Below are positions 1 to 64,000 of a stretch of DNA of 64,000 nucleotides, piece after piece; the stretch's first letter is position 1; every line of letters starts with the position of its first letter. This DNA comes from an uncultured Myxococcales bacterium (lineage in GTDB: Bacteria; Myxococcota_A; UBA9042; DTJE01), in NCBI GenBank assembly GCA_903847405.1, contig CAINDP010000082.1, forward strand, positions 1 through 64,000. The letters run 5' to 3'. A program made the translations under genes and the position numbers. Under the pieces are notes generated by a model, which did not search any database, was not told the origin of the DNA, and saw only the letters and a list, made by a program, of their open reading frames with translations.

Positions 1-460
1 CGTGAAGCCCGGGGAAAATGGGGACAGGCTCCGGGAAAATGGGGACAGACACCGATTTCCCCCCGGGGAAATCGGTGTCTGTCCCCATTTTCCCTGTCCC
101 CATCTCCGCCACGCGCGGTCGGCGTACATCGGTTTCCAGCACGCTCAGGTGCAGCCGTTCACCGCGGTGCAGCACGGTCGAGCCGTGCTGGAAGCACGGG
201 GCGGGTTCACGTGCGGCCTCCCGGGCCTGCGCCTTCTTCCGGATGCGGTCCCAGGTGCGGCCGATCCAGGCGCGCTTGGATTTCAGGAAGGTCAGCGCGC
301 CCTGGGGGCCGATCAGGGCCGCGCCCTCGGGGATGACCAGTTCGACCCGGTCGGCGTAAACGAACAGGCTGATGCGGCGTGCCTTTGCGCTGCGGCGGAT
401 CGACCCCGGGATCGGCGAGCCGTCCGCTGCGTGTCCGAAGGTGTCGGTGGTGTCGATCAT
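1..460 (-). CDS. YgjP-like (DUF45) metallopeptidase, N-terminal part, with a repeat inserted in frame
   Basis: Translating the minus strand from the ATG at 460-458 gives an open frame to the left edge with no stop; GAGGAG lies upstream. The first 120 or so residues (RRSAKARRISLFVY, then VELVIPEG, FLKSKRAWIGR and a G-x-V-x-x-RGERL strand) resemble the N-terminal region of the YgjP-like/SprT-type zinc metallopeptidases. The HExxH catalytic part of that family would lie beyond the window. From about residue 121 the frame reads straight through a family A repeat cluster, giving the low-complexity peptide MGTGKMGTDTDFP then KSVSVPIFP in a loop between predicted strands. Whether the gene still works is unknown. 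Family assignment rests on motif memory. Confidence 0.6.
   Translation of the reverse strand, partial: MIDTTDTFGHAADGSPIPGSIRRSAKARRISLFVYADRVELVIPEGAALIGPQGALTFLKSKRAWIGRTWDRIRKKAQAREAAREPAPCFQHGSTVLHRGERLHLSVLETDVRRPRVAEMGTGKMGTDTDFPGGKSVSVPIFPEPVPIFPGLH
11..103. repeat. Family A palindromic repeat cluster inside the YgjP-like gene
   Basis: A forward copy (33-62) and an inverted copy (65-94) of the GGGGACAGACACCGATTTCC unit face each other around CCCCGGGG. A partial copy lies at 11-27 and a partial tail at 95-103. The whole is nearly self-complementary. It is the same composite arrangement as at 11157-11250. Confidence 0.9.
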
Positions 461-543
461 GGCCCGGCTCCTCGGCCGCAATCATCGCACAGGGAACGCG
501 GATCGCCGCCAATGCTAAGATGGCGGCGTCCCGGGAGGGCGCC

Positions 544-2994
544 ATGGCCCTGAACCGATTCCGACTGGCCGAAGGGATGACGTTCCAGGACGCCTGCCGG
601 GCCCTGGACGCCTGCGCGCCTCTTCCGCCCAAGATGTACCTCGTCCCGGACTCCCCGGTGGATCAGTCGGAGGTCCTGGGCAGGCTGATCGGATGGCTGT
701 TCCGGCAGCACGGGATCCGGGTCGCCCTGTCGGTGGCGCATCCCCCGCGGATTTCCCCGGAGCGGCTGGAAGGCTGGATCCAGGAGGGCCTTTCGACGCT
801 GGACTGGCGGGTCGCCAGCCCGGTCCCGGGGGACTACGACCGGGGGATGGGCGGGGACGGCGCCCTCGAAGCGGCGATCGCCTGGCTGGACGCGGTGCAC
901 GCGCGCGGCTTCGGCCGGCCGGGCGCCGACGGCGGGCGGCAGTTCCCGTCCCTTCGCCTGGAAGCCTGGATCCCCGTGGCGACCCGCGGTGTCCGTCACC
1001 CCACGGCCCTGGCGGACCTGGTCGCCCGGCTGGACGGCCGGGTCCACGCGATCCGCCTGGCCCTCTGGCCGCGCCGGGACACGACGGGCCGGGAAACGTG
1101 GCCGTCCTTCGACGAGGTCGCCGACCGTCTTTCGTCCCTGGTGGCCGCCCACCAGGCGCGCCCTCCGTCGGCGGGACGGTCGGAACTGGACGTCGACGGC
1201 GGCAGCGGGCTGGTGCCGTGCCTGCTCCCGACCGACGCCGCCCGGGCCTGCATCCACCTGGACCCGATGCCCGCGGAACCGGAACCGCCCGTCGCGCCGC
1301 CACCGGCCTGCCGTTCGTGCGCCTGGTTCGGGCGCTGCCTGCCGGTCCGGTCTGGACGGATCGTGCCGGGCGGTCCCGGAGGCTGGGCGGACAGCGTGCG
1401 GCCGGTCGGCGGCGACCGGCCGGGAACCGCCGGACCGATCGAGGCGGCGGATGCCGGGTACGGGAGCCGGGACCGCCGGCTGCTGCACGTGCCCCAGGCC
1501 CGCCATGCGTCGTATCCGGACTGGCTGGCCGGGCAGTGGGAATCGGATGTCGGACGCTCGTCGGGGGCCAGCCGGATCGACCTGGTGCCCGGGGATCGCA
1601 CCGGCGGCGACGCGGTTGGCCACGGCGCCCCCGTGCTGCTGTGCCGGCTGCCGGTTCCGGGCCGGGGGCGCGAGGACGGGCAGACGTGGCTCCCGCCGCT
1701 GTCGATGGTCCTCCTGGCGTCGTCCCTCCGGCGCGCCGGGCTGCCGGTCACCGTGATCGACCTGGCCGCGGAATCCTGCGCCCGGGGACCCGGCCTCGGG
1801 ACCGGGGAGGACGAAGGCGACGCGCTGCTGGCCTGGTGCCGCGGCCGGCTGCGGACGGCCCTGGATCGGACCCGCGACACCGCCCTCGTCGGCTTTTCGA
1901 TCGAGGACCCCCGGGCCGTGCCCCTGGCGTCCCGCCTGGCCGAGGACGTGGGACCGGGCGCCTGGCGGGTCGTGGGGGGACGCGGGGTGTCCCAGGGGAC
2001 GCGGCTGCTGCAACGCCATCCGGCCTTCGACGTCGTCATCGAAGGCGAAGGCGAGGTCCCCCTGGAGTGGGTGGCCGCCCGCCTCGCCGAGGGTCGCAGC
2101 CTGAACGGCATCCCGGGAACCTGCTTCCGGCAGGGAGGCACCGTCATTTCCGCCCCCTCGGCCGAGCACGCGCTGGACCTGGCGGCGACCCCCGACGTGT
2201 CGTGGATCGACTTCGACCACTACCGCGATTCGCAGTTCCCCTTCGAGGGCCGCCGGGTCCTGCCGTACATGTTCGTCCACGGCTGCCCCTTCCACTGCGC
2301 GTTCTGCGCCGACTACACGGGGGGCCGCATGCGGATGCGGGCGCCCGGGATCGTCGTCGATCACCTCGAATCCATGGTGGCCCGGACCGGCGTGCGGGAT
2401 TACCTGTTCCTGAACACGCTGGTGAACGCCAGCCCCGCCTACCTCGACGGCCTGCTGGACGGCCTGCTGGCGGCGCGGCTGGACCTCCGCTGGAGCGATT
2501 CCGCCAAGCCTCGCGGGCTGGACCTGGCCACGCTCCACCGGATGCGGGCGGCCGGGTGCGTGGCCCTGACCTGGGGTATCGACGCGGGGTCCCTGCGGTT
2601 GAACCGCTCGATGCACAAGGGGTTCGACATGGCCGAGGGCAGCCGGATCCTGCAGTGGACCCACGAGGCCGGCATCGAGTCCGTCGTGAACCTGATCGCG
2701 GGCCTGCCCCACGAAACCGACGAGGACGTGGCCGAAACCATCGAGTGGCTGCGGCGCCACCGGCCGTTCGTGAACCAACTGAACATCATGCCCTACCGGT
2801 TCAACGCGAATTCGCTGATCCACCTGTTTCCGGAGCGTTTCGGGATCCGGCCGTCCGAGGACGGGGCCGGGTACCACGAGGTGGACGGGCGGGACTGGGC
2901 GACGGTCCGGGACCGGGCCGCCGCCAGCCGGGACATCCTGTGGGGCGAGGCATCCCGCCTGGGCTATCGGCCCGGGGTCCGGTCGACGCACTGA
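544..2994 (+). CDS. B12-binding radical SAM protein with an extra N-terminal cysteine-bearing domain
   Basis: 816 residues. The ATG at 544 follows GGGAGGGCGCC. Residues about 366-500 look like a cobalamin-binding Rossmann domain, and a radical SAM core follows with GCPFHCAFC (C581, C585, C588 = CxxxCxxC) binding the 4Fe-4S cluster. The N-terminal 270 residues resemble a second TIM-barrel half that lacks a CxxxCxxC motif. They end in a DVDGGSGLVPC segment and CRSCAWFGRC (C256, C259, C265), which recalls the cluster-binding tail of SPASM/twitch enzymes. The product probably does S-adenosylmethionine radical chemistry on an unknown substrate. No partner enzyme or precursor peptide is seen next to it. 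It is divergent from the YgjP-like gene. The class is clear; the substrate is not. Confidence 0.85.
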   Translation: MALNRFRLAEGMTFQDACRALDACAPLPPKMYLVPDSPVDQSEVLGRLIGWLFRQHGIRVALSVAHPPRISPERLEGWIQEGLSTLDWRVASPVPGDYDRGMGGDGALEAAIAWLDAVHARGFGRPGADGGRQFPSLRLEAWIPVATRGVRHPTALADLVARLDGRVHAIRLALWPRRDTTGRETWPSFDEVADRLSSLVAAHQARPPSAGRSELDVDGGSGLVPCLLPTDAARACIHLDPMPAEPEPPVAPPPACRSCAWFGRCLPVRSGRIVPGGPGGWADSVRPVGGDRPGTAGPIEAADAGYGSRDRRLLHVPQARHASYPDWLAGQWESDVGRSSGASRIDLVPGDRTGGDAVGHGAPVLLCRLPVPGRGREDGQTWLPPLSMVLLASSLRRAGLPVTVIDLAAESCARGPGLGTGEDEGDALLAWCRGRLRTALDRTRDTALVGFSIEDPRAVPLASRLAEDVGPGAWRVVGGRGVSQGTRLLQRHPAFDVVIEGEGEVPLEWVAARLAEGRSLNGIPGTCFRQGGTVISAPSAEHALDLAATPDVSWIDFDHYRDSQFPFEGRRVLPYMFVHGCPFHCAFCADYTGGRMRMRAPGIVVDHLESMVARTGVRDYLFLNTLVNASPAYLDGLLDGLLAARLDLRWSDSAKPRGLDLATLHRMRAAGCVALTWGIDAGSLRLNRSMHKGFDMAEGSRILQWTHEAGIESVVNLIAGLPHETDEDVAETIEWLRRHRPFVNQLNIMPYRFNANSLIHLFPERFGIRPSEDGAGYHEVDGRDWATVRDRAAASRDILWGEASRLGYRPGVRSTH

Positions 2995-3088
2995 GCCACC
3001 TGCGGCTGCGACGACCCGCCTCCTGATTGCGGCAAGGCTCCCTGGATCAGGAAAGTTTTGCAAAAGTCCTGCAAAGCCGGAAGACTCG

Positions 3089-5239
3089 GTGGCTGACCCG
3101 GAACCCGAGGAAAACGCCATCCGCAGCAAGTCCCCCCGCAGCGCCGCGCTCCTGAGTCCCCGGCTGGCCTGGGTCATCCTGCTGGGGGGCCTTTGCGCCA
3201 CGGCGCTGATGGTCCTGTTCACGAAATCCCAGGTGGATGGGGCGCATCAACGGCACTTCGCCACCGAGTGCGAACGGCTGACAAAGATGGTCTCGGAGAG
3301 GTTGGCCGACCATGCCGGCCTGCTGCGCGGGGGTGTCGCGCTGTTCGCCGCTTCCGATTTCGTGACCCGGGACGAGTGGCATCGATACAGCGAAGGCCTG
3401 ACTCTGGAACGGCAGCTTCCCGGAATCCAGGGCTTCGGCTATTCCCTGCTGATTCCCAAGGGACAACGGGCCGAGCACATCCGGCAGGTTCGCAGCGAAG
3501 GGTTTCCCGACTACGACGTGGTGCCGACAGGCGAACGGGACGTCCAATCGGCGGTCCTCTATGTCGAGCCGTTCCGCGGTCGCAACCTTCGCGCCTTCGG
3601 GTATGACATGCTCACGGAGCCGGTGCGTCGGGCCGCGGCGGAATTTTCGCGCGACACCGGCACCACCGCCCTGTCCGGGAAGGTGATGCTGGTCCAGGAA
3701 ACCGGCAGCGAGGTCCAGGCAGGCTCCATCATGCTGGCTGCGGTCTACAGGAACGGCATGCCGACCCGCACCCTCGAGGAACGGCGCGCCGCGCTGCATG
3801 GCTGGGTCTACAGCGCCTGTCGAATGAACGACTTCATGCAGAAGGTCGTCGCGGAATGGACGCCCCAGGGAGATCATTCCCTGGACTTCCGGATTTTTGA
3901 TGGGCGCGAGCCTGTCGCATCGTCCCTGCTGTACGAATACCGCCACGATGCGGCAGAGGGTAGCGAGGCATCGCCTGCCCTGGCGCATCGGACCTCCGTG
4001 GAATTCAACGGCCACGACTGGACCCTGGACTTTTCGAAGGCAGGCCTCCCGGTATTTTCGGAAGGGTACATCAGCGTCTGGGTCACCGTGGTGGCCGGGG
4101 TGTCCATCACCCTCCTTCTCCTGGCGCTGTTCCGATCGATCTGGCGGCGCGCCGAAGGGCTGCGGACCAGCGCGGCCAGCTACCGGACGCTTGCCGATTC
4201 CGGCCAGGCGCTGATCTGGAAGGCTCGCAGCGATTCGCTGTGCGACTATTTCAACCAGACCTGGCTGGATTTCACGGGGCGCACGTTCGAGGCCGAATTC
4301 GGCAACGGCTGGACCGAAGGGGTCCACCCCGACGACCGTCCTCGCTGTCTGGCCATCTACACCGCCGCGTTCGCCAGGCGGGAGCCTTTCAGCATGGACT
4401 ACCGCCTGCGCCGCCATGACGGCGAGTACCGCTGGCTGCAGGACGATGGTTGCCCCCGGTACGACGCGGACGGGCGCTTCGTCGGCTTCATCGGCTATTG
4501 CCTGGACGTGACGGACAGGAAGGGCCTCGAAACGGAACTGCTGGCACGAATCAAGGAACTGGACGGATTCAGCCACACGATCTCCCACGATCTGAAGGGT
4601 CCGCTGGTGACCATCCAGGTGTTCGCCGGCATGATCGAAAAGGAATTGGCCGCCGGAAACCAGGCGAACGTTCTGGCCGACCTGTCCCGGATCAAGACCG
4701 GCGCGGCGAGGATGCTGACCCTGGTCAACCACCTCCTGGCGTTGGCGAAGGCCGGAAAGGTCGTGGACGCCGCGTTGCCGGTCGACATGAACCTGGTGGT
4801 CGGGGACGTGCTGGCCGGTCTGGCCGGGTTGCTTGCAGATCGCCAGGTCGAAGTGTCCGTCGATGAGGGACTGGGCACCGTGCATGGCGACGCCAGCGGG
4901 ATTTCGACGGTCGTCCAGAACCTGGTCGAAAATGCCGTGAAATTCGGGCCCACCGAGGCCCCGTGCCGCGTGAAGATCGGCGTGCGGCAGGAGGGCGGTG
5001 AACGGGTCTACTTCGTGGAAGACAACGGCCGGGGAATCGATCCCCGGGATCAGGAACGAGTGTTCGGTCTGTTCAGCCGCCTGGACACCGACACCGAAGG
5101 AACGGGAGTCGGCCTGGCGCTGGCGCGGCGGATCGTCCAGGCCCACGGCGGACGGATCTGGGTGGAGTCGGAGGGTTCCGGGACGGGTTCGCGCTTCTGC
5201 TTCACGTTCGGCGCGATGTCGGTCGAAATGCGTCCGTAG
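3089..5239 (+). CDS. Membrane sensor histidine kinase (CHASE-PAS-HisKA-HATPase)
   Basis: 716 residues from a GTG start preceded by a weak GGAAG. Order: membrane segment about 27-45, a periplasmic CHASE-type ligand-binding domain about 60-320, a second membrane segment about 327-350, a PAS domain about 366-477, HisKA with SHDLK (phospho-acceptor H500), and an ATPase domain with N-box NLVENAVKFG near 611 and DNGRGID near 645. CHASE domains sense small extracellular molecules. No response regulator is adjacent, so this is an orphan kinase and its output cannot be read from context. It converges with the efflux permease, leaving only six bases between the stop codons. Confidence 0.9.
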   Translation: MADPEPEENAIRSKSPRSAALLSPRLAWVILLGGLCATALMVLFTKSQVDGAHQRHFATECERLTKMVSERLADHAGLLRGGVALFAASDFVTRDEWHRYSEGLTLERQLPGIQGFGYSLLIPKGQRAEHIRQVRSEGFPDYDVVPTGERDVQSAVLYVEPFRGRNLRAFGYDMLTEPVRRAAAEFSRDTGTTALSGKVMLVQETGSEVQAGSIMLAAVYRNGMPTRTLEERRAALHGWVYSACRMNDFMQKVVAEWTPQGDHSLDFRIFDGREPVASSLLYEYRHDAAEGSEASPALAHRTSVEFNGHDWTLDFSKAGLPVFSEGYISVWVTVVAGVSITLLLLALFRSIWRRAEGLRTSAASYRTLADSGQALIWKARSDSLCDYFNQTWLDFTGRTFEAEFGNGWTEGVHPDDRPRCLAIYTAAFARREPFSMDYRLRRHDGEYRWLQDDGCPRYDADGRFVGFIGYCLDVTDRKGLETELLARIKELDGFSHTISHDLKGPLVTIQVFAGMIEKELAAGNQANVLADLSRIKTGAARMLTLVNHLLALAKAGKVVDAALPVDMNLVVGDVLAGLAGLLADRQVEVSVDEGLGTVHGDASGISTVVQNLVENAVKFGPTEAPCRVKIGVRQEGGERVYFVEDNGRGIDPRDQERVFGLFSRLDTDTEGTGVGLALARRIVQAHGGRIWVESEGSGTGSRFCFTFGAMSVEMRP

Positions 5240-5245
5240 GGTCGA

Positions 5246-8200
5246 TCACGTGGCGGACAGGGACGATTCGGTGTCCTCGACCGGCTTGCCGGACTTCCCG
5301 GTCACCCGCACGATCAACTGGTCCAGCAGCGAGTAGGCCACCGGCACCACCACCAGGGTCAGCAGGGTCGAGGTGATCAGGCCGCCGATGACCGCGACGC
5401 CCATCGGGGCGCGCTGCTCGCTGCCTTCGCTGAGGGCCGCGGCGACGGGCATCATGCCGAAGATCATCGCCGCCGTGGTCATCAGGATGGGGCGCAGCCG
5501 GATCGGGCCGGCCTTCAGCAGCGCCGCGTCCGTCGACAGGCCCTTTTCCTTCTGCTGGTTCGCGAAATCGACCAGGAGGATGGCGTTCTTGGTCACCAAT
5601 CCCATCAGCAGGATGAAGCCGATGAACGTGATGACGCTGAGCGTCTTGTCCGCGATCAGCAGCGCGATGAACGCCCCGACGAAGCTGAACGGCAGCGACA
5701 GCATGATCGTGAAGGGGTGCAGGAACGATTCGAACTGCGCCGCCAGGATCAGGTACACCAGGATGACGGCCATGATCAGCGCGGGGATCATGTACCCGAA
5801 CGACTCGCGCATGATCTGACCGAAGCCCGCCCAGTCCTGGGTCATCGTGGCGGGCACGACCTCGGCAGCGATCGCCTCGACCTTCAGCATCGCCTCGCCC
5901 AGGACCAGCCCGTCCAGGTTCGCCAGCACGGTCACCTGGCGCTGGCGGTCCTGGCGTTCGATCATCGCCGGGCCCGATCCGGGCTCGACCGTCACGAGGC
6001 TGGCCATCTGCACCAGGTTCCCGTTGGTGGACCGCACGCCCAGGCCCAGGATGTCCTCGGGCTGGGCGCGGTAGGGGGCGTCCAGCCGGACCCGGACGTC
6101 GATCCGGTCGCCGTCCGTCGTCAGGTCCGTGGCCTTGTCGCCGGCGAAGAACGTCCGCAGCGCCATCGCGATCATGCCCACCGGCACGCCCAGGTCCGCG
6201 GCACGATCGCGGTCGATCTTCACGGCGACCTCGGGCTTGCCGCCCCGGTAGGTGCTGTCGATGTCCACGAAGCCGGGGACTTCCTGCATGCGCGCCATCA
6301 GGGCGTCGGCGGCCTGGTGGATTTCCTCCAGGTTGCTGCCGCGGATGTTGTACTGGATGGCGGCCGCCCGCATGCCACCCCCCATGTCGTTCGACTCCTC
6401 GACGGCCAGCTTCGCGCCCGTCCAGTCCGCCACCATCTTGCGGACATAGACCATGCTCTCCGTCTGCGTGAACGCACGCTGGTGCTTCGGCACCAGGTTG
6501 ACCAGGATCAGTCCCTTGTTCACCTCGCCCTGGGCTCCGCCGCCCACGGTGGCGAACGTTTCCTTGACGCCGGGGATCTCGCGGACCTGCTTCGCCAGCG
6601 CTTCGACGTACTGCGTCGTGGCCTCCAGCCCGCGGCCGGTGGGCAATTCCACGGAGATCTGGAACTTCGACTGGTCCATCTGCGTGAAGAACTCGGACTT
6701 CATCAAGCCGGCCAGGCCCAGCGTCGCCACCAGCGTCGCCACCGCGATGCCCATCGTCAGGGCCCGGTGCCGCAGCGCCCAGGCCAGGATCCCGTGGTAG
6801 CGCCGGTCTGTGGCGTCCAGTGCCCGCTCCAGCCAGCGCGCGACCACCCACTTCGAATGCGCGTGCGGTTTCAGCAGGCGTGCCGACAGCATCGGCGTCA
6901 GCGTAAAGGCCACGAACAGCGACACCGCCACCGCGAAGGCGACCGTCACGCCGAACTGATAGAAGAAGCGGCCGATGATGCCCTTCATCGTCGCCACCGG
7001 GATGAACACGGCCAGGATCGACGCGGTGGTGGCCATGACCGCCAGGCCGATTTCCTGCGTGGCGTCCTTCGCGGCCTGCATCGGCTTCTTGCCCGCCGCC
7101 ATGTGCCGGTGGATCGCCTCGATGACGACGATCGCGTCGTCGATCAGGATGCCGACGGACAGGGACAGTGCCAGCATCGTCAACTGGTTGAACGTGAAGT
7201 CCAGCGCCTTCATGAACCCGAAGGTGGCGATGACCGATGTCGGCAAGGCCAGGGCGCTGATGAACGTGGCGCGCCAGTCCCGCAGGAACACGAACACGAT
7301 GAAAATCGCCAGGGCGGCGCCGAAGATCAGGTCGAACCGCACGTCGCCGATCGCGTTCTCGATGAAGATCGAGTTGTCGCGGGGCATGGCGATCGTGACG
7401 CCGGCCGGCAGTTGCTGGCGGATGCGCTCGACCTCGGCCTTGACCAGCGCGGCCACTTCGACGGTGTTCGCCCCGGACTGCTTCAGGATGCGCAGCGCGA
7501 CCGCGGATACCCCGTTCAGCGCCGAATGGCTGCGGCGCTCCTCGGCGCCGTCCTCCACCCGGGCGATGTCGCTGATGCGGACGGGCGCCCCGAGTGCCGA
7601 CGTGATGATGACGTTGCCCAGTTCGGCCGCATCGCGGACCTGGCCGCGGGTCTTGACCACGAACTCGTCGGTGCCGATGTCCAGGCGGCCGCCGGGAATC
7701 TCGATGTTCTGGATCGCCAGGGCCTGCATGACGTCGCTGACGGACAGGTAGTGCGACGCCAGCCGGGCCGGGTCGATCCACACCTGGATTTCGCGGTCCT
7801 GACCGCCCACCAGGGTGACCTGGCCGACGCCGGGCAGCACCTGCAGCTTCTGCTTGACCAGCTTGTCCGCGATGCGTGTCACCTCGCGGGGGGTCAGGGG
7901 CCCCGACACCGCCAGATCGATGATGGGCTGCGCGTTGACGTCGAACTTTTCGACGACCGGCGGGTCCAGGTCCGCCGGCAGGTCCCGCAGGATGCCGGAC
8001 ACCTTGTCGCGGACGTCCTGGACGGCCTGGTCGGCCTTCCGTTCCAGTTCGAACTGGATGATGACGATGCCGACGTTCTCCATGGACGTCGACCGCAGCA
8101 TCTTGATGCCGCTGATGGTGTTGACGGCTTCTTCGATCTTGTCGACGACCTTGGATTCGACCGTCTCCGGCGAGGCGCCGGGGTAGACGGCCGTGATGGT

Positions 8201-8335
8201 CACGAAGGGGAACTCGACGTCCGGGTTCAGGTCCACGCCGATCCGGGGGTAGGACACCAGGCCGAACACCAGCAGCACCGACATCATGACCGTCGCCAGG
8301 ACCGGGCGACGAATGGAAACATCCGCAAGCTTCAT
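5246..8335 (-). CDS. RND efflux transporter permease (AcrB/HAE1 family)
   Basis: 1029 residues, the usual length for this inner-membrane proton antiporter. It starts MKLADVSIRRPVLATVMMS, the typical first helix, and contains GASPETVESKV, the GILIDDAIVVIEA membrane motif and a repeated second half, as expected of the internally duplicated 12-helix fold. It pumps drugs, lipophilic compounds or metals out together with a periplasmic adaptor and an outer-membrane channel. No channel gene lies nearby. The start codon overlaps the adaptor stop as ATGA, so the two are translationally coupled. The substrate cannot be inferred. Confidence 0.95.
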   Translation of the reverse strand: MKLADVSIRRPVLATVMMSVLLVFGLVSYPRIGVDLNPDVEFPFVTITAVYPGASPETVESKVVDKIEEAVNTISGIKMLRSTSMENVGIVIIQFELERKADQAVQDVRDKVSGILRDLPADLDPPVVEKFDVNAQPIIDLAVSGPLTPREVTRIADKLVKQKLQVLPGVGQVTLVGGQDREIQVWIDPARLASHYLSVSDVMQALAIQNIEIPGGRLDIGTDEFVVKTRGQVRDAAELGNVIITSALGAPVRISDIARVEDGAEERRSHSALNGVSAVALRILKQSGANTVEVAALVKAEVERIRQQLPAGVTIAMPRDNSIFIENAIGDVRFDLIFGAALAIFIVFVFLRDWRATFISALALPTSVIATFGFMKALDFTFNQLTMLALSLSVGILIDDAIVVIEAIHRHMAAGKKPMQAAKDATQEIGLAVMATTASILAVFIPVATMKGIIGRFFYQFGVTVAFAVAVSLFVAFTLTPMLSARLLKPHAHSKWVVARWLERALDATDRRYHGILAWALRHRALTMGIAVATLVATLGLAGLMKSEFFTQMDQSKFQISVELPTGRGLEATTQYVEALAKQVREIPGVKETFATVGGGAQGEVNKGLILVNLVPKHQRAFTQTESMVYVRKMVADWTGAKLAVEESNDMGGGMRAAAIQYNIRGSNLEEIHQAADALMARMQEVPGFVDIDSTYRGGKPEVAVKIDRDRAADLGVPVGMIAMALRTFFAGDKATDLTTDGDRIDVRVRLDAPYRAQPEDILGLGVRSTNGNLVQMASLVTVEPGSGPAMIERQDRQRQVTVLANLDGLVLGEAMLKVEAIAAEVVPATMTQDWAGFGQIMRESFGYMIPALIMAVILVYLILAAQFESFLHPFTIMLSLPFSFVGAFIALLIADKTLSVITFIGFILLMGLVTKNAILLVDFANQQKEKGLSTDAALLKAGPIRLRPILMTTAAMIFGMMPVAAALSEGSEQRAPMGVAVIGGLITSTLLTLVVVPVAYSLLDQLIVRVTGKSGKPVEDTESSLSAT

Positions 8336-9249
8336 CGGGCGGCCTCCCCGGCAGGGGCACCCGCGGTCAGGCGCGCTTCGGCGTAAAGGCCGGCCTTCAG
8401 GGCGCCGTCCTCATTGGGCAGTTCGACGATGACGGTGAACGTCCGGGAACCCGGGTTCGCCGACGGGACGACGTTGGTCACGGTCGCCTTGACCTCCTGG
8501 TTCGTGGCCGGGAAGCGGACGACCAGGGGCGTGCCGACCGGCAGGCGTGCCAGTTCGATCGCCGGGACCTGCAGTTTCAGGTCCAGCAGGCCGGTCTGTT
8601 CGATGACGGCCAGCGGGGTGGGGGGCATGGTGTAGGCGGATTCCCCTTCCGAGATCAGGCGCCGGACGACGACCGAATCGTAGGGGCAGTAGACCGTCGT
8701 GTCGCGCAGGGCCTTGTGGGCCATGTCCGACATGACCTTCGCGTTGCTCAAGCCGGCCTTGGCGCCCTTGTACCCCGCCTCGACCTGGTCCAGTTGGCCC
8801 TGGGCGACGGCTTCCTTGCCCCGCAGGCCGCGCATGCGCTCGAAGGCCAGGGCCGCGGCGTCGTACTGGGCCGTCGCGGCCTCCATTCCGGCTTCCGCCT
8901 GGCGCACCCGCAGGACGAAGTCCTCGGTCTTCAGGACCACGAGGGCGGCGCCGGCCTTCACCGACTGGCCCTCGGCGAAGAGGACCTTGTCCACGACGCC
9001 AGGCACCAGCGGCATCAAGGTGCTGCGGCGGTGGGGCTCGGTGGTGCCCGTGAGGGTCGCGTTGACGGCTGCGGTCGGGATGCGGACGGCCGGTCGGGCG
9101 GGCTCGGCCGGGGCGTCCGATCCGGTGCCGCTGATGACCGGCCGCGCCGGCGGCGTGGCGGGCAGGGAGGCCTTCGCGGCGCCGTTGCCACAGGCGGTGG
9201 CGGACAGCAACGCAACCAGGACACAGGCCACGGCGACGCGCGTTCGCAT
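8332..9249 (-). CDS. RND efflux periplasmic adaptor (membrane fusion protein) lipoprotein
   Basis: 305 residues from the ATG at 9249, preceded by GAGGAG. The start MRTRVAVACVLVALLSATAC contains a lipobox, so the protein is probably lipid-anchored. A biotinyl-lipoyl-like half (GVVDKVLFAEGQSVKAGAAL), a helical hairpin (EAGMEAATAQYDAAA...) and a beta-barrel half (VRFPATNQEVKATVT) follow in the order usual for HlyD/AcrA adaptors. It links the permease encoded downstream to an outer-membrane channel. A near-consensus promoter lies at 9310-9338 and the TetR gene is divergent. Confidence 0.92.
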   Translation of the reverse strand: MRTRVAVACVLVALLSATACGNGAAKASLPATPPARPVISGTGSDAPAEPARPAVRIPTAAVNATLTGTTEPHRRSTLMPLVPGVVDKVLFAEGQSVKAGAALVVLKTEDFVLRVRQAEAGMEAATAQYDAAALAFERMRGLRGKEAVAQGQLDQVEAGYKGAKAGLSNAKVMSDMAHKALRDTTVYCPYDSVVVRRLISEGESAYTMPPTPLAVIEQTGLLDLKLQVPAIELARLPVGTPLVVRFPATNQEVKATVTNVVPSANPGSRTFTVIVELPNEDGALKAGLYAEARLTAGAPAGEAAR

Positions 9250-9309
9250 CGGGGTACTCCTCGTGGAAGGGAACGGTTCGGGTGGTCCCCATGGACCAGG
9301 CTTCGGCGA

Positions 9310-9338
9310 AAGATAAGGTTCCATGCGCACTTCGTCAA
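9310..9338 (-). promoter_or_regulatory. Sigma70-type promoter for the efflux operon
   Basis: On the minus strand TTGACG (9338-9333) is followed by a 17-base spacer and TATCTT (9315-9310), about 60 bases before the adaptor ATG. The region between the adaptor and TetR genes is AT-rich compared with the rest of the window and is where a TetR operator would be expected; no strong palindrome was found. Confidence 0.65.
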
Positions 9339-9415
9339 GAAAAAATGAACCAAGATTCAGAAAATCAGGTAGCATCTGCCGCGCCGGGGCGGACGTTCCG
9401 GACAGGGAGGTCGTG

Positions 9416-10033
9416 GTGGGTCGGACACCGATGAAACTGGAGGATCGCGACCGGGCGAGGGCCCGGATCCTCGCCGCTGCCGGGGTCGTCTTTTCGCGGG
9501 ACGGCTTCGAGCGGGCCCGGATCGACGCCATCGCCGCGGAGGCCGGTGTCTCGACCGGGTCCGTGTACAACTACTTCGCCGGCAAGGCGGCCCTGATGCT
9601 GGACCTGCACCAGCAGAGCCTGGACGCCGCGAACGCCGACGTGGAAGGCCTGGTCGCGGGCCCCGGTCCCTTCACCCAGAAGCTGGACGACTACCTGGGG
9701 CACTTCTTCCGGTTCACGCGGGAAAACCAGGCGTTCCTGGCGATCCTGCGGGACTCGCCCCACCTGCTGCAACTGTCGCCTCCCCATGCCCAGGACCAGA
9801 CCCGTCGCATCATGGCCCTGGTGGAAAGGCACGTCGAACTGGTGACCGACCTCCTCCGGGCCGGCATCGAGGAAGGCGTCCTGGGCCCGTCGGATCCGCA
9901 CGTGCTGGCGTCGGCCCTCATGGGCGTGACCCGGTCCCTGGTGCTGCTGGGGGCGGACGCGCGCCTGGCGGACGCGGCCGACATGGTGGCGCTGGTGCGG
10001 CGGCTGTTCCTGGACGGGGCGCGCGCCCGATGA
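9416..10033 (+). CDS. TetR/AcrR-family transcriptional regulator
   Basis: About 205 residues. A GTG at 9416 sits five bases after GGGAGG (9405-9410) and is preferred; GTG 9413 and ATG 9431 are in-frame alternatives. The N-terminal helix-turn-helix is typical of the family (RARILAAAGVVFSRDGFERA, then IAAEAGVSTGSVYNYFAGKAA). The C-terminal all-helical part would bind ligand. Its position, divergent from the RND operon, suggests it represses the pump until a pump substrate binds; that is inference from family and layout. Confidence 0.9.
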   Translation: MGRTPMKLEDRDRARARILAAAGVVFSRDGFERARIDAIAAEAGVSTGSVYNYFAGKAALMLDLHQQSLDAANADVEGLVAGPGPFTQKLDDYLGHFFRFTRENQAFLAILRDSPHLLQLSPPHAQDQTRRIMALVERHVELVTDLLRAGIEEGVLGPSDPHVLASALMGVTRSLVLLGADARLADAADMVALVRRLFLDGARAR

Positions 10034-10076
10034 CGGGCCGGCGCAGGCCCGATGCTACAATGCCCCCGGAGGTATC

Positions 10077-11147
10077 ATGACCATGGACGACCCCGTTCCG
10101 ACGACCGAGCGCAAGCGCCGTCCCCGCTACTCCGGGACGCATCCCCATCGTTTCGGCGAAAAATACAAGGAGTTGCAGCCCGAGCGCTACCCGGGCATCG
10201 TCGAGCACGTCCGCCAGCAGGGCGGCACGCCCGCGGGGACGCACGTGCCCATCCTGGTCGCGGAGGTGCTGGCGGCCCTGGACCCGAAGCCGGGCGAAGT
10301 GGTGCTGGACTGCACCCTGGGCGCCGGTGGCCACGCCAGCGCGATCCTGCCGAAGATCCTGCCCGGGGGCCGCCTGGTCGGGATCGACCGGGACGTCGCG
10401 GAACTGGAGCGGACGCGGGCGCGACTGGAGCCGTTCGCCGAGTCGCTGTCCCTGCACCCGGTGTCCTTCGCCTGGGTGGAGTCGGTGGCGGCCGAGGAGG
10501 GCGGGTCCTTCGACGGGATCCTGGCCGACCTCGGGGTGTCCTCGATGCAACTGGACGATCCCGAGCGCGGGTTTTCCTACAAGGAAGACGGTCCGCTGGA
10601 CATGCGGATGGACCGTTCGACGGGCCGGACGGCGCAGCACCTGCTGGCGTCGATCTCCGAGGAGGCGCTGGCCGGGGCCCTGACCGAACTGGCCGACGAG
10701 CCGGACGCCGCGAAGGTGGCGAAGGCGATCGTGGGGGCGCGGGCCCGGAAGCCGCTGCAGCGGACGCTGGACCTGGTGCGGGCCGTCCTGTCGGCCAAGG
10801 GCTACACGCTGGCGACCTGGAAGGCGAGGGTGAAGGAGGGCGACACCGGCCTGCACCCGGCCGCGCGGACGTTCCAGGCGATCCGCATCCTGGTCAACGG
10901 CGAGCTGGACGCGCTGGATCGACTGCTGGATGCGGCGCCGCGCCTGCTGCGTCCCGGCGGGCGCATCGTGATCCTGTCGTTCCACAGCGGGGAGGATCGG
11001 CGGGTCAAGATCGCGTTCCGCGACGGGCTGCGGGGCGGCCTGTACGAGGCCGTGTCCGAGGAGTCCGTCCGGTCCACCCCGACCGCGACCCGGTCGAATC
11101 CCCGGGCGGCCTCGGCGCGCCTGCGCTGGGCGCGGATGCCTGCGTAG
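10077..11147 (+). CDS. rsmH: 16S rRNA (cytosine-1402-N4)-methyltransferase RsmH
   Basis: 356 residues; ATG at 10077 after CGGAGGTATC. A SAM-binding core is visible (VLDCTLGAGGHASAIL, GIDRD), followed by ILADLGVSSMQLDDPERGFS and the C-terminal ILSFHSGEDRRVK, all diagnostic of RsmH/MraW, which methylates N4 of C1402 in 16S rRNA. An extension of about 50 residues (HPHRFGEKYKELQPERYPG) precedes the core. rsmH usually opens the dcw cell-division cluster with mraZ and ftsL; here it stands alone after a TetR gene, and its stop is followed at once by a family A repeat cluster. Confidence 0.95.
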   Translation: MTMDDPVPTTERKRRPRYSGTHPHRFGEKYKELQPERYPGIVEHVRQQGGTPAGTHVPILVAEVLAALDPKPGEVVLDCTLGAGGHASAILPKILPGGRLVGIDRDVAELERTRARLEPFAESLSLHPVSFAWVESVAAEEGGSFDGILADLGVSSMQLDDPERGFSYKEDGPLDMRMDRSTGRTAQHLLASISEEALAGALTELADEPDAAKVAKAIVGARARKPLQRTLDLVRAVLSAKGYTLATWKARVKEGDTGLHPAARTFQAIRILVNGELDALDRLLDAAPRLLRPGGRIVILSFHSGEDRRVKIAFRDGLRGGLYEAVSEESVRSTPTATRSNPRAASARLRWARMPA

Positions 11148-11156
11148 GACCGTGGG

Positions 11157-11250
11157 GGGAAAATGGGGACAGACACCGGGAAAATGGGGACAGACACCGA
11201 TTTCCCTGGAAATCGGTGTCTGTCCCCATTTTCCCGTCCCCATTTTCCCC
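11157..11250. repeat. Family A palindromic repeat cluster between convergent genes
   Basis: A short forward copy (11157-11177), a full forward copy (11178-11206) and an inverted copy (11208-11235) of the GGGGACAGACACC unit, plus a partial inverted tail (11236-11250). It fills the gap between the rsmH and SDR stop codons. The long hairpin could also stop transcription from both sides. Confidence 0.92.
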
Positions 11251-11254
11251 CTTC

Positions 11255-12076
11255 CTACACGAACAGATCCTCCAGCAGCGGCTGTCCGGGCTCGACGGCG
11301 TACCGGTCGAAGTCCGTCACGCCCTCCTCGCGCAGCACCTCTTCGTCGATGAAGAAGTTCCCGGTGGTCGTCCGGGCCGGGCGGGTCAGGACCGCCCACG
11401 CCGCGTCGGCCATGATGGTCGGCACCCGGGACTGGCGGATCCCGTCGTCGCCGCCCAGGACGTTCCGGACCGCCGCGGTGGCGATCGAGCACTGGGGCCA
11501 CAGCCCGTTGAAGGCGATGCCCTCCCGGCGGAACTCCTCGGCCCATCCCAGCACCAGCAGGCTCATGCCGAACTTGGACAGGGTGTAGGGCAGGTGCGCC
11601 CCGAACCACGCCGGTTCCAGGCGCGGCGGCGGGGACATCACCAGCACGTGGGGGTTGTCGCCGGCCCGCAGGTGCGGCAGGCAGGCCTGGGTGGTCAGGA
11701 ACGTGGCCCGCACGTTGACCTGGTGCATCAGGTCGAAGCGCTTCAAGGGCGTGTCCTCGGTCCGGGCCAGGAAGATCGCGCTGGCGTTGTTCACCAGCGC
11801 GTCGATGCGCCCGAAGGCCTTCACGGCCTGCTCGATGGCGCCCTGCACCTGGTCCTCGAAACGCACGTCCACCGCGATCGGCAGGGCCTTCCCGCCCGCC
11901 TTTTCGACGGCCTCGGCCGCGGTGTACAGGGTTCCCGGCAGCGTCGGGTGCGGCTCGACGGTCTTGGCCAGCAGGACCACGTTGGCGCCGTCCGCCCCGG
12001 CCCGGATCGCGATGGCCTCGCCGATGCCGCGGCTGCCCCCGGTGATGACGATCGTCCGACCTGCCAGCGTGCGCAT
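11255..12076 (-). CDS. HSDL2-like short-chain dehydrogenase/reductase
   Basis: 273 residues from the ATG at 12076, preceded by GGAGG. The NAD(P)-binding TGGSRGIG, the NNAS strand and the catalytic YTLSK motif place it in the classical SDRs. SPPPRLEPAWFGAHLPYTLSK, NGLWPQCSIATAA and the C-terminal FFIDEEVLREEGV are typical of hydroxysteroid dehydrogenase-like protein 2 relatives, a branch linked to lipid metabolism in eukaryotes. Bacterial members lack the SCP2 tail of the human protein, as here, though two separate SCP2-like genes occur near 50 kb. Substrate unknown. Confidence 0.88.
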   Translation of the reverse strand: MRTLAGRTIVITGGSRGIGEAIAIRAGADGANVVLLAKTVEPHPTLPGTLYTAAEAVEKAGGKALPIAVDVRFEDQVQGAIEQAVKAFGRIDALVNNASAIFLARTEDTPLKRFDLMHQVNVRATFLTTQACLPHLRAGDNPHVLVMSPPPRLEPAWFGAHLPYTLSKFGMSLLVLGWAEEFRREGIAFNGLWPQCSIATAAVRNVLGGDDGIRQSRVPTIMADAAWAVLTRPARTTTGNFFIDEEVLREEGVTDFDRYAVEPGQPLLEDLFV

Positions 12077-12170
12077 CCAGTCCTCCGTCCGCGGTTGTCG
12101 GCAAGAGGGTAACGGAGGAGGGGAATAAAGTCCCGGTCCAGTCCGATTGCCTGCGTGCCCAGGCCCCTCG

Positions 12171-12199
12171 TGGCGACCGTTGCCCCCCTGGGGTATACT
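12171..12199 (+). promoter_or_regulatory. Possible promoter for the lemA operon
   Basis: TATACT at 12194-12199 is a good -10 box; TGGCGA 17 bases upstream is only a weak -35. It would start a transcript about 60 bases before the lemA ATG. Confidence 0.35.
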
Positions 12200-12267
12200 G
12201 TCGCCCATCCGCGCGGACGCGTTTTTCGGCAAGGTGGCCGGGCGCCCGCGCCTTGAACGGAGGAACC

Positions 12268-12858
12268 ATGATTCCCTTGTTGATCGTACTCGGCGTCATC
12301 GTGCTGTTCGTGCTGTTCCTGGTGGCCATCTACAACGGCCTGGTCACCTTCCGGAACCAGTACAAGAACGCCTTTGCCCAGATCGACGTGCAACTGAAGC
12401 GGCGCTACGACCTGATCCCGAACCTGGTCGAAATCGCCAAGGGCTACATGGCCCACGAGCGTGGAACGCTGGAAGCCGTCATGGCCGCCCGGGCCGGCGC
12501 CGTTTCGGCCAGCCGTGCCGCCGCCGCCAACCCCGGCGACCCGACCGCGATGACCGGCCTGAACCAGGCGGAAGGCGCGTTGAGCGGCGCCCTGGTGAAG
12601 ATGTTCGCGGTGGCCGAGGCCTACCCGGACCTGAAGGCCAACCAGAACATGATGCAGTTGTCCGAGGAACTGACCTCCACGGAAAACCGCGTGGCCTTCT
12701 CGCGCCAGGCGTTCAACGATTCCGTGACCGCGTACAACAACAAGCGCGAGGTCTTCCCGAACAACATCGTGGCCGGGATGTTCAACTTCGCCGTCGCCCA
12801 GTTGCTGGAGTCCATCGAGGCGCCCGAAGAGCGCAGGGCGCCCAAGGTCCAGTTCTAG
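12268..12858 (+). CDS. lemA: LemA family protein
   Basis: 196 residues; ATG at 12268 after GGAGGAACC. One N-terminal membrane helix (LLIVLGVIVLFVLFLVAIYN) is followed by the conserved FRNQYKNAFAQIDVQLKRRYDLIPNLVE-type block and a helical-bundle body ending near FNFAVAQLLES, matching LemA in length and order. LemA proteins have an extracytoplasmic N-terminus and a cytoplasmic bundle; their role is poorly known. The following M48 protease gene, 42 bases on, is a pairing seen in many bacteria. Confidence 0.95.
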   Translation: MIPLLIVLGVIVLFVLFLVAIYNGLVTFRNQYKNAFAQIDVQLKRRYDLIPNLVEIAKGYMAHERGTLEAVMAARAGAVSASRAAAANPGDPTAMTGLNQAEGALSGALVKMFAVAEAYPDLKANQNMMQLSEELTSTENRVAFSRQAFNDSVTAYNNKREVFPNNIVAGMFNFAVAQLLESIEAPEERRAPKVQF

Positions 12859-12900
12859 GTCCGGGCCGCACCCCATCCTCCCCCTCCCCCGGAGGCCGCC

Positions 12901-14814
12901 ATGAACTTCTTCGAGCACCAGGAGAAGGCGCGGCGAAACACCCGCCTGCTCGTGTTCCTGTTCGTCCTGGCCGTGGTCGGCATCGCCTCCGCGATCTACG
13001 TCGCGGCGCAGGGCGCGATCGGCATGCAGGAGTGCAAGAACAAGCCGAACTGCCAGTTTTCCTGGTGGGACCCGCTGATGTTCCTGTACGTCTTCGGCGG
13101 CACCGTGGGGTTCGTCGCGCTGGCCAGCGGCTTCAAGACGCTGTCCCTGCGGTCCGGCGGGTCGTCGGTGGCCGAAATGATGGGCGGCCGCCCGGTGTCG
13201 CCCGATACCCGCGATCCCCTGGAACGGCGCCTCCGGAACGTCGTCGAGGAGATGGCGATCGCCTCGGGCGTCCCGGTGCCCGCGATCTACGTCATGGACC
13301 AGGAACAGGGCATCAACGCCTTCGCGGCCGGGTATTCGCCCAACGACGCCGCCGTGGCCGTCACCCGGGGCACGCTGGAAACGCTGGACCGGGACAAGTT
13401 GCAGGGCGTCATCGCCCACGAATTCAGCCACATCCTGAACGGGGACATGCGGATGAACATCCGCATGATCGGCGTGCTGTTCGGGATCCTGGCCATCGCG
13501 GTCACCGGCCGCATCGTCCTCAGTTTCGCCGGCAGGTCCCGCGGGGGGGACAAGAAGGAAAGTTCCGCCGCCCCGGCCCTGGTGATCGGCCTGGTCCTGC
13601 TGATCGTCGGGTACATCGGCGTGTTCGTCGGCAAGATCATCCAGGCCGCCCTGTCGCGCCAGCGGGAGTTCCTGGCCGACGCCTCGGCGGTGCAGTTCAC
13701 GCGCAATCCCCTGGGCATTTCGGGCGCCCTGAAGACGATCGCCGGCTGGGATGCGGGGTCGACCCTGACGTCCCCCAAGACCCAGGAGGTCGGTCACCTG
13801 CTGTTCGGCGAGGGCCAGGTGTCCATGTTCGGGGGCCTGCTGGCGACGCACCCGCCGCTGGAGGAGCGCATCCGGCGGCTGGACCCGGCCTTCCAGCGTG
13901 AGGAAGCGGCCGCGGCCGACCGGGCGCAAGGCGCAGCGGCGACCGGTCGGGCGGCGATGGCCGGGGCATCGGGTTTTGCCGGTGGCGGCGCGTCGATCCG
14001 TCCCGAGGGCGTCGTCGATCGCGTCGGTCTGCCCACGGCGGCCCATATCGCCCAGGGCGTGACCCTGCGGGCGGCGGTGCCCGAGGCCCTCAACCTGGCG
14101 ATGCAGACGCCCCAGGGCGCCATGCGCCTGACCTACGCGCTGCTGCTGGACACGCGGCCCGAGATCCGGGGCGAGCAACTGGACTACCTGCGCCAGAAGG
14201 CGGGCGCGGACGACGCGACGGCGGCGGAGGCCCTGTCGGCGGCCATCGACGGCTTCGACGCCCGCTGGCGCCTGCCCCTGCTGGACCTGTCCACTCCCGC
14301 CCTGCGGACGCTGGAAGGGGCGGTGGCCGTGGAGTTCCTGGGCCACGTCGAGTCCCTGGTCGCGATGGACCGCAAGGTGACCCTGTTCGAGTTCGCGCTG
14401 GAGCGTCTGCTGACCCGACGGTTGTCCCGTCGTCGCGCACAGGCGGCGGAGGCCAAGGGACGAGCGTCCCCGGACGACCTCCTGTCGCTGCTGGCGACCC
14501 TGGCGGCGGCGGGTACCCAGGACGACCGGGAGGCCCTGACGTCGTTGCAGGCCGGATGCGCCCGGGTGCCGGGCCTGCCTGCCTCGCGTCTTCCGGGTGC
14601 GCTGGCCGCGGCCCGGAAGGTCTCGCCCGCGACGGTGGGACCGGCGCTGGACCGCCTGGGCCGGGCGAACTTCGACGTCCGCCGCACGGTCCTGGACGCG
14701 GCCTGCTTCCTGGTGCTGGCCGACGGGCAGATCGTGCTGGACGAGGCCGAGCTGCTGCGCGTCGTGGCGATTTCCCTGGACTGCCCGATGCCGCCGTTCC
14801 TGGAGACCTTCTAG
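12901..14814 (+). CDS. Membrane M48-family zinc metalloprotease with a long C-terminal extension
   Basis: 637 residues. Two N-terminal membrane segments (about 15-38 and 57-80) precede an HtpX/Ste24-like catalytic domain with HEFSH (H173, E174, H177), the third zinc ligand E256 in REFLADASA and further membrane helices around 195-240. The active site faces the cytoplasm in HtpX, which degrades damaged membrane proteins. After residue about 330 comes a 300-residue helical extension not found in HtpX. Its last part (LVLADGQIVLDEAELLRVV) recalls TerB-like helical domains. It follows lemA and is followed directly by the nuclease ATG, so the three probably form one operon. Confidence 0.9.
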   Translation: MNFFEHQEKARRNTRLLVFLFVLAVVGIASAIYVAAQGAIGMQECKNKPNCQFSWWDPLMFLYVFGGTVGFVALASGFKTLSLRSGGSSVAEMMGGRPVSPDTRDPLERRLRNVVEEMAIASGVPVPAIYVMDQEQGINAFAAGYSPNDAAVAVTRGTLETLDRDKLQGVIAHEFSHILNGDMRMNIRMIGVLFGILAIAVTGRIVLSFAGRSRGGDKKESSAAPALVIGLVLLIVGYIGVFVGKIIQAALSRQREFLADASAVQFTRNPLGISGALKTIAGWDAGSTLTSPKTQEVGHLLFGEGQVSMFGGLLATHPPLEERIRRLDPAFQREEAAAADRAQGAAATGRAAMAGASGFAGGGASIRPEGVVDRVGLPTAAHIAQGVTLRAAVPEALNLAMQTPQGAMRLTYALLLDTRPEIRGEQLDYLRQKAGADDATAAEALSAAIDGFDARWRLPLLDLSTPALRTLEGAVAVEFLGHVESLVAMDRKVTLFEFALERLLTRRLSRRRAQAAEAKGRASPDDLLSLLATLAAAGTQDDREALTSLQAGCARVPGLPASRLPGALAAARKVSPATVGPALDRLGRANFDVRRTVLDAACFLVLADGQIVLDEAELLRVVAISLDCPMPPFLETF

Positions 14815-16044
14815 ATGGATCTTCTCCATCCCATCCCTGCCCCCGAGCCCCTGTCCCCCGAGGTGATCCGCGCCCTGGCCGCGATCCGTCGACGTCCGGC
14901 CCTGGAGGCTTCCGGGACGTGGCGCGCGGTTGCGGCCGAGGTGACCGCGCGGACCCAGGCCCTGTCGTACGGCCGGCCCGGGACCCCGGCCCCCGTCCCG
15001 CCCCGGTCGTTCCTGCGCGTGGCGTCCTGGAACGTGCAGCGGGGCATCCGCCTGGACGGCATCCTGGCGATCCTGCGGACCCACCCGGTCCTGGCCGACC
15101 TGGACGTGCTGCTGCTGAACGAGGTGGACCTGGGCATGGCCCGGTCGGGCAACCGGGACGTGGCCGCGGCGATCGGCGAGGCCCTGGGGTTTTCGTGGGT
15201 GTTCGGGAATTCCTACGTGTGCCTGGACCACGGGGACGCCCGGGACCGGCAGGACGGCGCCCAGGGCACCAACACCCACGCGATGCACGGCAACGCGATC
15301 CTGTCCCGGTGGCCCCTGGTGCGGGCGGAAAACGTCCCGGTGCACGTCACGAAGGACAAGTTCCACAGCAGTGAAAAGCGCCTGGGGGCCAAGAGGGCCC
15401 TCTGGGCGGAGGTGGACACGCCCGTGGGGCGCCTGGCGGTCGGGTCCGCGCACCTGGACTCGGTGGCGTCATCCGGCCAGCGGGGGGCCCAACTGGGCGA
15501 CCTGCTGACCGCGATGGACGCGACGCGACCCTTGCCGGCCCTGGTGGGCGGCGACTTCAACACCCACACGTACGACGTCCGGAGCCTGCCGCGGCTGGTG
15601 CGGAACCTGTTCCTGAAGGCGATCCGGGGCGCCTTCCCGCACACGATCCATCACTACATGCACCCCTGGGACCTGTACGAACGGCCGGTGTTCCAGACGC
15701 TGGAGGCGGCGGGATTCCTGTGGCAGCCGTTCAACGACCTGTCCCGGGGCACCATGCGCTACGAGGTCGGCCAATTCGACAGCGAAAGCTCGCTGCGCGA
15801 ACAGATGCCGGGCGTCGCGGTGGACCTGCTGCGCTGGAAGCTGAAGCCCTGGAACGGCGTCGTGCCGATGCGGATGGACTGGCTGGCCGGCAGGGGCGCG
15901 CGGGCGCTGTCGGACGGGGACCTCGTGGACGCGGACGGCCGGACCAGCCGTTCGCCGACGACGGCACCGCGTCCCCGGTGGGAAGGCGCCAAGCTGTCCG
16001 ACCACGACCCGATCGTGGTGGACGTCGTGCCCGTCCCAGCGTGA
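14815..16044 (+). CDS. Endonuclease/exonuclease/phosphatase-family protein
   Basis: 409 residues; the ATG directly follows the protease stop codon TAG. The EEP fold is shown by ASWNVQRG, LLLNEVDLG (metal-binding Glu), GNAILSRWPL, SAHLDS, GGDFNTHTYD and a final SDHDPIVVDV, the catalytic Asp-His pair. Members hydrolyse phosphodiester or phosphate ester bonds in nucleic acids, phosphoinositides or sphingolipids. No signal peptide is seen, and the first 60 residues are unassigned. The substrate cannot be told from sequence; the operon with a membrane protease hints at an envelope-linked role, which is inference. Confidence 0.88.
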   Translation: MDLLHPIPAPEPLSPEVIRALAAIRRRPALEASGTWRAVAAEVTARTQALSYGRPGTPAPVPPRSFLRVASWNVQRGIRLDGILAILRTHPVLADLDVLLLNEVDLGMARSGNRDVAAAIGEALGFSWVFGNSYVCLDHGDARDRQDGAQGTNTHAMHGNAILSRWPLVRAENVPVHVTKDKFHSSEKRLGAKRALWAEVDTPVGRLAVGSAHLDSVASSGQRGAQLGDLLTAMDATRPLPALVGGDFNTHTYDVRSLPRLVRNLFLKAIRGAFPHTIHHYMHPWDLYERPVFQTLEAAGFLWQPFNDLSRGTMRYEVGQFDSESSLREQMPGVAVDLLRWKLKPWNGVVPMRMDWLAGRGARALSDGDLVDADGRTSRSPTTAPRPRWEGAKLSDHDPIVVDVVPVPA

Positions 16045-16194
16045 TCCCCGCGCGACGACCATCTTTCCCAGGGATTTCTGCAGGGGCGAAGAGTCGAGTC
16101 CCGACGATGGGATGCGAGGCGTTCCCCCCCCTGCGCGGCCGTCGAATCGCGGGCAACAAGTTGCAGGGCGCCGATCGTGGCGGTACCATGGGCC

Positions 16195-16382
16195 TTGGTG
16201 CCCTGCACGTGCGCCGGTGGCTGCTTGAAGCTCGAGCCGCTGGTGTTTGAAAACGGGAGTCGCCCCTACTCGCGGTGTGCAAGCCCGGTTCGACCGGGAC
16301 GCCTGATGCTTGTACTGCGACACCCCCCTGCGTCGTTTCCCGGTTCGTAGGGGCATCCCCGACGGACGCTGCAGGGCACCAA
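16195..16382. repeat. 188-base element of nested inverted repeats between convergent genes
   Basis: The 357-base gap from 16045 to 16401 holds no credible gene. It carries a perfect 13-base terminal inverted repeat, TTGGTGCCCTGCA (16195-16207) and TGCAGGGCACCAA (16370-16382). Nested inside are GCCCCTAC (16262-16269) with GTAGGGGC (16347-16354), GGTGT with ACACC (16274-16278/16320-16324), CAAGC with GCTTG, and a central CCCGG-TTCGA-CCGGG hairpin (16284-16298). A further partial end copy, TTGCAGGGCGCC, lies at 16161-16172. It looks like a MITE or a structured RNA. No target-site duplication was found. Confidence 0.7.
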
Positions 16383-16401
16383 ACCCCAACCCCTTCCACC
16401 G

Positions 16402-17670
16402 TCAGTTGCGCGCGGTCTTTCCGATGTCGGTGCGGTAGTGCATGCCGGCGAAGCGGATCCGCCCCGCGGCTTCGTAGGCCCGTTCGCGGGCTTCGCGGAA
16501 GGACTTGCCCGACGCGGTCACGCCCAGGACGCGGCCCCCGGACGTCACGACCGTTCCGTCGGCCATCAGCCGGGTTCCCGCGTGGAAGATCTGGACGCCC
16601 GGGACCGCGGCGGCCTCCGCGAGCCCCTCGATGACGTCGCCGGTGCGGGGCTGCTCGGGATAGCCTGCCGAGGCCAGGACCACGCACACGGCCGGGTGGC
16701 GCTCGACGTCCAGGCGCACCTTGTCCAGCCGCCCCTCGCTGCAGGCCAGCATGGCCTCGGCCAGGTCGCCCCGGGTCCGGGACAGCACCGGCTGGGTTTC
16801 CGGATCGCCGAAGCGGCAGTTGAATTCCAGGACCTTCGGTCCCTGGGCGGTGAACATCAGGCCCGCGTACAGGATGCCCCGGTAGGTGATGCCGCGCCGG
16901 GCCAGCTGGTCCAGGGTCGGGCGGATGATCCGGGCCAGGACGTCATCCCGGGCCGGGCCCTCCAGGAGGTGCGTCGGCGAGAAGGCGCCCATGCCGCCCG
17001 TGTTCGGCCCCACGTCGTCGTCGAAGACCCGCTTGTGATCGCGGGCGCCGGCCAGCGGCAGCACGTGCTCGCCGTCCGTCATGACCATGAAGGACGCCTC
17101 CTCGCCGACCAGGAAGTCCTCCACGACCACGCGGCGACCGGCATGGCCCAGCGTCCCGTCCACCATGAAGGCCTTGACCGCCTCGATCGCTTCCTCGCGC
17201 TGCAGGGCGACGACCACGCCCTTGCCCGCCGCCAGGCCATCGGCCTTGACCACGACCGGCAGGGGACACGACACCACGTGGCGCAGGGCCGCGTCGGCGT
17301 GATCGAATACGTGCCAGCCTGCGGCGGGGACGCCCGCTTCCTCCAGGATTTCGTGGGCGAAGGCCTTGCTGGACTCCAGGCGGGCGGCGGCGGCACAAAC
17401 GCCGAACGCCGGGATCCCGGCCGCGATCAGCCGATCGGCCAGTCCGGCGGCCAGGGGCGCTTCCGGCCCGATGGCCACCAGGCCGACGTGTTCCGCCTGT
17501 GCGGCCGCGACGACCGCGTCGATGTCGGTCGGCGACACCGGCAGGGCCCGGGCCACGGCGTCGGTGCCCCCGTTGCCCTTCGTGATCAGGATTTCGGCGC
17601 CCCGGGACTGCCCCAGCTTCCATGCCATGGCATGCTCGCGGCCCCCGTTGCCGACCACCAGCACCTTCAT
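16402..17670 (-). CDS. purD: Phosphoribosylamine-glycine ligase PurD
   Basis: 422 residues, the family's usual length. It joins glycine to 5-phosphoribosylamine with ATP, the second step of purine synthesis. It begins MKVLVVGNGGREHAMAWKL, the N-terminal Rossmann motif, followed by GPEAPL, the ATP-grasp segment PVVVKADGLAAGKGVVVA, DHKRVFDDDVGPNTGGMGA and LEFNCRFGDPETQ. It lies 45 bases downstream of purH on the same strand, as in many purHD operons. Confidence 0.97.
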   Translation of the reverse strand: MKVLVVGNGGREHAMAWKLGQSRGAEILITKGNGGTDAVARALPVSPTDIDAVVAAAQAEHVGLVAIGPEAPLAAGLADRLIAAGIPAFGVCAAAARLESSKAFAHEILEEAGVPAAGWHVFDHADAALRHVVSCPLPVVVKADGLAAGKGVVVALQREEAIEAVKAFMVDGTLGHAGRRVVVEDFLVGEEASFMVMTDGEHVLPLAGARDHKRVFDDDVGPNTGGMGAFSPTHLLEGPARDDVLARIIRPTLDQLARRGITYRGILYAGLMFTAQGPKVLEFNCRFGDPETQPVLSRTRGDLAEAMLACSEGRLDKVRLDVERHPAVCVVLASAGYPEQPRTGDVIEGLAEAAAVPGVQIFHAGTRLMADGTVVTSGGRVLGVTASGKSFREARERAYEAAGRIRFAGMHYRTDIGKTARN

Positions 17671-17715
17671 CGCATCCTCCTGACAGGCAGTTGACCCGGG
17701 TCCGCCGGAACGCGA

Positions 17716-19257
17716 TCAGTGCCGGAAATGCCGCCGGCCCGTGAACACCATCGCGATGCCCAGGCGGTTGGCGGCCGCGATGACGTCCGCGTCGCGGACC
17801 GAGCCGCCGGGCTGCGCCACGGCCGTCGCGCCGGCCTTCGCGACTTCCTCCAGCCCGTCCGGGAACGGGAAGAAGGCGTCGGAGCCCACGGACGTGCCCT
17901 GCAGGTCCACCTTCCGGTCCTCGGCCTTCGCGGCGGCCAGGCGGGCGGAGTCCACGCGGCTCATCTGGCCCGCGCCCACGGCGGAGGTCCGGTCGGCCCG
18001 GGCGAACACGATCGCGTTGCTCTTGACGTGCTTGGACACGCGCCACGCCATGTCCAGGGCCGCCCACTCCTCTTCCGTCGGGGCGCGCTGGGTGACGACA
18101 CGACCGCTGCGGACCTCGTCGGCCCGGGGGTCGCTTTCCTGGACCAGCAGCCCGCCGGACACGTGCTTGGCCACCAGCGGCGCGAAGGGCTCGAAGAACG
18201 TGTCGCCCAGTTCCATGATGCGCAGGTTCTTCTTGGCCGCGAACACGGCCAGGGCCCCGGGCGTCATCTGCGGCGCCAGCACGACCTCGTAGAAGTGCTC
18301 GGCCAACCGCGTCGCCAGGGCCTCGTCCACCAGGCCGTTCAGGGCCACGATGCCGCCGAAAGCCGACACGGGGTCGGTCGCCAGGGCCTTTTCGTAGGCG
18401 CCCGCCAGCGACGTCGCGTCCGTGCCCGCGCCGCTGGGGTTGGTGTGCTTGATGATCGCCACGGCCGGCCCGTCGAATTCCCGGACCAGTTGCCAGGCGG
18501 CTTCCATGTCCACGAGGTTGTTGAACGACAGCGCCTTGCCCTGGCGCTGCATGGCGCCCAGGATGCCCGACGCGCCGCCGGCGGGAAGGTACACGGCCGC
18601 CTTCTGGTGCGGGTTTTCACCGTAGCGCAGGTCCTGGGCCTTGGTGCCGCCCAGGAACAGCACGCCCGGCAGGCCGCCCTCGGCCGCGGCGCCGAAGTGG
18701 GACGCCACCGCGGTGTCGTAGGCGCCCGTGTGGGCGAAGACCTTCACCATCAGGCGCTTGCGGGTCGCCAGCGTCGTGTCGCCGTCCGCCTTCAGTTCCG
18801 CCAGCACCGGCCCGTAGTCCGCCGGGTCCACCACGACCGTCACGCGTTCGTGGTTCTTGGCCGCCGCGCGGATCATCGTGGGCCCGCCGATGTCGATGTT
18901 CTCGACGGCCTCCTCCTCGGTGACGCCGGGCTTCGCGATCGTGGCCTGGAACGGGTACAGGTTCACCGCGACCAGGTCCACGTAGTCGATGTGCAGGTCT
19001 TCCAGCGTCTGGCGGTGGGACGGGGTCCCCTTCGCCAGCATGCCGGCCATCACGGCCGGGTGCAGCGTCTTGACGCGGCCCTCCAGGCACTCGGGGAACC
19101 CGGTGACCTGGCTGACGTCCGTCGCGGGAACGCCCGCCTCGCGCAGCGCCTTCGCGGTGCCGCCGGTGGAAACGACCTGGAAGCCCAGGTCCACCAGCCC
19201 GCGGCAGAAGTCCACGACGCCGGTCTTGTCCGAAACACTCACGATCGCGCGCTTCAT
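17716..19257 (-). CDS. purH: Bifunctional AICAR transformylase/IMP cyclohydrolase PurH
   Basis: 513 residues from the ATG at 19257. MKRAIVSVSDKTGVVDFCRGL opens the IMP cyclohydrolase (MGS-like) domain, with GRVKTLHP and NLYPF. The AICAR transformylase domain holds RYGENPHQKAAVY, the catalytic IIKHTNPSGAG (Lys-His) and a C-terminal DAFFPFPDGLE. It catalyses the last two steps of IMP synthesis. The ATG overlaps the stop of the upstream lipoprotein gene as ATGA, so expression is coupled. Confidence 0.97.
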   Translation of the reverse strand: MKRAIVSVSDKTGVVDFCRGLVDLGFQVVSTGGTAKALREAGVPATDVSQVTGFPECLEGRVKTLHPAVMAGMLAKGTPSHRQTLEDLHIDYVDLVAVNLYPFQATIAKPGVTEEEAVENIDIGGPTMIRAAAKNHERVTVVVDPADYGPVLAELKADGDTTLATRKRLMVKVFAHTGAYDTAVASHFGAAAEGGLPGVLFLGGTKAQDLRYGENPHQKAAVYLPAGGASGILGAMQRQGKALSFNNLVDMEAAWQLVREFDGPAVAIIKHTNPSGAGTDATSLAGAYEKALATDPVSAFGGIVALNGLVDEALATRLAEHFYEVVLAPQMTPGALAVFAAKKNLRIMELGDTFFEPFAPLVAKHVSGGLLVQESDPRADEVRSGRVVTQRAPTEEEWAALDMAWRVSKHVKSNAIVFARADRTSAVGAGQMSRVDSARLAAAKAEDRKVDLQGTSVGSDAFFPFPDGLEEVAKAGATAVAQPGGSVRDADVIAAANRLGIAMVFTGRRHFRH

Positions 19258-20027
19258 GGGGTACCTCCAGCCTTCGGAACGAAGGTGATGTTGTCCAGCA
19301 GGATGACGCCCGATCCGACGTCGCCCTGGTCCTTGCGATCGATCCGGATCCCGACCTGCTTGCCCTTTTTTCGATCGAACATCGGGTGCAGCACCTTGTC
19401 GAACCGGACCTCGTACCGGACCCATTCCTTCCCGGCGGCCAGGGGCGGCGTTTCGCCGGTATAGCCCTGCATCGCCGCGTCGTAGGGATCCAGTTCCGTG
19501 ACCTCGAACTTGACCTTGTGGGTGTCCGCGTCCCCGGACTTCAGCAGGAACACGATGCTATCAAAGGCGCTGATGTCCACGGGCTTCGGCTTGCCCTTGT
19601 CGCCCGCCAGGTACTCGAAGGTGCCGCACTGGGAGTTGGACATGGGCAGGCCGAACTCGACCTTCAGGCGCCGGCTGCCGCCCTCGTCGGCGACGGACAG
19701 TGCGCACTTGCCGCCGCGGTAGGCCCACGCGTCCCAGAAGCCCCCCCAGAGGGTCTTGCGGGGATCGAACGTCCCCTCGTAGTCGTTGAACGCCTTCCAG
19801 CCCGCGGGCGCCGGGTCCGGCCACACGGGCTCGACCTTCGGGGCGGGCTTCGGGGCGTCCGCCGGCTTCGCGTCGGGTGTCGTGGCGGCCGCGGCCACCG
19901 GGGTTCCCGAGGCCTTCGCCGGGGCGTCGGTCTTGCCGGCGCAGGCGGCCATCATCATCGCGATGGCGATGGCGAGGGCGAACGCGAGCCTCAAGGAGGT
20001 CGGGAGCGGGCGTTTCGGGGTCGTCAT
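19254..20027 (-). CDS. Lipoprotein with a C-terminal carbohydrate-binding-like (CIA30/CBM-type) domain
   Basis: 257 residues. ATG 20027 is chosen because GAGG lies eight bases upstream; ATG 20033 is in frame but only two bases from it. A signal peptide ends in a lipobox near MMAAC, followed by an Ala/Pro-rich linker (about 25-65) and a beta-rich domain with DPRKTLWGGFWDAWAYRGG, FDSIVFLLKSGDADTHKVKF and GVILLDNITFVP. That pattern is seen in galactose-binding-like sandwiches such as CIA30 and CBM11. It is probably anchored in the envelope. Why an exported protein leads a purine operon is unclear. Confidence 0.8.
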   Translation of the reverse strand: MTTPKRPLPTSLRLAFALAIAIAMMMAACAGKTDAPAKASGTPVAAAATTPDAKPADAPKPAPKVEPVWPDPAPAGWKAFNDYEGTFDPRKTLWGGFWDAWAYRGGKCALSVADEGGSRRLKVEFGLPMSNSQCGTFEYLAGDKGKPKPVDISAFDSIVFLLKSGDADTHKVKFEVTELDPYDAAMQGYTGETPPLAAGKEWVRYEVRFDKVLHPMFDRKKGKQVGIRIDRKDQGDVGSGVILLDNITFVPKAGGTP

Positions 20028-20051
20028 GGCCATGGCCTCGTCTGGGAGTCA

Positions 20052-20067
20052 CCGCAAGCGCTTGCGG
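20052..20067. promoter_or_regulatory. Perfect 16-base palindrome resembling a LacI/PurR-type operator
   Basis: CCGCAAGCGCTTGCGG is perfectly self-complementary and has the AAnCGnTT core of LacI-family operators. It differs from the E. coli PurR site CGCAAACGTTTGCG at only the two symmetric positions next to the centre. It lies between the lipoprotein-purH-purD operon and deoB, just upstream of the proposed deoB -35. No LacI-family gene occurs in the window. Confidence 0.6.
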
Positions 20068-20076
20068 GCGAACCAT

Positions 20077-20106
20077 TTGACCGGTGCCGGGTTCGCGCCG
20101 AATATA
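20077..20106 (+). promoter_or_regulatory. Possible promoter for a leaderless deoB transcript
   Basis: TTGACC (20077-20082) is followed 18 bases later by the AT-rich AATATA (20101-20106). Transcription would start close to the deoB ATG at 20113, which lacks a Shine-Dalgarno sequence. Confidence 0.4.
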
Positions 20107-20112
20107 CCGCCC

Positions 20113-21309
20113 ATGAGCAACCCGGACAAGCGGTTCCAACGAGTCTTCTGGCTGGTCCTGGACAGCGTCGGGGTCGGAGCGATGCCCGACGCGGGCCGGT
20201 ATGGCGACGTCGGGGCGGACACGCTGGGCAACACGGCACGGGCGGTCGGCGGCCTGCACCTGCCGAACCTGGGGCGCCTGGGCCTGGGGAACCTCCACGC
20301 CGTTTCGGGCGTGCCCCCGGTGGCCGCCCCCGACGGGTACTTCGCGCGCCTCGCGGAGGCCTCGCCCGGCAAGGACACGTCCACCGGCCACTGGGAAATG
20401 GCGGGCGTCGTGCTGGACCGGCCCTTCGCGACCTTCACGGACACGGGCTTCCCGGCCGATCTGATGGAGGCCTTCCGGCGCGAATCCGGGTTCGAATGGA
20501 TGGGCAACGTCGCGGCCAGCGGGACGGAAATCATCGAGCGCTGGGGCCAGGAGCACCAGCGCACGGGGAAGCTGATCGTCTACACCAGCGCGGACTCGGT
20601 GTTCCAGATCGCGGCCCACGAGGACACCGTCCCGTTGCCGTGCCTGTACGCCGCCTGCGAGGTGGCCCGGCGCCTGCTGGATCCGTACCACGTGGCCCGC
20701 GTCATCGCCCGGCCCTTCGTGGGCACCCCGGGGGACTACCGGCGCACCTACAACCGCCGGGATTTTTCGATGGCGCCGCCGCGGCCCACCGTGCTGGACC
20801 ACCTGGTGGCGGCGGGCCTGCCCGTGGTGGGCGTCGGCAAGATTTCGGACATCTTCGCGGGACGCGGCGTGACCGAATCGATCCATACCGAGGGGAACGC
20901 CGACGGCCTGCGTCGCAGCGAGGAAGCCCTTCGCCGGGGCCTGCCGGGGCTGGTCTACACGAACCTGGTGGACTTCGACATGCTGTACGGCCATCGCCGC
21001 GACGCGGTCGGATACGCCCGGGCCCTGGAGGAGGTGGACGCCTTCCTGCCGGCGCTGCTGGACGCGGCGGGCCCCGGGTGCCTGGTGTTGATCACCGCGG
21101 ACCACGGCTGTGACCCGACCGCGACGTGGTCCACCGATCACACGCGGGAATACGTGCCCCTGCTGGCCTGGCACGCGGGCATTCCGGCGGGCGGCGGCAG
21201 GGACCTGGGCCTGCGCACGACGTTCGCCGACATGGGCGCCACGGTGGCGGAGGCCCTCGGGGTGGCGCCGGCCGAGGGGGGCTGCGCGATCGGCGCGATC
21301 CTGCGGTAG
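20113..21309 (+). CDS. deoB: Phosphopentomutase DeoB
   Basis: 398 residues, typical of the family. It interconverts ribose or deoxyribose 1- and 5-phosphates in nucleoside salvage, using two Mn2+ ions and an alkaline-phosphatase-like fold. Visible are VLDSVGVGAMPDA (metal Asp), GKDTSTGHWEM (phosphorylated Thr), YTSADSVFQIAAHED, RDFSMAPP, KISDIFAGRG and LITADHGCDPT. The ATG at 20113 has no ribosome binding site upstream, which fits leaderless expression. It is divergent from the purine operon across a shared regulatory region. Confidence 0.97.
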   Translation: MSNPDKRFQRVFWLVLDSVGVGAMPDAGRYGDVGADTLGNTARAVGGLHLPNLGRLGLGNLHAVSGVPPVAAPDGYFARLAEASPGKDTSTGHWEMAGVVLDRPFATFTDTGFPADLMEAFRRESGFEWMGNVAASGTEIIERWGQEHQRTGKLIVYTSADSVFQIAAHEDTVPLPCLYAACEVARRLLDPYHVARVIARPFVGTPGDYRRTYNRRDFSMAPPRPTVLDHLVAAGLPVVGVGKISDIFAGRGVTESIHTEGNADGLRRSEEALRRGLPGLVYTNLVDFDMLYGHRRDAVGYARALEEVDAFLPALLDAAGPGCLVLITADHGCDPTATWSTDHTREYVPLLAWHAGIPAGGGRDLGLRTTFADMGATVAEALGVAPAEGGCAIGAILR

Positions 21310-21382
21310 GACATTCCTTGTGCGACCTTCCCGGGTATTTCGGATAACCTACATCGCTTTTCTACGATCGAAAGGGGGGACG

Positions 21383-23074
21383 ATGCGTCATGGGACCTTC
21401 CGGATCGCGGCCACGGCCGTGTTCCTGCTGGCGTCCTGCGGAGGGGGCGGAACGAACGGCCAGCCGGACGTGGCCGGCGCGGACGTGTCCCTTTTCGACG
21501 TGCAGCAGGATCCGGGGAACCTGGACGATGCGACGGCGGATCGCGGGCCGAACGCGGACCCCGGGATGACCGATGAAGCCGGCGTGGACCCGGGCGGGAC
21601 GGATGTCGTGGCCGTCGATCTGCCGGAGGACGTGGTTCCGGACGCTCCCGAGTGCGCGTCGGACGAGGCGTGCGAAGGACGCGTCACCGGGCTGGGGATC
21701 TGCCGGGTCCCCCGGTGCGAAGGCGGATTGTGCGTGGCGGGCACCGCGGCGGAAGGCGCCTCGTGCCAGGACGGCAGCGCCTGCACCGACGGCGACACCT
21801 GCGCCGGGGGGGCCTGCGTCGCGGGTCCGGCCCGGAACTGCGACGACGGCAGCCTGTGCACGCTGGACCTGTGCGACCCGGCTACCGGGTGCGGGCACCC
21901 GTTCCTGGAAGGGCCCTGCGACGACGGGTCGAAGTGCACCCTGGAGGATGCCTGCGTCGCGGGAGCCTGTGTCGGGACCACCGCGTCCTGCGACGACGGG
22001 AACCCGTGTACCCAGGACGGATGCGATCGGGCGACGGGATGCACCCACGTCGCGCTGGACGGGGGCGCCTGCGACGACGGCAGCGCCTGTGCGACCGACA
22101 CGGCCTGCGTGGCCGGGCAGTGCAAGGGGACCGCCCTGGACTGCGACGACCACGAATCCTGCACCGTGGATACCTGCGAACCCGCGACCGGCTGCCGGCA
22201 CGAACCGGCGCCGACGGGCGGTTGCGACGACGGAAACGACTGCACCATCGACGACCGCTGCGACGAGGGTGCCTGCGCGGGTACGCCGCGGGACTGTGAC
22301 GACGGCCTCCCCTGCACCGACGATTCCTGCGTCACCGGCCAGGGATGCGTCCACGTCTACGGCACCGGGGCGTGCGACGACCTGAACCCCTGCACCCTGG
22401 CCGATACGTGTGCCGGGGGGACCTGCCGGGGCAATGCGATGACGTGTGACTCCCCGCCGCCGAACGAATGCGACGGCGACCGCATGATCTCGCGCGCTGC
22501 CGTGGGGGTCTGCGCGGCCGGGACGTGCGAATACGCGACCCAGATCGTGGACTGCCCCCAGGGCTGCCAGGCCGGGAAGTGCCTGGGCGACCCCTGCGCA
22601 GGGATCGACTGCACCGGGTCGCCCGGCGCGTGCTTCCAGGCACCGGGCACCTGCCTCGACGGATCCTGCACGTGGGCCTTCCTGGACCGGACGGCCTGCG
22701 ACGACGCGAACCCGTGCACCGCCGACGACGCCTGTACCGGCGGCGTGTGCGCCGGTGCGCCGGTACCCTGCAACCAGCCGCCTCCGGACACCTGCGCCGA
22801 TGCCCGCACCCTGCTGTCGCACAGCCGGGAGGGGACCTGTGCGGCCGCCACGGGCCTGTGCGCCTACCCGACGACCCCGCTGGCCTGTGCCGGCGGGTGC
22901 GTGGACGGGATCTGCCTGGACACGCTCGGCCTCCTGCAGGCCGACCTGGTTCCCGGCGGGCGGGCGGACCTTTCCGACGGGGCGAATTCGCTGCCGTGCG
23001 TCCTGCCGGGCTGGGCCGGGACGGTGCGGATCGAATCGCCGAACTACCAGGTGACTGCCGGCTTCGAGCCGTAG
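21383..23074 (+). CDS. Cysteine-rich repeat lipoprotein (Dictyostelium-repeat type)
   Basis: 563 residues; ATG at 21383 after AAGGGGGGA. The signal peptide MRHGTFRIAATAVFLLASC ends in a lipobox. An acidic Asp/Val-rich linker (about 25-90) is followed by some 15 cysteine-rich units of the form CDDGNPCTQDGCD-x-GC, spaced 20-40 residues apart, like the slime-mould repeat family common in Myxococcota. A short non-repeat tail (about 520-563) ends in YQVTAGFEP. It is probably surface-anchored and disulfide-bonded; function unknown. The next gene begins 13 bases on, so the two are likely co-transcribed. Confidence 0.85.
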   Translation: MRHGTFRIAATAVFLLASCGGGGTNGQPDVAGADVSLFDVQQDPGNLDDATADRGPNADPGMTDEAGVDPGGTDVVAVDLPEDVVPDAPECASDEACEGRVTGLGICRVPRCEGGLCVAGTAAEGASCQDGSACTDGDTCAGGACVAGPARNCDDGSLCTLDLCDPATGCGHPFLEGPCDDGSKCTLEDACVAGACVGTTASCDDGNPCTQDGCDRATGCTHVALDGGACDDGSACATDTACVAGQCKGTALDCDDHESCTVDTCEPATGCRHEPAPTGGCDDGNDCTIDDRCDEGACAGTPRDCDDGLPCTDDSCVTGQGCVHVYGTGACDDLNPCTLADTCAGGTCRGNAMTCDSPPPNECDGDRMISRAAVGVCAAGTCEYATQIVDCPQGCQAGKCLGDPCAGIDCTGSPGACFQAPGTCLDGSCTWAFLDRTACDDANPCTADDACTGGVCAGAPVPCNQPPPDTCADARTLLSHSREGTCAAATGLCAYPTTPLACAGGCVDGICLDTLGLLQADLVPGGRADLSDGANSLPCVLPGWAGTVRIESPNYQVTAGFEP

Positions 23075-23087
23075 GGAGGGGAAGGAG

Positions 23088-26000
23088 ATGACGGGAATGG
23101 TTGGGCGCAAGGCATGGCTGGCGGTCGCGGTCCTGGTGCTTCTGTCCGGGGAGGTCGCGGCGGCGGTGCCGTCGATCCTGAATTTCAGCGGACGCCTGGG
23201 GACGGCGGCCGGGGACTTCACGGGTGTCACGAACGTGACGATCACGCTGTACCGGGACCCGACTTCGGTGGACGCCGGGTCGGTCCTGTGGGCCGACACG
23301 GTCGACACCTACGTCGCCGCGGGGCGCTTCCACGTGCTGCTGGGGGCGGACCTGTCGAACCCCCTGCCGTCGAACCTGTACGACGGCGACATCTACGTGG
23401 GCGTGCAGGTGGACACGGACCCCGAGATGAAGCCCCGCGTCCGCGTGGCCAGCGTGCCGTTCGCGTTGAGGGCCGAGGATTCCGCGACGATCGACGGCAA
23501 GGGTCCGGACGCCTTCGCGCTGGCCGGCCACCTTCACGCGTTCGCCAACCTGCAGGGGGCCGTGGCCGACACGCAACTCCCGGCGTCCGTCACCCTGGAT
23601 GCCGAACTGGCGGCTGCGATGGCGGGAAAGGCCGATGTCGGCCACGGCCATGACGGCGTGTACGTGGGGGTCGGCCAGGCCGGCAGCGTCGATTCCGACA
23701 TGGTGCAGGACCGCAGCCTCCAGGCCCGGGACTTCGCCGACTGGGGCTGCGCCACGGGGCAGGTCGTGAAATGGACCCTCGGGTCCGGCTGGGGTTGCGG
23801 CGACGACGTGGACGTGAACACGACCTACACGGGGGCGGATTTCGCGGTTTCAGGCCAGGCCTGCCTGGGGGCGGACAAGGTCGCCGGCATCGACCCGGCG
23901 GGGCGGATCCTCTGTGCTCCCGACGTCGACCAGAACACCACCTACGCCGCCGGCACCGGGCTGGTCCTGACCGGGAACTCCTTCGCGGTGGACCAGGCGA
24001 CGATGACCCTGTGGGCCCAGGCCGCGTGCTACGACACCCCGGCGGAACTGTTCGGCGTGCTGGACGCACGGTATGCGGCCGCGGGTCACGATCACGACGC
24101 GGATTACGTGCAGAAGGACCAGGCGGGCAGCATCGGCACCGCGATGCTGGTCGACGGCTCCGTGACCTTCGCGAAGATCGCAGCCCCGGCGCCCTGCGCG
24201 GCGGGCTCGATCCTCAAGCGCAACGCCGGGAACACCGCGTGGGAATGCGCCGTGGACAACGTCGGCACGGCGTACACGGCCGGGACCGGCCTGGCGCTGA
24301 CCGGCAGCGAATTTGCGGTGCAGCAGGCGGCGATCGAGGGCTGGGCCAAGGGAGTCTGTTTCGACAGCGCGGCCGAACTCGCCGGCGCCCTCTCCGGTTG
24401 GGACCAGAACTCCTCGAACGACCTCACGGCCGTGGTGGCCGGCGCCGGCCTGACGGGTGGAGGCACGTCGGGGTCGGTAACGCTGGCCCTTTCCACCACG
24501 GGCGTCGTGGCCGGCGCCTATCCCCGGGCCAACGTGACGGTGGACGCCCAGGGCCGGGTCACCGCGATCGCCGTCGGCGGCAGCATCAACCTGGCAACGG
24601 ACGTCAGCGGCACCCTTTCCACGGGGCAGGGCGGAACCGGCCTTGCGTCGGTGGGCGCGGCCGGATCCGTGCCGTATTCGACGGGCTCCGCCCTGGACTA
24701 CACGGCCGCCGGGAGCGTGGGCGAGGTCCTGCACGCCAATGCCTCCGGCCAGGCCCCGACCTGGGATCCCGTGCAGTTGGGCACCGACACGATCGGCACG
24801 TTGACCGTCGCACGGGGCGGCACGGGCGCGACCACCGCCGGCGGGGCCCGGACGAACCTCGGGGCCGCGGCCGGCGGGGTCAATTCCGACATCACCGCCC
24901 TGCAGGGGCTGAACCAGCAGGCGGCCCTGCTGGTCGGGCCCTACGGCGCCACGGCGGGCCAGACCGGCGAGGCCCGGTTCCTGGAACTGGCCGCGAACGG
25001 GACGAATTTCGTCGGGTTCAAGGCCTCCGACGCGCTGGCCGCATCGACGATGTGGACCCTTCCGGCTGCCGACGGCGCGGCGAACACGGTGCTGAAGACC
25101 GACGGGGCGGGGCACCTGTCCTGGGTCGCGCTGCCCGTCGGGGACATCACGGGCGTTGCGGCAGGCGCGGGACTGGCCGGCGGCGGGGCGACGGGCGACG
25201 TGGCCCTGTCCATCGCGACGGGCGGCGTGACCAACGCGATGCTGGCGAACTCCGTGATCACGGTGACGGCCGGGGCCGGCCTGGCAGGGGGCGGGACGCC
25301 CGGCCTGGGCGGGTCCGTGACGCTGTCGCTGGCCACAACGGCCGTGACGGCCGGGGCCTATACCCGCGCGAACGTCACCGTCGATGCCTACGGCCGGATC
25401 ACCGCCGCCACGAATGGCGCCGCCGTGAACCTCGCCTCGGACATCACCGGGACCCTGCCCGTGGCAGCCGGCGGGACCGGGGCCACCACGGCCGCGGCCG
25501 CCCGTTCCAACCTGGGCGCCGCCGGCAGCGGGAGCAACACCGACATCACCTCGCTGACGGGCCTGACCGAGGCGATCGCGCTGCAGATCGGCACGGGCGA
25601 CCTGCGCTTCCAGGTGGCGCCCGGCAGTTACACCGGGTTCCGGGCCTCGCCCACCAACAGCGGCAACACGGTCATGACCCTGCCCCGGAACAACGGGTCC
25701 CTCGGCAGCGTCCTCAGCACGGATGGCGCCGGCACCCTGTTCTGGGGGACCGACGCGGGCGGGACCGTCACCCAGGTATGGGCGGGCAGCGGGATGATGG
25801 CCGGCGGGCTGGGCATCGACCCGATCACCGGGGGCGTCGTCACGACGATCGGCCAGGTGGCCGTGGACCCGGCGCAGGTGCCCTTCCTGGCCGCCGCAAA
25901 CCTCTTCACGGGCAGCCAGACCCTGCGGGCCGGCGGGCCGCAGTCCCTTCCCCTGGCCGTCCAGGGGGCCGCGGGACAGGAATACCCGCTGCAGGTGTGG

Positions 26001-27515
26001 GCCGATGCCCTGGGCACGATCCTGGCGGCGGTGGATCCGTCGGGCAACGTCCACGCGCTGAACGGCAGCGGCTTCTACGGCAAGGGCGCGGGCCTGACGG
26101 ACCTTCAGCCCGGAAACCTGGTCGGCGGTACCGCGGGGATCGACATCACCGGCAGCGCGGGTGGGCTCCAGGGCATCCCGGTGGCCCCGGCCGCCCCGGT
26201 CGACGGCAACCTGCTGGGTTACAGCGTTGCGAACGCGCAGTGGGAGCCCATGGCGCTGACCGCCTCGGCCGGCGTCACGAAGGTCGGGAACGACTTCCGG
26301 GCGGACTTCGCGGGGTCCGGCGCCGCCGCCACGGCGGCCCGCAGCGACCACGGCCACGTCGGCGGCTACGTCCCGCTGGCGTCCCGCGCCGGCCCGGGCA
26401 GGACGATCTGGTCCACCGTGGCGACGGGCATCGCCGACGGGACCACCGGCGACGCCCGCAGCCAGACCTCCGTGCTGATCGGCCGGGACGGGCTGCCCAT
26501 GATCCTGTTCGTGGACGCGTCCAGCGGCCGCCTGAAGTTCCTGCGGTGCGCCGACCTCGATTGTTCGACCGTGGCCTCCTCGAACACGGTGTCGGCGCTG
26601 GCCAGCGGAGGCGGGTATGCCGCCATGGCCCTCGGCGCGGACGGGCTGCCCGTCATCGCGTGGTATGCCACGACCCGGGGCTACATGGCGCGGTGCTCGG
26701 ATGCTGCCTGCGCGACGGTGTCCACGCCGGTCTCCATCGACACCGGCACCGCCGTCGGCGCCTATGGGCTGTCCGTGGCGGTGGGCCTGGACGGGATCCC
26801 GCTGATTTCCTACATGGACGCGACGAGCGGGAACCTCAAGGTCGCCCGGTGCACGTCCACGGCCTGCTCCGGCACCACGGTCGTCACGCTGGAGTCCTCG
26901 GCCTCCGTGGTCGGGCTGCAGACCAGCATCGGGGTGGGACCCGACGGGAAACCCGTGATCGCCTACTCGGACCTCTCGTCGAACTCGCTGAAGGTCGCGA
27001 CTTGCAGCGCATCGGCCTGCAACACGGGCGCGACGCTGATGATCGTGGACAACACGGTCACCGGGGGCGCCAACCCCGTCCTGTCCTTCGGGAACGACGG
27101 TCTGCCGATCATCGCCTACGGCGTCCTGGGTACGGGCAGCCAGAAGGTGGTCCGCTGCGGCAACGCGGCCTGTACTTCCGGCAACCAGATCTCCACGGTC
27201 GCCGCCGGCCCGAACCAGTCGGGTTTCGCGGCAATCACGGTCGGGGCGGACGGCCTGCCCACAATCGCCTGGTACGACAGCGCCTTCCAGGGGCCGCGGA
27301 TGGCACGGTGCCAGGATTCGGCCTGCCTGGCCAGTTATGCGGTGCTGCTGGACAGCGTGACGGCCGATGCCGGCCGCGGCTTCTCGATGACCACCGGGCC
27401 GGACGGCCTGCCCATCCAGGTGTACCTGGCGTCGACCACGTCACCGGCCAGTTTCAATCTGCGCTACGTCCACTGCTCCAACGTCTTCTGCATGGACAAC
27501 TGGACGCGGCGGTAG
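23088..27515 (+). CDS. Large secreted protein with phage-tail-fibre-like repeats and a C-terminal propeller-like repeat domain
   Basis: 1475 residues; ATG at 23088 with GGGAGGGGAAGGAG just upstream. A cleavable signal peptide (about 1-25) precedes SILNFSGRLGTAAGDFTG and a beta domain common to bacterial surface fibres. Residues about 440-860 contain repeats of the type AGAGLTGGG, RANVTVDAQGRVTA and GGTGATTA, known from phage tail fibres. From about 1100 to the end a unit with GxDGLPxIxY and LKxxxC recurs about seven times, each with a Cys pair, suggesting a beta-propeller or solenoid. No phage genes are nearby, so a cell-surface fibre or adhesin is more likely than a prophage part. The function is inferred only. 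Confidence 0.8.
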   Translation: MTGMVGRKAWLAVAVLVLLSGEVAAAVPSILNFSGRLGTAAGDFTGVTNVTITLYRDPTSVDAGSVLWADTVDTYVAAGRFHVLLGADLSNPLPSNLYDGDIYVGVQVDTDPEMKPRVRVASVPFALRAEDSATIDGKGPDAFALAGHLHAFANLQGAVADTQLPASVTLDAELAAAMAGKADVGHGHDGVYVGVGQAGSVDSDMVQDRSLQARDFADWGCATGQVVKWTLGSGWGCGDDVDVNTTYTGADFAVSGQACLGADKVAGIDPAGRILCAPDVDQNTTYAAGTGLVLTGNSFAVDQATMTLWAQAACYDTPAELFGVLDARYAAAGHDHDADYVQKDQAGSIGTAMLVDGSVTFAKIAAPAPCAAGSILKRNAGNTAWECAVDNVGTAYTAGTGLALTGSEFAVQQAAIEGWAKGVCFDSAAELAGALSGWDQNSSNDLTAVVAGAGLTGGGTSGSVTLALSTTGVVAGAYPRANVTVDAQGRVTAIAVGGSINLATDVSGTLSTGQGGTGLASVGAAGSVPYSTGSALDYTAAGSVGEVLHANASGQAPTWDPVQLGTDTIGTLTVARGGTGATTAGGARTNLGAAAGGVNSDITALQGLNQQAALLVGPYGATAGQTGEARFLELAANGTNFVGFKASDALAASTMWTLPAADGAANTVLKTDGAGHLSWVALPVGDITGVAAGAGLAGGGATGDVALSIATGGVTNAMLANSVITVTAGAGLAGGGTPGLGGSVTLSLATTAVTAGAYTRANVTVDAYGRITAATNGAAVNLASDITGTLPVAAGGTGATTAAAARSNLGAAGSGSNTDITSLTGLTEAIALQIGTGDLRFQVAPGSYTGFRASPTNSGNTVMTLPRNNGSLGSVLSTDGAGTLFWGTDAGGTVTQVWAGSGMMAGGLGIDPITGGVVTTIGQVAVDPAQVPFLAAANLFTGSQTLRAGGPQSLPLAVQGAAGQEYPLQVWADALGTILAAVDPSGNVHALNGSGFYGKGAGLTDLQPGNLVGGTAGIDITGSAGGLQGIPVAPAAPVDGNLLGYSVANAQWEPMALTASAGVTKVGNDFRADFAGSGAAATAARSDHGHVGGYVPLASRAGPGRTIWSTVATGIADGTTGDARSQTSVLIGRDGLPMILFVDASSGRLKFLRCADLDCSTVASSNTVSALASGGGYAAMALGADGLPVIAWYATTRGYMARCSDAACATVSTPVSIDTGTAVGAYGLSVAVGLDGIPLISYMDATSGNLKVARCTSTACSGTTVVTLESSASVVGLQTSIGVGPDGKPVIAYSDLSSNSLKVATCSASACNTGATLMIVDNTVTGGANPVLSFGNDGLPIIAYGVLGTGSQKVVRCGNAACTSGNQISTVAAGPNQSGFAAITVGADGLPTIAWYDSAFQGPRMARCQDSACLASYAVLLDSVTADAGRGFSMTTGPDGLPIQVYLASTTSPASFNLRYVHCSNVFCMDNWTRR

Positions 27516-27551
27516 GCGGGATCCGTTCGTTTGCGGTTCGTGCCGACCGGG

Positions 27552-28115
27552 TCATTCCTCGCCCGGCGCCTCGGCGGCCAGGCGCTGATGGCGCCGCCAC
27601 ACGATGCCGTGGGCGACGGTCCCCCCCAGCGCCACCAGGTACAGGAAGATCGGCACGGCCAGCCAGAGCAGCGGGGTCCGTTCGACCACCCGGTCGCCGA
27701 CGATCATGCGTGCGGGCACCTGGTCCACCAGGATCCACATCCAGAACGCGTGCAGCAGGAGGTTGACGATCAGGCCGCGCGCCGCCGCGGAGGTCCGGCC
27801 GCCCAGCAGCGCGGTGAAGCGCGTCGAAAGGACCAGCAGCAGGACCAGGCCCATCACCGGGTACATTTCGGGATGGGGCACCGGGTGGGACAGGACGATC
27901 CAGGACAGGGTCGCCGTCGCCAGCAGGTGGATCGCCAGCACGCCGGCGACCATCCCGTGGCTCAGCAGGCGCACCGCCCGGCGCACGCGCCTGGCATCCG
28001 ACAGCACCCGTCCGGCCACCGCGTCGGCGACGACCAGCACGTCCTCGCGGATCTCCTCCCGGATTTCCGCCGCACGCCCTTCCCGCTCCGGGGAATCGCC
28101 GCCCTTGTCCGTCAT
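27552..28115 (-). CDS. Four-helix integral membrane protein of unknown function
   Basis: 187 residues from the ATG at 28115, six bases after GAGGA. A charged N-terminal region (about 1-45, REEIREDVLVVADAV) is followed by four hydrophobic segments at about 50-75, 80-100, 112-135 and 150-172, and a short cytoplasmic tail. No family was recognised. It converges with the fibre protein gene, leaving a 36-base gap. Confidence 0.7.
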   Translation of the reverse strand: MTDKGGDSPEREGRAAEIREEIREDVLVVADAVAGRVLSDARRVRRAVRLLSHGMVAGVLAIHLLATATLSWIVLSHPVPHPEMYPVMGLVLLLVLSTRFTALLGGRTSAAARGLIVNLLLHAFWMWILVDQVPARMIVGDRVVERTPLLWLAVPIFLYLVALGGTVAHGIVWRRHQRLAAEAPGEE

Positions 28116-28222
28116 CGGGATTCCTCGTTCCGTCAGGCTCTGTCCATCAACTCCGGTCCTGCTGCGGCGGCCGCTTCCGGGCGGCTGCGGCGTCGCGGGG
28201 ACCCCCAATCGCCAGTCACGTA

Positions 28223-28243
28223 TCGCCTGATACGCTCAGGCGA
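28223..28243. promoter_or_regulatory. Perfect hairpin in the 207-base gap between two minus-strand genes
   Basis: TCGCCTGA and TCAGGCGA form an 8-base stem around TACGC. It lies 80 bases downstream of the cysteine-rich lipoprotein stop and 108 bases upstream of the membrane protein start. It has no run of T, so it may be an operator or a processing site rather than a classical terminator. Confidence 0.5.
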
Positions 28244-28322
28244 TTGATGCACCCCCGCTCCTTGCATCCGCTCCGGATTCGCCGCGCCTCGCGACGAACC
28301 TCCATTGTTGGACAGAGCCTCG

Positions 28323-29702
28323 CTAGGGGCAGCGGCCCGCGATCTTCACGTCGTCGATGTAGGTGCCTTCGTAGTTGCTGGACCACGGGTCCGGCCCGGT
28401 GTCGAACTGGAAGGCCAGTTGCACCGGCTCCGCCTGGTAGGCCGCGAGGCTCACCGTGACGGGCATCCACACGTTCTTCGTCGACGCGATGGACTGGCTG
28501 GCGGTGCTCCACGCCACGCGATCCGCCTTCCCCGGGACGACGACCACCACGGACAGGACGTCCGTCTGGGGCGTCACGTCCGTGTCCTTCCACAGTTGGA
28601 ACGTCAGGACCGGGTCCAGGGTGGTGCCCAGGTCCAGCACCCCCGAGACCGCCCGCCCGCCGACCGGCCTCGCGTGGTTGTACTCGTACTTGTGGATCGC
28701 CGGATCGCCGAAGTACAGGCTGGACGGCGCGCTGACGGAGCGGGCCGTGTCGATCACCCACGTCGGGGTCGCGTCGTAGACGGCCGGGTCCAGCGCCGCG
28801 ACCGTGAAGCCGGTCAGGTCGCCGAAGGAGGCGGTCAGGAGGGTCGTGACGCAGCAGTCCCCGGTCGTCTTCAGCGAGCAGGTCCCCTCGGTCTTGCCGG
28901 CGGGGATCGTGCACACCCGGCAGGCGTCGTTGCAGTCCTGATCCTGGGCGCAGCATCCCGCGATGACGGCCTGGCCACATGCGAGGTCCGTGCAGGTGGG
29001 CGTCGCGCAGGCGACCACGGGGCAGTCGGCTTCCGTCGCGCAGCAGTCCGGGAGGCGCGTGTAGGTGCACGTGATTCCCGAGTGGCAGGAGCCGGCCTCG
29101 CAGGGGTCCGGGGAGACGCAGTCCTTGTCCAGTTGGCACGTCCCGTTCTTCACGTGCAGGCACTTGCCGTCGACGCAGGAGTCGGTCGTGGTGACGTTGG
29201 AATCCTGGCAATCCTTGGCTTCCTTGCAGCACCCGGCCTTCGGGTCCGGCGCGGCGGCGCACTTGTGCAGGACGCAGGTGTCGCGCGTGCAGTCGTCGCC
29301 GTCGTCGCACGATTCGTCCACGTTGCAGCAGTTGTCCACCGGGGCGTCGGACTGGCACTTCTGCTCGACGCAGCGGTCGGGCGTGCAGAAGTCGCCGTCA
29401 TCGCACCCGGAATCCTGGGTGCAGCATCCCAGGGTCGCGACGTTGGAACAGGCGCCATCGACGCACTGGTCCGTCGTGCAGGCGTTGTCGTCGTCGCAGT
29501 CCCGGGGCACGTTTTCGCAGTGGCCCGCGACGCACCGGTCCTGCGTGCAGCCTTCGCCGTCGTCGCACTCCTCGACGGACACGCACGCGGGGCGGGCGCT
29601 GTCGCTGCCCGGGAGGTCTCCGGATTCCCCGCCGCCGTTGCAGGCGGGCAGCAGGGCGGCCAGCGTCACGATCGACCAGCACCTGGCGGACACGAAGCGC
29701 AT
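28323..29702 (-). CDS. Cysteine-rich repeat lipoprotein with a C-terminal beta domain
   Basis: 459 residues from the ATG at 29702, seven bases after GGGAG. The signal peptide MRFVSARCWSIVTLAALLPAC carries a lipobox. Residues about 35-300 hold cysteine-rich units such as CDDGDFCTPDRCVEQKC, many separated by GCC or NCC doublets not seen in the 21383 protein. The last 150 residues (ASFGDLTGFTVAALDP to YEGTYIDDVKIAGRC) look like a jelly-roll or MAM-like beta domain of the type that often binds carbohydrates. Probably exported and disulfide-rich; role unknown. Divergent from the histidine fusion gene. Confidence 0.85.
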   Translation of the reverse strand: MRFVSARCWSIVTLAALLPACNGGGESGDLPGSDSARPACVSVEECDDGEGCTQDRCVAGHCENVPRDCDDDNACTTDQCVDGACSNVATLGCCTQDSGCDDGDFCTPDRCVEQKCQSDAPVDNCCNVDESCDDGDDCTRDTCVLHKCAAAPDPKAGCCKEAKDCQDSNVTTTDSCVDGKCLHVKNGTCQLDKDCVSPDPCEAGSCHSGITCTYTRLPDCCATEADCPVVACATPTCTDLACGQAVIAGCCAQDQDCNDACRVCTIPAGKTEGTCSLKTTGDCCVTTLLTASFGDLTGFTVAALDPAVYDATPTWVIDTARSVSAPSSLYFGDPAIHKYEYNHARPVGGRAVSGVLDLGTTLDPVLTFQLWKDTDVTPQTDVLSVVVVVPGKADRVAWSTASQSIASTKNVWMPVTVSLAAYQAEPVQLAFQFDTGPDPWSSNYEGTYIDDVKIAGRCP

Positions 29703-29800
29703 GCGGTTGCTCCCGGAGTTCGCGAGGAATGATACCATGACGCCGCCGCACCGGCCGGGGCGTGGTCCAGGGGCCGGCGGCGCCGAGGGGGGAGGACAAG

Positions 29801-31024
29801 ATGCTGGTTCCGGGCATCGACGTGCTGGGCGGGCAGCCCGTGAAGGCGGTTCCAGGCGGGGGGTTCGAGCCCATCGAGGGCACCGACCTGATGGACCTGG
29901 CCGCACGGCTGTCGCGGGTCGGCGAAATCACGCTGGTGGACCTGGACGCCGCCCTTGGGCTGGGGGACAACGAGGCCCTGCTGCGCCGCGTGGTCCGGCG
30001 GTACCCGTGCCGCGTGGGCGGCGGGATCCGGGACGAGGACAAGGCACGGCGGCTGCTGCGGGCCGGCGCCCGGAAGGTCGTCATCGGGACGGCCGCGTCG
30101 CGCGAGTTCCTGTCACGCCTGCCGCGCGCCCGGGTCCTGGTGGCCGTGGATGCCCTGGAAGGCGACGTCGTCACCGACGGGTGGACGCGGCACACCGGCC
30201 GCACGCCCCTCGAGGTGATGCAGATCGTGGCGCCCTACTGCTCCGGGTTTTCGTGCACGTTCGTCGAGGGTGAGGGGTCCATGGCGGGCCTGCCGCTGGA
30301 CCGCGTCCGGGAACTGCAGTCGGCCACCAACCTGCCCCTGACGGTGTCGGGCGGCGTGCAATCGGCGCGGGAAGTTCGCGAACTGGATCGGATGGGCGTC
30401 GATGTCGAGTCCGGGACGGCCCTGCGGACCGGCAGGTTCACGGCGGCCGAGGCCTTCGTGGCATGCCTGGACTTCGGTCCGACGGGGATCACGACGGTGG
30501 TGACGGACAAGGCCGGGCAGATCCTGCGCCTGGAGCAGTCCACGGCGGAAAGCCTGCGCAATTCGCTGGAAACGGGCCGGGCGTCGTTCGCCTGCCCCGA
30601 GGGGGGCCCGCCGTCCGAACACGGGGACGGCGTTCACGGGACGCGGGTTCTGCGCGCCCTGGCGGCCTGCCGTCGGGATGCCGGGGTCCTGGTGGTCGAG
30701 CCGGACGGCAACGCCTGCGCCCGGGGGATGTACTCGTGTTTCGGCGGCGGCGGCCGGGACTTCGGGCTGCAGCGGCTGCACGAGATCATCGGGGCGCGCC
30801 GTGCAGACCCCAGGCCCGGGTCGTACACCTCGTTCCTGTTCGAAAAGGAGGACCGCATCCCCCGGAAACTGACCGAGGAGATGTACGAACTGCTGACCGC
30901 CCGCAACCGCGACGACATCGCCTGGGAGGCGGCGGACGTGATCTACTTCCTGATGGCCTACCTCGTGAAGCACGACGTCGGCCTGGACGAGGTGGTCGCC
31001 GAACTTGCCGGCCGCGAGCGCTAG
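29801..31024 (+). CDS. HisA-HisI-HisE fusion protein (histidine synthesis), HisI part degenerate
   Basis: 407 residues; ATG at 29801 after GGGGGGAGGACAAG. Residues 1-225 are a HisA-type TIM barrel with both catalytic Asp positions (D7 in PGID, D117 in VAVDA) and CRVGGGIRD. Residues about 226-318 match HisI (phosphoribosyl-AMP cyclohydrolase) and keep its three zinc cysteines C290, C306 and C313 at the usual 16 and 7 spacing. However, the DCDxD metal motif reads ACRRD and the KGExSGN loop is lost. Residues about 320-407 are HisE (phosphoribosyl-ATP pyrophosphatase) with KLTEEMYELL and WEAADVIYF. HisE, HisI and HisA act in that order as steps 2-4 of histidine synthesis. No other his gene is nearby. 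Confidence 0.85.
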   Translation: MLVPGIDVLGGQPVKAVPGGGFEPIEGTDLMDLAARLSRVGEITLVDLDAALGLGDNEALLRRVVRRYPCRVGGGIRDEDKARRLLRAGARKVVIGTAASREFLSRLPRARVLVAVDALEGDVVTDGWTRHTGRTPLEVMQIVAPYCSGFSCTFVEGEGSMAGLPLDRVRELQSATNLPLTVSGGVQSAREVRELDRMGVDVESGTALRTGRFTAAEAFVACLDFGPTGITTVVTDKAGQILRLEQSTAESLRNSLETGRASFACPEGGPPSEHGDGVHGTRVLRALAACRRDAGVLVVEPDGNACARGMYSCFGGGGRDFGLQRLHEIIGARRADPRPGSYTSFLFEKEDRIPRKLTEEMYELLTARNRDDIAWEAADVIYFLMAYLVKHDVGLDEVVAELAGRER

Positions 31025-31049
31025 GAAATGGGGACAGACACCGATTTCC
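31024..31049. repeat. Family A repeat, single copy overlapping a stop codon
   Basis: GGAAAT, then the GGGGACAGACACCG loop, then ATTTCC. The first G is the last base of the stop codon of the HisA-HisI-HisE gene, and the copy lies between convergent stops. Confidence 0.9.
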
Positions 31050-31061
31050 GCGGTGCCGGTC

Positions 31062-31616
31062 CTACACCCCCGACTTCCCCATCGCCTCTACGGCGATCGC
31101 CAGGAACTCCTCCTCGGACAGCCCCAACCCGGCGTGCTGGCCGATCCGCTCCCGGCTGACGTTGGCCGCGAACCGCTGTTCCTTCAGGCGCTTGCGGACC
31201 GAGGAGGCCTTCACGTCGGCCAGGGAACCCGACGGCAGCACCTTTGCCATGGCGAAGACCATGCCCGTCACGGACTCGCCGGCCGTGGTGGCGAAGTCCA
31301 GCGGGGTCCGGCAGGGGAGGCCCAGGACGTCGCCGTTGTGGGCCAGGATGGCGTCCAGCATTTCCGGCGGGCAGTCCAGGGCAGCCAGGATTTCCACGGT
31401 CCGGCGGGCGTGGCGGTGCATGTCCCCCGCGACCTCGTCCAGATCCAGGTCGTGCAGCAGCCCCGTGATGCCCCACAGGTCCTCGTCGTGGCCCAGCCGG
31501 CGGGCGAGGGCCCGGGTCACCGCCTCGGTGGCCAGCGAGTGCCGCACCGTGTATTCCGTGGTGACGTGCCTGCTCAACAGGGCCAGCGCCTCGTCTCGGG
31601 GCGGAAGTCGCGGCAT
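31062..31616 (-). CDS. HD-domain phosphohydrolase
   Basis: 184 residues from the ATG at 31616, with an excellent GGAGGTGATC directly before it. TVRHSLATEAV, GITGLLHDLDLDE and MHRHARRT give the H...HD...D metal-binding pattern of small HD hydrolases, which cleave phosphate from nucleotides or cyclic nucleotides. The substrate is unknown. The gene is bracketed by directly oriented family A repeats (31024-31049 and 31629-31657) and is divergent from larE. Confidence 0.85.
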   Translation of the reverse strand: MPRLPPRDEALALLSRHVTTEYTVRHSLATEAVTRALARRLGHDEDLWGITGLLHDLDLDEVAGDMHRHARRTVEILAALDCPPEMLDAILAHNGDVLGLPCRTPLDFATTAGESVTGMVFAMAKVLPSGSLADVKASSVRKRLKEQRFAANVSRERIGQHAGLGLSEEEFLAIAVEAMGKSGV

Positions 31617-31628
31617 GATCACCTCCAC

Positions 31629-31657
31629 GGGAAATGGGGACAGACACCATTTTTCCC
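31629..31657. repeat. Family A repeat, single copy upstream of the HD gene
   Basis: GGGAAAT, GGGGACAGACACC, then ATTTTTCCC. It starts about 13 bases upstream of the HD-domain start codon and so probably lies in its untranslated leader or promoter. Same orientation as the 31024 copy. Confidence 0.88.
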
Positions 31658-31698
31658 GGCGGAATGGTACAACGTTCGCCAGCGGAGCGGGGTGGATC

Positions 31699-32535
31699 AT
31701 GGACGTGCAGGAGCAGGCGGGATCGGCGGCGGATGCGGAGGCCCGGGAGCGACTGGACGTGGTCCGGGAGCGCCTGCGGGCCACGGGCGGGATCCTGGTC
31801 GCGTTCTCGGGAGGGCTGGACTCGGGCTTCCTGTGCGCGGTGGCCCGGGAAGTGCTAGGCGAGCGGGCGATCGCCTACACGGCGGTGTCGGCCTCGCACC
31901 CCGCATGGGACCTGGCGGCTGCCCGGAAGACCGCGGCGGACCTGCAGATCCGGCACGTGACGCGCGAAACGCACGAAATCGAGGATCCGCGCTACGCCGC
32001 CAATCCCAAGGACCGCTGTTACTACTGCAAGTCCGAGGTGTTCGGCACGGCCTGGGACGTGGCGCGCGAACTGGGCCTGGACGCGGTCGCCGACGGCACC
32101 ACGGCGGACGATCTGTCGGACTGGCGCCCGGGGCGCACGGCGGCGGCGGAAAAGGCCATCCTGAGCCCCCTGGCCGATGCGGGCCTGACGAAGGCCCAGG
32201 TGCGGGCGCTGGCGCGGGACGTCTACGGCCTTTCGTTCTGGGATCGGCCGGCCAGTCCCTGCCTGGCGTCCCGATTCCCCTACGGCACGCTGATCGACGT
32301 GGCGCGCCTGAAGCAGGTGGAGGCGGTCGAGGCGGCCCTGCGGACGGCGGGCTTCGTGGAATTCCGGGCGCGCTACCACGGCGACCTGGTGCGCATCGAG
32401 GTCCGCCCCGTGGACCTGCCCCGGTTGGCGGCGGGCCCCGATCGGGCCGTGATCGTGGCCGCGGCACGTGGCGCGGGCTTCCGGTACGTCACGGTGGACC
32501 TGGAACCCTTCGCCAGCGGCCGGCTGAACGGGTGA
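31699..32535 (+). CDS. larE: LarE-type ATP-dependent sulfur transferase
   Basis: 278 residues; ATG at 31699. The PP-loop SGGLDS (37-42) binds ATP, and PASPCLASRFPYG carries the cysteine (C188) that gives up its sulfur in the sacrificial LarE type. LarE adds sulfur to the pyridinium biscarboxylate precursor of the nickel-pincer cofactor of lactate racemase-type enzymes. LarB, LarC and LarA genes are not in the window, so either they lie elsewhere or this copy serves another sulfur transfer. The next gene starts four bases after the stop. Confidence 0.88.
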   Translation: MDVQEQAGSAADAEARERLDVVRERLRATGGILVAFSGGLDSGFLCAVAREVLGERAIAYTAVSASHPAWDLAAARKTAADLQIRHVTRETHEIEDPRYAANPKDRCYYCKSEVFGTAWDVARELGLDAVADGTTADDLSDWRPGRTAAAEKAILSPLADAGLTKAQVRALARDVYGLSFWDRPASPCLASRFPYGTLIDVARLKQVEAVEAALRTAGFVEFRARYHGDLVRIEVRPVDLPRLAAGPDRAVIVAAARGAGFRYVTVDLEPFASGRLNG

Positions 32536-32539
32536 CGGA

Positions 32540-34837
32540 ATGACCCGACGACCGGCATCCGTGGTTCGCCGTGCCATTCCGTGGGCCGCGATCCTGGCCC
32601 TGGCCGGAATCCTCCTGGCCCTGATCCCGGGGTTCGACATCCTGTCCTTCCATGCCTGCCTGGTGATGGCTCCGCTGCTGGCCATGGCGTCCGGCTCCCT
32701 GGCCGTGACGGCGGTGGCCGAGGCTCGCGAAGGGGGCCGGACCCTTCGGTCGGCGCGGGGCCGGGCCTTTGCGGCCGCGGGAATCCTGGCGCTGGTGCCC
32801 CTGGGGATCCTTTCGATCAGCGCCCTGTTCGCGGGTCCCTGCGACTGGTGGTACGGGCTGGCGTTCTTCGCGGCGGGCCCCCTGGCGTCGGCGGTGCTGG
32901 CGGTGTGCGCCGGCCTGCTGATCGGCGTGGCGGTGCCCAGGCCGCGGTGGGCGTCGGCCGCGTGGTCCCTGGTGTTCGTGGCGACCTTCGTCCTGCCCCT
33001 GGTGGACCTGTATCGCCAGCCCGCGGTGTTCTTCTATGCGCCCTTCCTGGGGTACTTCCCGGGGCCCCTGTACGACGTGCGGTTGACGGTGGGCCCGGCG
33101 TACATTGCGTACCGGGGATTCTGCCTGGCGCTGGCGGGGGCTCTGTGGGCGCTGGCGGACGCGATCTCGTCGCCCGACCTGCGCCTTCGCGCGGACCGGC
33201 GGGCCCGCTGGTGGGCGCTGGCGGCCGCGGCGCTGGGCGTCGCCTGGGCCCTCTGGGCGCGGGCCGGGGACCTGGGCTTTCGGGAAACGCGTGCCGACGT
33301 CGAGTCGGTCCTGTCCGGGGAGGTCGCGGACGCGTGGTGCGTGATCCGCCACGACCCCTCCGAGGCGCCGTCGCGCATGGCCCCGCTGCTGGGTGAATGC
33401 GGCTATCGCCACCGGCAGGCGGCGGCCTTCTTCGGGGTCGAACCCCAGCCGCCGGTGCGGGTCAACCTGTACCGGGACGACGACCAGAAGGCGCGCCTGA
33501 TGGGGGCCCGGAACGTCGAGATCGCCAAGCCCTGGCTGGGGGAAATCCACGTCGCCGGGGTGGCGCCCGGCGATCCGGTCCTGCTGCACGAAATCGCCCA
33601 CGTGGTGGCGGGGCGCCTGGCGCCGGGGCTGCTGCGGCTGCCGGTGCGCCGGTGGGTCGTGCCCGACATGGCCCGCGTCGAGGGCCTCGCCGTGGCGTGT
33701 GCCTTCGCCGACGACGGCCCGTCCCCCCACGAATGGTCCCTGGCGATGGACCTGGCGGGCGTTTCAGTGGATCTGCCGGCTCTGTTCGGGCCGGCCTCCT
33801 TCCTGAACGCGGCGCCTTCGCGGGCCTACACGGTGGCCGGGTCCTTCATCGCGTTCCTGGGGGATGTCTACGGGCCCGAGGCGCTGCGGGCCGTGGCCGA
33901 GGGGCAATCCTTCGAGGGGGCCACCGGGTCCGCGTTGCCGGACCTCGAGCGCGAGTGGCGGGCGTTCTTGAGGGACGTGGCGTCGGCCTCGGTGGACGCG
34001 GGGTTGCTGGCCCGGGCGTCGGGGCGCTTTTCGGGTCCGGGGGTGCTGGGCCGCCGGTGCGCCGTGGACGTGGCGCGGCTGGCCGGAAACGCCGCCGAGG
34101 CCGAGGCCCGGGGCGATTTCGACGGCGCCGAGACCTGCCTGAAGGCCGCCCTGCAGTACGCGCCGGGGGCGACGGGCCTGCGGCGGGTGCTGCTGCGCCT
34201 GAAGGCGAAGGCTGGCGACGCGTCGGGCGCGGCGGACCTTGCAGCCGGCCTCGCGGACGTGGGGGAGGACGATGACCCGCCGCCGATGCGCCTGGTGGAC
34301 GTCGCGGACGTGCTGGCCCTGGCGGCCCGGGTCGCGGGCCGGGCGCCACCTCCCGACGTGGAACAGCGCTGGGTGCGGGCGCTGTTCGAACTGCCCCCGG
34401 GTGGCCCCGAAGCGCGGTCCGTGATCGCGCGTTTGCACGTTCTGGACCTGCCGATCCGTGCCCGGGACGCGGTGCTGGACGTGCTGTCCGGAGGCGGGCA
34501 GGACGCGGTGGACGCGGTGCTGTGCGCCGCGGCCGAGGTGCCGGACGACGCCCTCCTGCGCTACCTCGCCGGCCGCCTGCGGATTGGCGACGGACGTTTC
34601 GCAACCGCCCGGGACGACCTGGCTGCCGCGCTGGCCCTGGGACTGCCCTCGGGACCCGGCGTCGACGGCGGCCATCCGTTCGATGCCGAGGCCTGGAAGT
34701 CCCTGGGCAAGGCCGCCACGTGGGCCGGGGATTCCGCCACTGCCCGATCGGCGCTGTCCCGCGCGCTGGACCTGGCGCCCTACGAAGGGGACCGCCTGGT
34801 GATCGAGGAGTACCTCGAACGTCTGGCCCGCCGCTGA
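32540..34837 (+). CDS. Membrane zinc metalloprotease (gluzincin-like) with C-terminal TPR-like repeats
   Basis: 765 residues. About six membrane segments lie in the first 245 residues. A globular part follows with HEIAH (H350, E351, H354) and, 27 residues beyond the second His, E381 in RVEGLAV, which fits the third ligand of a gluzincin zinc site. Residues about 470-765 are Ala/Leu-rich helical repeats (AEARGDFDGAETCLKAALQYAPG, SALSRALDLAPYEG) of TPR type. The arrangement suggests a membrane-bound peptidase with a protein-binding tail on the outer side. The protease call rests on the motif alone; no named family was recognised. It is probably co-transcribed with larE. Confidence 0.65.
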   Translation: MTRRPASVVRRAIPWAAILALAGILLALIPGFDILSFHACLVMAPLLAMASGSLAVTAVAEAREGGRTLRSARGRAFAAAGILALVPLGILSISALFAGPCDWWYGLAFFAAGPLASAVLAVCAGLLIGVAVPRPRWASAAWSLVFVATFVLPLVDLYRQPAVFFYAPFLGYFPGPLYDVRLTVGPAYIAYRGFCLALAGALWALADAISSPDLRLRADRRARWWALAAAALGVAWALWARAGDLGFRETRADVESVLSGEVADAWCVIRHDPSEAPSRMAPLLGECGYRHRQAAAFFGVEPQPPVRVNLYRDDDQKARLMGARNVEIAKPWLGEIHVAGVAPGDPVLLHEIAHVVAGRLAPGLLRLPVRRWVVPDMARVEGLAVACAFADDGPSPHEWSLAMDLAGVSVDLPALFGPASFLNAAPSRAYTVAGSFIAFLGDVYGPEALRAVAEGQSFEGATGSALPDLEREWRAFLRDVASASVDAGLLARASGRFSGPGVLGRRCAVDVARLAGNAAEAEARGDFDGAETCLKAALQYAPGATGLRRVLLRLKAKAGDASGAADLAAGLADVGEDDDPPPMRLVDVADVLALAARVAGRAPPPDVEQRWVRALFELPPGGPEARSVIARLHVLDLPIRARDAVLDVLSGGGQDAVDAVLCAAAEVPDDALLRYLAGRLRIGDGRFATARDDLAAALALGLPSGPGVDGGHPFDAEAWKSLGKAATWAGDSATARSALSRALDLAPYEGDRLVIEEYLERLARR

Positions 34838-34838
34838 T

Positions 34839-34900
34839 AAGTGGGACAGTCACCCTTTCTCGCGTGAGAAAGTGGGACAGTCACCCTTTTCGACAGTCAC
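34839..34900. repeat. Family A variant repeats, left side of the transposase
   Basis: AAGTGGGACAGTCACCCTT at 34839-34857 and AAAGTGGGACAGTCACCC at 34869-34886 are direct copies joined by a TTTCTC-GCGT-GAGAAA hairpin (34856-34871). A further GACAGTCAC follows at 34892. Confidence 0.9.
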
Positions 34901-35020
34901 ATGCTTGATGTAACTACTTGTATTTACGTTAGACAATCTCAATTCGACATCGGCAATCGAATCGCTGCCGAATCAATTTGCCTCTTCGCTCGATAGACAG
35001 GTGGGAGAGAGGAGGAAGCA

Positions 35021-35686
35021 ATGTCCAGAACCGCCCGCGTTGTCGTGACCGGATGCCCCCACCATGTGACCCAGCGCGGAAACTATCGCCAGCCCGTATT
35101 CGAGTGCGATGCCGACCGCTGGAGGTACCTCGATCTTCTGAACATTGCTGCGGCGGAAGGGGATATCGATGTTCTGGCGTGGTGCCTGATGGACAACCAC
35201 GTGCATCTGGTCGTTGTCCCACGGAATCCTGAGTCAATCGCCCGTTTCCTGGGCCTGGTGAACGGTCGATATGCCTGGGAGGTTCATCGGCGTTCAGGTC
35301 GCAGTGGGCATTTTTGGCAGGGGCGGTTCCATTCATGTCCCCTGGATGATTCCCACTTCCTTGCCGCAGTTCGGTACGTGGAACTCAATCCCGTTCGGGC
35401 GGGATTGGTGGCTCGTGCCTGGGACTATCCATGGTCCAGCGCGCGCGCCCACGTTCTGGGGGTGTATCCCGAACCGCTGCATAGGACGCCTCTGCTCGAA
35501 GCCGAGACACGGGACTGGAAGGCGTTCCTTGATGCCTCGTCGGGCGACGACATGGAGAGCGCTGTTCGACGATCCACGGCAGTTGGCATGCCGGCGGGGG
35601 ACACCGGATTCCGCGATCGACTGGAACAGGAACTCGGACGTCCCCTGCGAATTCGACCGCCCTGGAGGCCCCGGAAATCCGCCTGA
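35021..35686 (+). CDS. REP-associated tyrosine transposase (RAYT, Y1 transposase family)
   Basis: 221 residues; ATG at 35021 after GGAGGAAGCA. The HUH motif appears as NHVHL (H60, H62), and the catalytic tyrosine is probably Y119 in RYVELNPVRAG. The N-terminal CPHHVTQRGNYRQPVF and the WSSARAH segment are also characteristic. These single-strand nucleases act on the palindromic REP sequences that surround them and are usually single-copy, domesticated relatives of IS200/IS605 transposases. It looks intact. It is the probable agent that spread the family A repeats, which is inference from proximity. Confidence 0.93.
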   Translation: MSRTARVVVTGCPHHVTQRGNYRQPVFECDADRWRYLDLLNIAAAEGDIDVLAWCLMDNHVHLVVVPRNPESIARFLGLVNGRYAWEVHRRSGRSGHFWQGRFHSCPLDDSHFLAAVRYVELNPVRAGLVARAWDYPWSSARAHVLGVYPEPLHRTPLLEAETRDWKAFLDASSGDDMESAVRRSTAVGMPAGDTGFRDRLEQELGRPLRIRPPWRPRKSA

Positions 35687-35713
35687 GCCGACACCAGTCC
35701 CCGCGATTCCCGC

Positions 35714-35738
35714 GGAAAGGGTGACTGTCCCACTTTCC
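35714..35738. repeat. Family A variant repeat, inverted, right side of the transposase
   Basis: GGAAAG, GGTGACTGTCCCA, CTTTCC: the reverse complement of the left-side variant, with stem GGAAAG/CTTTCC instead of the GGAAAT/ATTTCC of the standard type. Confidence 0.9.
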
Positions 35739-35797
35739 GTGATACCGGAAGGCCACGGAAGCTTCCGTGAGAACAGGTCTGTGGTTCTCGGCTTTCC

Positions 35798-35823
35798 GGA
35801 AATCGGTGTCTGTCCCCATTTTC
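35798..35823. repeat. Family A standard repeat, inverted
   Basis: GGAAATCGGTGTCTGTCCCC followed by ATTTTC. It sits in the 348-base gap 35687-36034. After it come decayed fragments (TTCCCATTGTTCC, CCCATTGTTC). The rest of the gap, 35850-36034, shows no gene and no clear promoter, only the GGAGG site for the next start. Confidence 0.88.
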
Positions 35824-36034
35824 TGTTCCCATTGTTCCGGACCCATTGTTCACTGGACATCCTCCATAACGCTGCGTTTTCGGGCGTGAACTTGGTCAAG
35901 CCGCCCTTTCTTGGCTAAGGTGTCGACTCACGTTGATGTGCCCCGTTGGGGGGATTCAAGTCCGCGCCGACATCGGGCATCCGGCTCGGTTGTCGAAAAT
36001 GACAATGAAACAACTTGTCCCTGGAGGTTCATCC

Positions 36035-39000
36035 ATGCGTTTCTCAAGGGCGATCCTGACCCTCTGTGCCGTCTTCCTGGCGATGTTGACAGTTCGGCCA
36101 GCCTCGGCCGCCCCGGTCCTCCGCCACCAGGTGGACCAGAAAGGCGACTTCAGCCTGATCGGCAATACCCTGGGCTACGACTGCGGCAGCGGATCGACCC
36201 CCGTCGTGGGCACCGTGGGCGCCTGCGGAACCAACGCCACCGACGACACGGGGATCGACATCCTGTGGAACGCGGACAGCCCTGCATCGGGCCAGGCGGT
36301 GGCGAACAACACGGTGACCGTGGCAAACAGCCGATCCACGGCGGTCCTGAAACTGCCGGCGGGCGCATCCGTGACCTACGCGCGGCTGTACTGGAGCGCC
36401 TTTCGCGCCAGCGCCGACAACGCTGCGGTGATCACGGTCCCATCGACGGGCGGCACGCAGAATGTGACCGCCGATGCGACGTGGACCGCCACCGACCCTT
36501 CGGACGGAACCCGCCAGTACTACCAGGCGACGGCGGACATCACGGCCTTCGTGCAGCAGCAGGGCCCCACGGCCTACCGGGTCAGCGGCGTGAACATGAC
36601 CTCGCCCATCAACCTGTCCGAGGAAGTGGCCTACTCGGCCTGGACGCTGGTGGTGTTCTACGCAGATTCCACGCAGCCCCTGCGCAACCTGGCAATCTTC
36701 GATGGCCTGGACATCGTGAACCAGGATGTGGACGCATCGGCGACCCTGTCGGGCTTCCAGGTCCCGGTCGCGGGCTTCGACGCCAAACTGGGCGTCATCG
36801 CGTATGAAGGCGATGGCAGCGTGACCGGCGATGCCCTCGTGTTCAATGGAAACACTCTTTCCGACGCCCAGAACCCGGCCAACAACTTCTTCAACGGCAG
36901 CCGGTCCTGGCTGGGTGCCGCGGTGACCGTGCCCGGCGATCTGCCCCAGATGAGCGGCGCCTCCAGCAGCATGCAGGGCGTGGATTTCGACGTGGTCAAC
37001 GTGACGGCCTATGTGGCAGCGGGCAGCACCTCGGCAACCATCAGCGCCACGTCCAGCCGGGACGTGTACCTCCTGGGCGCCTTCATCACGTCGGTTTCGA
37101 CCTTGAAGCCGGACCTGTCCGCCACCGACAAGACCGTCACCGACGTGAACGGCGGCACCGTGCTGATCGGCGATCCGTTGGAATACGTGGTTAGCACGAC
37201 GAACGCTGGGACGGATCCGTCCGTGGGTACGGTCCTGACGGACGTGATCCCTGCGGGCACGACCTACGTCCCCGGGTCGCTGAAGATCCTGACGGGCGCC
37301 AACGCCGGCACCAAGACCGACGCGGCGGGGGACGACCAGGGCGAGTACGTCGCCGCGACCCGCACCTTGACCGTTCGCCTGGGCACGGGCGCCAACGCGA
37401 CGCAGGGCGGCACCCTGGTCATCGGGGCCAGTACGTCGCTGTCGTTCCGGGTCACCTATGACGGCACGGTCGCGGGCACAATCACCAATCAGGCGGTCAT
37501 CCAGGGGTCAGGCCAGAACGGCGCGCCTCCTGCGGACTGGGATTCCGACGGCAACGGAACGGGCGGCGGCACGCCCCCCACCACGATCGACCCCGACACC
37601 GACGGCGACGGGATCCTGGATTCCGCGGACAACTGCCCGACCGTGGCGAACGCGACCCAGGAAGACCTGGACCAGGACGGCCAGGGCGACGCCTGCGACC
37701 TGGACATCGACGACGACGGCGTGGCGAACACCCTGGACAACTGCCCCAGGAACGCGAACCCGCTGCAGGAGGACCTGGACATCGACGACGTTGGCGACGT
37801 CTGCGATCCGGACATCGACGGTGACGGCGACCTGAACGGGACCGACTGTGCCCCGCGGAACGCGGCCGTCCATCACGGCGCCACCGAAACCTGCAACAAC
37901 GAGGACGACAACTGCAACGGGAGCGTCGATGAGGGCCTGGGCTCGGTGCCCAGCACCTGCGGCACCGGCGCCTGCGTCCGGGCCGGCGTGGTGAGTTGCG
38001 TCGGCGGCGTGTACACCGACTCCTGCGTGTCCGGCGTGCCCGGCCTTTCGGACGCGACCTGCGACGGCGTGGACGACAACTGCAACGGCAGCACCGACGA
38101 AGGCTACGTGGGGACCGCGACTGCTTGCGGGGTCGGCGCCTGCGCCCGAGTCGGCGTCCGGGTCTGCGTGAACGGCGACCTGGCGGACACCTGCAGTCCC
38201 GGCGCCCCTGCGCCCAGCGACGCGACCTGCGACGGCGTGGACGACAACTGCAACGGCCAGGCGGACGAAGGCTATGTCCCCACGGCGACCTCCTGCGGCG
38301 TGGGCGCCTGCGAACGCCAGGGCTTCATCCAGTGCGTGGCTGGTGTTCAGGTCAGCGACTGCATCGGCGGCCTTCCGGTGGCCAGCGACACGACCTGCAA
38401 CGGCGTGGACGAGGACTGCAACGGCGTGCTGGACGACGGGTACGCTCCCGTGCCCAGCAGTTGCGGCACCGGCGCCTGCGCGGCGACCGGCAGCGTGGTG
38501 TGCTTCCTGGGCGCGCCGCTGGACCTGTGCGAGCCCGGCTTCCCGGTCGCCGCGACCGACACGACCTGCGACGGCGTGGACGACGACTGCAACGGCGGCA
38601 CGGACGACGGGTATATCGCGACGCTGACCGAGTGCGGCGTGGGCGCCTGCGCGGCGGAAGGCCTGACGACCTGCGTGGCGGGCGTCGAAACGGACGGTTG
38701 CGCACCCGGCCAGCCGGCCCTGGCGGACACGACCTGCGACGGTATCGACGACGATTGCAACGAATCCGTCGACGACGGGTACGTGGCGGTGGCCAGTTCC
38801 TGCGGCACCGGCGCCTGCGCGGCGACCGCGACGGTGGTGTGCTTCTTCGGCGCGCCGCTGGACCTGTGCGAACCCGGCTTCCCGGTCGCCGCGACCGACA
38901 CGACCTGTGACGGCGTGGACGACGACTGCAACGGCGGCACCGACGACGGGTACGTCGGGACGGCAACCGCCTGCGGCACCGGCGCCTGCGCGGCGACGGG

Positions 39001-42000
39001 CGCCCTGGCCTGCGTCGGCGGCGACGTGGTGGACACGTGCGAGGCCGGAACCTTCACCAGTGACGCCAACTGCAACGGCATCGACAACGATTGCGACGGC
39101 GTGACGGACGACGAATACGTCCCGACGGAAACAGCCTGCGGCGTGGGCGCCTGCGCCCGTGCCGGAACCCTGGCCTGCCAGCAGGGCGACCTGGTGGACT
39201 CGTGCGCACCCGGCACGCCGGCCGCCGACACGACCTGCAACGGCGCGGACGAGGACTGCGACGGGACCGCGGACGACGGGTACGTCCCGACGGCCACGGC
39301 CTGTGGCGTGGGCGCCTGCGCCGCGGTGGGCGTGCTGGCCTGCACCAACGGCCTGCGGGTGGACACCTGCCTGACCGGGATCGCGGTCACGGAAACCTGC
39401 AACGGCCTGGACGACAACTGCAACGGCCGGACCGACGAGGGGTTCGTGGATACCGACGAGGACGGGCTGGCCGACTGCGTGGACCCGGACCTGGACGACG
39501 ATGACATCCCCAACGGCGACGACAACTGCCCGACGGTGGCGAACCCGGACCAGGCGGACCTGGACGAGGACGGCCTGGGCGACGCCTGCGACGACGATCT
39601 GGACGGGGACGAGGTCCCGAACGTGCAGGACAACTGCCCGCGCACGTTCAACACGGACCAGGTGGACACCGACCGCGACGGCGTCGGCGACGCCTGCACC
39701 GACGACTGGGACGGCGACGGCGTGCTGAACGGCGACGACAACTGCCCGCTGGTGGCCAACCCGGACCAGGCGGACCTGGACGACAACGGCGTGGGCGACG
39801 CCTGCGACGGCGACAAGGACGGCGACGGCATCCTGGACGGGGAGGACAACTGCCCGACCGTGGTCAACCCGGAGCAGGAGGACCAGGACGACGACGGCCT
39901 GGGCGACGCCTGCGATCCGGACCGCGATGGCGACGGGATTCCCAACGTCGAGGACAACTGCCCGACCGTGCGCAACGCAGGACAGGCCGACGGCGATCGC
40001 GACGGGATCGGCGACGCCTGCGATCCGGACCGTGACGGCGACGGCATCTTCGAGGACGGCGACGGCAGCGGGGTCCCGGGGGACCATCCCTGCGCCGCGG
40101 GCCAGGCGACGGAATGCGACGACAACTGCCCGGACACCGCGAACGCGGACCAGGCGGACCAGGACAAGGACGGCCTGGGCGACGCCTGCGACGACGACGT
40201 CGACGGCGACGGCGTGCCGAACGGCGACGACAACTGCCCGCTGGTGGCCAACCCGGACCAGGCGGATCTGGACGAAAACGGCGTCGGCGATGCCTGCGAT
40301 GGCGACAAGGACGGGGATGGCATCCCGGATGCGACGGACAACTGTCCGACCGTGAAGAACGCCGATCAGCCGGACCTGGACAAGGACGGCCTGGGCGACG
40401 CCTGCGACGACGACTGGGATGGCGACGGGATCCTGAACGACGCCGACAACTGCCCGACGGTGAAGAACGCGGACCAGGCGGACACGGACCGCGACGGCAG
40501 GGGGGATGCCTGCGACTCCGTCGACCTGCCCGACGGCGACGGGGACGGGATCCCGGACCTCTACGACAACTGCCCGACCACCGTCAACGCCGACCAGCGG
40601 GATCTGGACCGGGACGGGAAGGGCGACGCCTGCGACGACGACGTCGACGGCGACGGGGTGGCGAACGCGGCGGACAACTGCCCGTGGACCGTCAACCCGG
40701 CCCAGGTCGACACCGGGGCCAACGGCGTGGGCGACGCTTGCGACGACCGCGATGGCGACGGCGTCGGCGACCTCGACGACAACTGCCCGGACACGGCGAA
40801 TTCCAACCAGCGGGACCTGGACCTGGACCGGAAGGGCGATGTCTGCGACGACGACGCCGACGGCGACGGGGTGGCGAACGCGGTCGACAACTGCCCCTGG
40901 ACGGCCAACCGCGACCAGAAGGACACGGCGGGGACGGGCGAGGGCGATGTCTGCAGCGGCGACGTGGACGGCGACGGGGTGGCCAACGCGGCCGACAACT
41001 GCCCGAAGCTGCCCAACGCCGCACAGAAGGATCTGGACGACGACGGCGTGGGCGACCTCTGCCAGACCACGGGGGTTTCCCTGACCGGCGGCATGTGCAG
41101 CGGGTCGCCGGTGGCCCCGGCGTCGGGCATCCCCGGCGTGGCGCTGATCCTGGGCCTGCTGGCGGCGGCGTGGCTGCTGGCGCGGCGCTCCCTGCGCCCC
41201 CGGGCGGGCGTGACGGCGGCGATCCTGGTCGCGACCGTGGCCGGGGCGTTCCCGGGCGCGGCGCGTGCCCAGGAAATCAACGTGCAGTCCTTCGAGATTT
41301 CGCCCTTCCGCCAGGACCTGATCACGGTGGGCAAGGGCTTTGCCCGGGACCAGTGGGAATGGAACGTCGGCGTGATGCTGGAGTACCAGAACGACCCGCT
41401 GGTCCTGCGCAGCCTGAAGACCGGCGACGTGTTCCGCAACGTGGTCCAGGACCAGCTCAGCGCCCATGTCTTTGGCGCCGTGGCCCTGCTGCCGTTCCTG
41501 GACGTGGGCCTGGTGCTGCCGGTCATCGCCTGGCAGCGGGGCGACGGCCTGCCCGGCCAGTCGTCCCCGAAGTCGGCGGGCGTGGGCGACCTGCGCCTGC
41601 ACCTGCGCTTCATGATGTTCCAGACCGCCAACAAGCTGTTCAGTCTGTCCCTGACCCCGGTCCTGACGTTCCCTACCGGGCGCCAGATCGACCGCTACAT
41701 GGGCGCCTCCACGGTCACGATCACGCCCTGGCTGAACGCGGGCCTGGAGTGGGCCCGGGCGGGTCTGGCCCTGAACCTGGGGTACCGCCCCCTGGCCAAC
41801 GAGCGCGTGTACGACCTGACCATCGGTGACCAGTTCCTGTGGCGCCTGGGCGGCTGGGTGGGCCTGATGAAGCCCGTGCAGGGGCGCAGCAAGCTGGACC
41901 TGATCGCGGAACTGGACGGCGCCGTCAGCGTGATGGAAAAACTGGATGCGGCGAACCAGCATCCCATCGAGGTGATCGGCGCCCTGCGGTACCGGCCGAC

Positions 42001-43048
42001 CTGCAGTGTGGATCTGACGGCGGGCGCGGGCGCGGGCGTGACCCGCGGCTATGCCAGCCCCGACTATCGACTGTTCGCGGGCCTGAACGTCGGCGGGTGT
42101 CCGACGCAGGCCCCGGCGGACCGGGACAAGGACGGCATCGTCGATGCGGTGGACCGCTGCCCGGACATTCCCGAGGACAAGGACGCCTTCCAGGACGAGG
42201 ACGGCTGCCCCGACGCGGACAACGACGGGGACGGCGTCTGCGATCCGTGGGTGGTCGAAAAGGGCCTGTCGGAAACGTACAAGGGCGCCTGCCAGGGGAC
42301 CGACCAGTGCCCGGACGTGGCCGAGGACAAGGACGGCTTCCAGGATCAGGACGGCTGCCGCGATGCGGATAACGACGGGGACGGCATCTGCGACCCGTGG
42401 GTGGCCGAAAAGGGTCTGTCGGGCCAGTATCAGGGCACCTGCCGCGGCACGGACAAGTGCCCGGACGCGGCCGAGGACAAGGACGGCTTCCAGGACGAGG
42501 ACGGCTGCCCGGACGCGGACAACGACGGCGACGGGATCTGCGACCCGTGGGTGGCCGCGAAGGGCCTGTCGGACACGTACAAGGCGACCTGCCGCGGCAC
42601 GGACAAGTGCCCGGATCAGCCCGAAACGGTCAACGGCGTGGACGACGACGACGGTTGCCCGGACGCGCTGGCCCGCGTCGAGGGCAAGAAGATCATCATC
42701 CTGGACAAGATCTACTTCGACTTCGACAAGGCCACGATCCAGGCCCGCAGCCTGCCCGTGGTGGACGCCGTGCAGAAGATCCTGAAGGAGCATCCCGAAA
42801 TCACGAAGGTCCGGTGCGAGGCCCACACGGATTCCAAGGGGTCGGCGGGATACAACCAGGGCCTGTCCCAGCGGCGCGCCGCCGCGGTGGTCAAGGCGCT
42901 GGTCGATGGCGGGATCGACAAGGCGCGGCTGGCCGGCCAGGGTTTCGGCGGCTCCAGGCCGCTGGTCAAGCCTGAAAAGACCGACGAGGACCGCCAGCAG
43001 AACCGCCGCGTCGAGTTCGTGATCGTGGAGTCGGGCGAGGCCCGGTAG
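36035..43048 (+). CDS. Giant surface protein: MopE and thrombospondin type-3 repeats, sorting-signal-like segment, then an OmpA-type porin
   Basis: 2337 residues; ATG at 36035, eight bases after GGAGG. Order: signal peptide 1-25; beta domain to about 355; DUF11-like domain about 357-490; TSP3 repeats 520-606; ten MopE-type [15 protein letters not shown] modules 619-1136; TSP3 repeats ([11 protein letters not shown] type) 1149-1680. Then comes [11 protein letters not shown] with a hydrophobic helix and an arginine cluster, 1683-1724, like a C-terminal sorting signal. A second signal-peptide-like stretch ending GAARAQE follows (1726-1747), then a beta-barrel domain to about 2030, three 50-residue repeats, and an OmpA C-terminal peptidoglycan-binding domain ([33 protein letters not shown]). 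It reads as two proteins joined in frame. Confidence 0.85.
42203..42652 (+). repeat. Three tandem 150-base coding repeats
   Basis: Units start at 42203, 42353 and 42503, each encoding [17 protein letters not shown] and GTDxCPD in the same places. They form a calcium-binding, TSP3-like stalk between the beta-barrel and OmpA domains of the giant protein. The period is exactly 150 bases. Confidence 0.9.
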
Positions 43049-43090
43049 CGCCCGCCCGCCGGCACCCCACCCGCACCCCGCCGCCGCCTT

Positions 43091-45034
43091 CTACCCGTGA
43101 ATCTTGTCGAAGATCGTTTCGGCCACGGGCCCGGGCAGCCCCGGCACGGCCTTCAGGGTCGGCAGGTCCGCGGCCCGCAACGCCGCCACCGATCCGAAGT
43201 GCCGCAACAGCGCCGTCCGACGCGTCTTGCCCAGCCCCGGGATGTCGTCCAGCACCGAGCCGCGTTCCTTCTTGCCGCGCCGCTTGCGGTGGAAGGTCAC
43301 CGCGAACCGGTGGGCCTCGTCGCGCACCCGCATCAGCAGGTGCAGCCCCGGGTCGTTCTGCTGCGGCACGATCAGTTCCACGTCGCCCGCGGCGCCGATC
43401 CTCCGGGCCTCGCCGCCGGTCGGTTCCCGGACGCCCTCGGCCTCGTCCTCGTCCTGGAACGGCACGCCGCCCGGGCGCGTCGGCACGTACAGCCGCTCGG
43501 GCGAGTGCGTCGCCGGCCCGTGGCCCTTCCCCACCACGCGCGACTTCGCCAGCCCCACCAGCGGCACGTTCACGCCCAGGCCCGCCATCACGTCCATCGC
43601 GGCCCGCAGTTGCGCCTCGCCACCGTCCAGCATCACCAGGTCCGGCAGGTCCTGGCCCTCGTCCAGGGCCCGCGTGAACCGCCGCTTCAGGACCTCGCGC
43701 AGGAAGCCCACGTCGCCCGGGCCTTCCTCCAGCCGCACCGCGAACGTCCGCCAGGCCCGCTTCTCGGCCCGCCCGTCCACGAACACGACCATGGACCCCA
43801 CCGGCTCGCCCGCCTGGAACGTGGACTGATCGAAGCCCTCGATGCGCCGGGGCGGCCGCTCCATCCGCAGCAGTTCCGCCAGCCGCCCCGCCGCCCGATC
43901 CCGCACCTCGCTCTTGGCCAGGTGCTCCACCAGCAACTGCTCGGCGTTCCGCGACGCCATGCGCACCGCATCCCCCAGGGGGCCCTTCACCGCCGTCTTC
44001 ACCTTGACCGGGTGCCCCGAGCGCGTCGCCAGGACCTCGGCCAGCGCCGCCAGGCCCTCGAACCCCTCGGCCGGCACCATCACGGCTTCCGGCACCGGGG
44101 CGCGCCCGTAGTACTGCAGCAGCACGCTGTCGGCGATCTCCTCCAGGGGCGCCACGACCCCGTCGATGATCACCGGCACCCGCTCGGTCAGCACGCCGCC
44201 CTCGAACCGGAGGATCGCGAAGGCCACGCTTTCGCCGGATCGCGCCACGCCCACCATGTCCGCGTCCTGGACCGTCGGCAGCACCACGGCCTGGCGCGTC
44301 AGCGCCGTCTGGATGGCCCGGACCTGGTCCCGCAGGCGCGCGGCCTCCTCGAAGTTCTCGGCCTCGCTGGCCTGCTCCATCCGGTCGGCCAGCCGCCGCC
44401 GCACCTCGTCGTATCGCCCCCGCAGGAACAGCACGACCGCGTCCACCCGCCCCCGGTATTCCTGGGCCGGTACGCTCCCCACGCAGGGCCCCAGGCAGCG
44501 CTGCATCTGGCACTCGATGCACGGCCGCGTCCGCGTGCGGAACTGAGAATCGCTGCACGTCCGCAGCCCGAAGTGGCGGTTCACCAGGGCGTGTGTCCCC
44601 CGGACCGACGTCGCCGACGCGTAGGGCCCGAAGTAGTGCGCGCCGTCGGATCGCCGTCGGCGCACCAGTTCCAGGCGCGGGAAGTTCTCGCCGGGGTCGA
44701 TGCGCAGGTACAGGTACGTCTTGTCGTCCTTCAGCAGCACGTTGAAGGGCGGCCGGTGCTTCTTGATCAGCTCGTTTTCGAGGATCAGCGCTTCCTTTTC
44801 GGTGGTGGTGACCACCGTGTCGATGCGCTCGAGGATGCCCGACAGCAGGGCGACGAAGGGCCGCGGGTCGCCGGCCTTGTGGAAGTACTGCGAAACCCGC
44901 GCCTGCAGGTCCACGGCCTTCCCGATGTACACGACCTTCCCGGCGCCGTCCCGCATCAGGTACACGCCGGGCGCCCGGGGCACGTCCCCGGTCAACCGCT
45001 TCACCTGCTCTTGGGTCCACGCCATCGCGTTCAC
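43091..45034 (-). CDS. uvrC: Excinuclease ABC subunit C
   Basis: About 647 residues. A GTG at 45034, six bases after AGAGGA, is preferred; the ATG at 45025 lacks a site. Domains: GIY-YIG nuclease (GVYLMRDGAGKVVYIGKA) about 20-100, a four-Cys region (CIECQMQRCLGPC), a UVR segment for UvrB binding (ASEAENFEEAARLRDQVRAI), an RNase H-like 5' nuclease (FDQSTFQAG, MVVFVDGR), and C-terminal helix-hairpin-helix motifs (IPGLGKTRRTALLRHFGS). It makes both incisions in nucleotide excision repair. It is convergent with the giant protein gene. Its minus-strand frame stays open far upstream, but only this part is coding. Confidence 0.96.
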   Translation of the reverse strand: MNAMAWTQEQVKRLTGDVPRAPGVYLMRDGAGKVVYIGKAVDLQARVSQYFHKAGDPRPFVALLSGILERIDTVVTTTEKEALILENELIKKHRPPFNVLLKDDKTYLYLRIDPGENFPRLELVRRRRSDGAHYFGPYASATSVRGTHALVNRHFGLRTCSDSQFRTRTRPCIECQMQRCLGPCVGSVPAQEYRGRVDAVVLFLRGRYDEVRRRLADRMEQASEAENFEEAARLRDQVRAIQTALTRQAVVLPTVQDADMVGVARSGESVAFAILRFEGGVLTERVPVIIDGVVAPLEEIADSVLLQYYGRAPVPEAVMVPAEGFEGLAALAEVLATRSGHPVKVKTAVKGPLGDAVRMASRNAEQLLVEHLAKSEVRDRAAGRLAELLRMERPPRRIEGFDQSTFQAGEPVGSMVVFVDGRAEKRAWRTFAVRLEEGPGDVGFLREVLKRRFTRALDEGQDLPDLVMLDGGEAQLRAAMDVMAGLGVNVPLVGLAKSRVVGKGHGPATHSPERLYVPTRPGGVPFQDEDEAEGVREPTGGEARRIGAAGDVELIVPQQNDPGLHLLMRVRDEAHRFAVTFHRKRRGKKERGSVLDDIPGLGKTRRTALLRHFGSVAALRAADLPTLKAVPGLPGPVAETIFDKIHG

Positions 45035-45077
45035 AGGGTGTCCTCTCGTCTTCGCTCCGTCAACTCCCCGCGCCTTT

Positions 45078-45111
45078 GGAACCCATCGCCTGCACCTGCG
45101 TGCTCGGGCGG
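45078..45111 (+). repeat. Family B element, right half only
   Basis: GGAACCCATCGCCTGCACCT and the following GCGTGCTCGGGCGG match the right half of the 72-base family B element. The left half is missing or has diverged. It lies between the divergent uvrC and diguanylate cyclase genes. Confidence 0.75.
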
Positions 45112-45172
45112 GATTCGTTGCGCTCCCTCGTCCACGATGGCACAATCGAACGCAGTCTGACGGAAGAGCATC

Positions 45173-46675
45173 GTGGTGGGTCGCATCAGCGCCGTGGGGC
45201 GTCGCCTTGCCCACCAGACCGCCTGGGGCGTGCTGGGTTCCGTCGCAGCCTCCTCCGCGATCCTGGCCGTCGTGCTGCTGGTGTCGGGCATGCGGGTGGA
45301 AACGACCCATCCCGTTCTGGGGTGGGTGGCGGCGGCGGTCGCGGCCGTGGTGGCCACCACGCTGTCGGCGATGCTGGTGTACCGCCTGGTCCGGCGTCAG
45401 GTCGCCCTGCGCCTGGAAACCCTGGCCGAGGTGCTCCGCGGCGCCGAGGCAGGCGACCATCTGAGGCGCTTCCAGCCCGCGGAAGACGACGAGTTCGCCG
45501 ACGTCGAACGCGCCTTCAACGCCCTGATGGACCAGTTCTCGGGTCTGGCGGCGTCGGCCCTCCACTCGGACCTCATGGTCAAGTGGGCCCAGTCCGAACT
45601 GCGCCTTCGCGAGGAACTGCTGGCGAAATCCAACGAACTGGCCGCCGTGAACGAGGCCCTGGTCCGCAAGGTCCGCGAGGCCTCGGACCTCCTGCGCATC
45701 GCCGAGGTGGCGTCGGCCAGCCTGGAGATGGGACGCCTGCTGGACCGCCTGGGCCGGACCCTGGTGGAAACCCTGGGCGTCGAGGAACTGCTGGTCCTGC
45801 TGCCCGATCCGGAATCCGGCGACATGCGGGTCCGCCATGCCGTCGGCGTCCAGGACGTCCACGTTCTGGAAGGTTCCTGGCCGTCGGACGATCCCCTGGT
45901 GCGTCGGTGCATCGAGGAGGGGGACATCCAGTACCTGCCCGACCTGTCCACCGAGCCCCTGACCGCCGACCTTCGCGGTCGCCGTCGCATCGGGGGCTCC
46001 CTGGTGGCCGTCCCCGTCCGGGGGCCCGGCAGCACCACCGGCGTGATCACCCTCCTGCGCCGGGAGGCGAGGGGCTTCGATTCCCAGGACCTGGACTTCC
46101 TGCGCCTGACCGCGCACTACGTCGCCCTGGCCGTGTCCAACGCGACGCTCTACCGGGCGACCCACGAGCGCGCCATCCACGACTCCCTGACCGGCCTGCA
46201 CAACCGCGGGTTCTTCGTCGAGGCCTTTGCCCGCGAGTGGCATCGGGCGCGTCGAACGGCCGTGCAGATGTCCGTCCTGATGATCGACGTGGATCATTTC
46301 AAACTGATCAACGACAGCCACGGCCACGGCGTCGGGGACGTCGTGCTCCAGGGCGTGGCGCGGCTGCTGCGGGCCCGGGCGCGGAAGGCCGACCTCCTGG
46401 CCCGCTACGGCGGCGAGGAGTTCGTCGTGGCCCTTCCCGGAACCCCGATCGAGGACGCCGAGGCCATCGCGGAAGCCATCCGGGCCTCGGTCGAGTCCAC
46501 GCCCCTGCCCGTGTCCGCCACGAACGGCGTGCCCGACGTCCACCTGACGGTGTCGGTGGGCGTCGCCTCGGATTCCCTGGCCGACGACAGCCCGGAAGCC
46601 CTGATCCGCCGGGCCGACATGGGCCTCCTCAGCGCCAAGTCGGCCGGTCGGAACCGGGTCGCGGTTCGACGGTGA
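45173..46675 (+). CDS. Membrane diguanylate cyclase (HAMP-GAF-GGDEF)
   Basis: 500 residues from a GTG at 45173 (GTG 45176 possible), with GGAAGAG upstream. Two membrane helices (about 17-40 and 47-72), a HAMP-like linker, a coiled coil about 130-175, a GAF domain about 180-325 and a GGDEF domain about 335-500. The active-site loop is GGEEF (413-417), and the inhibitory I-site RxxD (RKAD, 404-407) lies the usual five residues before it. It therefore should make cyclic di-GMP and be feedback-inhibited. A family B repeat half lies in its leader. Confidence 0.93.
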   Translation: MVGRISAVGRRLAHQTAWGVLGSVAASSAILAVVLLVSGMRVETTHPVLGWVAAAVAAVVATTLSAMLVYRLVRRQVALRLETLAEVLRGAEAGDHLRRFQPAEDDEFADVERAFNALMDQFSGLAASALHSDLMVKWAQSELRLREELLAKSNELAAVNEALVRKVREASDLLRIAEVASASLEMGRLLDRLGRTLVETLGVEELLVLLPDPESGDMRVRHAVGVQDVHVLEGSWPSDDPLVRRCIEEGDIQYLPDLSTEPLTADLRGRRRIGGSLVAVPVRGPGSTTGVITLLRREARGFDSQDLDFLRLTAHYVALAVSNATLYRATHERAIHDSLTGLHNRGFFVEAFAREWHRARRTAVQMSVLMIDVDHFKLINDSHGHGVGDVVLQGVARLLRARARKADLLARYGGEEFVVALPGTPIEDAEAIAEAIRASVESTPLPVSATNGVPDVHLTVSVGVASDSLADDSPEALIRRADMGLLSAKSAGRNRVAVRR

Positions 46676-46747
46676 CGATCGCGCGGCAGGCCGGCCCGCA
46701 AGGCCGCGTCCGTTGACTTGGACCCCCCGAAGTGGTACCTCGTACCG

Positions 46748-49513
46748 ATGGACCGGGACACGGGGAATCCGAAGGTCGAGGAACCGTGGGATCCCCTCCC
46801 ACCGCCTGCCTCTGCCCGGGGTTCGGCCCCCCTCTCGTCCCCCCGCCTCCCGGACCTCCCGTCCCGCATGGTGGATCGCCCCGGACGCCTGGTCGAATGG
46901 CTGGGTCGGGTGCTGTTCCGGCACGTGAAGTTCGACGAGGCCTCGCTGGCGACGATCCACAAGGCCTGCGAGCGGGGCACGCCGGTCTACGTCCTCTATG
47001 TCCGCAGCATCCTGGACTACCTGTATTTCTGCTATGCCTTCGTCCGGTTCGGGTTGCCGCAGGTGTTCTTCGCCGAAGGGATGGACCTGCGCTGGGTCCG
47101 GCCCCGGGGAGCGCTGATGGCCCTGTGGCGCCGGCTGTTCGGCGACCGCTCGCGCCTGTCGGATGCCGACGCCCTGCATATCGGCGTCGCGAACGGCCAG
47201 CCTTGCCTGCTGGCCCTGAAACGGCCCCGGACGCTGATCCAGTGGGGCGCCGATTCCCAGGGCACGCTGCTGGCCGACCTGGTCGACGCCCAGAGGGCCA
47301 CGGCGCGGCCGGTCGTCCTGGTGCCGCTGCAGGTCGTGTGGCACCAGGTTCCCGAAACCTATCGCCGATCGATCGCGGACGTCCTGCTGGGCGACCCCCA
47401 GGCGCCCGGGCCCCTGCGCAAGATGCTGTCGTTCTTCTGGAATCGTCGGCGCGCCAACGTCAGCGTCGGGCATCCCGTGGACCTCCCCGTGTTCCTGGCG
47501 AACCAGTCCGACGCCACCGACGACGCATCCGTGGTCGCCCGGCTGAAGTTCGCCCTGAACAACGAGTTCCTGCTGGGGTCCAAGGCGATCCGCGGCCCGG
47601 TGCTGAAGGGCGCCCGCCGGCTGATCGACGAGATCATGCGCACGCCGCCCCTGATCGAGGAGGTCGAGCGCCACGCCGCCCGGGAGGGCTTTGCGCCCGC
47701 CGCCGAAATGAAGCGCGTCCGCACGATCCTCCGGAAGATGGCCGCCGATTTCCGGTTCAACTGGCTGGAAGGGTTCGCCCTGTCCCTGGGCCTGTTCTTC
47801 AACCGGCTGTTCACGGACGTGACCGTGGACACGCGCGGGCTGCAGGGCATCCGGCAGGCGGCGCGCACCGGGCCGGTCGTGCTGGCCCCGGCCCACCGCA
47901 GCCACCTCGACTACCTCGTGTATTCGTGGGTGTTCTACACGCACGGCCTGATCCCCCCGCACATCGCGGCGGGCGAAAACCTGTCGTTCTGGCCGATGGG
48001 GACGGTCTTCCGGCGCTCGGGCGCGTTCTTCATCCGTCGGACCCTCCGCGGGGCCGGGCTGTACGCCCTGGCGCTGCGGCACTACGTCCGCAAGCTGCTG
48101 AAGGACGGCTACTGGATCGAGTTCTTCATCGAGGGCACGCGCAGTCGGTCGGGCAAGACCGTGTCCCCGCGGTACGGCATGCTGACGATGATCGTGGACG
48201 CGGTGGCGTCCGGGGCGACTCCCGACGCCCACCTGGTGCCGGCCGCGGTGACCTACGAGCGCGTCGTCGAAATGGCGTCGTACCAGCGCGAGTCCGAGGG
48301 GGCCGAAAAGCAGCGGGAAAGCGTCGCGACCCTGGCCCGCAGCGCGAAGGTCCTGGGGACCCGGTACGGGCGCATGTACGTCCAGTTCGACGAGCCCATC
48401 GGGATCAAGGACTTCCTGCGGCAGTCGGGGGTGCCGGTTCCCCTGGCGCCGGGCGAGGAGGTGCCGCGTCACGTCGTGCGGCACCTGGCCCACGTGCTGG
48501 CGCACCGGATCGACCGCTCCCTGCTGGTCACGCCCCAGCAACTGGTCGCCTTCGCGCTGTTGACGCATCGCAAGCGGGGCCTGGAGCGCGAGCGCCTGCT
48601 GGAGCGGGTGGGATTCCTGGTGGCCTACCTGGTGGCCCGGGGCGCCCTGCTGTCGGATCCCCTGGCCGATCCCCTGAAGGAGCGCGGCCTGCTGCCCGGC
48701 GGGCCCGGGGACCCGGCAGGACCGAAGGACGTCGCCGAGCGCGAGCGTTCCGACCTTCTGGGTGCGGCGCTGGCTCGGCCCGTGGACGAGGTGGTGCGCC
48801 TGTTCGCTCGCGACAAACTGGTCCGCCTGGGGGCCTTCGGCGAGGACTGGGTGATATCCCCGGAAGATTCGGGGCGTTCGGCCCTGGACTACCACAAGAA
48901 CGGCATCCTGCACCCGTTCGTGGACGACGCCCTGATGGCGACCGCGGTCCTGAGGCTGCTGGATCGGGGGCCGGTCACGGACGCGACCCTGTCCGGGGAG
49001 GGGCGCCTGCTGTCCCGGGCCCTGAAGCTGGAATTCATCTACGCCCAGGCCTTCGACACGGCATTCGACGCCGCCCTGGCGCGGTTCCTGCGCGAGGGGC
49101 TCCTGCGGCGGCAGGACGGGATCCTGGTTGCCGACGGCGATTCCCGCGAGGCCCTCGAGTTTTTCGCCGCGGCGGTGCAGCCCTTCCTGGAGTCGTATCG
49201 CATCGCGGCCCGGGCGGCCCTGGTGACCGGCGCTCCGGCCACCGAAAAGGACCTGGTGAAGGTCGCCCTGCGTCTGGGGCGCCGCATGTACTCGGTGGGC
49301 GAGGTCGAACTGCCCGAGTCGGTCAACGCCGTGACGTTCGCCAACGCGGCGGAGTGGCTGCGGATCGAGGTGGTGTCCGGGACGGCGCCGACGCGTGCCG
49401 ATGCGGCCCGGGCGTTGTTGAGGGCGGTGGAAGGCGCCGCCCGGGACGTCACGCCACCGACACCAGCCGCAGCAGCCCCGGCAGCAGGCGATGCCCCCGG
49501 AACCACCCCGTGA
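46748..49513 (+). CDS. plsB: Glycerol-3-phosphate 1-O-acyltransferase, PlsB type
   Basis: 921 residues from ATG 46748. A TTG at 46718 is in frame and would add MDPPKWYLVP; no start has a good ribosome site. All four acyltransferase motifs are visible in the middle: HRSHLDYL (H383, D388), RRSGAFFIRRT, FFIEGTRSRSGK and a VPAAVTYE segment. The long N- and C-terminal regions match membrane-bound PlsB enzymes, which attach the first acyl chain to glycerol 3-phosphate for phospholipid synthesis. Its 3' end overlaps the convergent SCP2-like gene by 65 bases. Confidence 0.9.
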   Translation: MDRDTGNPKVEEPWDPLPPPASARGSAPLSSPRLPDLPSRMVDRPGRLVEWLGRVLFRHVKFDEASLATIHKACERGTPVYVLYVRSILDYLYFCYAFVRFGLPQVFFAEGMDLRWVRPRGALMALWRRLFGDRSRLSDADALHIGVANGQPCLLALKRPRTLIQWGADSQGTLLADLVDAQRATARPVVLVPLQVVWHQVPETYRRSIADVLLGDPQAPGPLRKMLSFFWNRRRANVSVGHPVDLPVFLANQSDATDDASVVARLKFALNNEFLLGSKAIRGPVLKGARRLIDEIMRTPPLIEEVERHAAREGFAPAAEMKRVRTILRKMAADFRFNWLEGFALSLGLFFNRLFTDVTVDTRGLQGIRQAARTGPVVLAPAHRSHLDYLVYSWVFYTHGLIPPHIAAGENLSFWPMGTVFRRSGAFFIRRTLRGAGLYALALRHYVRKLLKDGYWIEFFIEGTRSRSGKTVSPRYGMLTMIVDAVASGATPDAHLVPAAVTYERVVEMASYQRESEGAEKQRESVATLARSAKVLGTRYGRMYVQFDEPIGIKDFLRQSGVPVPLAPGEEVPRHVVRHLAHVLAHRIDRSLLVTPQQLVAFALLTHRKRGLERERLLERVGFLVAYLVARGALLSDPLADPLKERGLLPGGPGDPAGPKDVAERERSDLLGAALARPVDEVVRLFARDKLVRLGAFGEDWVISPEDSGRSALDYHKNGILHPFVDDALMATAVLRLLDRGPVTDATLSGEGRLLSRALKLEFIYAQAFDTAFDAALARFLREGLLRRQDGILVADGDSREALEFFAAAVQPFLESYRIAARAALVTGAPATEKDLVKVALRLGRRMYSVGEVELPESVNAVTFANAAEWLRIEVVSGTAPTRADAARALLRAVEGAARDVTPPTPAAAAPAAGDAPGTTP

Positions 49514-49880
49514 TCTTCACGTCGCCCTGACGCAGATAGCGGTTGAACTGGCGCGTGCCCTCCCGGAACGGGCGGGGCAGGTTTCCCATCATCGGCACCT
49601 GGGACAGCCCCAGGATCGCCTCGAAGGTCCCGGTCACGCGGACCCGGACCTCCGGATCCGCGCCCGTCCGCACCCGCACCTGGCCGCCGCCGAAGACCAG
49701 CGTCGCGCCCACGGTGTCGTCGCCGCTGTGTGCCGTCACCGCCACCGCGCCGGACAGGCGATCCATCAGCCGGGCCAGTTCGGGCCGCCGAGCCAGGTTC
49801 CCCCGGATCAGTTCCGCCAGGATGCTGGCGATTCCGGCGGCCTCGTCCTCGGTCCCCTCGATCACGACACGCTCGTCCAT
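49449..49880 (-). CDS. Small SCP2-like (sterol carrier) domain protein
   Basis: 143 residues from the ATG at 49880, after GGGAGATCC. One domain only: an N-terminal helix (GIASILAELIRGNLAR), an alternating beta sheet (TVGATLVFGGGQVRVRTGADPEVRVRVTGTFEAIL) and C-terminal helices with GDVKITGWFRG, consistent with the SCP2 lipid-binding fold. Such proteins bind or carry lipids. The gene overlaps plsB tail to tail by 65 bases. Confidence 0.7.
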   Translation of the reverse strand: MDERVVIEGTEDEAAGIASILAELIRGNLARRPELARLMDRLSGAVAVTAHSGDDTVGATLVFGGGQVRVRTGADPEVRVRVTGTFEAILGLSQVPMMGNLPRPFREGTRQFNRYLRQGDVKITGWFRGHRLLPGLLRLVSVA

Positions 49881-49944
49881 CGGATCTCCCGGGGGGCATC
49901 GTGCCCCTCGCGTTCGGTGGTGGTGCACAGGGAAGGTGGTTCCG

Positions 49945-51120
49945 TCAGCCTTCGCCGTTCCAGGCGGCCTCCCAGACCGGCAGGACATCCTCGCCGGAGG
50001 TGACCGGTCGGGCGTTGTAGATCAGCGAGGCGTCGAACAGCGTCGCGTCGGCCAGTTCGCCCAGGGCGTCCCGGGGGACCCCCACGTCCTTGAACCCGCC
50101 GGGCAGGCCCAGGGACTTGGCGAAGGCGTAAATCGCGCCGGCCAGACGGTTCGCCAGGGCCTCGTCGGACCCGGACGAATCGACGCCGAAGGCCTCGGCC
50201 ACCTGCCGGTACACGTCCGGGCAGGCCAGCGCGTTGTACCGCACGACCGCGGGCATCGCGATGGAGTTGGCGAGGCCGTGGTGTACGCCGAAGCGGGCGC
50301 CCACGGTGTGCGAGATGGCGTGGACCAGGCCGACCTGGGCGTTGGAAAAGGCCGCGCCGGCCATGGTGGAGGCGATCAGTTGCCGCCCCCGGGCCGCCAC
50401 GTCGCCGGGCGTCTTGACGCAGGTCGGCAGCGCCGCCCGGACCTCGCGGATCGCGTGCAAGGCCAGGGCGTCGGCGATGGGCTGGCGCTGCATCGAGTGC
50501 AGGGCCTCCAGGGCGTGGGACAGGGCGTCCATGCCCGTCGCCGCCGTCAGCCCGGCGGGCAGGCCCACGGTCAGCACCGGGTCCAGGATCGCCGCGTCGG
50601 GCAGGATGTTGTAGTCGCCGAACAGCAGTTTCCGGTGGGATTCTGCGTCCTTGATGACGGCGACGTAGGTCACCTCGGACCCCGTGCCCGCCGTGGTGGG
50701 CAGCACCACGTGGGGGGCGGCCTTCCGGGTCAGGTTCTGGAAGCCCTCGTGGTCCCGCAGGCTGCCGCCCTCGCGCAGGAGGATGGCGATGCCCTTGGCC
50801 GTGTCGATGACGCTGCCGCCGCCCACGGACACGACGCCCGTGGCGCCGCCTTCCCGGGCCTTCGCCGCGCCCGCTTCCACCGCGGCCACCGACGAATCGG
50901 GGGGAACGTCCAGGAACTCGACCGCGACGCGGCGTCCCAGGGCCTTTCGCACCCGGGCCACGACGTCCGTCTTTTCGGCCAGGACCCGGTCGGACACCAG
51001 GACCACGCGCTGCATCCCCAGCCGGTCGCATTCCTGGGCGGCCTCGGATACCGAGCCGGCACCGTAGGTCACGCGGGTGGGGAAGGCAAAGACGAAGGAA
51101 CTGTCGGCATCGTACGACAT
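49945..51120 (-). CDS. Iron-containing alcohol dehydrogenase
   Basis: 391 residues from the ATG at 51120, after GGAGG. The NAD-binding GGGSVIDTAKG, LPTTAGTGSEVT, the metal-binding GMDALSHALEAL and FGVHHGLANSIAMP motifs define the group III (Fe-dependent) alcohol dehydrogenases, which reduce aldehydes or oxidise alcohols with NAD(P). The exact substrate cannot be read from sequence. It lies between two SCP2-like genes on the same strand, 64 bases from each, suggesting a lipid or fatty-alcohol theme, which is inference. Confidence 0.93.
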   Translation of the reverse strand: MSYDADSSFVFAFPTRVTYGAGSVSEAAQECDRLGMQRVVLVSDRVLAEKTDVVARVRKALGRRVAVEFLDVPPDSSVAAVEAGAAKAREGGATGVVSVGGGSVIDTAKGIAILLREGGSLRDHEGFQNLTRKAAPHVVLPTTAGTGSEVTYVAVIKDAESHRKLLFGDYNILPDAAILDPVLTVGLPAGLTAATGMDALSHALEALHSMQRQPIADALALHAIREVRAALPTCVKTPGDVAARGRQLIASTMAGAAFSNAQVGLVHAISHTVGARFGVHHGLANSIAMPAVVRYNALACPDVYRQVAEAFGVDSSGSDEALANRLAGAIYAFAKSLGLPGGFKDVGVPRDALGELADATLFDASLIYNARPVTSGEDVLPVWEAAWNGEG

Positions 51121-51184
51121 GGGGCCTCCTGCGGGACCGCCCGCGGACGGACGGGCCGATGAGGGTGGGACGGGCGCGGACCCG

Positions 51185-51604
51185 TCAGTCGTCCGGGAAC
51201 TCGGTGGCGACGCGGCCGGCGGACTCGACCAGCGCCTTGCTGGCATCCACGAACCGGACGATCGTCGGCAGGTCGCCCTTCAGGCGCAGCTTGCCCTGGA
51301 GCATCCCCGTGATGGGGTCCAGTTCCTTCCGGATGACCTGCTTCCACCGGGAATACTCGCCCGTGATGCAGAAGGGGGCCTTGAGGGCCTCGGCCGCCGG
51401 CACCAGGCGCGCCTCGCGGCAGACGCCCTTGTGGAGGTCCAGCCAGATGCCCGCGTCCTCTTCCAGGCCGAGGTCGGGCTTGGCCTTGCAGATCAGCGAA
51501 ACGACGCCCTTGTCCCAGTTGGCGCCGCCGACCTTGTAGGCCGGGTTTCCATTGATCGCATCCTGGTACAGCGCGACCCACTCCGCAGACGGAAAGCGTG
51601 CCAT
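51185..51604 (-). CDS. SCP2 sterol-binding domain protein
   Basis: 139 residues from the ATG at 51604, after GGAGG. It starts MARFPSAEWVALYQDAINGN, typical of stand-alone SCP2 proteins, and ends with LDPITGMLQGKLRLKGDLPT, the C-terminal helix-strand that closes the lipid tunnel. Such proteins bind acyl-CoA or other lipids in the cytoplasm. Probably in one operon with pepA upstream and the alcohol dehydrogenase downstream. Confidence 0.85.
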   Translation of the reverse strand: MARFPSAEWVALYQDAINGNPAYKVGGANWDKGVVSLICKAKPDLGLEEDAGIWLDLHKGVCREARLVPAAEALKAPFCITGEYSRWKQVIRKELDPITGMLQGKLRLKGDLPTIVRFVDASKALVESAGRVATEFPDD

Positions 51605-51666
51605 GGAATTCCTCCCTGTTGATGTTGCAGACGCGAAATCGATGGTAGGCGCGGGCCCTGGACGTG

Positions 51667-53151
51667 TCAAACGGCGGAGGCGCGTTCGAGGTATTCCAGT
51701 AGGGTTCGGGCGGCAAACCCGGTCCCCCCCCTGGGCCCCAGGGCATGCTCCTTTTTCAGGAACGAGGGGCCGGCGATATCCAGGTGCGCGTGTGCGTGCC
51801 CGTCGGTGAAGTCCGACAGGAACAGGGCGCCCTGGGTGGCGCCGCCCCAGCGTTCGCCGACGTTCTTGAGATCCGCGATGTCGCTGTGCAGTTGTCCGCG
51901 GAGCGCCTCATACATCGGCAGTCGCCACAGGTCCTCGCCCGCCCGGGCCCCGGCGTCCAGCAGGGCCCCGGCCAGGGCGTCGTCGGTCGTGAAGACCCCG
52001 GCCGCGTGCTCGCCCAGGGCCACCACGCAGGCGCCCGTCAGCGTGGCGACGTCGATGACGCGCCCCGCGCCGCGGCGGATGGCCAGGGTGATCGCGTCGG
52101 CCAGGACCAGGCGTCCCTCGGCGTCGGTGTCGACCACCTCGACGGTGCGGCCGGACAACGACGTGATCACGTCGCCCGGGCGCATCGCGTTCGAGCCCAC
52201 CAGGTTGTCCGCCACGGCCAGCCACCCGTCCACCGCCACGGGGACGCCCAGGCGGGGCAGGGCCAGCATCACGGCCAGGACCGTCGCGGCGCCCGCCATG
52301 TCGCCCTTCATGTCGTCGATGCCGCCCCGGGGCTTGAGGTGCAGGCCGCCCGCATCGAAGGTGACGCCCTTGCCCACCAGGGCGATGGGTGCGCCGACGG
52401 CCCCCGTCGGCCGCCAGGACAGGCGGACCAGGTAGGGCCCGTCGGTCCCCCCGGCGCCCACGGCCAGCAGCAGGCCTGCGCCCAGGGTCGCCAGCGCGTT
52501 CCGGTCCAGCACTTCGACGTCCAGGCCGGCCGCCAGCCCCGCGGTCCGGGCGTGTTCCGCGAAGGTGCGGGGCGTCAGGTCGGCGGCGGGCGTGTTCACG
52601 AGGTCGCGGACCCCCAGCACCGAGGACGCGTGGACGTCGGCGCGGACCAGGGTGGCCGTCGCGCCGGGCAGGTCGATGGCCGACGTCAGCGTCCACGCGG
52701 TCGGCGTCGGATCGTCCCGATCGCGCGTGCGGTAGCGATCGAAGGCGTAGGCGCCCAGCCGGAGCCCCACGGCCGCCGCGGCCAGGGCGTCCGCGCCCTC
52801 GGCAGGGAGGACCAGCGTGGCGGACGCGGTTCGCGGCGTGGCCAGGCGGGCGGCCCGGGCCGCGAGGGCCTGGATTCGCGACAGGGACAGATCCCCGGCC
52901 TTCCCCGCCCCCAGGAATGTGATCCGCGATGGGTGGCTGGTGATTGAGGGCGTCAGCGTCAGTTCCGATTCGAAGCGCCCCGTGAAGGCTTCCCGTTCGG
53001 CCAGGCGTCCCGGGAATCCGTTCAGGGCGGCATCCACCTCGGCAAACCGGGGATCGCCGGCCAGGCCGCCTTCCAGGACAGGAACGACCAGCAGGTCCGG
53101 GGCCCCGGCAAGTGGCGCACCGGCCCGGTACGTGACGGAAATCACGCGCAT
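51667..53151 (-). CDS. pepA: Leucyl aminopeptidase (M17 family)
   Basis: 494 residues from the ATG at 53151, after GGAGG. The C-terminal catalytic domain has VGKGVTFDAGGLHLKP (catalytic Lys, metal Asp), NAMRPGDV, and DTDAEGRLVLADA, where most members have NTDAEGR. A weaker N-terminal macro-like domain precedes it. It removes N-terminal residues from peptides using two metal ions. The start faces a 315-base gap holding a family B element. Confidence 0.93.
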   Translation of the reverse strand: MRVISVTYRAGAPLAGAPDLLVVPVLEGGLAGDPRFAEVDAALNGFPGRLAEREAFTGRFESELTLTPSITSHPSRITFLGAGKAGDLSLSRIQALAARAARLATPRTASATLVLPAEGADALAAAAVGLRLGAYAFDRYRTRDRDDPTPTAWTLTSAIDLPGATATLVRADVHASSVLGVRDLVNTPAADLTPRTFAEHARTAGLAAGLDVEVLDRNALATLGAGLLLAVGAGGTDGPYLVRLSWRPTGAVGAPIALVGKGVTFDAGGLHLKPRGGIDDMKGDMAGAATVLAVMLALPRLGVPVAVDGWLAVADNLVGSNAMRPGDVITSLSGRTVEVVDTDAEGRLVLADAITLAIRRGAGRVIDVATLTGACVVALGEHAAGVFTTDDALAGALLDAGARAGEDLWRLPMYEALRGQLHSDIADLKNVGERWGGATQGALFLSDFTDGHAHAHLDIAGPSFLKKEHALGPRGGTGFAARTLLEYLERASAV

Positions 53152-53268
53152 GGATCGACCTCCCCCGCAGTTTTCGTTCGGTGCGATGCGCTCAGCCTAC
53201 TCCAGGAAAGCGTGCGCTGTCGAGGTCGATCCGGCGGGGAAGGGGGGAAAACGCGTCTCATTGATCGG

Positions 53269-53340
53269 CCCGAGACGACTCCGGCTCCGGCGAGAGATTG
53301 CTGCGCAATCCGCTCGCCTACACCTGCGTGCTCGGGCGGC
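53269..53340 (+). repeat. Family B 72-base structured element, full copy
   Basis: It lies in the 315-base gap 53152-53466 between pepA and the sugar transferase, which is otherwise empty. Outer stem CCCGAG/CTCGGG (53269-53274/53331-53336), inner stem GGCGAG/CTCGCC, and apical hairpin GATTGC-TGC-GCAATC (53296-53310). By my count 62 of 72 positions match the reverse complement of 55527-55598. Confidence 0.8.
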
Positions 53341-53466
53341 CCCTGAAAACCGGAGAGGATCGGGAGACTATTGACAGAGGAGGCCGCCACGGCGCATCTT
53401 TGGGCGCTTGCCTGGATCCAAGGAATCGGCGGTCCGTACGGCAAGCAGTTGTCTTGAGGTAGGGCC

Positions 53467-54729
53467 ATGTCATCCATCCGGAGCCTCCTCCGCAGACCCA
53501 CCCGGCCCGATCTGCCGTGGATGCTGCCCGAGGACGAGTTCCGGCGCCTGCTGGAGCGCGAGCGCGCCCGGGCCGAGCGGAACCGACGTTCCTTCTCCGT
53601 GGTCGAACTGGAAACGGCCGCCGCTTCCGTGCCGCTGATCGTCCGGGTGCTGGACCTGCTGAAGAACCGCCGTCGCCTGACGGACGACATCGGGTGGATC
53701 CGCAAGGACGCCATCGGGGTCCTGCTGGCCGAAACCGACGGGGCCGGGGCGGCCAGCTACCTGGAGGACATCCGGAAACTGCTGGCCAAGGCGGAGTGCG
53801 CGCTTCCGGCCCGGTTGTTCGTGTACGAAGGGGACGCGTTCGACGGCGGGAACCTCGGGTTTGAACGGCGCCGCCCCGGCGAGACGCAATCGGCCTTCCG
53901 TCGCCGGGCCCAGGATCGGCAGGATCCCTCGGCGCCCCCGCCCTCGTGGCCTCCCCGGACTCCGGCGGATGGCCCGCCGCCGCCCGCGGTCCCGGCAGGG
54001 GACGGCGGGAACCGCGGCGCGATGCCCGTGCCGACCGACCGGCAGCCCGACTCCGATCCGGACGGGGAACCCCCTGCGACCTTCGGCCCGGAAGCCGGTG
54101 TGGCCGACATGCAGGACCTGTTCCAGCAGCCCCTGCCCTGGTGGAAGCGCGCGACGGACGTCGTCGGGGGGTGGCTCCTCCTGGTGGGCATTTCGCCCGT
54201 GCTGCTGCTGATCGCGGTGCTGGTGAAGGCGACCAGCCGGGGGCCGATCATCTTCCGTCAGTGGCGGGCGGGCCGCGGGGGCCAGCCGTTCCTGTTCTAC
54301 AAGTTCCGGACGATGATCGACGGCGCCGACGCCCTGAAGGAGGGACTTCGGGCGTCCAACGAGGTTTCGGGCCCGGTGTTCAAGATGCGGCGGGACCCCC
54401 GCGTGACGGCGCTGGGGCGGGTCCTGCGGCGATCCAGCCTGGACGAACTGCCCCAGTTGTGGAACGTCATCAAGGGCGACATGTCGCTGGTGGGCCCCCG
54501 TCCGCCGACCCTGGACGAGGTGCCGAAGTACCTGGACTGGCAGCGTCGCCGCCTGGACCTGACGGGCGGCATCACGGGGCTGTGGCAGGTCAGCGGCCGG
54601 AACGACGTGTCCTTCGAGGAGTGGATGCGGATGGACATCCGCTATTCGCGGACCCGGTCGCCCATGAACGACCTTCGAATCCTGCTCAGGACCATCCGCG
54701 CGGTGGTGACGGGCCGCGGCGCTTCGTAG
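53467..54729 (+). CDS. Polyprenyl-phosphate sugar transferase with an N-terminal degenerate GGDEF-like domain
   Basis: 420 residues; ATG at 53467 after GAGGTAGGGCC. Residues about 20-125 (EFRRLLERERARAERNRRSF, DDIGWIRKDAIGVLLAETD) resemble a GGDEF fold without its active site. A Pro-rich linker (about 150-215) follows, then one membrane segment about 232-255, then the bacterial sugar transferase domain with KFRTM, SLDELPQLWNVIKGDMSLVGPRP-type residues and GLWQVSGRND. These enzymes load the first sugar phosphate onto undecaprenyl phosphate for polysaccharide export. No other polysaccharide genes are adjacent. Confidence 0.9.
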   Translation: MSSIRSLLRRPTRPDLPWMLPEDEFRRLLERERARAERNRRSFSVVELETAAASVPLIVRVLDLLKNRRRLTDDIGWIRKDAIGVLLAETDGAGAASYLEDIRKLLAKAECALPARLFVYEGDAFDGGNLGFERRRPGETQSAFRRRAQDRQDPSAPPPSWPPRTPADGPPPPAVPAGDGGNRGAMPVPTDRQPDSDPDGEPPATFGPEAGVADMQDLFQQPLPWWKRATDVVGGWLLLVGISPVLLLIAVLVKATSRGPIIFRQWRAGRGGQPFLFYKFRTMIDGADALKEGLRASNEVSGPVFKMRRDPRVTALGRVLRRSSLDELPQLWNVIKGDMSLVGPRPPTLDEVPKYLDWQRRRLDLTGGITGLWQVSGRNDVSFEEWMRMDIRYSRTRSPMNDLRILLRTIRAVVTGRGAS

Positions 54730-54746
54730 ACGACGCGCCCGCCGGT

Positions 54747-55397
54747 TCAGCGGCCCGCGCGACGCCGCCGGATCACCCAGCGGACCAGCAGCGCCGCCAC
54801 CACCAGGCCCACCACGATCCAGGCGACCAGCCCGAAGGCCTGGAAGGCGGACTGGATCCGATCCAGGTTCGCGCCCAGGGCCACGCCGGCGGCCACCAGC
54901 AGGGCGTTCCACAACAGGGCGGAAATCCCGGCGAAGAACATCACCCGGCCGAACCGCATGCCCCCCATTCCCGCCGCGACGAACAGGAACGCCCGGATGC
55001 CCGGGAGGAAGCGGTTCAGGACGATGGCCACCTCGCCCCACCGGGCGAAGGCCCGGGAGGAGCGCTCGGCCCCGTCGAGTGCCTGGCGGACCAGGGAGGA
55101 TCGGGCCAGGCGGGAGGCGAACCGCGTGGGCGGCGCATCGATGTCGTTGGACCGGGCCAGCAGGACGCCCACCCGGAAGTCGATCGCCGCCCCGGCGAGG
55201 CTGCCGGCGAGGGTGGCGATGAACATCCCGGGCAGCGACAGCCCCGAGGTCACGACCAGGACCGCCCCGGCCACCGTGACCGTGTCGCCCGGAAAGGGCG
55301 GAACGATGTACTCGACCAGCGACGCCAGGGCCAGCACCAGCAGGGTGACCCCCGGGTTCGCGCCGGCCAGCAGGGAGACTGCCTCGATCAGGGACAC
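54747..55397 (-). CDS. DedA-family membrane protein
   Basis: 216 residues from a GTG at 55397, preceded by GAGGGGTAGC; an ATG at 55445 is in frame but lacks a site. VEYIVPPFPGDTVTVAGAVL matches the conserved DedA motif, with the later NRFLPGIRAFLFVAAGMGGM region containing the usual Arg and Gly residues, and about five membrane segments. DedA/SNARE-associated proteins recycle undecaprenyl phosphate or flip phospholipids. Its position beside a sugar transferase that uses polyprenyl phosphate fits that role. Confidence 0.9.
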   Translation of the reverse strand: MSLIEAVSLLAGANPGVTLLVLALASLVEYIVPPFPGDTVTVAGAVLVVTSGLSLPGMFIATLAGSLAGAAIDFRVGVLLARSNDIDAPPTRFASRLARSSLVRQALDGAERSSRAFARWGEVAIVLNRFLPGIRAFLFVAAGMGGMRFGRVMFFAGISALLWNALLVAAGVALGANLDRIQSAFQAFGLVAWIVVGLVVAALLVRWVIRRRRAGR

Positions 55398-55411
55398 GCT
55401 ACCCCTCGGAT

Positions 55412-55440
55412 TTGATTCGGTTCCCTCGACGCCGTATACT
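55412..55440 (+). promoter_or_regulatory. Promoter for the lytic transglycosylase gene
   Basis: TTGATT (55412-55417), a 17-base spacer and TATACT (55435-55440). A transcript from here would carry about 185 bases of leader that includes the whole family B region 55491-55600. Confidence 0.6.
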
Positions 55441-55490
55441 ACCATGCCTTTCCCGTTCCGGCGGGAAGGCGGAAGGACGATTCCAATTTC

Positions 55491-55600
55491 CGCCGGAGCC
55501 GGAGTCGACTCGGGCCGTTGAATGGCGCCGCCCGAGCACGGAGGCGCAGGCGATGGGTTTCCGCAGGAAACTCTCGCCGGAGCCGGAGTCGACTCGGGCC
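55491..55600 (-). repeat. Family B element in reverse orientation plus an extra end copy
   Basis: The full element occupies 55527-55598, with apical hairpin GTTTCC-TGC-GGAAAC on the minus strand. The 26-base end segment containing CCGGAGCCGGAGTCGACTCG occurs twice as direct repeats, at 55491-55516 and 55575-55600, 84 bases apart. Confidence 0.8.
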
Positions 55601-55630
55601 GGTTGATAGATCCCTGGGAACCGGGAGTGC

Positions 55631-57895
55631 ATGGTGGGGCGCGCAGGGGCGACAGTCGGACTGGTGGCGCGGGCTGCCACCGCCCTGGCGCTGATCTGCG
55701 CGGTCCGCACCGCGACCGCCGCGCCCTGCGACGCCCCCGACCCGACCCCCCTGTACCGGACGGATCCCGGGTTTGCGAAGGCCCGGACCGCCGCCCTGGC
55801 AGGGCGTACCGACGAGGCGCTGGCCCTGCTGGAGGCCTGGCGGGAAACCCCCGGGGCGCCTCCGGGGGCCCTGGTGGACTGGATGGCGGGACGGTGGCTG
55901 GAGGATGCGGCCCGGCCGGCCGAGGCCCTGCGGCGGTTCATGTCCGTCACCGGTTCGCCGCTGGACGACGACGCCCGCCTGCGCGAGGGACGGCTGCACC
56001 TGCAGACCGGCGACCTGGCCCGGGCGCGTGCGGCGTTTGCGGGTATTTCCCCTGCGTCCAGGCACTGGGCCGGGGCGCGCCTGGCGCTGGCCGAGGCCCT
56101 GGTTCGGGAAGGACGGGCCGGGGCCGCGCGGGTCGTGCTGTCGGACCTGATGCGGGATGATCTGCCGTCCGATCAGCGGTCCGGCGCGACCCTGGCCCTG
56201 GTGCGGGCGCTGGCAGCCCAGGGGGACGTCGAGACGGCCCGGCGCCTGGCCCGGGCCGCCTGGCTGGAAACCGCGCCGGGTTCCGCCGGCACGGACCTGG
56301 CCCGGGAACTGGCCGTCCGGGGACGGCCCCTGACGACGCTGGACGAGTACCTCCGGACCCTGATGAAGGCGGATCCCCGGGACGCGGCGCGGATCGCCCG
56401 CTGGGCCCGGACGCACCGGAAGGATGCCGACGCGCTGGACCCCGGGCTGGCGGACCTGGCCCGGGGGATCGCGATCCAGGGGGATCCCCGGAACCGCGAC
56501 GCGACGCTGCAGGCCCTGGAACGCGCCGAAGGGCTGGCCCTGAACGCGACGCTGGGCGCCGTGGCCGCCTACGAACGGGGCGACGTGCTGGTGAACGGCG
56601 GGGACGACCGGGCGGCCCGTGTGCAGTTCCTGGCTGCCTACGACCGGGACCCGGGCGGTCCCCTGGCGGCCGACGCGGCCTTTTCGGTGGCGCGATGCGC
56701 GGCCCGAACCGGCGACCCGGCGGGGGCCGTGGCGATCCTGGATCGCGTGTCCGCGGCCGACCCGCCCCTGGCGCCGGACGTCCGGGTGCGGTGGGAAGCG
56801 GCGCTGGCGTGGATGCTGTCCGGGCGGACGGACCCGGCGCTGGCGGCCCTGGACCGGATCCTGACGCGGCTGGATCGGGGCGAGGGGCTACCCTACGGGT
56901 CGGCCGAGCGTGCCCGGTACTTCCGGGGCGTGCTGATGCTGTCCGCCGGGCACCGGGACCTGGCGCTGGCCGACTTGCGGCGCGTTGCCCGGAACGACCC
57001 CCACACCTGGTACGGCGTCCTGGCCCGCGAACGCTTGTCCGAGGCGGGGGACACGCCGCCGCCGCCCTACCGGGATCCGACCTGCCAGGCATCCCGGGGG
57101 CCCGTGTGGCTGTGGCGCCTGGGGTACCGGGAGGAGGCCCGCGCCGAGATGTCCGCCCGGGCGTCGGCGGGCCTGCTGGACGAGGCATCGGCCCGGGTGC
57201 TGGCGCATCTTCTGGCCGATCCGTCCCTGGGCGAGGCCCGGGCGCGCGTCCGGGACTACCTGCGGGGACCCCGGGCCGAAGGGGACCAGTTCCTGGTGGA
57301 CGCCGCCTATCCCCAGCCCTTCGGGGGCGAGGTGGCGACGGCCACGGCGGAATCCGACCTGGATCCGGCGCTGGTCTACGGCGTCATGCGGGTCGAAAGC
57401 GCCTTCCATCCCAGGGCCCGGTCGCCGAAGGGCGCCGTGGGCCTGATGCAGTTGCTGCCGGCCTCGGCCCGGCGCGTGGCCCTGTCGGTCCTGGGCGATC
57501 GCAAGGTGGCCGGCGGGCTGTGGCGCCCGGCCAACAACGTCCGCCTGGGGACCGCCTACCTGTCCACGCTGTCGCAGCACTTCCGGGGCCACGCGCCGCT
57601 GGTCCTGGCGGGCTACCACGCGGGGCCCGGCGCGGCCCGGCGGTTCCATCGCACGCTGGGGGCCCTGCCCACGGACCTGTTCGTGGAGGCCCTCCCGTAC
57701 GCGGCGACGACGACCTACGTGAAGCGCGTCGTGGCCTACGCGGCGGGATACCGGGCGCTGCTGGACGACGGCACGCGCGGGCCCCTGGTCGTGCAGCCGC
57801 ATCCCCCGACGTCCCTGGGGCCGTTCATGGAGCCCCGTCGCCCCGAACCGCGGGTCGTCGTGCCCGCGTCGAAGTCGGTCGCCCGCATCCCCTGA
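55631..57895 (+). CDS. Lytic murein transglycosylase (Slt type)
   Basis: 754 residues; ATG at 55631 after GGGAG. A signal peptide (about 1-30, ending TATA-A) precedes some 500 residues of Ala-rich helical repeats forming the superhelix of soluble lytic transglycosylases. The catalytic SLT domain is at about 575-720: VYGVMRVESAFHP with catalytic E589, SPKGAVGLMQLLPASA, and AGYHAGPGAARRF. It cleaves peptidoglycan between MurNAc and GlcNAc to give 1,6-anhydro ends in the periplasm. It has its own promoter and a family B element in the leader. Confidence 0.93.
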   Translation: MVGRAGATVGLVARAATALALICAVRTATAAPCDAPDPTPLYRTDPGFAKARTAALAGRTDEALALLEAWRETPGAPPGALVDWMAGRWLEDAARPAEALRRFMSVTGSPLDDDARLREGRLHLQTGDLARARAAFAGISPASRHWAGARLALAEALVREGRAGAARVVLSDLMRDDLPSDQRSGATLALVRALAAQGDVETARRLARAAWLETAPGSAGTDLARELAVRGRPLTTLDEYLRTLMKADPRDAARIARWARTHRKDADALDPGLADLARGIAIQGDPRNRDATLQALERAEGLALNATLGAVAAYERGDVLVNGGDDRAARVQFLAAYDRDPGGPLAADAAFSVARCAARTGDPAGAVAILDRVSAADPPLAPDVRVRWEAALAWMLSGRTDPALAALDRILTRLDRGEGLPYGSAERARYFRGVLMLSAGHRDLALADLRRVARNDPHTWYGVLARERLSEAGDTPPPPYRDPTCQASRGPVWLWRLGYREEARAEMSARASAGLLDEASARVLAHLLADPSLGEARARVRDYLRGPRAEGDQFLVDAAYPQPFGGEVATATAESDLDPALVYGVMRVESAFHPRARSPKGAVGLMQLLPASARRVALSVLGDRKVAGGLWRPANNVRLGTAYLSTLSQHFRGHAPLVLAGYHAGPGAARRFHRTLGALPTDLFVEALPYAATTTYVKRVVAYAAGYRALLDDGTRGPLVVQPHPPTSLGPFMEPRRPEPRVVVPASKSVARIP

Positions 57896-58042
57896 TCGCG
57901 AAAAGACGGCAAATCCCCCCCTTGAGAACACGTGTCGTGCGACGTTTTCTTGCCCCCCCGAAATTCGGCAATCTACGATCGGTGCTCGCACAGACCTGAC
58001 ATGGTGAGCATGACAACGACCCCCCCGGAAGTTCGCGGGAAG

Positions 58043-59410
58043 ATGCGCCTGGGGATCCGGGTGGCCGCCCTGGCCCTGCCGATCGTCGCCTGCTACCAGG
58101 CCGTCGAGGCGCCTTCCTGCCGGACCGTGGCCGACTGTCCCTCGGGCCAGGGGTACGCCGCGTGCGAGGACGGCTACTGCTTCACGCGGGGCCACTGCGA
58201 CGGCAAGGCGCCGGTGGCCGGCGACGGGTGCTGCGCCGTGACCGAGGGCGACCGCACGCCCGACACGGATTGCCTGGTGGCCGACCTGGACCTGGGGTGC
58301 CGGGACCCGGCGGGCCCCGTGGCGGATGCCCTGGGCGGCCTGTTCGTGACGTGCCGCTCCGTGGATGCGATGGGCATTTCGACCGTGGTCCTGAAGCGCA
58401 TCGATCCCTCCGGGACGATCGGATCCCCCGAGGTCGTGGGGCCGGCGTCGGCGATCCTGCCGCCGCTGGTCAGCCGCGGGACGGACGTGTACGTCGCGTT
58501 CGCCGGGGGCGTCGTGCGGCGTGACGGCGCGACGGGCGTTCTGACCAGACTGGAATCGGAATCCCCCGTCGGCGGGCTGGCGTCCACGGGCGACGGCGAC
58601 GGCTTCCACTCGGTGGTGGGCTGGCCGACGGCGTCGGGGGACATCGTGCTGTACGACGAATTCGTGGCGGCCACGCAGGTCTTCACGGCGGGGCCCACGG
58701 TGCCCGGAACGACCGGCGTGTTCCCGCCGACCGTGTCGTCCAGCGGACGGCGGATGTACGTGCTGTGGCACGACGGGACGCTGCATTCGATAGAAACCGC
58801 GACGACCCCCCGGGGCGCCGTGTCCTCGATGGTCCTGCCGGCGCACCCGGTGGCGCCGCCGGTGGAGGTGGACGGGCGGATCTTCGTGGCTCTGGAAGGG
58901 GGGACGCTGGTCGCCCTGGCCGAGCGGCGGCCCGACTTCCAGAAGGTCTGGGACCTGTCCCTGGGCGGCGAGGTCGCCGGCGGCCTGCTGGTGGACCCGA
59001 CGGGCGCCGTGACGGCGGTCCTGGCGTCCGGGGACGTGGTGGTCGTCCGGGACCTGGTGGACCGCGGATCGCTGGTGGGACGGGGGAACTTCGGGGGCGC
59101 GGTGGGCGGCCTGTACCCCTTCCTGGGCGCGGCGCCCCGGGTGGTGGCGGTGACGGCCGAGGGCACGGGCGTGACGTCGCTGCGGCGGCAGGACGACGGC
59201 GGCGGCGTGACGTTCGACGCGGGGCTGTCCTTCGGGATCCCCGTGGCGATCGTCGGCGCCCCGCTGCTGATCGGGCGGCAGGTGTGGATGGTCACCGGGT
59301 CCCAGCGCCTGGTGGCGTGGCAGTTCCCCGACGACCTTCCGGCCGGCCGCTTCGTGCGGGCCGGGGCGGACGCGGGCGGTACGGGGCGGACGACGGCTGC
59401 GGTTCCGTGA
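58043..59410 (+). CDS. Exported lipoprotein, probably with a beta-propeller
   Basis: 455 residues from ATG 58043, next to GGGAAG; ATGs at 58001 and 58010 are in-frame alternatives. The signal MRLGIRVAALALPIVAC gives a lipobox. Residues about 20-70 hold a cluster of eight cysteines (CRTVADCPSGQGYAACEDGYC), the rest repeating strands such as TDVYVAFAGGVVRRDG, RIFVALEGGTLVALAE and GAVTAVLASGDVVVVRD, about 45 residues apart, like PQQ-type propeller blades. It is the first of three exported proteins in a row. Function unknown. Confidence 0.75.
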   Translation: MRLGIRVAALALPIVACYQAVEAPSCRTVADCPSGQGYAACEDGYCFTRGHCDGKAPVAGDGCCAVTEGDRTPDTDCLVADLDLGCRDPAGPVADALGGLFVTCRSVDAMGISTVVLKRIDPSGTIGSPEVVGPASAILPPLVSRGTDVYVAFAGGVVRRDGATGVLTRLESESPVGGLASTGDGDGFHSVVGWPTASGDIVLYDEFVAATQVFTAGPTVPGTTGVFPPTVSSSGRRMYVLWHDGTLHSIETATTPRGAVSSMVLPAHPVAPPVEVDGRIFVALEGGTLVALAERRPDFQKVWDLSLGGEVAGGLLVDPTGAVTAVLASGDVVVVRDLVDRGSLVGRGNFGGAVGGLYPFLGAAPRVVAVTAEGTGVTSLRRQDDGGGVTFDAGLSFGIPVAIVGAPLLIGRQVWMVTGSQRLVAWQFPDDLPAGRFVRAGADAGGTGRTTAAVP

Positions 59411-59502
59411 GGTCGCCCCCGCATGCAGGTGCGGGCGGGCGTGGTGCGCAGCGTTCAGAATTCGTGGGGGACCGACAGGAAGAAGGGAGAGGCGACGTGG
59501 GC

Positions 59503-62502
59503 ATGCGACAGCTTCGGGTGGTCGGCCTGGTGTTCTGGATCGCCGGGTGCGGCGGGTCCTCGGTGTCGGGCGATGGCGGTTTCAATGACCTGGTCGCGGA
59601 CGCGCCCGACGTGGTGGCGGACAGCGGACCGGTGTGTCGAGTTGCAGCGGACTGCACGGCACTGGACCCGGGCCCGTGCGGTCGCGTCGCCTGTTCGGCG
59701 GCCGGCGTGTGCGAGATCCGAGCGGATGCGGGACGCGAAGGCCTCACTTGCGACCCGGGGGATTTGTGTGCGGTGGGCGGCGCGACCTGCCGCTCCGGGG
59801 CCTGCGTGCCTGCCGGCAGGAAGACCTGCCTGGAGCGGGCGTGCCTGTCGGGCCGGTGCGACGAGGCGTCCGGCGAATGCCGCTACGAATCCCTTCCGGA
59901 CGGCCAGGCCTGCGAGGGTGACGGGAATTCGTGCACCCCGGACCAGTGCGTCGGCGGGTCCTGCCAGGCCGGGCCAAACGGGTGCCAGTGCGGGAAGGAT
60001 TCGGACTGTCCGGCGCCCGCCGACAAGTGCATGGCCGACCTGCGGTGCGACCTGGGCAGCAGCCGGTGCGTCCCGGCGGCCGAGGGGCCCCGGTGTTCGC
60101 AGCCTGCGGACCCCTGCCGCGTGGCGTCCTGCGATGCGGCGACGGGCGATTGCGTCCAGCGGTCGCTGCCGGACCAGACCGAATGCGATCCATCCACGGT
60201 GTGCCACGGCGTCGGGACCTGCCTGGCCGGAATCTGCCAGCGGCCGGTCCGATGCGCCGATGACGACCCCTGCACGAACGATCTGTGCGATCCGACCAGC
60301 GGGGCGTGCACCTTTGCGCCATCGACGGGTGGGTCCTGCAGCGACGGCGATCCCTGCACCGTGGACGACGTCTGCGCCGGCGGCGCCTGTGCGCCCGGGA
60401 CCGCGCGGGACTGCGACGACGGCAACCCGTGCACCCAGGATGCCTGCGTTCCGGGACAGGGATGCACATGGACGCCCCTGGCGCCGACGACCCCCTGCGA
60501 CGACGGTTTGCGATGTACCACGGACGACGTGTGCGGCGTGGCAGGCATCTGCGCGGGTACGCCTAGGATGTGCGACGACGGGAATGTCTGCACCCGGGAC
60601 GCCTGTGACGGCGCCACCGGGTCGTGTGTGGCGGAACTGCTCAGCGACATCCCGTGTGACGACGGTCACGCGTGCACCGTCGGGGATGCCTGCCGCACGG
60701 GCCTGTGCGTTCCGGGCGCCTGGGTCCGCGCCTGCTGCGAGGCGAACGCCGACTGCGATGACGGCGATGCCTGCACGTTCGAGCAATGCAGTGGCGGCAC
60801 CTGCTCCTGGGCGGATGAACCTGCGAACCTGTGCGCCCCCCAGGCACCTTACACGGGCTGCGGCGCCTCGTGGTGCCGGGCCGCGGACGGGGGGTGCGAA
60901 GCACTGGACCTGCGCATGCCGCGGCGCCTGGTTGCGTGGGATCTGCGGGTCGGCGGCGCGACGCCGGGCTTCCGGTGGAGCGGCGGGTCGGGGGAGCGGC
61001 GGGCTGAGGGTGCCGGCCCCGTGTCGGGGTCTGCCGGGGCATCGTTCCGGCTGCCGGCGCGACGGATGCCGGCGGGCTTGGCGGTGCTGGTCCTGGATCT
61101 GGGCGCGTCGGCCTGCGGCGCGGTGGATCTGTACCGCGAAGGCACGGCGGTCCCGGCCGCCGAGTGCGGGGTGGTGGATGGACGCACGCGAGCGGCGTGG
61201 TCCTGGCCCGTGACCGGCGCGCCGCTGGACCTGACGGTTCGGATGGAGGCCGAGGCCGTTGTTGCCAAGGTCGACCTGTACCTCTGGGCGCTGGGCACGT
61301 GCCTTCCGCTGGGGCCGCTGCTGGTTGCGGAGGGGGTGGGGTATTCCGAGTTGGCGATGAATTCTGGCCCAGGCGGAATCTCTGCATCCTATCTTCAGAA
61401 CGATGCTGTGAAAGTGATTGCATATTCGGCAGATACCGGGGTTGGGACGACTCAGTCGGTTTCTCACGAACCGGTTCTGGTCCAAGCGCCGTACTTCGCA
61501 ATCTCGCTTGTTGCTACCCCAGATCGCGGGCTAGCGTTGGCATACGGTGGCTCCAAGGAAAAAGTAGTCGTTGTGCACCTCAAGAATGACGGTTCTCCGC
61601 TGACGAGGGTAGTCCTCCCTCCAACAGTTCCTTCCGACGGGGAAAAGTGGTTTGAACCGTCGATCGTGAGAACTCCAAGCGGCACCAGTTGGATGGCGTG
61701 GTCGGCTTCCGAGGGAGGTTCCACAGACTTTAACCTTGGTATCAATGAGTTCTCCCTCCAGAACAACACCCCCACCTTCCCCACCCCCGGCGTCCTCCTC
61801 AACACCGACACGGCCGGCATCCAACGCCGCCCCCGCCTGGCGGCCGTCGGCTCCACCGGCGTCGCGGCCTGGATCTCGGAACAATCCGGCCCCCTGAACC
61901 GCGTGATCCTGCGCCGCCTGGATGCCGACGGGACACCGATTGGCGACGAGGTGGTGGTGGACGAGGGAACGGACGCCATCCGGGACATCGGGCTGGCTCC
62001 CGTCGGCCCGGACCGGGTCGCCTGGGTCGTCGAGCGCGATGGCGGCGTCCTTCGGGGGGGAATCCGATCGGCCGCGGACCTGTCGCGAATCCAGGACACA
62101 GCCTTCCCCTCCGAAACGATCGCGCGTCGCTACTCCCCGGACCTGGCAGTCCTGGGCGACAGGGCCCTCCTGGCTTCGGCGGGGTTCGCGGGTACCCTGG
62201 GCTTCGTCACGTTGGCCACCCTGGACGGCCAGGGGGTCCTGGGACCCGAGGTCACTGTGTCGCCGCGGGTCGAAAAGAGTTCGGCTTCGCCCGCGGTGGC
62301 CGGACTGGATCCCTACTGGGCGATGGTGGCCTGGTACGACGGGACCGACGAGCGCCCGTCCGGCGTGTACCTGGCCCTGACCGCCCCGACGTGCATCCAC
62401 GGTGCCATCGATTGCACGGACTACGCGGCGCCCGCGGTGTGCGTCGGGTTCGGACCCACCGGCTACGTGCCCCTGCCCGGCGCGACGACGTGGTGTCAGT
62501 GA
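59503..62502 (+). CDS. Cysteine-rich repeat lipoprotein with a large C-terminal domain
   Basis: 999 residues from ATG 59503; a GTG at 59497 is closer to GGGAGAGG and equally possible. The signal peptide MRQLRVVGLVFWIAGC carries a lipobox. About 430 residues of cysteine-rich units follow (CDDGNPCTQDAC type). The C-terminal 500 residues are nearly Cys-free with propeller-like strands (RPRLAAVGSTGVAAWISE, DRVAWVVERDGG, YWAMVAWYDGTDERPSG). Within this part, nucleotides about 61345-61760 are far less G+C-rich (197 of 360 bases in 61381-61740, against 47 of 60 in 61801-61860), yet the frame stays open. Probably surface-exposed; function unknown. Confidence 0.83.
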   Translation: MRQLRVVGLVFWIAGCGGSSVSGDGGFNDLVADAPDVVADSGPVCRVAADCTALDPGPCGRVACSAAGVCEIRADAGREGLTCDPGDLCAVGGATCRSGACVPAGRKTCLERACLSGRCDEASGECRYESLPDGQACEGDGNSCTPDQCVGGSCQAGPNGCQCGKDSDCPAPADKCMADLRCDLGSSRCVPAAEGPRCSQPADPCRVASCDAATGDCVQRSLPDQTECDPSTVCHGVGTCLAGICQRPVRCADDDPCTNDLCDPTSGACTFAPSTGGSCSDGDPCTVDDVCAGGACAPGTARDCDDGNPCTQDACVPGQGCTWTPLAPTTPCDDGLRCTTDDVCGVAGICAGTPRMCDDGNVCTRDACDGATGSCVAELLSDIPCDDGHACTVGDACRTGLCVPGAWVRACCEANADCDDGDACTFEQCSGGTCSWADEPANLCAPQAPYTGCGASWCRAADGGCEALDLRMPRRLVAWDLRVGGATPGFRWSGGSGERRAEGAGPVSGSAGASFRLPARRMPAGLAVLVLDLGASACGAVDLYREGTAVPAAECGVVDGRTRAAWSWPVTGAPLDLTVRMEAEAVVAKVDLYLWALGTCLPLGPLLVAEGVGYSELAMNSGPGGISASYLQNDAVKVIAYSADTGVGTTQSVSHEPVLVQAPYFAISLVATPDRGLALAYGGSKEKVVVVHLKNDGSPLTRVVLPPTVPSDGEKWFEPSIVRTPSGTSWMAWSASEGGSTDFNLGINEFSLQNNTPTFPTPGVLLNTDTAGIQRRPRLAAVGSTGVAAWISEQSGPLNRVILRRLDADGTPIGDEVVVDEGTDAIRDIGLAPVGPDRVAWVVERDGGVLRGGIRSAADLSRIQDTAFPSETIARRYSPDLAVLGDRALLASAGFAGTLGFVTLATLDGQGVLGPEVTVSPRVEKSSASPAVAGLDPYWAMVAWYDGTDERPSGVYLALTAPTCIHGAIDCTDYAAPAVCVGFGPTGYVPLPGATTWCQ

Positions 62503-62533
62503 CGAAGTCCCTGTGGACGTTGAGGAGGCCGCC

Positions 62534-64000
62534 GTGGAAGCGACGACGAACCGTACCCGACTCCCTGCCATTCCTCGTCCCGAACTCTTCCTCTCCCACC
62601 CGGCAGTCCTCCTCCTCGTCCTGGCTGCGGCCTGCGGCGGCGGGTCCGCGTCCAACGTGGGACCCGGGAACGGCGAGTGCCTGCGCGACGACGACTGCAA
62701 CGATCGCGTCGACTGCACCGACGATGTCTGCGGCGTTTCGGTGAACGGCGTGCGCCGCTGCGAGCACGTCCCGCGGACCGATCGGTGCGCCGCGGGCAGC
62801 GAATGCCTGGCCGAATCGGCCCTGGGGGCGGGATGCATCGAGCGGGTCGCCCTGTGGTGCGCGGGCCGCGGCGAGGGCGTCGCCTGCACGCCGGACGATG
62901 CCTGCGCCCAGGGGGGCGGGGCCTGCCAGAACGGCCGGTGCACCTATGCGCGCACGGAATGCGCCCCCGCCGTGTGCCTGGAATCCCGCGGGTGCAGCGC
63001 CTCCACCGGTCGGTGCGAATACGGGCCCCAGCCCGACGGGACTGCCTGCGACACCGACGGCCTGGCCTGCTCCTCGGAGGAATGCACCGACGGCCAGTGC
63101 GGGGTCCGGGCCACCACCTGCCAGTGCGCGCAGAAACAGGACTGCCCGCCAGTCAGCGACAAGTGCCACGTGGCACCCCGGTGCGTGAACGGCGCCTGCG
63201 TGTACGACCCGGTCGAATGCCCGACCGCCGAATCCTGCAAGCAGTTTGTCTGCGACCCGGCCGATGGCGAATGCGTCGGCCAACCGATCCACGAGGGGGA
63301 GCCGTGCGACGACCACCTGGCCTGCACCCAGGACGATGCGTGCCACGGAGGCCGCTGCTATGGCGGCGCACGGGACTGCCAGCCGGGTTCCTGCCGGACC
63401 TCCTCGTGCGCCGAGCCTGCGGGGTGTGCGTATGTTTCGCGGCCGGACGACGGGTCCTGCGATGACGGCGACCCCTGCAACGGCCCCGACGCCTGCCTGG
63501 GTGGCGTGTGCCGGGTGGTGGGACCGGCCCTGGACTGCGACGATGGCGATCCCTGCACCGCCGACGCCTGCCGTCCGCTGGACGGGGTGTGCGTTCATGC
63601 CTACGTGCCCAACTGTTGCGGCAACGGTGTTCCGGAACTGACCGAACGGTGCGATCCGGGTCCTGCCCCGTCCCCTCTCTGCCGATCCTGCGGCTACGCC
63701 GTGGCGGACCTGACCGACATGGGCAGCGCGCCGGCCGTGGCGTGGTCGCCGGCCGGGCGCCAGGGCCTCCTCGCCTGGGAGGAATCGCGCGATGGGTCGA
63801 TGATCCTGAAGGTGCGGCCGCTGGATGCCAGCGGTCGGATGGGCGAACCGGTGCCGCTGCCGGGGATCGCGCCCGGGAGCCACGGTCGTTTCCACCCGGC
63901 GCTGGGCACGCTGTCGGAGGGCCGCTTCCTGCTGGCCTTCTACACGGGGGACGGCGTCGCACTGCGCCTGCTCGGCCCGGGCGGCGCGGTCCTGGGCCAG
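62534..64000 (+). CDS. Cysteine-rich repeat lipoprotein, partial at the window edge
   Basis: A GTG at 62534, five bases after GAGGAGG, opens a frame that runs without a stop to the right edge (489 codons). The N-terminus has a hydrophobic HPAVLLLVLAAAC stretch with a lipobox. Cysteine-rich units follow (CTDDVCGV, CDDGDPCTADACRPLDGVC), then NCCGNGVPELTERCDPG, the motif that often closes such regions. From about residue 385 a Cys-free, propeller-like part starts (PAVAWSPAGRQGLLAWEESRDG). It begins 31 bases after the preceding gene and has the same architecture, so the two may be paralogues in one operon. Confidence 0.8.
   Translation, partial: MEATTNRTRLPAIPRPELFLSHPAVLLLVLAAACGGGSASNVGPGNGECLRDDDCNDRVDCTDDVCGVSVNGVRRCEHVPRTDRCAAGSECLAESALGAGCIERVALWCAGRGEGVACTPDDACAQGGGACQNGRCTYARTECAPAVCLESRGCSASTGRCEYGPQPDGTACDTDGLACSSEECTDGQCGVRATTCQCAQKQDCPPVSDKCHVAPRCVNGACVYDPVECPTAESCKQFVCDPADGECVGQPIHEGEPCDDHLACTQDDACHGGRCYGGARDCQPGSCRTSSCAEPAGCAYVSRPDDGSCDDGDPCNGPDACLGGVCRVVGPALDCDDGDPCTADACRPLDGVCVHAYVPNCCGNGVPELTERCDPGPAPSPLCRSCGYAVADLTDMGSAPAVAWSPAGRQGLLAWEESRDGSMILKVRPLDASGRMGEPVPLPGIAPGSHGRFHPALGTLSEGRFLLAFYTGDGVALRLLGPGGAVLGQ

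Follow-up and report, generated by a model that had tools for sequence, protein, structure and literature searches.

A REP doublet lies in frame within a YgjP-like metallopeptidase gene of an uncultured Myxococcales bacterium

Introduction

REPs of both the GTAG type and the CGTC type have already been reported inside genes, polA included, where dimers and grouped repeats encode 20-30 amino acids (section on intragenic REPs in PMC3733652). Genes for DNA synthesis and repair recur as hosts in that section of the 2013 survey, which names DNA polymerase I, uvrA, recB and dnaE2. For the REPINs of Pseudomonas fluorescens SBW25, 14 of 1,067 16-mers are described as overlapping genes (PMC3116915). 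REP-associated tyrosine transposases (RAYTs) are described as cleaving single-stranded REPs in vitro (PMC8266576).

Here we analyzed a stretch of 64,000 nucleotides (the window; positions 1 to 64,000 of contig CAINDP010000082.1, here C82) from an uncultured Myxococcales bacterium (assembly GCA_903847405.1). An earlier note on this DNA had proposed that a REP-type palindrome, of a kind normally found between genes, interrupts a YgjP-family gene without loss of frame and at a place that might tolerate it. Our analysis supports this proposal, as its testable parts hold; the spot is possibly tolerant. The coordinates of all features are collected in Table 1.

Results

The ygjP-like gene is open across the repeat

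The minus-strand frame that starts at the ATG at 460 was said to run without a stop through two facing repeat copies, and it is indeed open across the repeat as far as base 2. Its translation (...DVRRPRV AEMGTGKMGTDTDFPGGKSVSVPIFPEPVPIFPGLH...) contains both peptides that had been read from the repeat, MGTDTDFP and KSVSVPIFP. The inverted repeat in window 1-110 has arms at 20-62 and 65-107, which are 86% complementary and 2 nt apart. A single hairpin is predicted for the element, with z = -10.5 for DNA and z = -9.5 for RNA; 0 of 200 shuffles were equally stable.

Window base 1 is also base 1 of C82, one of 273 contigs of a 5.65 Mb draft assembly, and ygjP is cut off there because the contig ends. 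Bases 1-78 of contig C202 are the exact reverse complement of window 1-78. The joined frame (C82 and C202) encodes 294 amino acids, is stop-free until after residue 294 and includes the HExxH motif expected beyond the left end of the window, as HEVAH on C202; neither a stop nor a frameshift, either of which would have pointed to a pseudogene, was seen. The assignment to the N-terminal part of a YgjP-like protein is borne out by the other half, as the remainder of the gene matches PF01863 (C202:114-440, E 1.2e-30). In the joined protein, this Pfam domain scores 124.1 bits (cutoff 26) over residues 166-274, corresponding to profile positions 97-205 of 207. The domain thus lies downstream of the insert, and HEVAH stands in a conserved setting.

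We consider it extremely improbable that these halves were brought together by an assembly artefact, that is, a chimeric join at the repeat. Within the sequence retrieved around 257 of the 262 exact copies of the repeat word, no second instance of the 78-nt overlap turned up, not even when 30-mers taken from its two ends were used as queries. In addition, both halves align end to end with one gene of a same-genus genome (G001), the downstream neighbor of ygjP is the same in both genomes, and five other intragenic copies lie within single contigs. What would fit an artefact is that window base 1 is a contig end inside the repeat, that 20 of the 129 element clusters, window 1-110 included, sit at contig ends, and that G001 and the window genome have different genes upstream of ygjP. 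The in-frame palindrome in ygjP is confirmed as a real observation.

Table 1 Features of the repeat family, its host genes and the RAYT-like gene. C, contigs; L, element clusters.
Feature	Contig or cluster	Position	Strand	Remark
5' part of YgjP-like metallopeptidase gene	C82	1..460	-	ATG 460-458, through repeat to contig end
REP doublet (REPIN/BIME-like)	C82	8..107 (outer limits approximate)	.	words AAATGGGGACAG at 16-27 (+), 37-48 (+), 79-90 (-)
One-mismatch word of the same REP doublet	C82	94-105	-	
Second REP doublet, same family	C82	11161..11245	.	between convergent coding stretches
Single REP, same family	C82	31026..31037	+	one base past TAG stop codon
Single REP, same family	C82	31632..31643	+	between divergent coding stretches
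Two copies of variant repeat GTGGGACAGTCACC	C82	34841..34885	+	upstream of RAYT
RAYT-like gene	C82	35021..35686	+	Y1_Tnp (PF01797), the genome's sole match; HVHLVV and RYVELNPVRAGL
Inverted copy of variant repeat GTGGGACAGTCACC	C82	35720..35733	-	downstream of RAYT
Main-family REP word	C82	35810..35821	-	~120 bases downstream of RAYT
P-type ATPase	C179, L123			within one contig; in-frame repeat
mutL	C21, L044	2690-2701		within one contig; linker between DNA_mis_repair and MutL_C
PMT_2-like protein	C65, L065			within one contig; 24.8 bits, below cutoff 26.1
Unknown 1105-aa ORF	C127, L117			within one contig; in-frame repeat
PfkB kinase	C190, L126			within one contig; in-frame repeat
polA	C252 (5'-3' exonuclease domains) / C35 (DNA_pol_A)	L135 28-54, L053 27-38		26-nt overlap
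Spermidine-synthase-like gene	C122/C168			across contig ends; 24-nt overlap
Repeat-encoded C-terminal tail, BPD_transp_1 transport permease	L067	2453-2502		
Repeat-encoded C-terminal tail, ABC ATPase	L091	2548-2598		
Repeat-encoded C-terminal tail, CoA-ligase-like protein	L100	2339-2386		
Repeat-encoded C-terminal tail, Iso_dh (leuB-like) gene	L106	2212-2253		

A same-genus ortholog lacks the insert

Among 52 genomes, its own included, the N-terminal half matched only its own genome and G001 (59% identity). Where G001 reads RRVRV-EAGDG-FRVSVPRG, the window protein reads RRPRV-AEMGTGKMGTDTDFPGGKSVSVPIFPEPVPIFPGLH-VSVPRG. Alignment with an uninterrupted homologue thus gives a same-genus ortholog without the insert and a net 29 aa shorter at this place. 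The remainder of ygjP is collinear with G001, except for nine more residues at the end of the window protein. Unrelated sequence of similar length, which would have argued against an insertion, is absent from this place in G001 and in seven plasmid-borne homologues. The latter (of 12 listed among 537 matching records) showed no insertion of similar size when compared with E. coli YgjP, which itself is without this N-terminal region.

The C-terminal half is 83% identical to G001, with dN 0.100 and dS 0.354 (NG86), and is therefore constrained. The N-terminal half is less constrained (dN 0.349, dS 0.704; NG86). These values argue for a ygjP that would have been functional over the divergence as a whole; as dN/dS spans all of that divergence, a recent loss of function could still have occurred. 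We regard it as unlikely that the insertion inactivated or impaired ygjP and left a recent, still undecayed pseudogene whose frame is open by luck, given the absence of a stop or frameshift and the conservation of the catalytic motif and C-terminal half. Some features would suit such a gene: the 29 extra residues fall in the poorly conserved N-terminal half, and the 107-nt stretch folds at -82 kcal/mol in the mRNA, a hairpin that could hinder translation.

The pattern RRVRV-EAGDG-FRVSVP in G001 suggests that the insert probably sits in a beta-hairpin turn, or between two beta strands. An AlphaFold model of the N-terminal half only, run on the single sequence, reached pLDDT 45.6 and placed its last strand within the insert, which is too poor for siting the insert; a PDB search gave 0 matches at E 0.01.

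The repeat belongs to a REP family in a genome with one RAYT-like gene

The word AAATGGGGACAG has 262 exact genomic copies, compared with 0 of the reversed word. Neither same-genus genome (G001, G002) contains it, and none of the ten other family genomes has more than one copy. The 109 clusters away from contig ends comprise 61 inward-facing pairs, as expected of REPINs, along with 30 single, 17 tandem and 1 mixed. Between 67 facing neighbors, the inner gap is 24-29 nt in 36 and 135-139 nt in 12 (median 27 nt). The family thus combines high copy number, a mostly intergenic location, inverted hairpin doublets and a RAYT in the genome, as REPs and REPINs do.

Facing words about 135-139 nt apart were seen, among other places, at L051 2379-2540, L054 2507-2667, L075 2361-2522 and L035 172-361. 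The spacers of this class have common motifs such as GGACTTGCG or GTGGGAACG, and the class may represent a longer mobile element with these REPs at its two ends.

Neither tetranucleotide of the described REP super-families was regular at the outer ends, and we did not assign the repeat to either. Of 191 flanks, 7 had GTAG in the 12 nt adjoining the outer word and 3 had it further out; for CGTC, the corresponding counts were 12 and 20. TAG alone was found 24 times next to the word and 5 times further out, due to neighboring stop codons. No reading frame of the repeat contains a stop; this also holds for 9.7% of palindromes shuffled at equal composition and is unremarkable as an adaptation. Rfam returned 14 microRNA-type matches, none of which reached its gathering score. 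A text search of the literature for the word GGGGACAGACACC gave no description of the repeat, though papers seldom print such words.

The RAYT-like gene has its Y1_Tnp match at 35045-35383, and the two motifs listed for it in Table 1 we take to be the HUH and tyrosine motifs. Its best NCBIfam match is the RAYT model NF047646 (74.3 bits, slightly below the cutoff of 80). The immediate flanks of the gene carry not the main word but the sister word GTGGGACAGTCACC, which has 16 copies in the fetched stretches, so the matching of this RAYT to the REPs is inferred. Y1_Tnp was found in neither G001 nor G002 and is present in four of the ten other family genomes, which have at most one word each; Y1_Tnp alone is therefore no predictor of this repeat. 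Because RAYT and REPs are both missing in the nearest relatives, they would have been gained in this lineage, or lost in both others. Taken together, the RAYT at 35021-35686 is likely the mobilizer of the REP family. Among the best 80 of 207 loci of RAYT relatives, GGGACAG occurred at least twice in 34, compared with 13 for the reversed word; GGGGACAGAC occurred just twice in all and GGGACAGTCACC never, and the origin of the family was not found among these loci.

Eight elements lie within genes, all of them in frame

The stretches around 257 of the 262 words formed 129 clusters, or 126 elements once three pairs were recognized as ends of one broken element. Coding score alone yielded one and then four intragenic candidates, as linkers score poorly. 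One open frame that is coding on both sides was found at nine of the 129 clusters, and 12 contig-end entries had a coding frame on their inner side. From the nine, we kept L044, L065, L117, L123 and L126; L085, L116, L119 and L127 were rejected by eye, being located before a likely start codon. Six of the contig-end entries were kept (three genes), L040, L058, L073, L113 and L130 were rejected for the same location, and L125 fell in neither group.

Eight of the 126 elements are thus intragenic, in agreement with the mostly intergenic location of REPs. Five lie within contigs and three across contig joins, and all eight are in frame. The chance of this would be (1/3)^8 = 1.5e-4, a flattering figure since in-frame copies are easier to recognize. 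With 51 weak-signal clusters outside the homology check, this regularity also speaks against an inactivated ygjP.

In polA, the repeat lies between the 5'-3' exonuclease and polymerase halves. Another contig-end pair also overlaps by 26 nt, and the 26- and 24-nt overlaps fall in the palindromic core; the polA and spermidine-synthase-like joins therefore rest on complementary in-frame halves. The latter case is the weakest because its N-terminal half (C122) is without a Pfam match. The G001 ortholog of the P-type ATPase (86% identical) is without the repeat. Its loop at this place differs and is shorter, the protein here having a net +6 aa, suggesting that a section of a variable loop gave way to the repeat. 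The PMT_2-like gene has a partial 38% match in G001, and the 1105-aa ORF matches nothing in G001 or G002 and no Pfam family.

Four of the eight copies (ygjP, P-type ATPase, polA and PfkB) use the same reading frame, KMGTDTDF. This could be taken as a sign that the repeat serves the host as a mobile peptide module, its KMGTDTDFP/VSVPIFP segment being kept for a benefit to the host protein. We find this very unlikely, because other frames are in use too (KWGQTPFS, NRCLSPFP and ENGDRHRFP), the host genes are unrelated and most copies lie outside genes.

Most genes end before the elements

Of 97 gene ends towards elements, 63 stop before the element, 23 stop within 6 nt of the first word or inside the element, and 11 pass beyond it. 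Among these 11, the gene carries on past the element in seven, and the other four end in a short repeat-encoded tail behind a complete or nearly complete domain. Of 85 gene ends for which distances were listed, 51 have their stop within 12 nt of the word. No clear preference for TAG stop codons was apparent there (TAG:TGA 24:27, compared with 98:126 in long ORFs).

We also searched for broken genes with a Pfam scan of both sides, covering 43 proteins and three upstream ones. No split gene was found at any of the 23 same-strand sites; some might occur among the 51 clusters of weak coding signal. Wherever Pfam families were assigned to both flanks, these were different, except at L067, where a separate BPD_transp_1 domain is present on either side. 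At L036, L054, L068 and L131, the downstream ORF was without a match, but the domain upstream of the element is entire or almost entire.

Discussion

We propose, with a probability of about 0.82, that a REP doublet moved probably by the single RAYT of this genome entered ygjP in this lineage and is tolerated in frame. The doublet would be a non-autonomous mobile hairpin, REPIN-like, and its entry would have taken place in this lineage, given that the same-genus relatives have neither the repeats nor RAYT. On insertion, a few codons of the host gene would have been lost or replaced, the overall change in length being a multiple of three. As none of the frames of the repeat has a stop, ygjP would still be read through, and the peptidase domain would be preceded by a net 29 additional residues. 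Insertions that break genes would be purged, leaving most copies between genes and a few in-frame survivors in loops, linkers and tails.

Purifying selection on random insertions would account for eight of eight intragenic copies being in frame, and no role of the peptide is needed. Most likely, then, the insert in ygjP is tolerated and has survived purifying selection. Judging from sequence, the peptide is presumably translated, the protein may have retained activity and the insert may be neutral.

This system offers a clean comparison of genes with and without the repeat, as uninterrupted sites serve as controls; such sites, seen here for ygjP and the P-type ATPase, are available because both same-genus genomes are without the repeats and RAYT. 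For annotation, it is a warning that a REP may be part of a coding sequence and that contigs of a draft assembly may end within a gene of this kind. Because the draft assembly often breaks inside repeats, genes decorated in this way can be split over contigs and annotated as fragments.

If repair genes are assumed to make up 1-2% of all genes, the presence of polA and mutL among eight decorated genes would have p ~0.003 to 0.010 (0.022 at 3%), a post hoc comparison. A doubtful but broader idea is that REPs are caught or kept in replication and repair genes beyond chance, independently in unrelated bacteria, with partly impaired repair proteins perhaps giving rise to mutator or transposition-permissive lineages that let the repeats spread, and the decoration being the footprint of the REP burst. 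If such a bias were true, the old side remark on REP-decorated repair proteins would become testable. The polA and mutL pair is of extra interest as it is in line with the published tendency.

The GTAG and CGTC REPs (as described in PMC3733652) resemble the present family in being mostly intergenic palindromes near gene 3' ends, associated with RAYTs and in some cases located within genes. They differ in their outer ends, which here bear AAATGGGGACAG, and in host lineage. Neither YgjP nor MutL appears among the hosts in the intragenic-REP section of that survey, its supplementary host list aside. The SBW25 REPINs (as described in PMC3116915) share the inverted hairpin doublets, the high copy number, the mostly extragenic location and the RAYTs, but have another sequence and are spaced differently (the median inner gap here is 27 nt). 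Rickettsia palindromic elements (as described in PMC10969869) are likewise palindromes that keep the frame of unrelated genes and seem to be tolerated, but they are ~150 bp long and nearly half of them are intragenic, compared with 8 of 126 here. Intragenic REPs are thus known though rarely documented, and the ygjP case adds a new example.

Follow-up and report, generated by a model that had tools for sequence, protein, structure and literature searches.

Introduction

The RPEs of Rickettsia are dispersed palindromes which are located in frame within unrelated conserved protein genes, where they give rise to tolerated peptides (PMC10969869, PMC6649704, PMC3733652); they are about 150 bp long and those of R. 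conorii end in CGTC. The CGTC-tagged REPs, which include Rickettsia repeats, occur in many copies with a one-sided tag, lie in some cases within ORFs and have no associated transposase genes, and they are built from 8–9 bp stems with 4–5 nt loops and CCA-like tails and form head-to-head dimers (PMC3733652). For the myxobacterium Nannocystis exedens, dispersed hairpin-like repeats resembling retron msDNA are cited in PMC6868368.

Here we describe a palindrome from an uncultured Myxococcales bacterium, found in a stretch of 64,000 nucleotides that is called the window below. A previous sequence-only reading of the window had pointed out a 72-base element with compensated changes in a hairpin stem and had proposed that it is either a regulatory leader or an undescribed mobile palindrome. 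Like the RPEs the Myxococcota element is palindromic, dispersed and found in frame in conserved genes, for which orthologues with and without the 22–28 aa exist, but it is set apart by composition, length and host, being a GC-rich and TTGRAT-tagged unit of ~82 nt. With the CGTC REPs it shares the high copy number, the one-sided tag, a sometimes intragenic position and the fact that no associated transposase was found, whereas its hairpin is much longer (24 pairs), its dimers are head-to-tail and it has no CCA tail. A CGTC is present in subtype B only, where it overlaps a paired stem and is not conserved. As the element works like REPs and RPEs but lacks both the tested defining tags and the transposase association, we do not class it as a member of these families and rate it as a new relative of REP-like mobile palindromes; what makes it stand out are its length, its tag and the housekeeping genes outside the Rickettsiales into which it has inserted.

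Results and Discussion

Realignment of the two full copies of the window, 53269–53340 (plus strand) and 55527–55598 (minus strand), gave the same 62 identities over 72 ungapped positions that had been counted before, and the nested stems CCCGAG/CTCGGG and GGCGA/TCGCC as well as the apical 6-bp stem with its TGC loop were all found as described. The apical stem is GATTGC/GCAATC in one copy and GTTTCC/GGAAAC in the other, two pairs (columns 40–52 and 43–49 of our alignment A1) being altered on both sides with pairing kept. Because over a hundred relatives are present in the same genome, the match is far beyond chance. Copy 1 (subtype A, GATTGC apical stem) extends from 53261 to 53341 on the plus strand (covariance model (CM) match 53258–53344, 92.2 bits) and consists of a TTGAT tag (53261–53265), the palindrome (53268–53337) and a 3' GGC, as delimited by flank conservation over 100 copies. 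Its outer stem pairs GCCCGAG (53268–53274) with CTCGGGC (53331–53337; A1 columns 11–17 with 74–80), its middle stem GGCGA (53289–53293) with TCGCC (53314–53318; columns 32–36 with 57–61), and the apical hairpin GATTGC-TGC-GCAATC occupies 53296–53310 (columns 39–53). Copy 2 (subtype A, GTTTCC apical stem) is located at 55526–55606 on the minus strand (CM match 55523–55609, 102.4 bits) with a degenerate tag TCAAC (55602–55606) and the palindrome at 55530–55599. The half copy claimed at 45078–45111 exists and is a right half only, at 45080–45111 (plus strand; BLAST 94% over query positions 43–74), and a left-half copy at 55491–55517 (minus strand; BLAST 100% over query positions 1–27), which lies head-to-tail in tandem with copy 2, had been overlooked. 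All window copies lie between divergent genes as stated, and the sugar transferase (PF02397) and the SLT lytic transglycosylase were recovered among the neighbours, the diguanylate cyclase being recognised by a GGEEF motif in the ORF only. No Rfam family matched the 72-base element at gathering score; the sole Rfam match in the window is a 6S RNA (RF00013, 71.8 bits) at 16197–16381 (plus strand).

Conservation over 100 copies revealed a unit of ~82 nt made of an unpaired 5' TTGRAT, two free bases, the palindrome and GG followed by one or two bases, with random flanks outside of it. The palindrome comprises 24 pairs. Its bulged outer stem is followed by a 3-bp stem with a symmetric TNC/TNC internal loop on either side, by a 5-bp stem and, beyond a 2×3 internal loop, by the 6-bp apical stem, which ends in a TNC triloop. 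The T-N-C triplet occurs five times in the unit, each time enclosed by C and G in the consensus, and when tested for a code the five triplets showed a weak excess of identity (p ~0.01). In A1 97.1% of the cells are paired and seven pairs show double changes, the end pair 11–80 being seen as GC, TA, AT and CG. The covariation test that the sequence-only reading had proposed was clear, as none of 500 shuffles reached the observed score, and in a control with the partners slid by one base pairing dropped below 50%. It is this alignment that establishes the structure, since single copies reach modest z-scores (−1.6 to −3.5) when folded. As RNA, either strand folds well. The dispersed GTAG REPs (RAYT/TnpA-REP), which are processed as a folded single strand, likewise show a 5' unpaired tag and a bulged imperfect hairpin, but the tag of the Myxococcota element is TTGRAT over 100 copies, with no GTAG and no flanking RAYT in these draft genomes.

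Four of the pairs define subfamilies and the differences there are mostly compensated, showing that the hairpin itself matters. At the remaining 20 pairs of 94 distinct copies, 14 differing cells are compensated versus 131 that are not, 42 of the latter being located at the variable pair 27–66. One apical stem is intermediate between the two forms (GTTTGC/GCAAAC), which suggests successive rather than simultaneous changes at these two pairs. Compensated subfamily differences together with mostly uncompensated private ones imply that the structure is kept in multiplying lineages and decays in single copies, and such a pattern is the prediction for a mobile palindrome and the opposite of that for a per-site regulatory structure; many copies with uncompensated stem differences were also what the sequence-only reading had named as speaking against its own proposal, and a function at each site is not upheld. 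According to a rough estimate the 14 compensated private changes exceed chance; they may reflect repair templated by the hairpin, or the spread of variant copies by transposition. Hairpin-templated correction of quasi-palindromes is a known mutational process that during replication would give compensated changes without selection, and the 14 cells, isolated double changes on otherwise ordinary copies, speak for it. However, it leaves the dispersal, the tag and the mostly uncompensated private changes unaccounted for. As the explanation of the element we consider it extremely improbable, although in addition to mobility it may play a part.

When the window's own genome (5.65 Mb, 273 contigs) was searched by BLAST, many copies appeared at once. 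Using a CM built from 62 copies, we then carried out the proposed search of genome and relatives, in which up to 150 candidates per genome were scored. The window's genome gave at least 124 copies, a second Myxococcota species from its genus at least 121 and a third species of the genus one, while no copy was found in the 49 further genomes of the class in a run of 52 genomes with stricter filters; the copy totals are lower bounds. A wider spread was rejected: an exact left-half pattern matched many phyla once each in GTDB genomes, with CM E values of ~0.02 or worse that correspond to chance, and among the GTDB matches listed the genuine ones are from CAIOFV01 contigs only (an uncultured Myxococcales MAG). 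Thus, the element is a dispersed family confined to one genus of uncultured Myxococcota rather than the leader of three genes. In the window's genome and in the second species (G001, for example C135:1–84 and C31:71388–71474 of 71494) the end of a contig is no more than 150 bases away from several copies, and the repeat probably breaks short-read assemblies.

The genomic context was counted in samples of ~0.8 Mb and ~1.3 Mb using a simple codon-usage gene caller made for this analysis. About a fifth of the sampled copies, 22 of 117 full ones, are read through by a predicted gene (6/45 in the window's genome and 16/71 in the second species), and since 92% of the sampled genome is coding the copies are strongly depleted in genes, either by selection or by targeting. 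Most other copies are intergenic, with divergent, tandem and convergent shares that roughly follow the gap lengths (16, 20 and 1 copies in the window's genome for 16, 23 and 5 kb of intergenic DNA, respectively). Enrichment at divergent promoters was rejected, not being above the expectation from intergenic length, and the location of all window copies between divergent genes therefore needs no special explanation. An orientation preference is absent, with 19 of 44 copies on the same strand. A regulatory RNA leader or a protein-binding DNA hairpin, selected site by site to control the downstream gene, would agree with the intergenic window copies upstream of genes, with the good RNA folding on both strands and with the strong covariation. 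But the copies precede, follow, separate or lie within unrelated genes and do so in both orientations, they track intergenic space, their presence is species-specific and their private stem changes are mostly uncompensated, so that we regard such a role as very improbable and the leader suggested earlier is not supported. The other suggestion, the undescribed mobile palindrome, is supported by the high copy number in one genus, tandem pairs, lineage-specific insertions with clean empty sites and intragenic insertions.

Comparing the window's genome with the second species we identified about a dozen loci that are occupied in one species and empty in the other. At the clearest of them (copies 14, 32 and 80) the inserted block includes the tag, there is no target duplication and the empty site is without the tag, and no shared target motif is evident at the empty sites; since the flanks are 80–90% identical between the species, a target duplication of very few bases might go unnoticed at some sites. 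For ISDra2, TTGAT is a pre-existing target. This possibility was rejected for the Myxococcota element, whose tag is part of the insert because the clearest empty sites lack TTGAT. The best in-frame inserts are 81–84 nt long and the copies, which often stand in head-to-tail tandem, then repeat at 81–86 nt, both being consistent with one unit. A MITE of the classical type, whose terminal inverted repeats are acted on by a DDE transposase, would also be short and palindromic with many copies and no gene of its own, and ERIC, Correia and RUP resemble the element further in being non-autonomous and mostly intergenic. Empty sites without target-site duplication, the conserved one-sided tag outside the palindrome and a composition that is not AT-rich nevertheless distinguish the Myxococcota element, and we regard this origin as highly improbable.

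In-frame insertion is supported by orthologues without insert for a DnaE-type polymerase (28 aa), a LuxE-like synthetase and an aminotransferase-HAD protein (27 aa each) and a TgpA-type protein (~22 aa net). In the second species LigA, RecD2 and a TonB receptor possess read-through copies between or within Pfam domains, and a further gene carries a whole copy in one species and apparently a remnant in the other. The 22–28 inserted residues are hydrophilic, and a repeat-derived peptide such as GDGFPQETLAGAG is predicted in the polymerase or LigA. Of 11 antisense read-throughs 10 share one frame (PPEHAGAGDGFPQETLAGAGVDSGR), and of 11 sense read-throughs 9 share another (RPESTPAPARVSCGNPSPAPACSG). 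The frame is thus not random, although every antisense frame of the consensus is open, and this suggests selection for soluble, linker-like peptides.

No transposase was present among the 25 commonest of 152 families from 106 proteins neighbouring the copies, the families shown being ordinary, and no linked transposase was found among neighbours or between close copies in these fragmented assemblies. IS110, found as a single copy in the window's genome only, and TnpB, of which none was found, were rejected as mobilisers. One Y1 transposase is present in the window's genome, inside the window and flanked by a different repeat, and none was detected in the draft genome of the second species; as this sole Y1 gene goes with another repeat family, a RAYT link was rejected too. 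Together with the repeats on either side of it (GTGACTGTCCCACTTTC, at 34838–34893 and 35713–35737) the gene (Y1_Tnp of the REP-associated type, 221 aa, 35021–35686, plus strand) makes up a REPtron that is separate from the 72-base family. Another dispersed repeat, GGTGTCTGTCCCCATTTTCC, occurs in the window at 20–107, 11158–11251, 31023–31053, 31629–31659 and 35798–35841 and shows ~201 matches genome-wide versus 0 in a reversed control, often as inverted pairs; as it resembles the repeats flanking the Y1 gene, it is probably the REP family of this transposase. The window also contains an ORF of 2371 aa (35933–43048, plus strand) with thrombospondin type-3-like D-x-D-x-D and Cys-rich repeats, an OmpA-like C-terminal end and, at the DNA level, strong internal repeats (108 and 168 nt).

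The palindrome might also be a retro-element product, i.e. a hairpin RNA or msDNA that was copied and inserted as proposed for the msDNA-like repeats of N. exedens. A myxobacterial precedent with dispersed hairpin-like repeats, likened here by description, is cited in PMC6868368, and insertion without target duplication would fit. Yet neither a retron nor any reverse transcriptase was found in the window's genome and only one fragment in the second species, whereas five are found in the third species with its single copy, and the element is unmatched around them; a retron origin was rejected on these grounds and we consider a retro-element product extremely improbable.

The element is therefore likely to be a non-autonomous mobile palindrome of ~82 nt belonging to one uncultured Myxococcota genus, its hairpin presumably being recognised in trans and its copies then decaying or being tolerated. 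The unpaired tag on one side, the bulged hairpin, the missing target duplication and the compensated subfamilies resemble HUH substrates, so that recognition by an enzyme working on the folded single strand in the manner of TnpA-REP or IS200/IS605 transposases appears to be the most likely route, with perhaps an even chance of being correct. It would explain the tag, the lack of duplication and the compensated subfamily differences as well as the occurrence of units in tandem. Copies mostly persist between genes, and inside a gene they persist as read-through inserts; any regulatory role at particular sites would be incidental. It is possible that the mobiliser was lost, is unassembled or is of another class, and as both assemblies are draft MAGs in which many copies sit close to the end of a contig, a transposase with copies on its flanks could be absent from them. 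That a selfish hairpin has spread without Y1 (HUH), DDE or RT machinery, repeatedly donating in-frame peptides to LigA, RecD2 and a DnaE-type polymerase outside the Rickettsiales, seems rather unlikely to us.

Conclusion

Protein-coding selfish palindromes are known chiefly from the obligate intracellular Rickettsiales, for which weak selection is an easy explanation. The same behaviour is now seen in a large-genome member of the Myxococcota, where two species provide empty sites, insert limits and orthologues with and without insert. For annotation this means that 22–28 residues inserted into a protein of this group, such as PPEHAGAGDGFPQETLAGAGVDSGR, derive from the repeat. The CGTC REPs pose the same mobiliser puzzle as the Myxococcota palindrome, and with the two species it becomes testable what mobilises palindromes without a transposase and how proteins tolerate such inserts.
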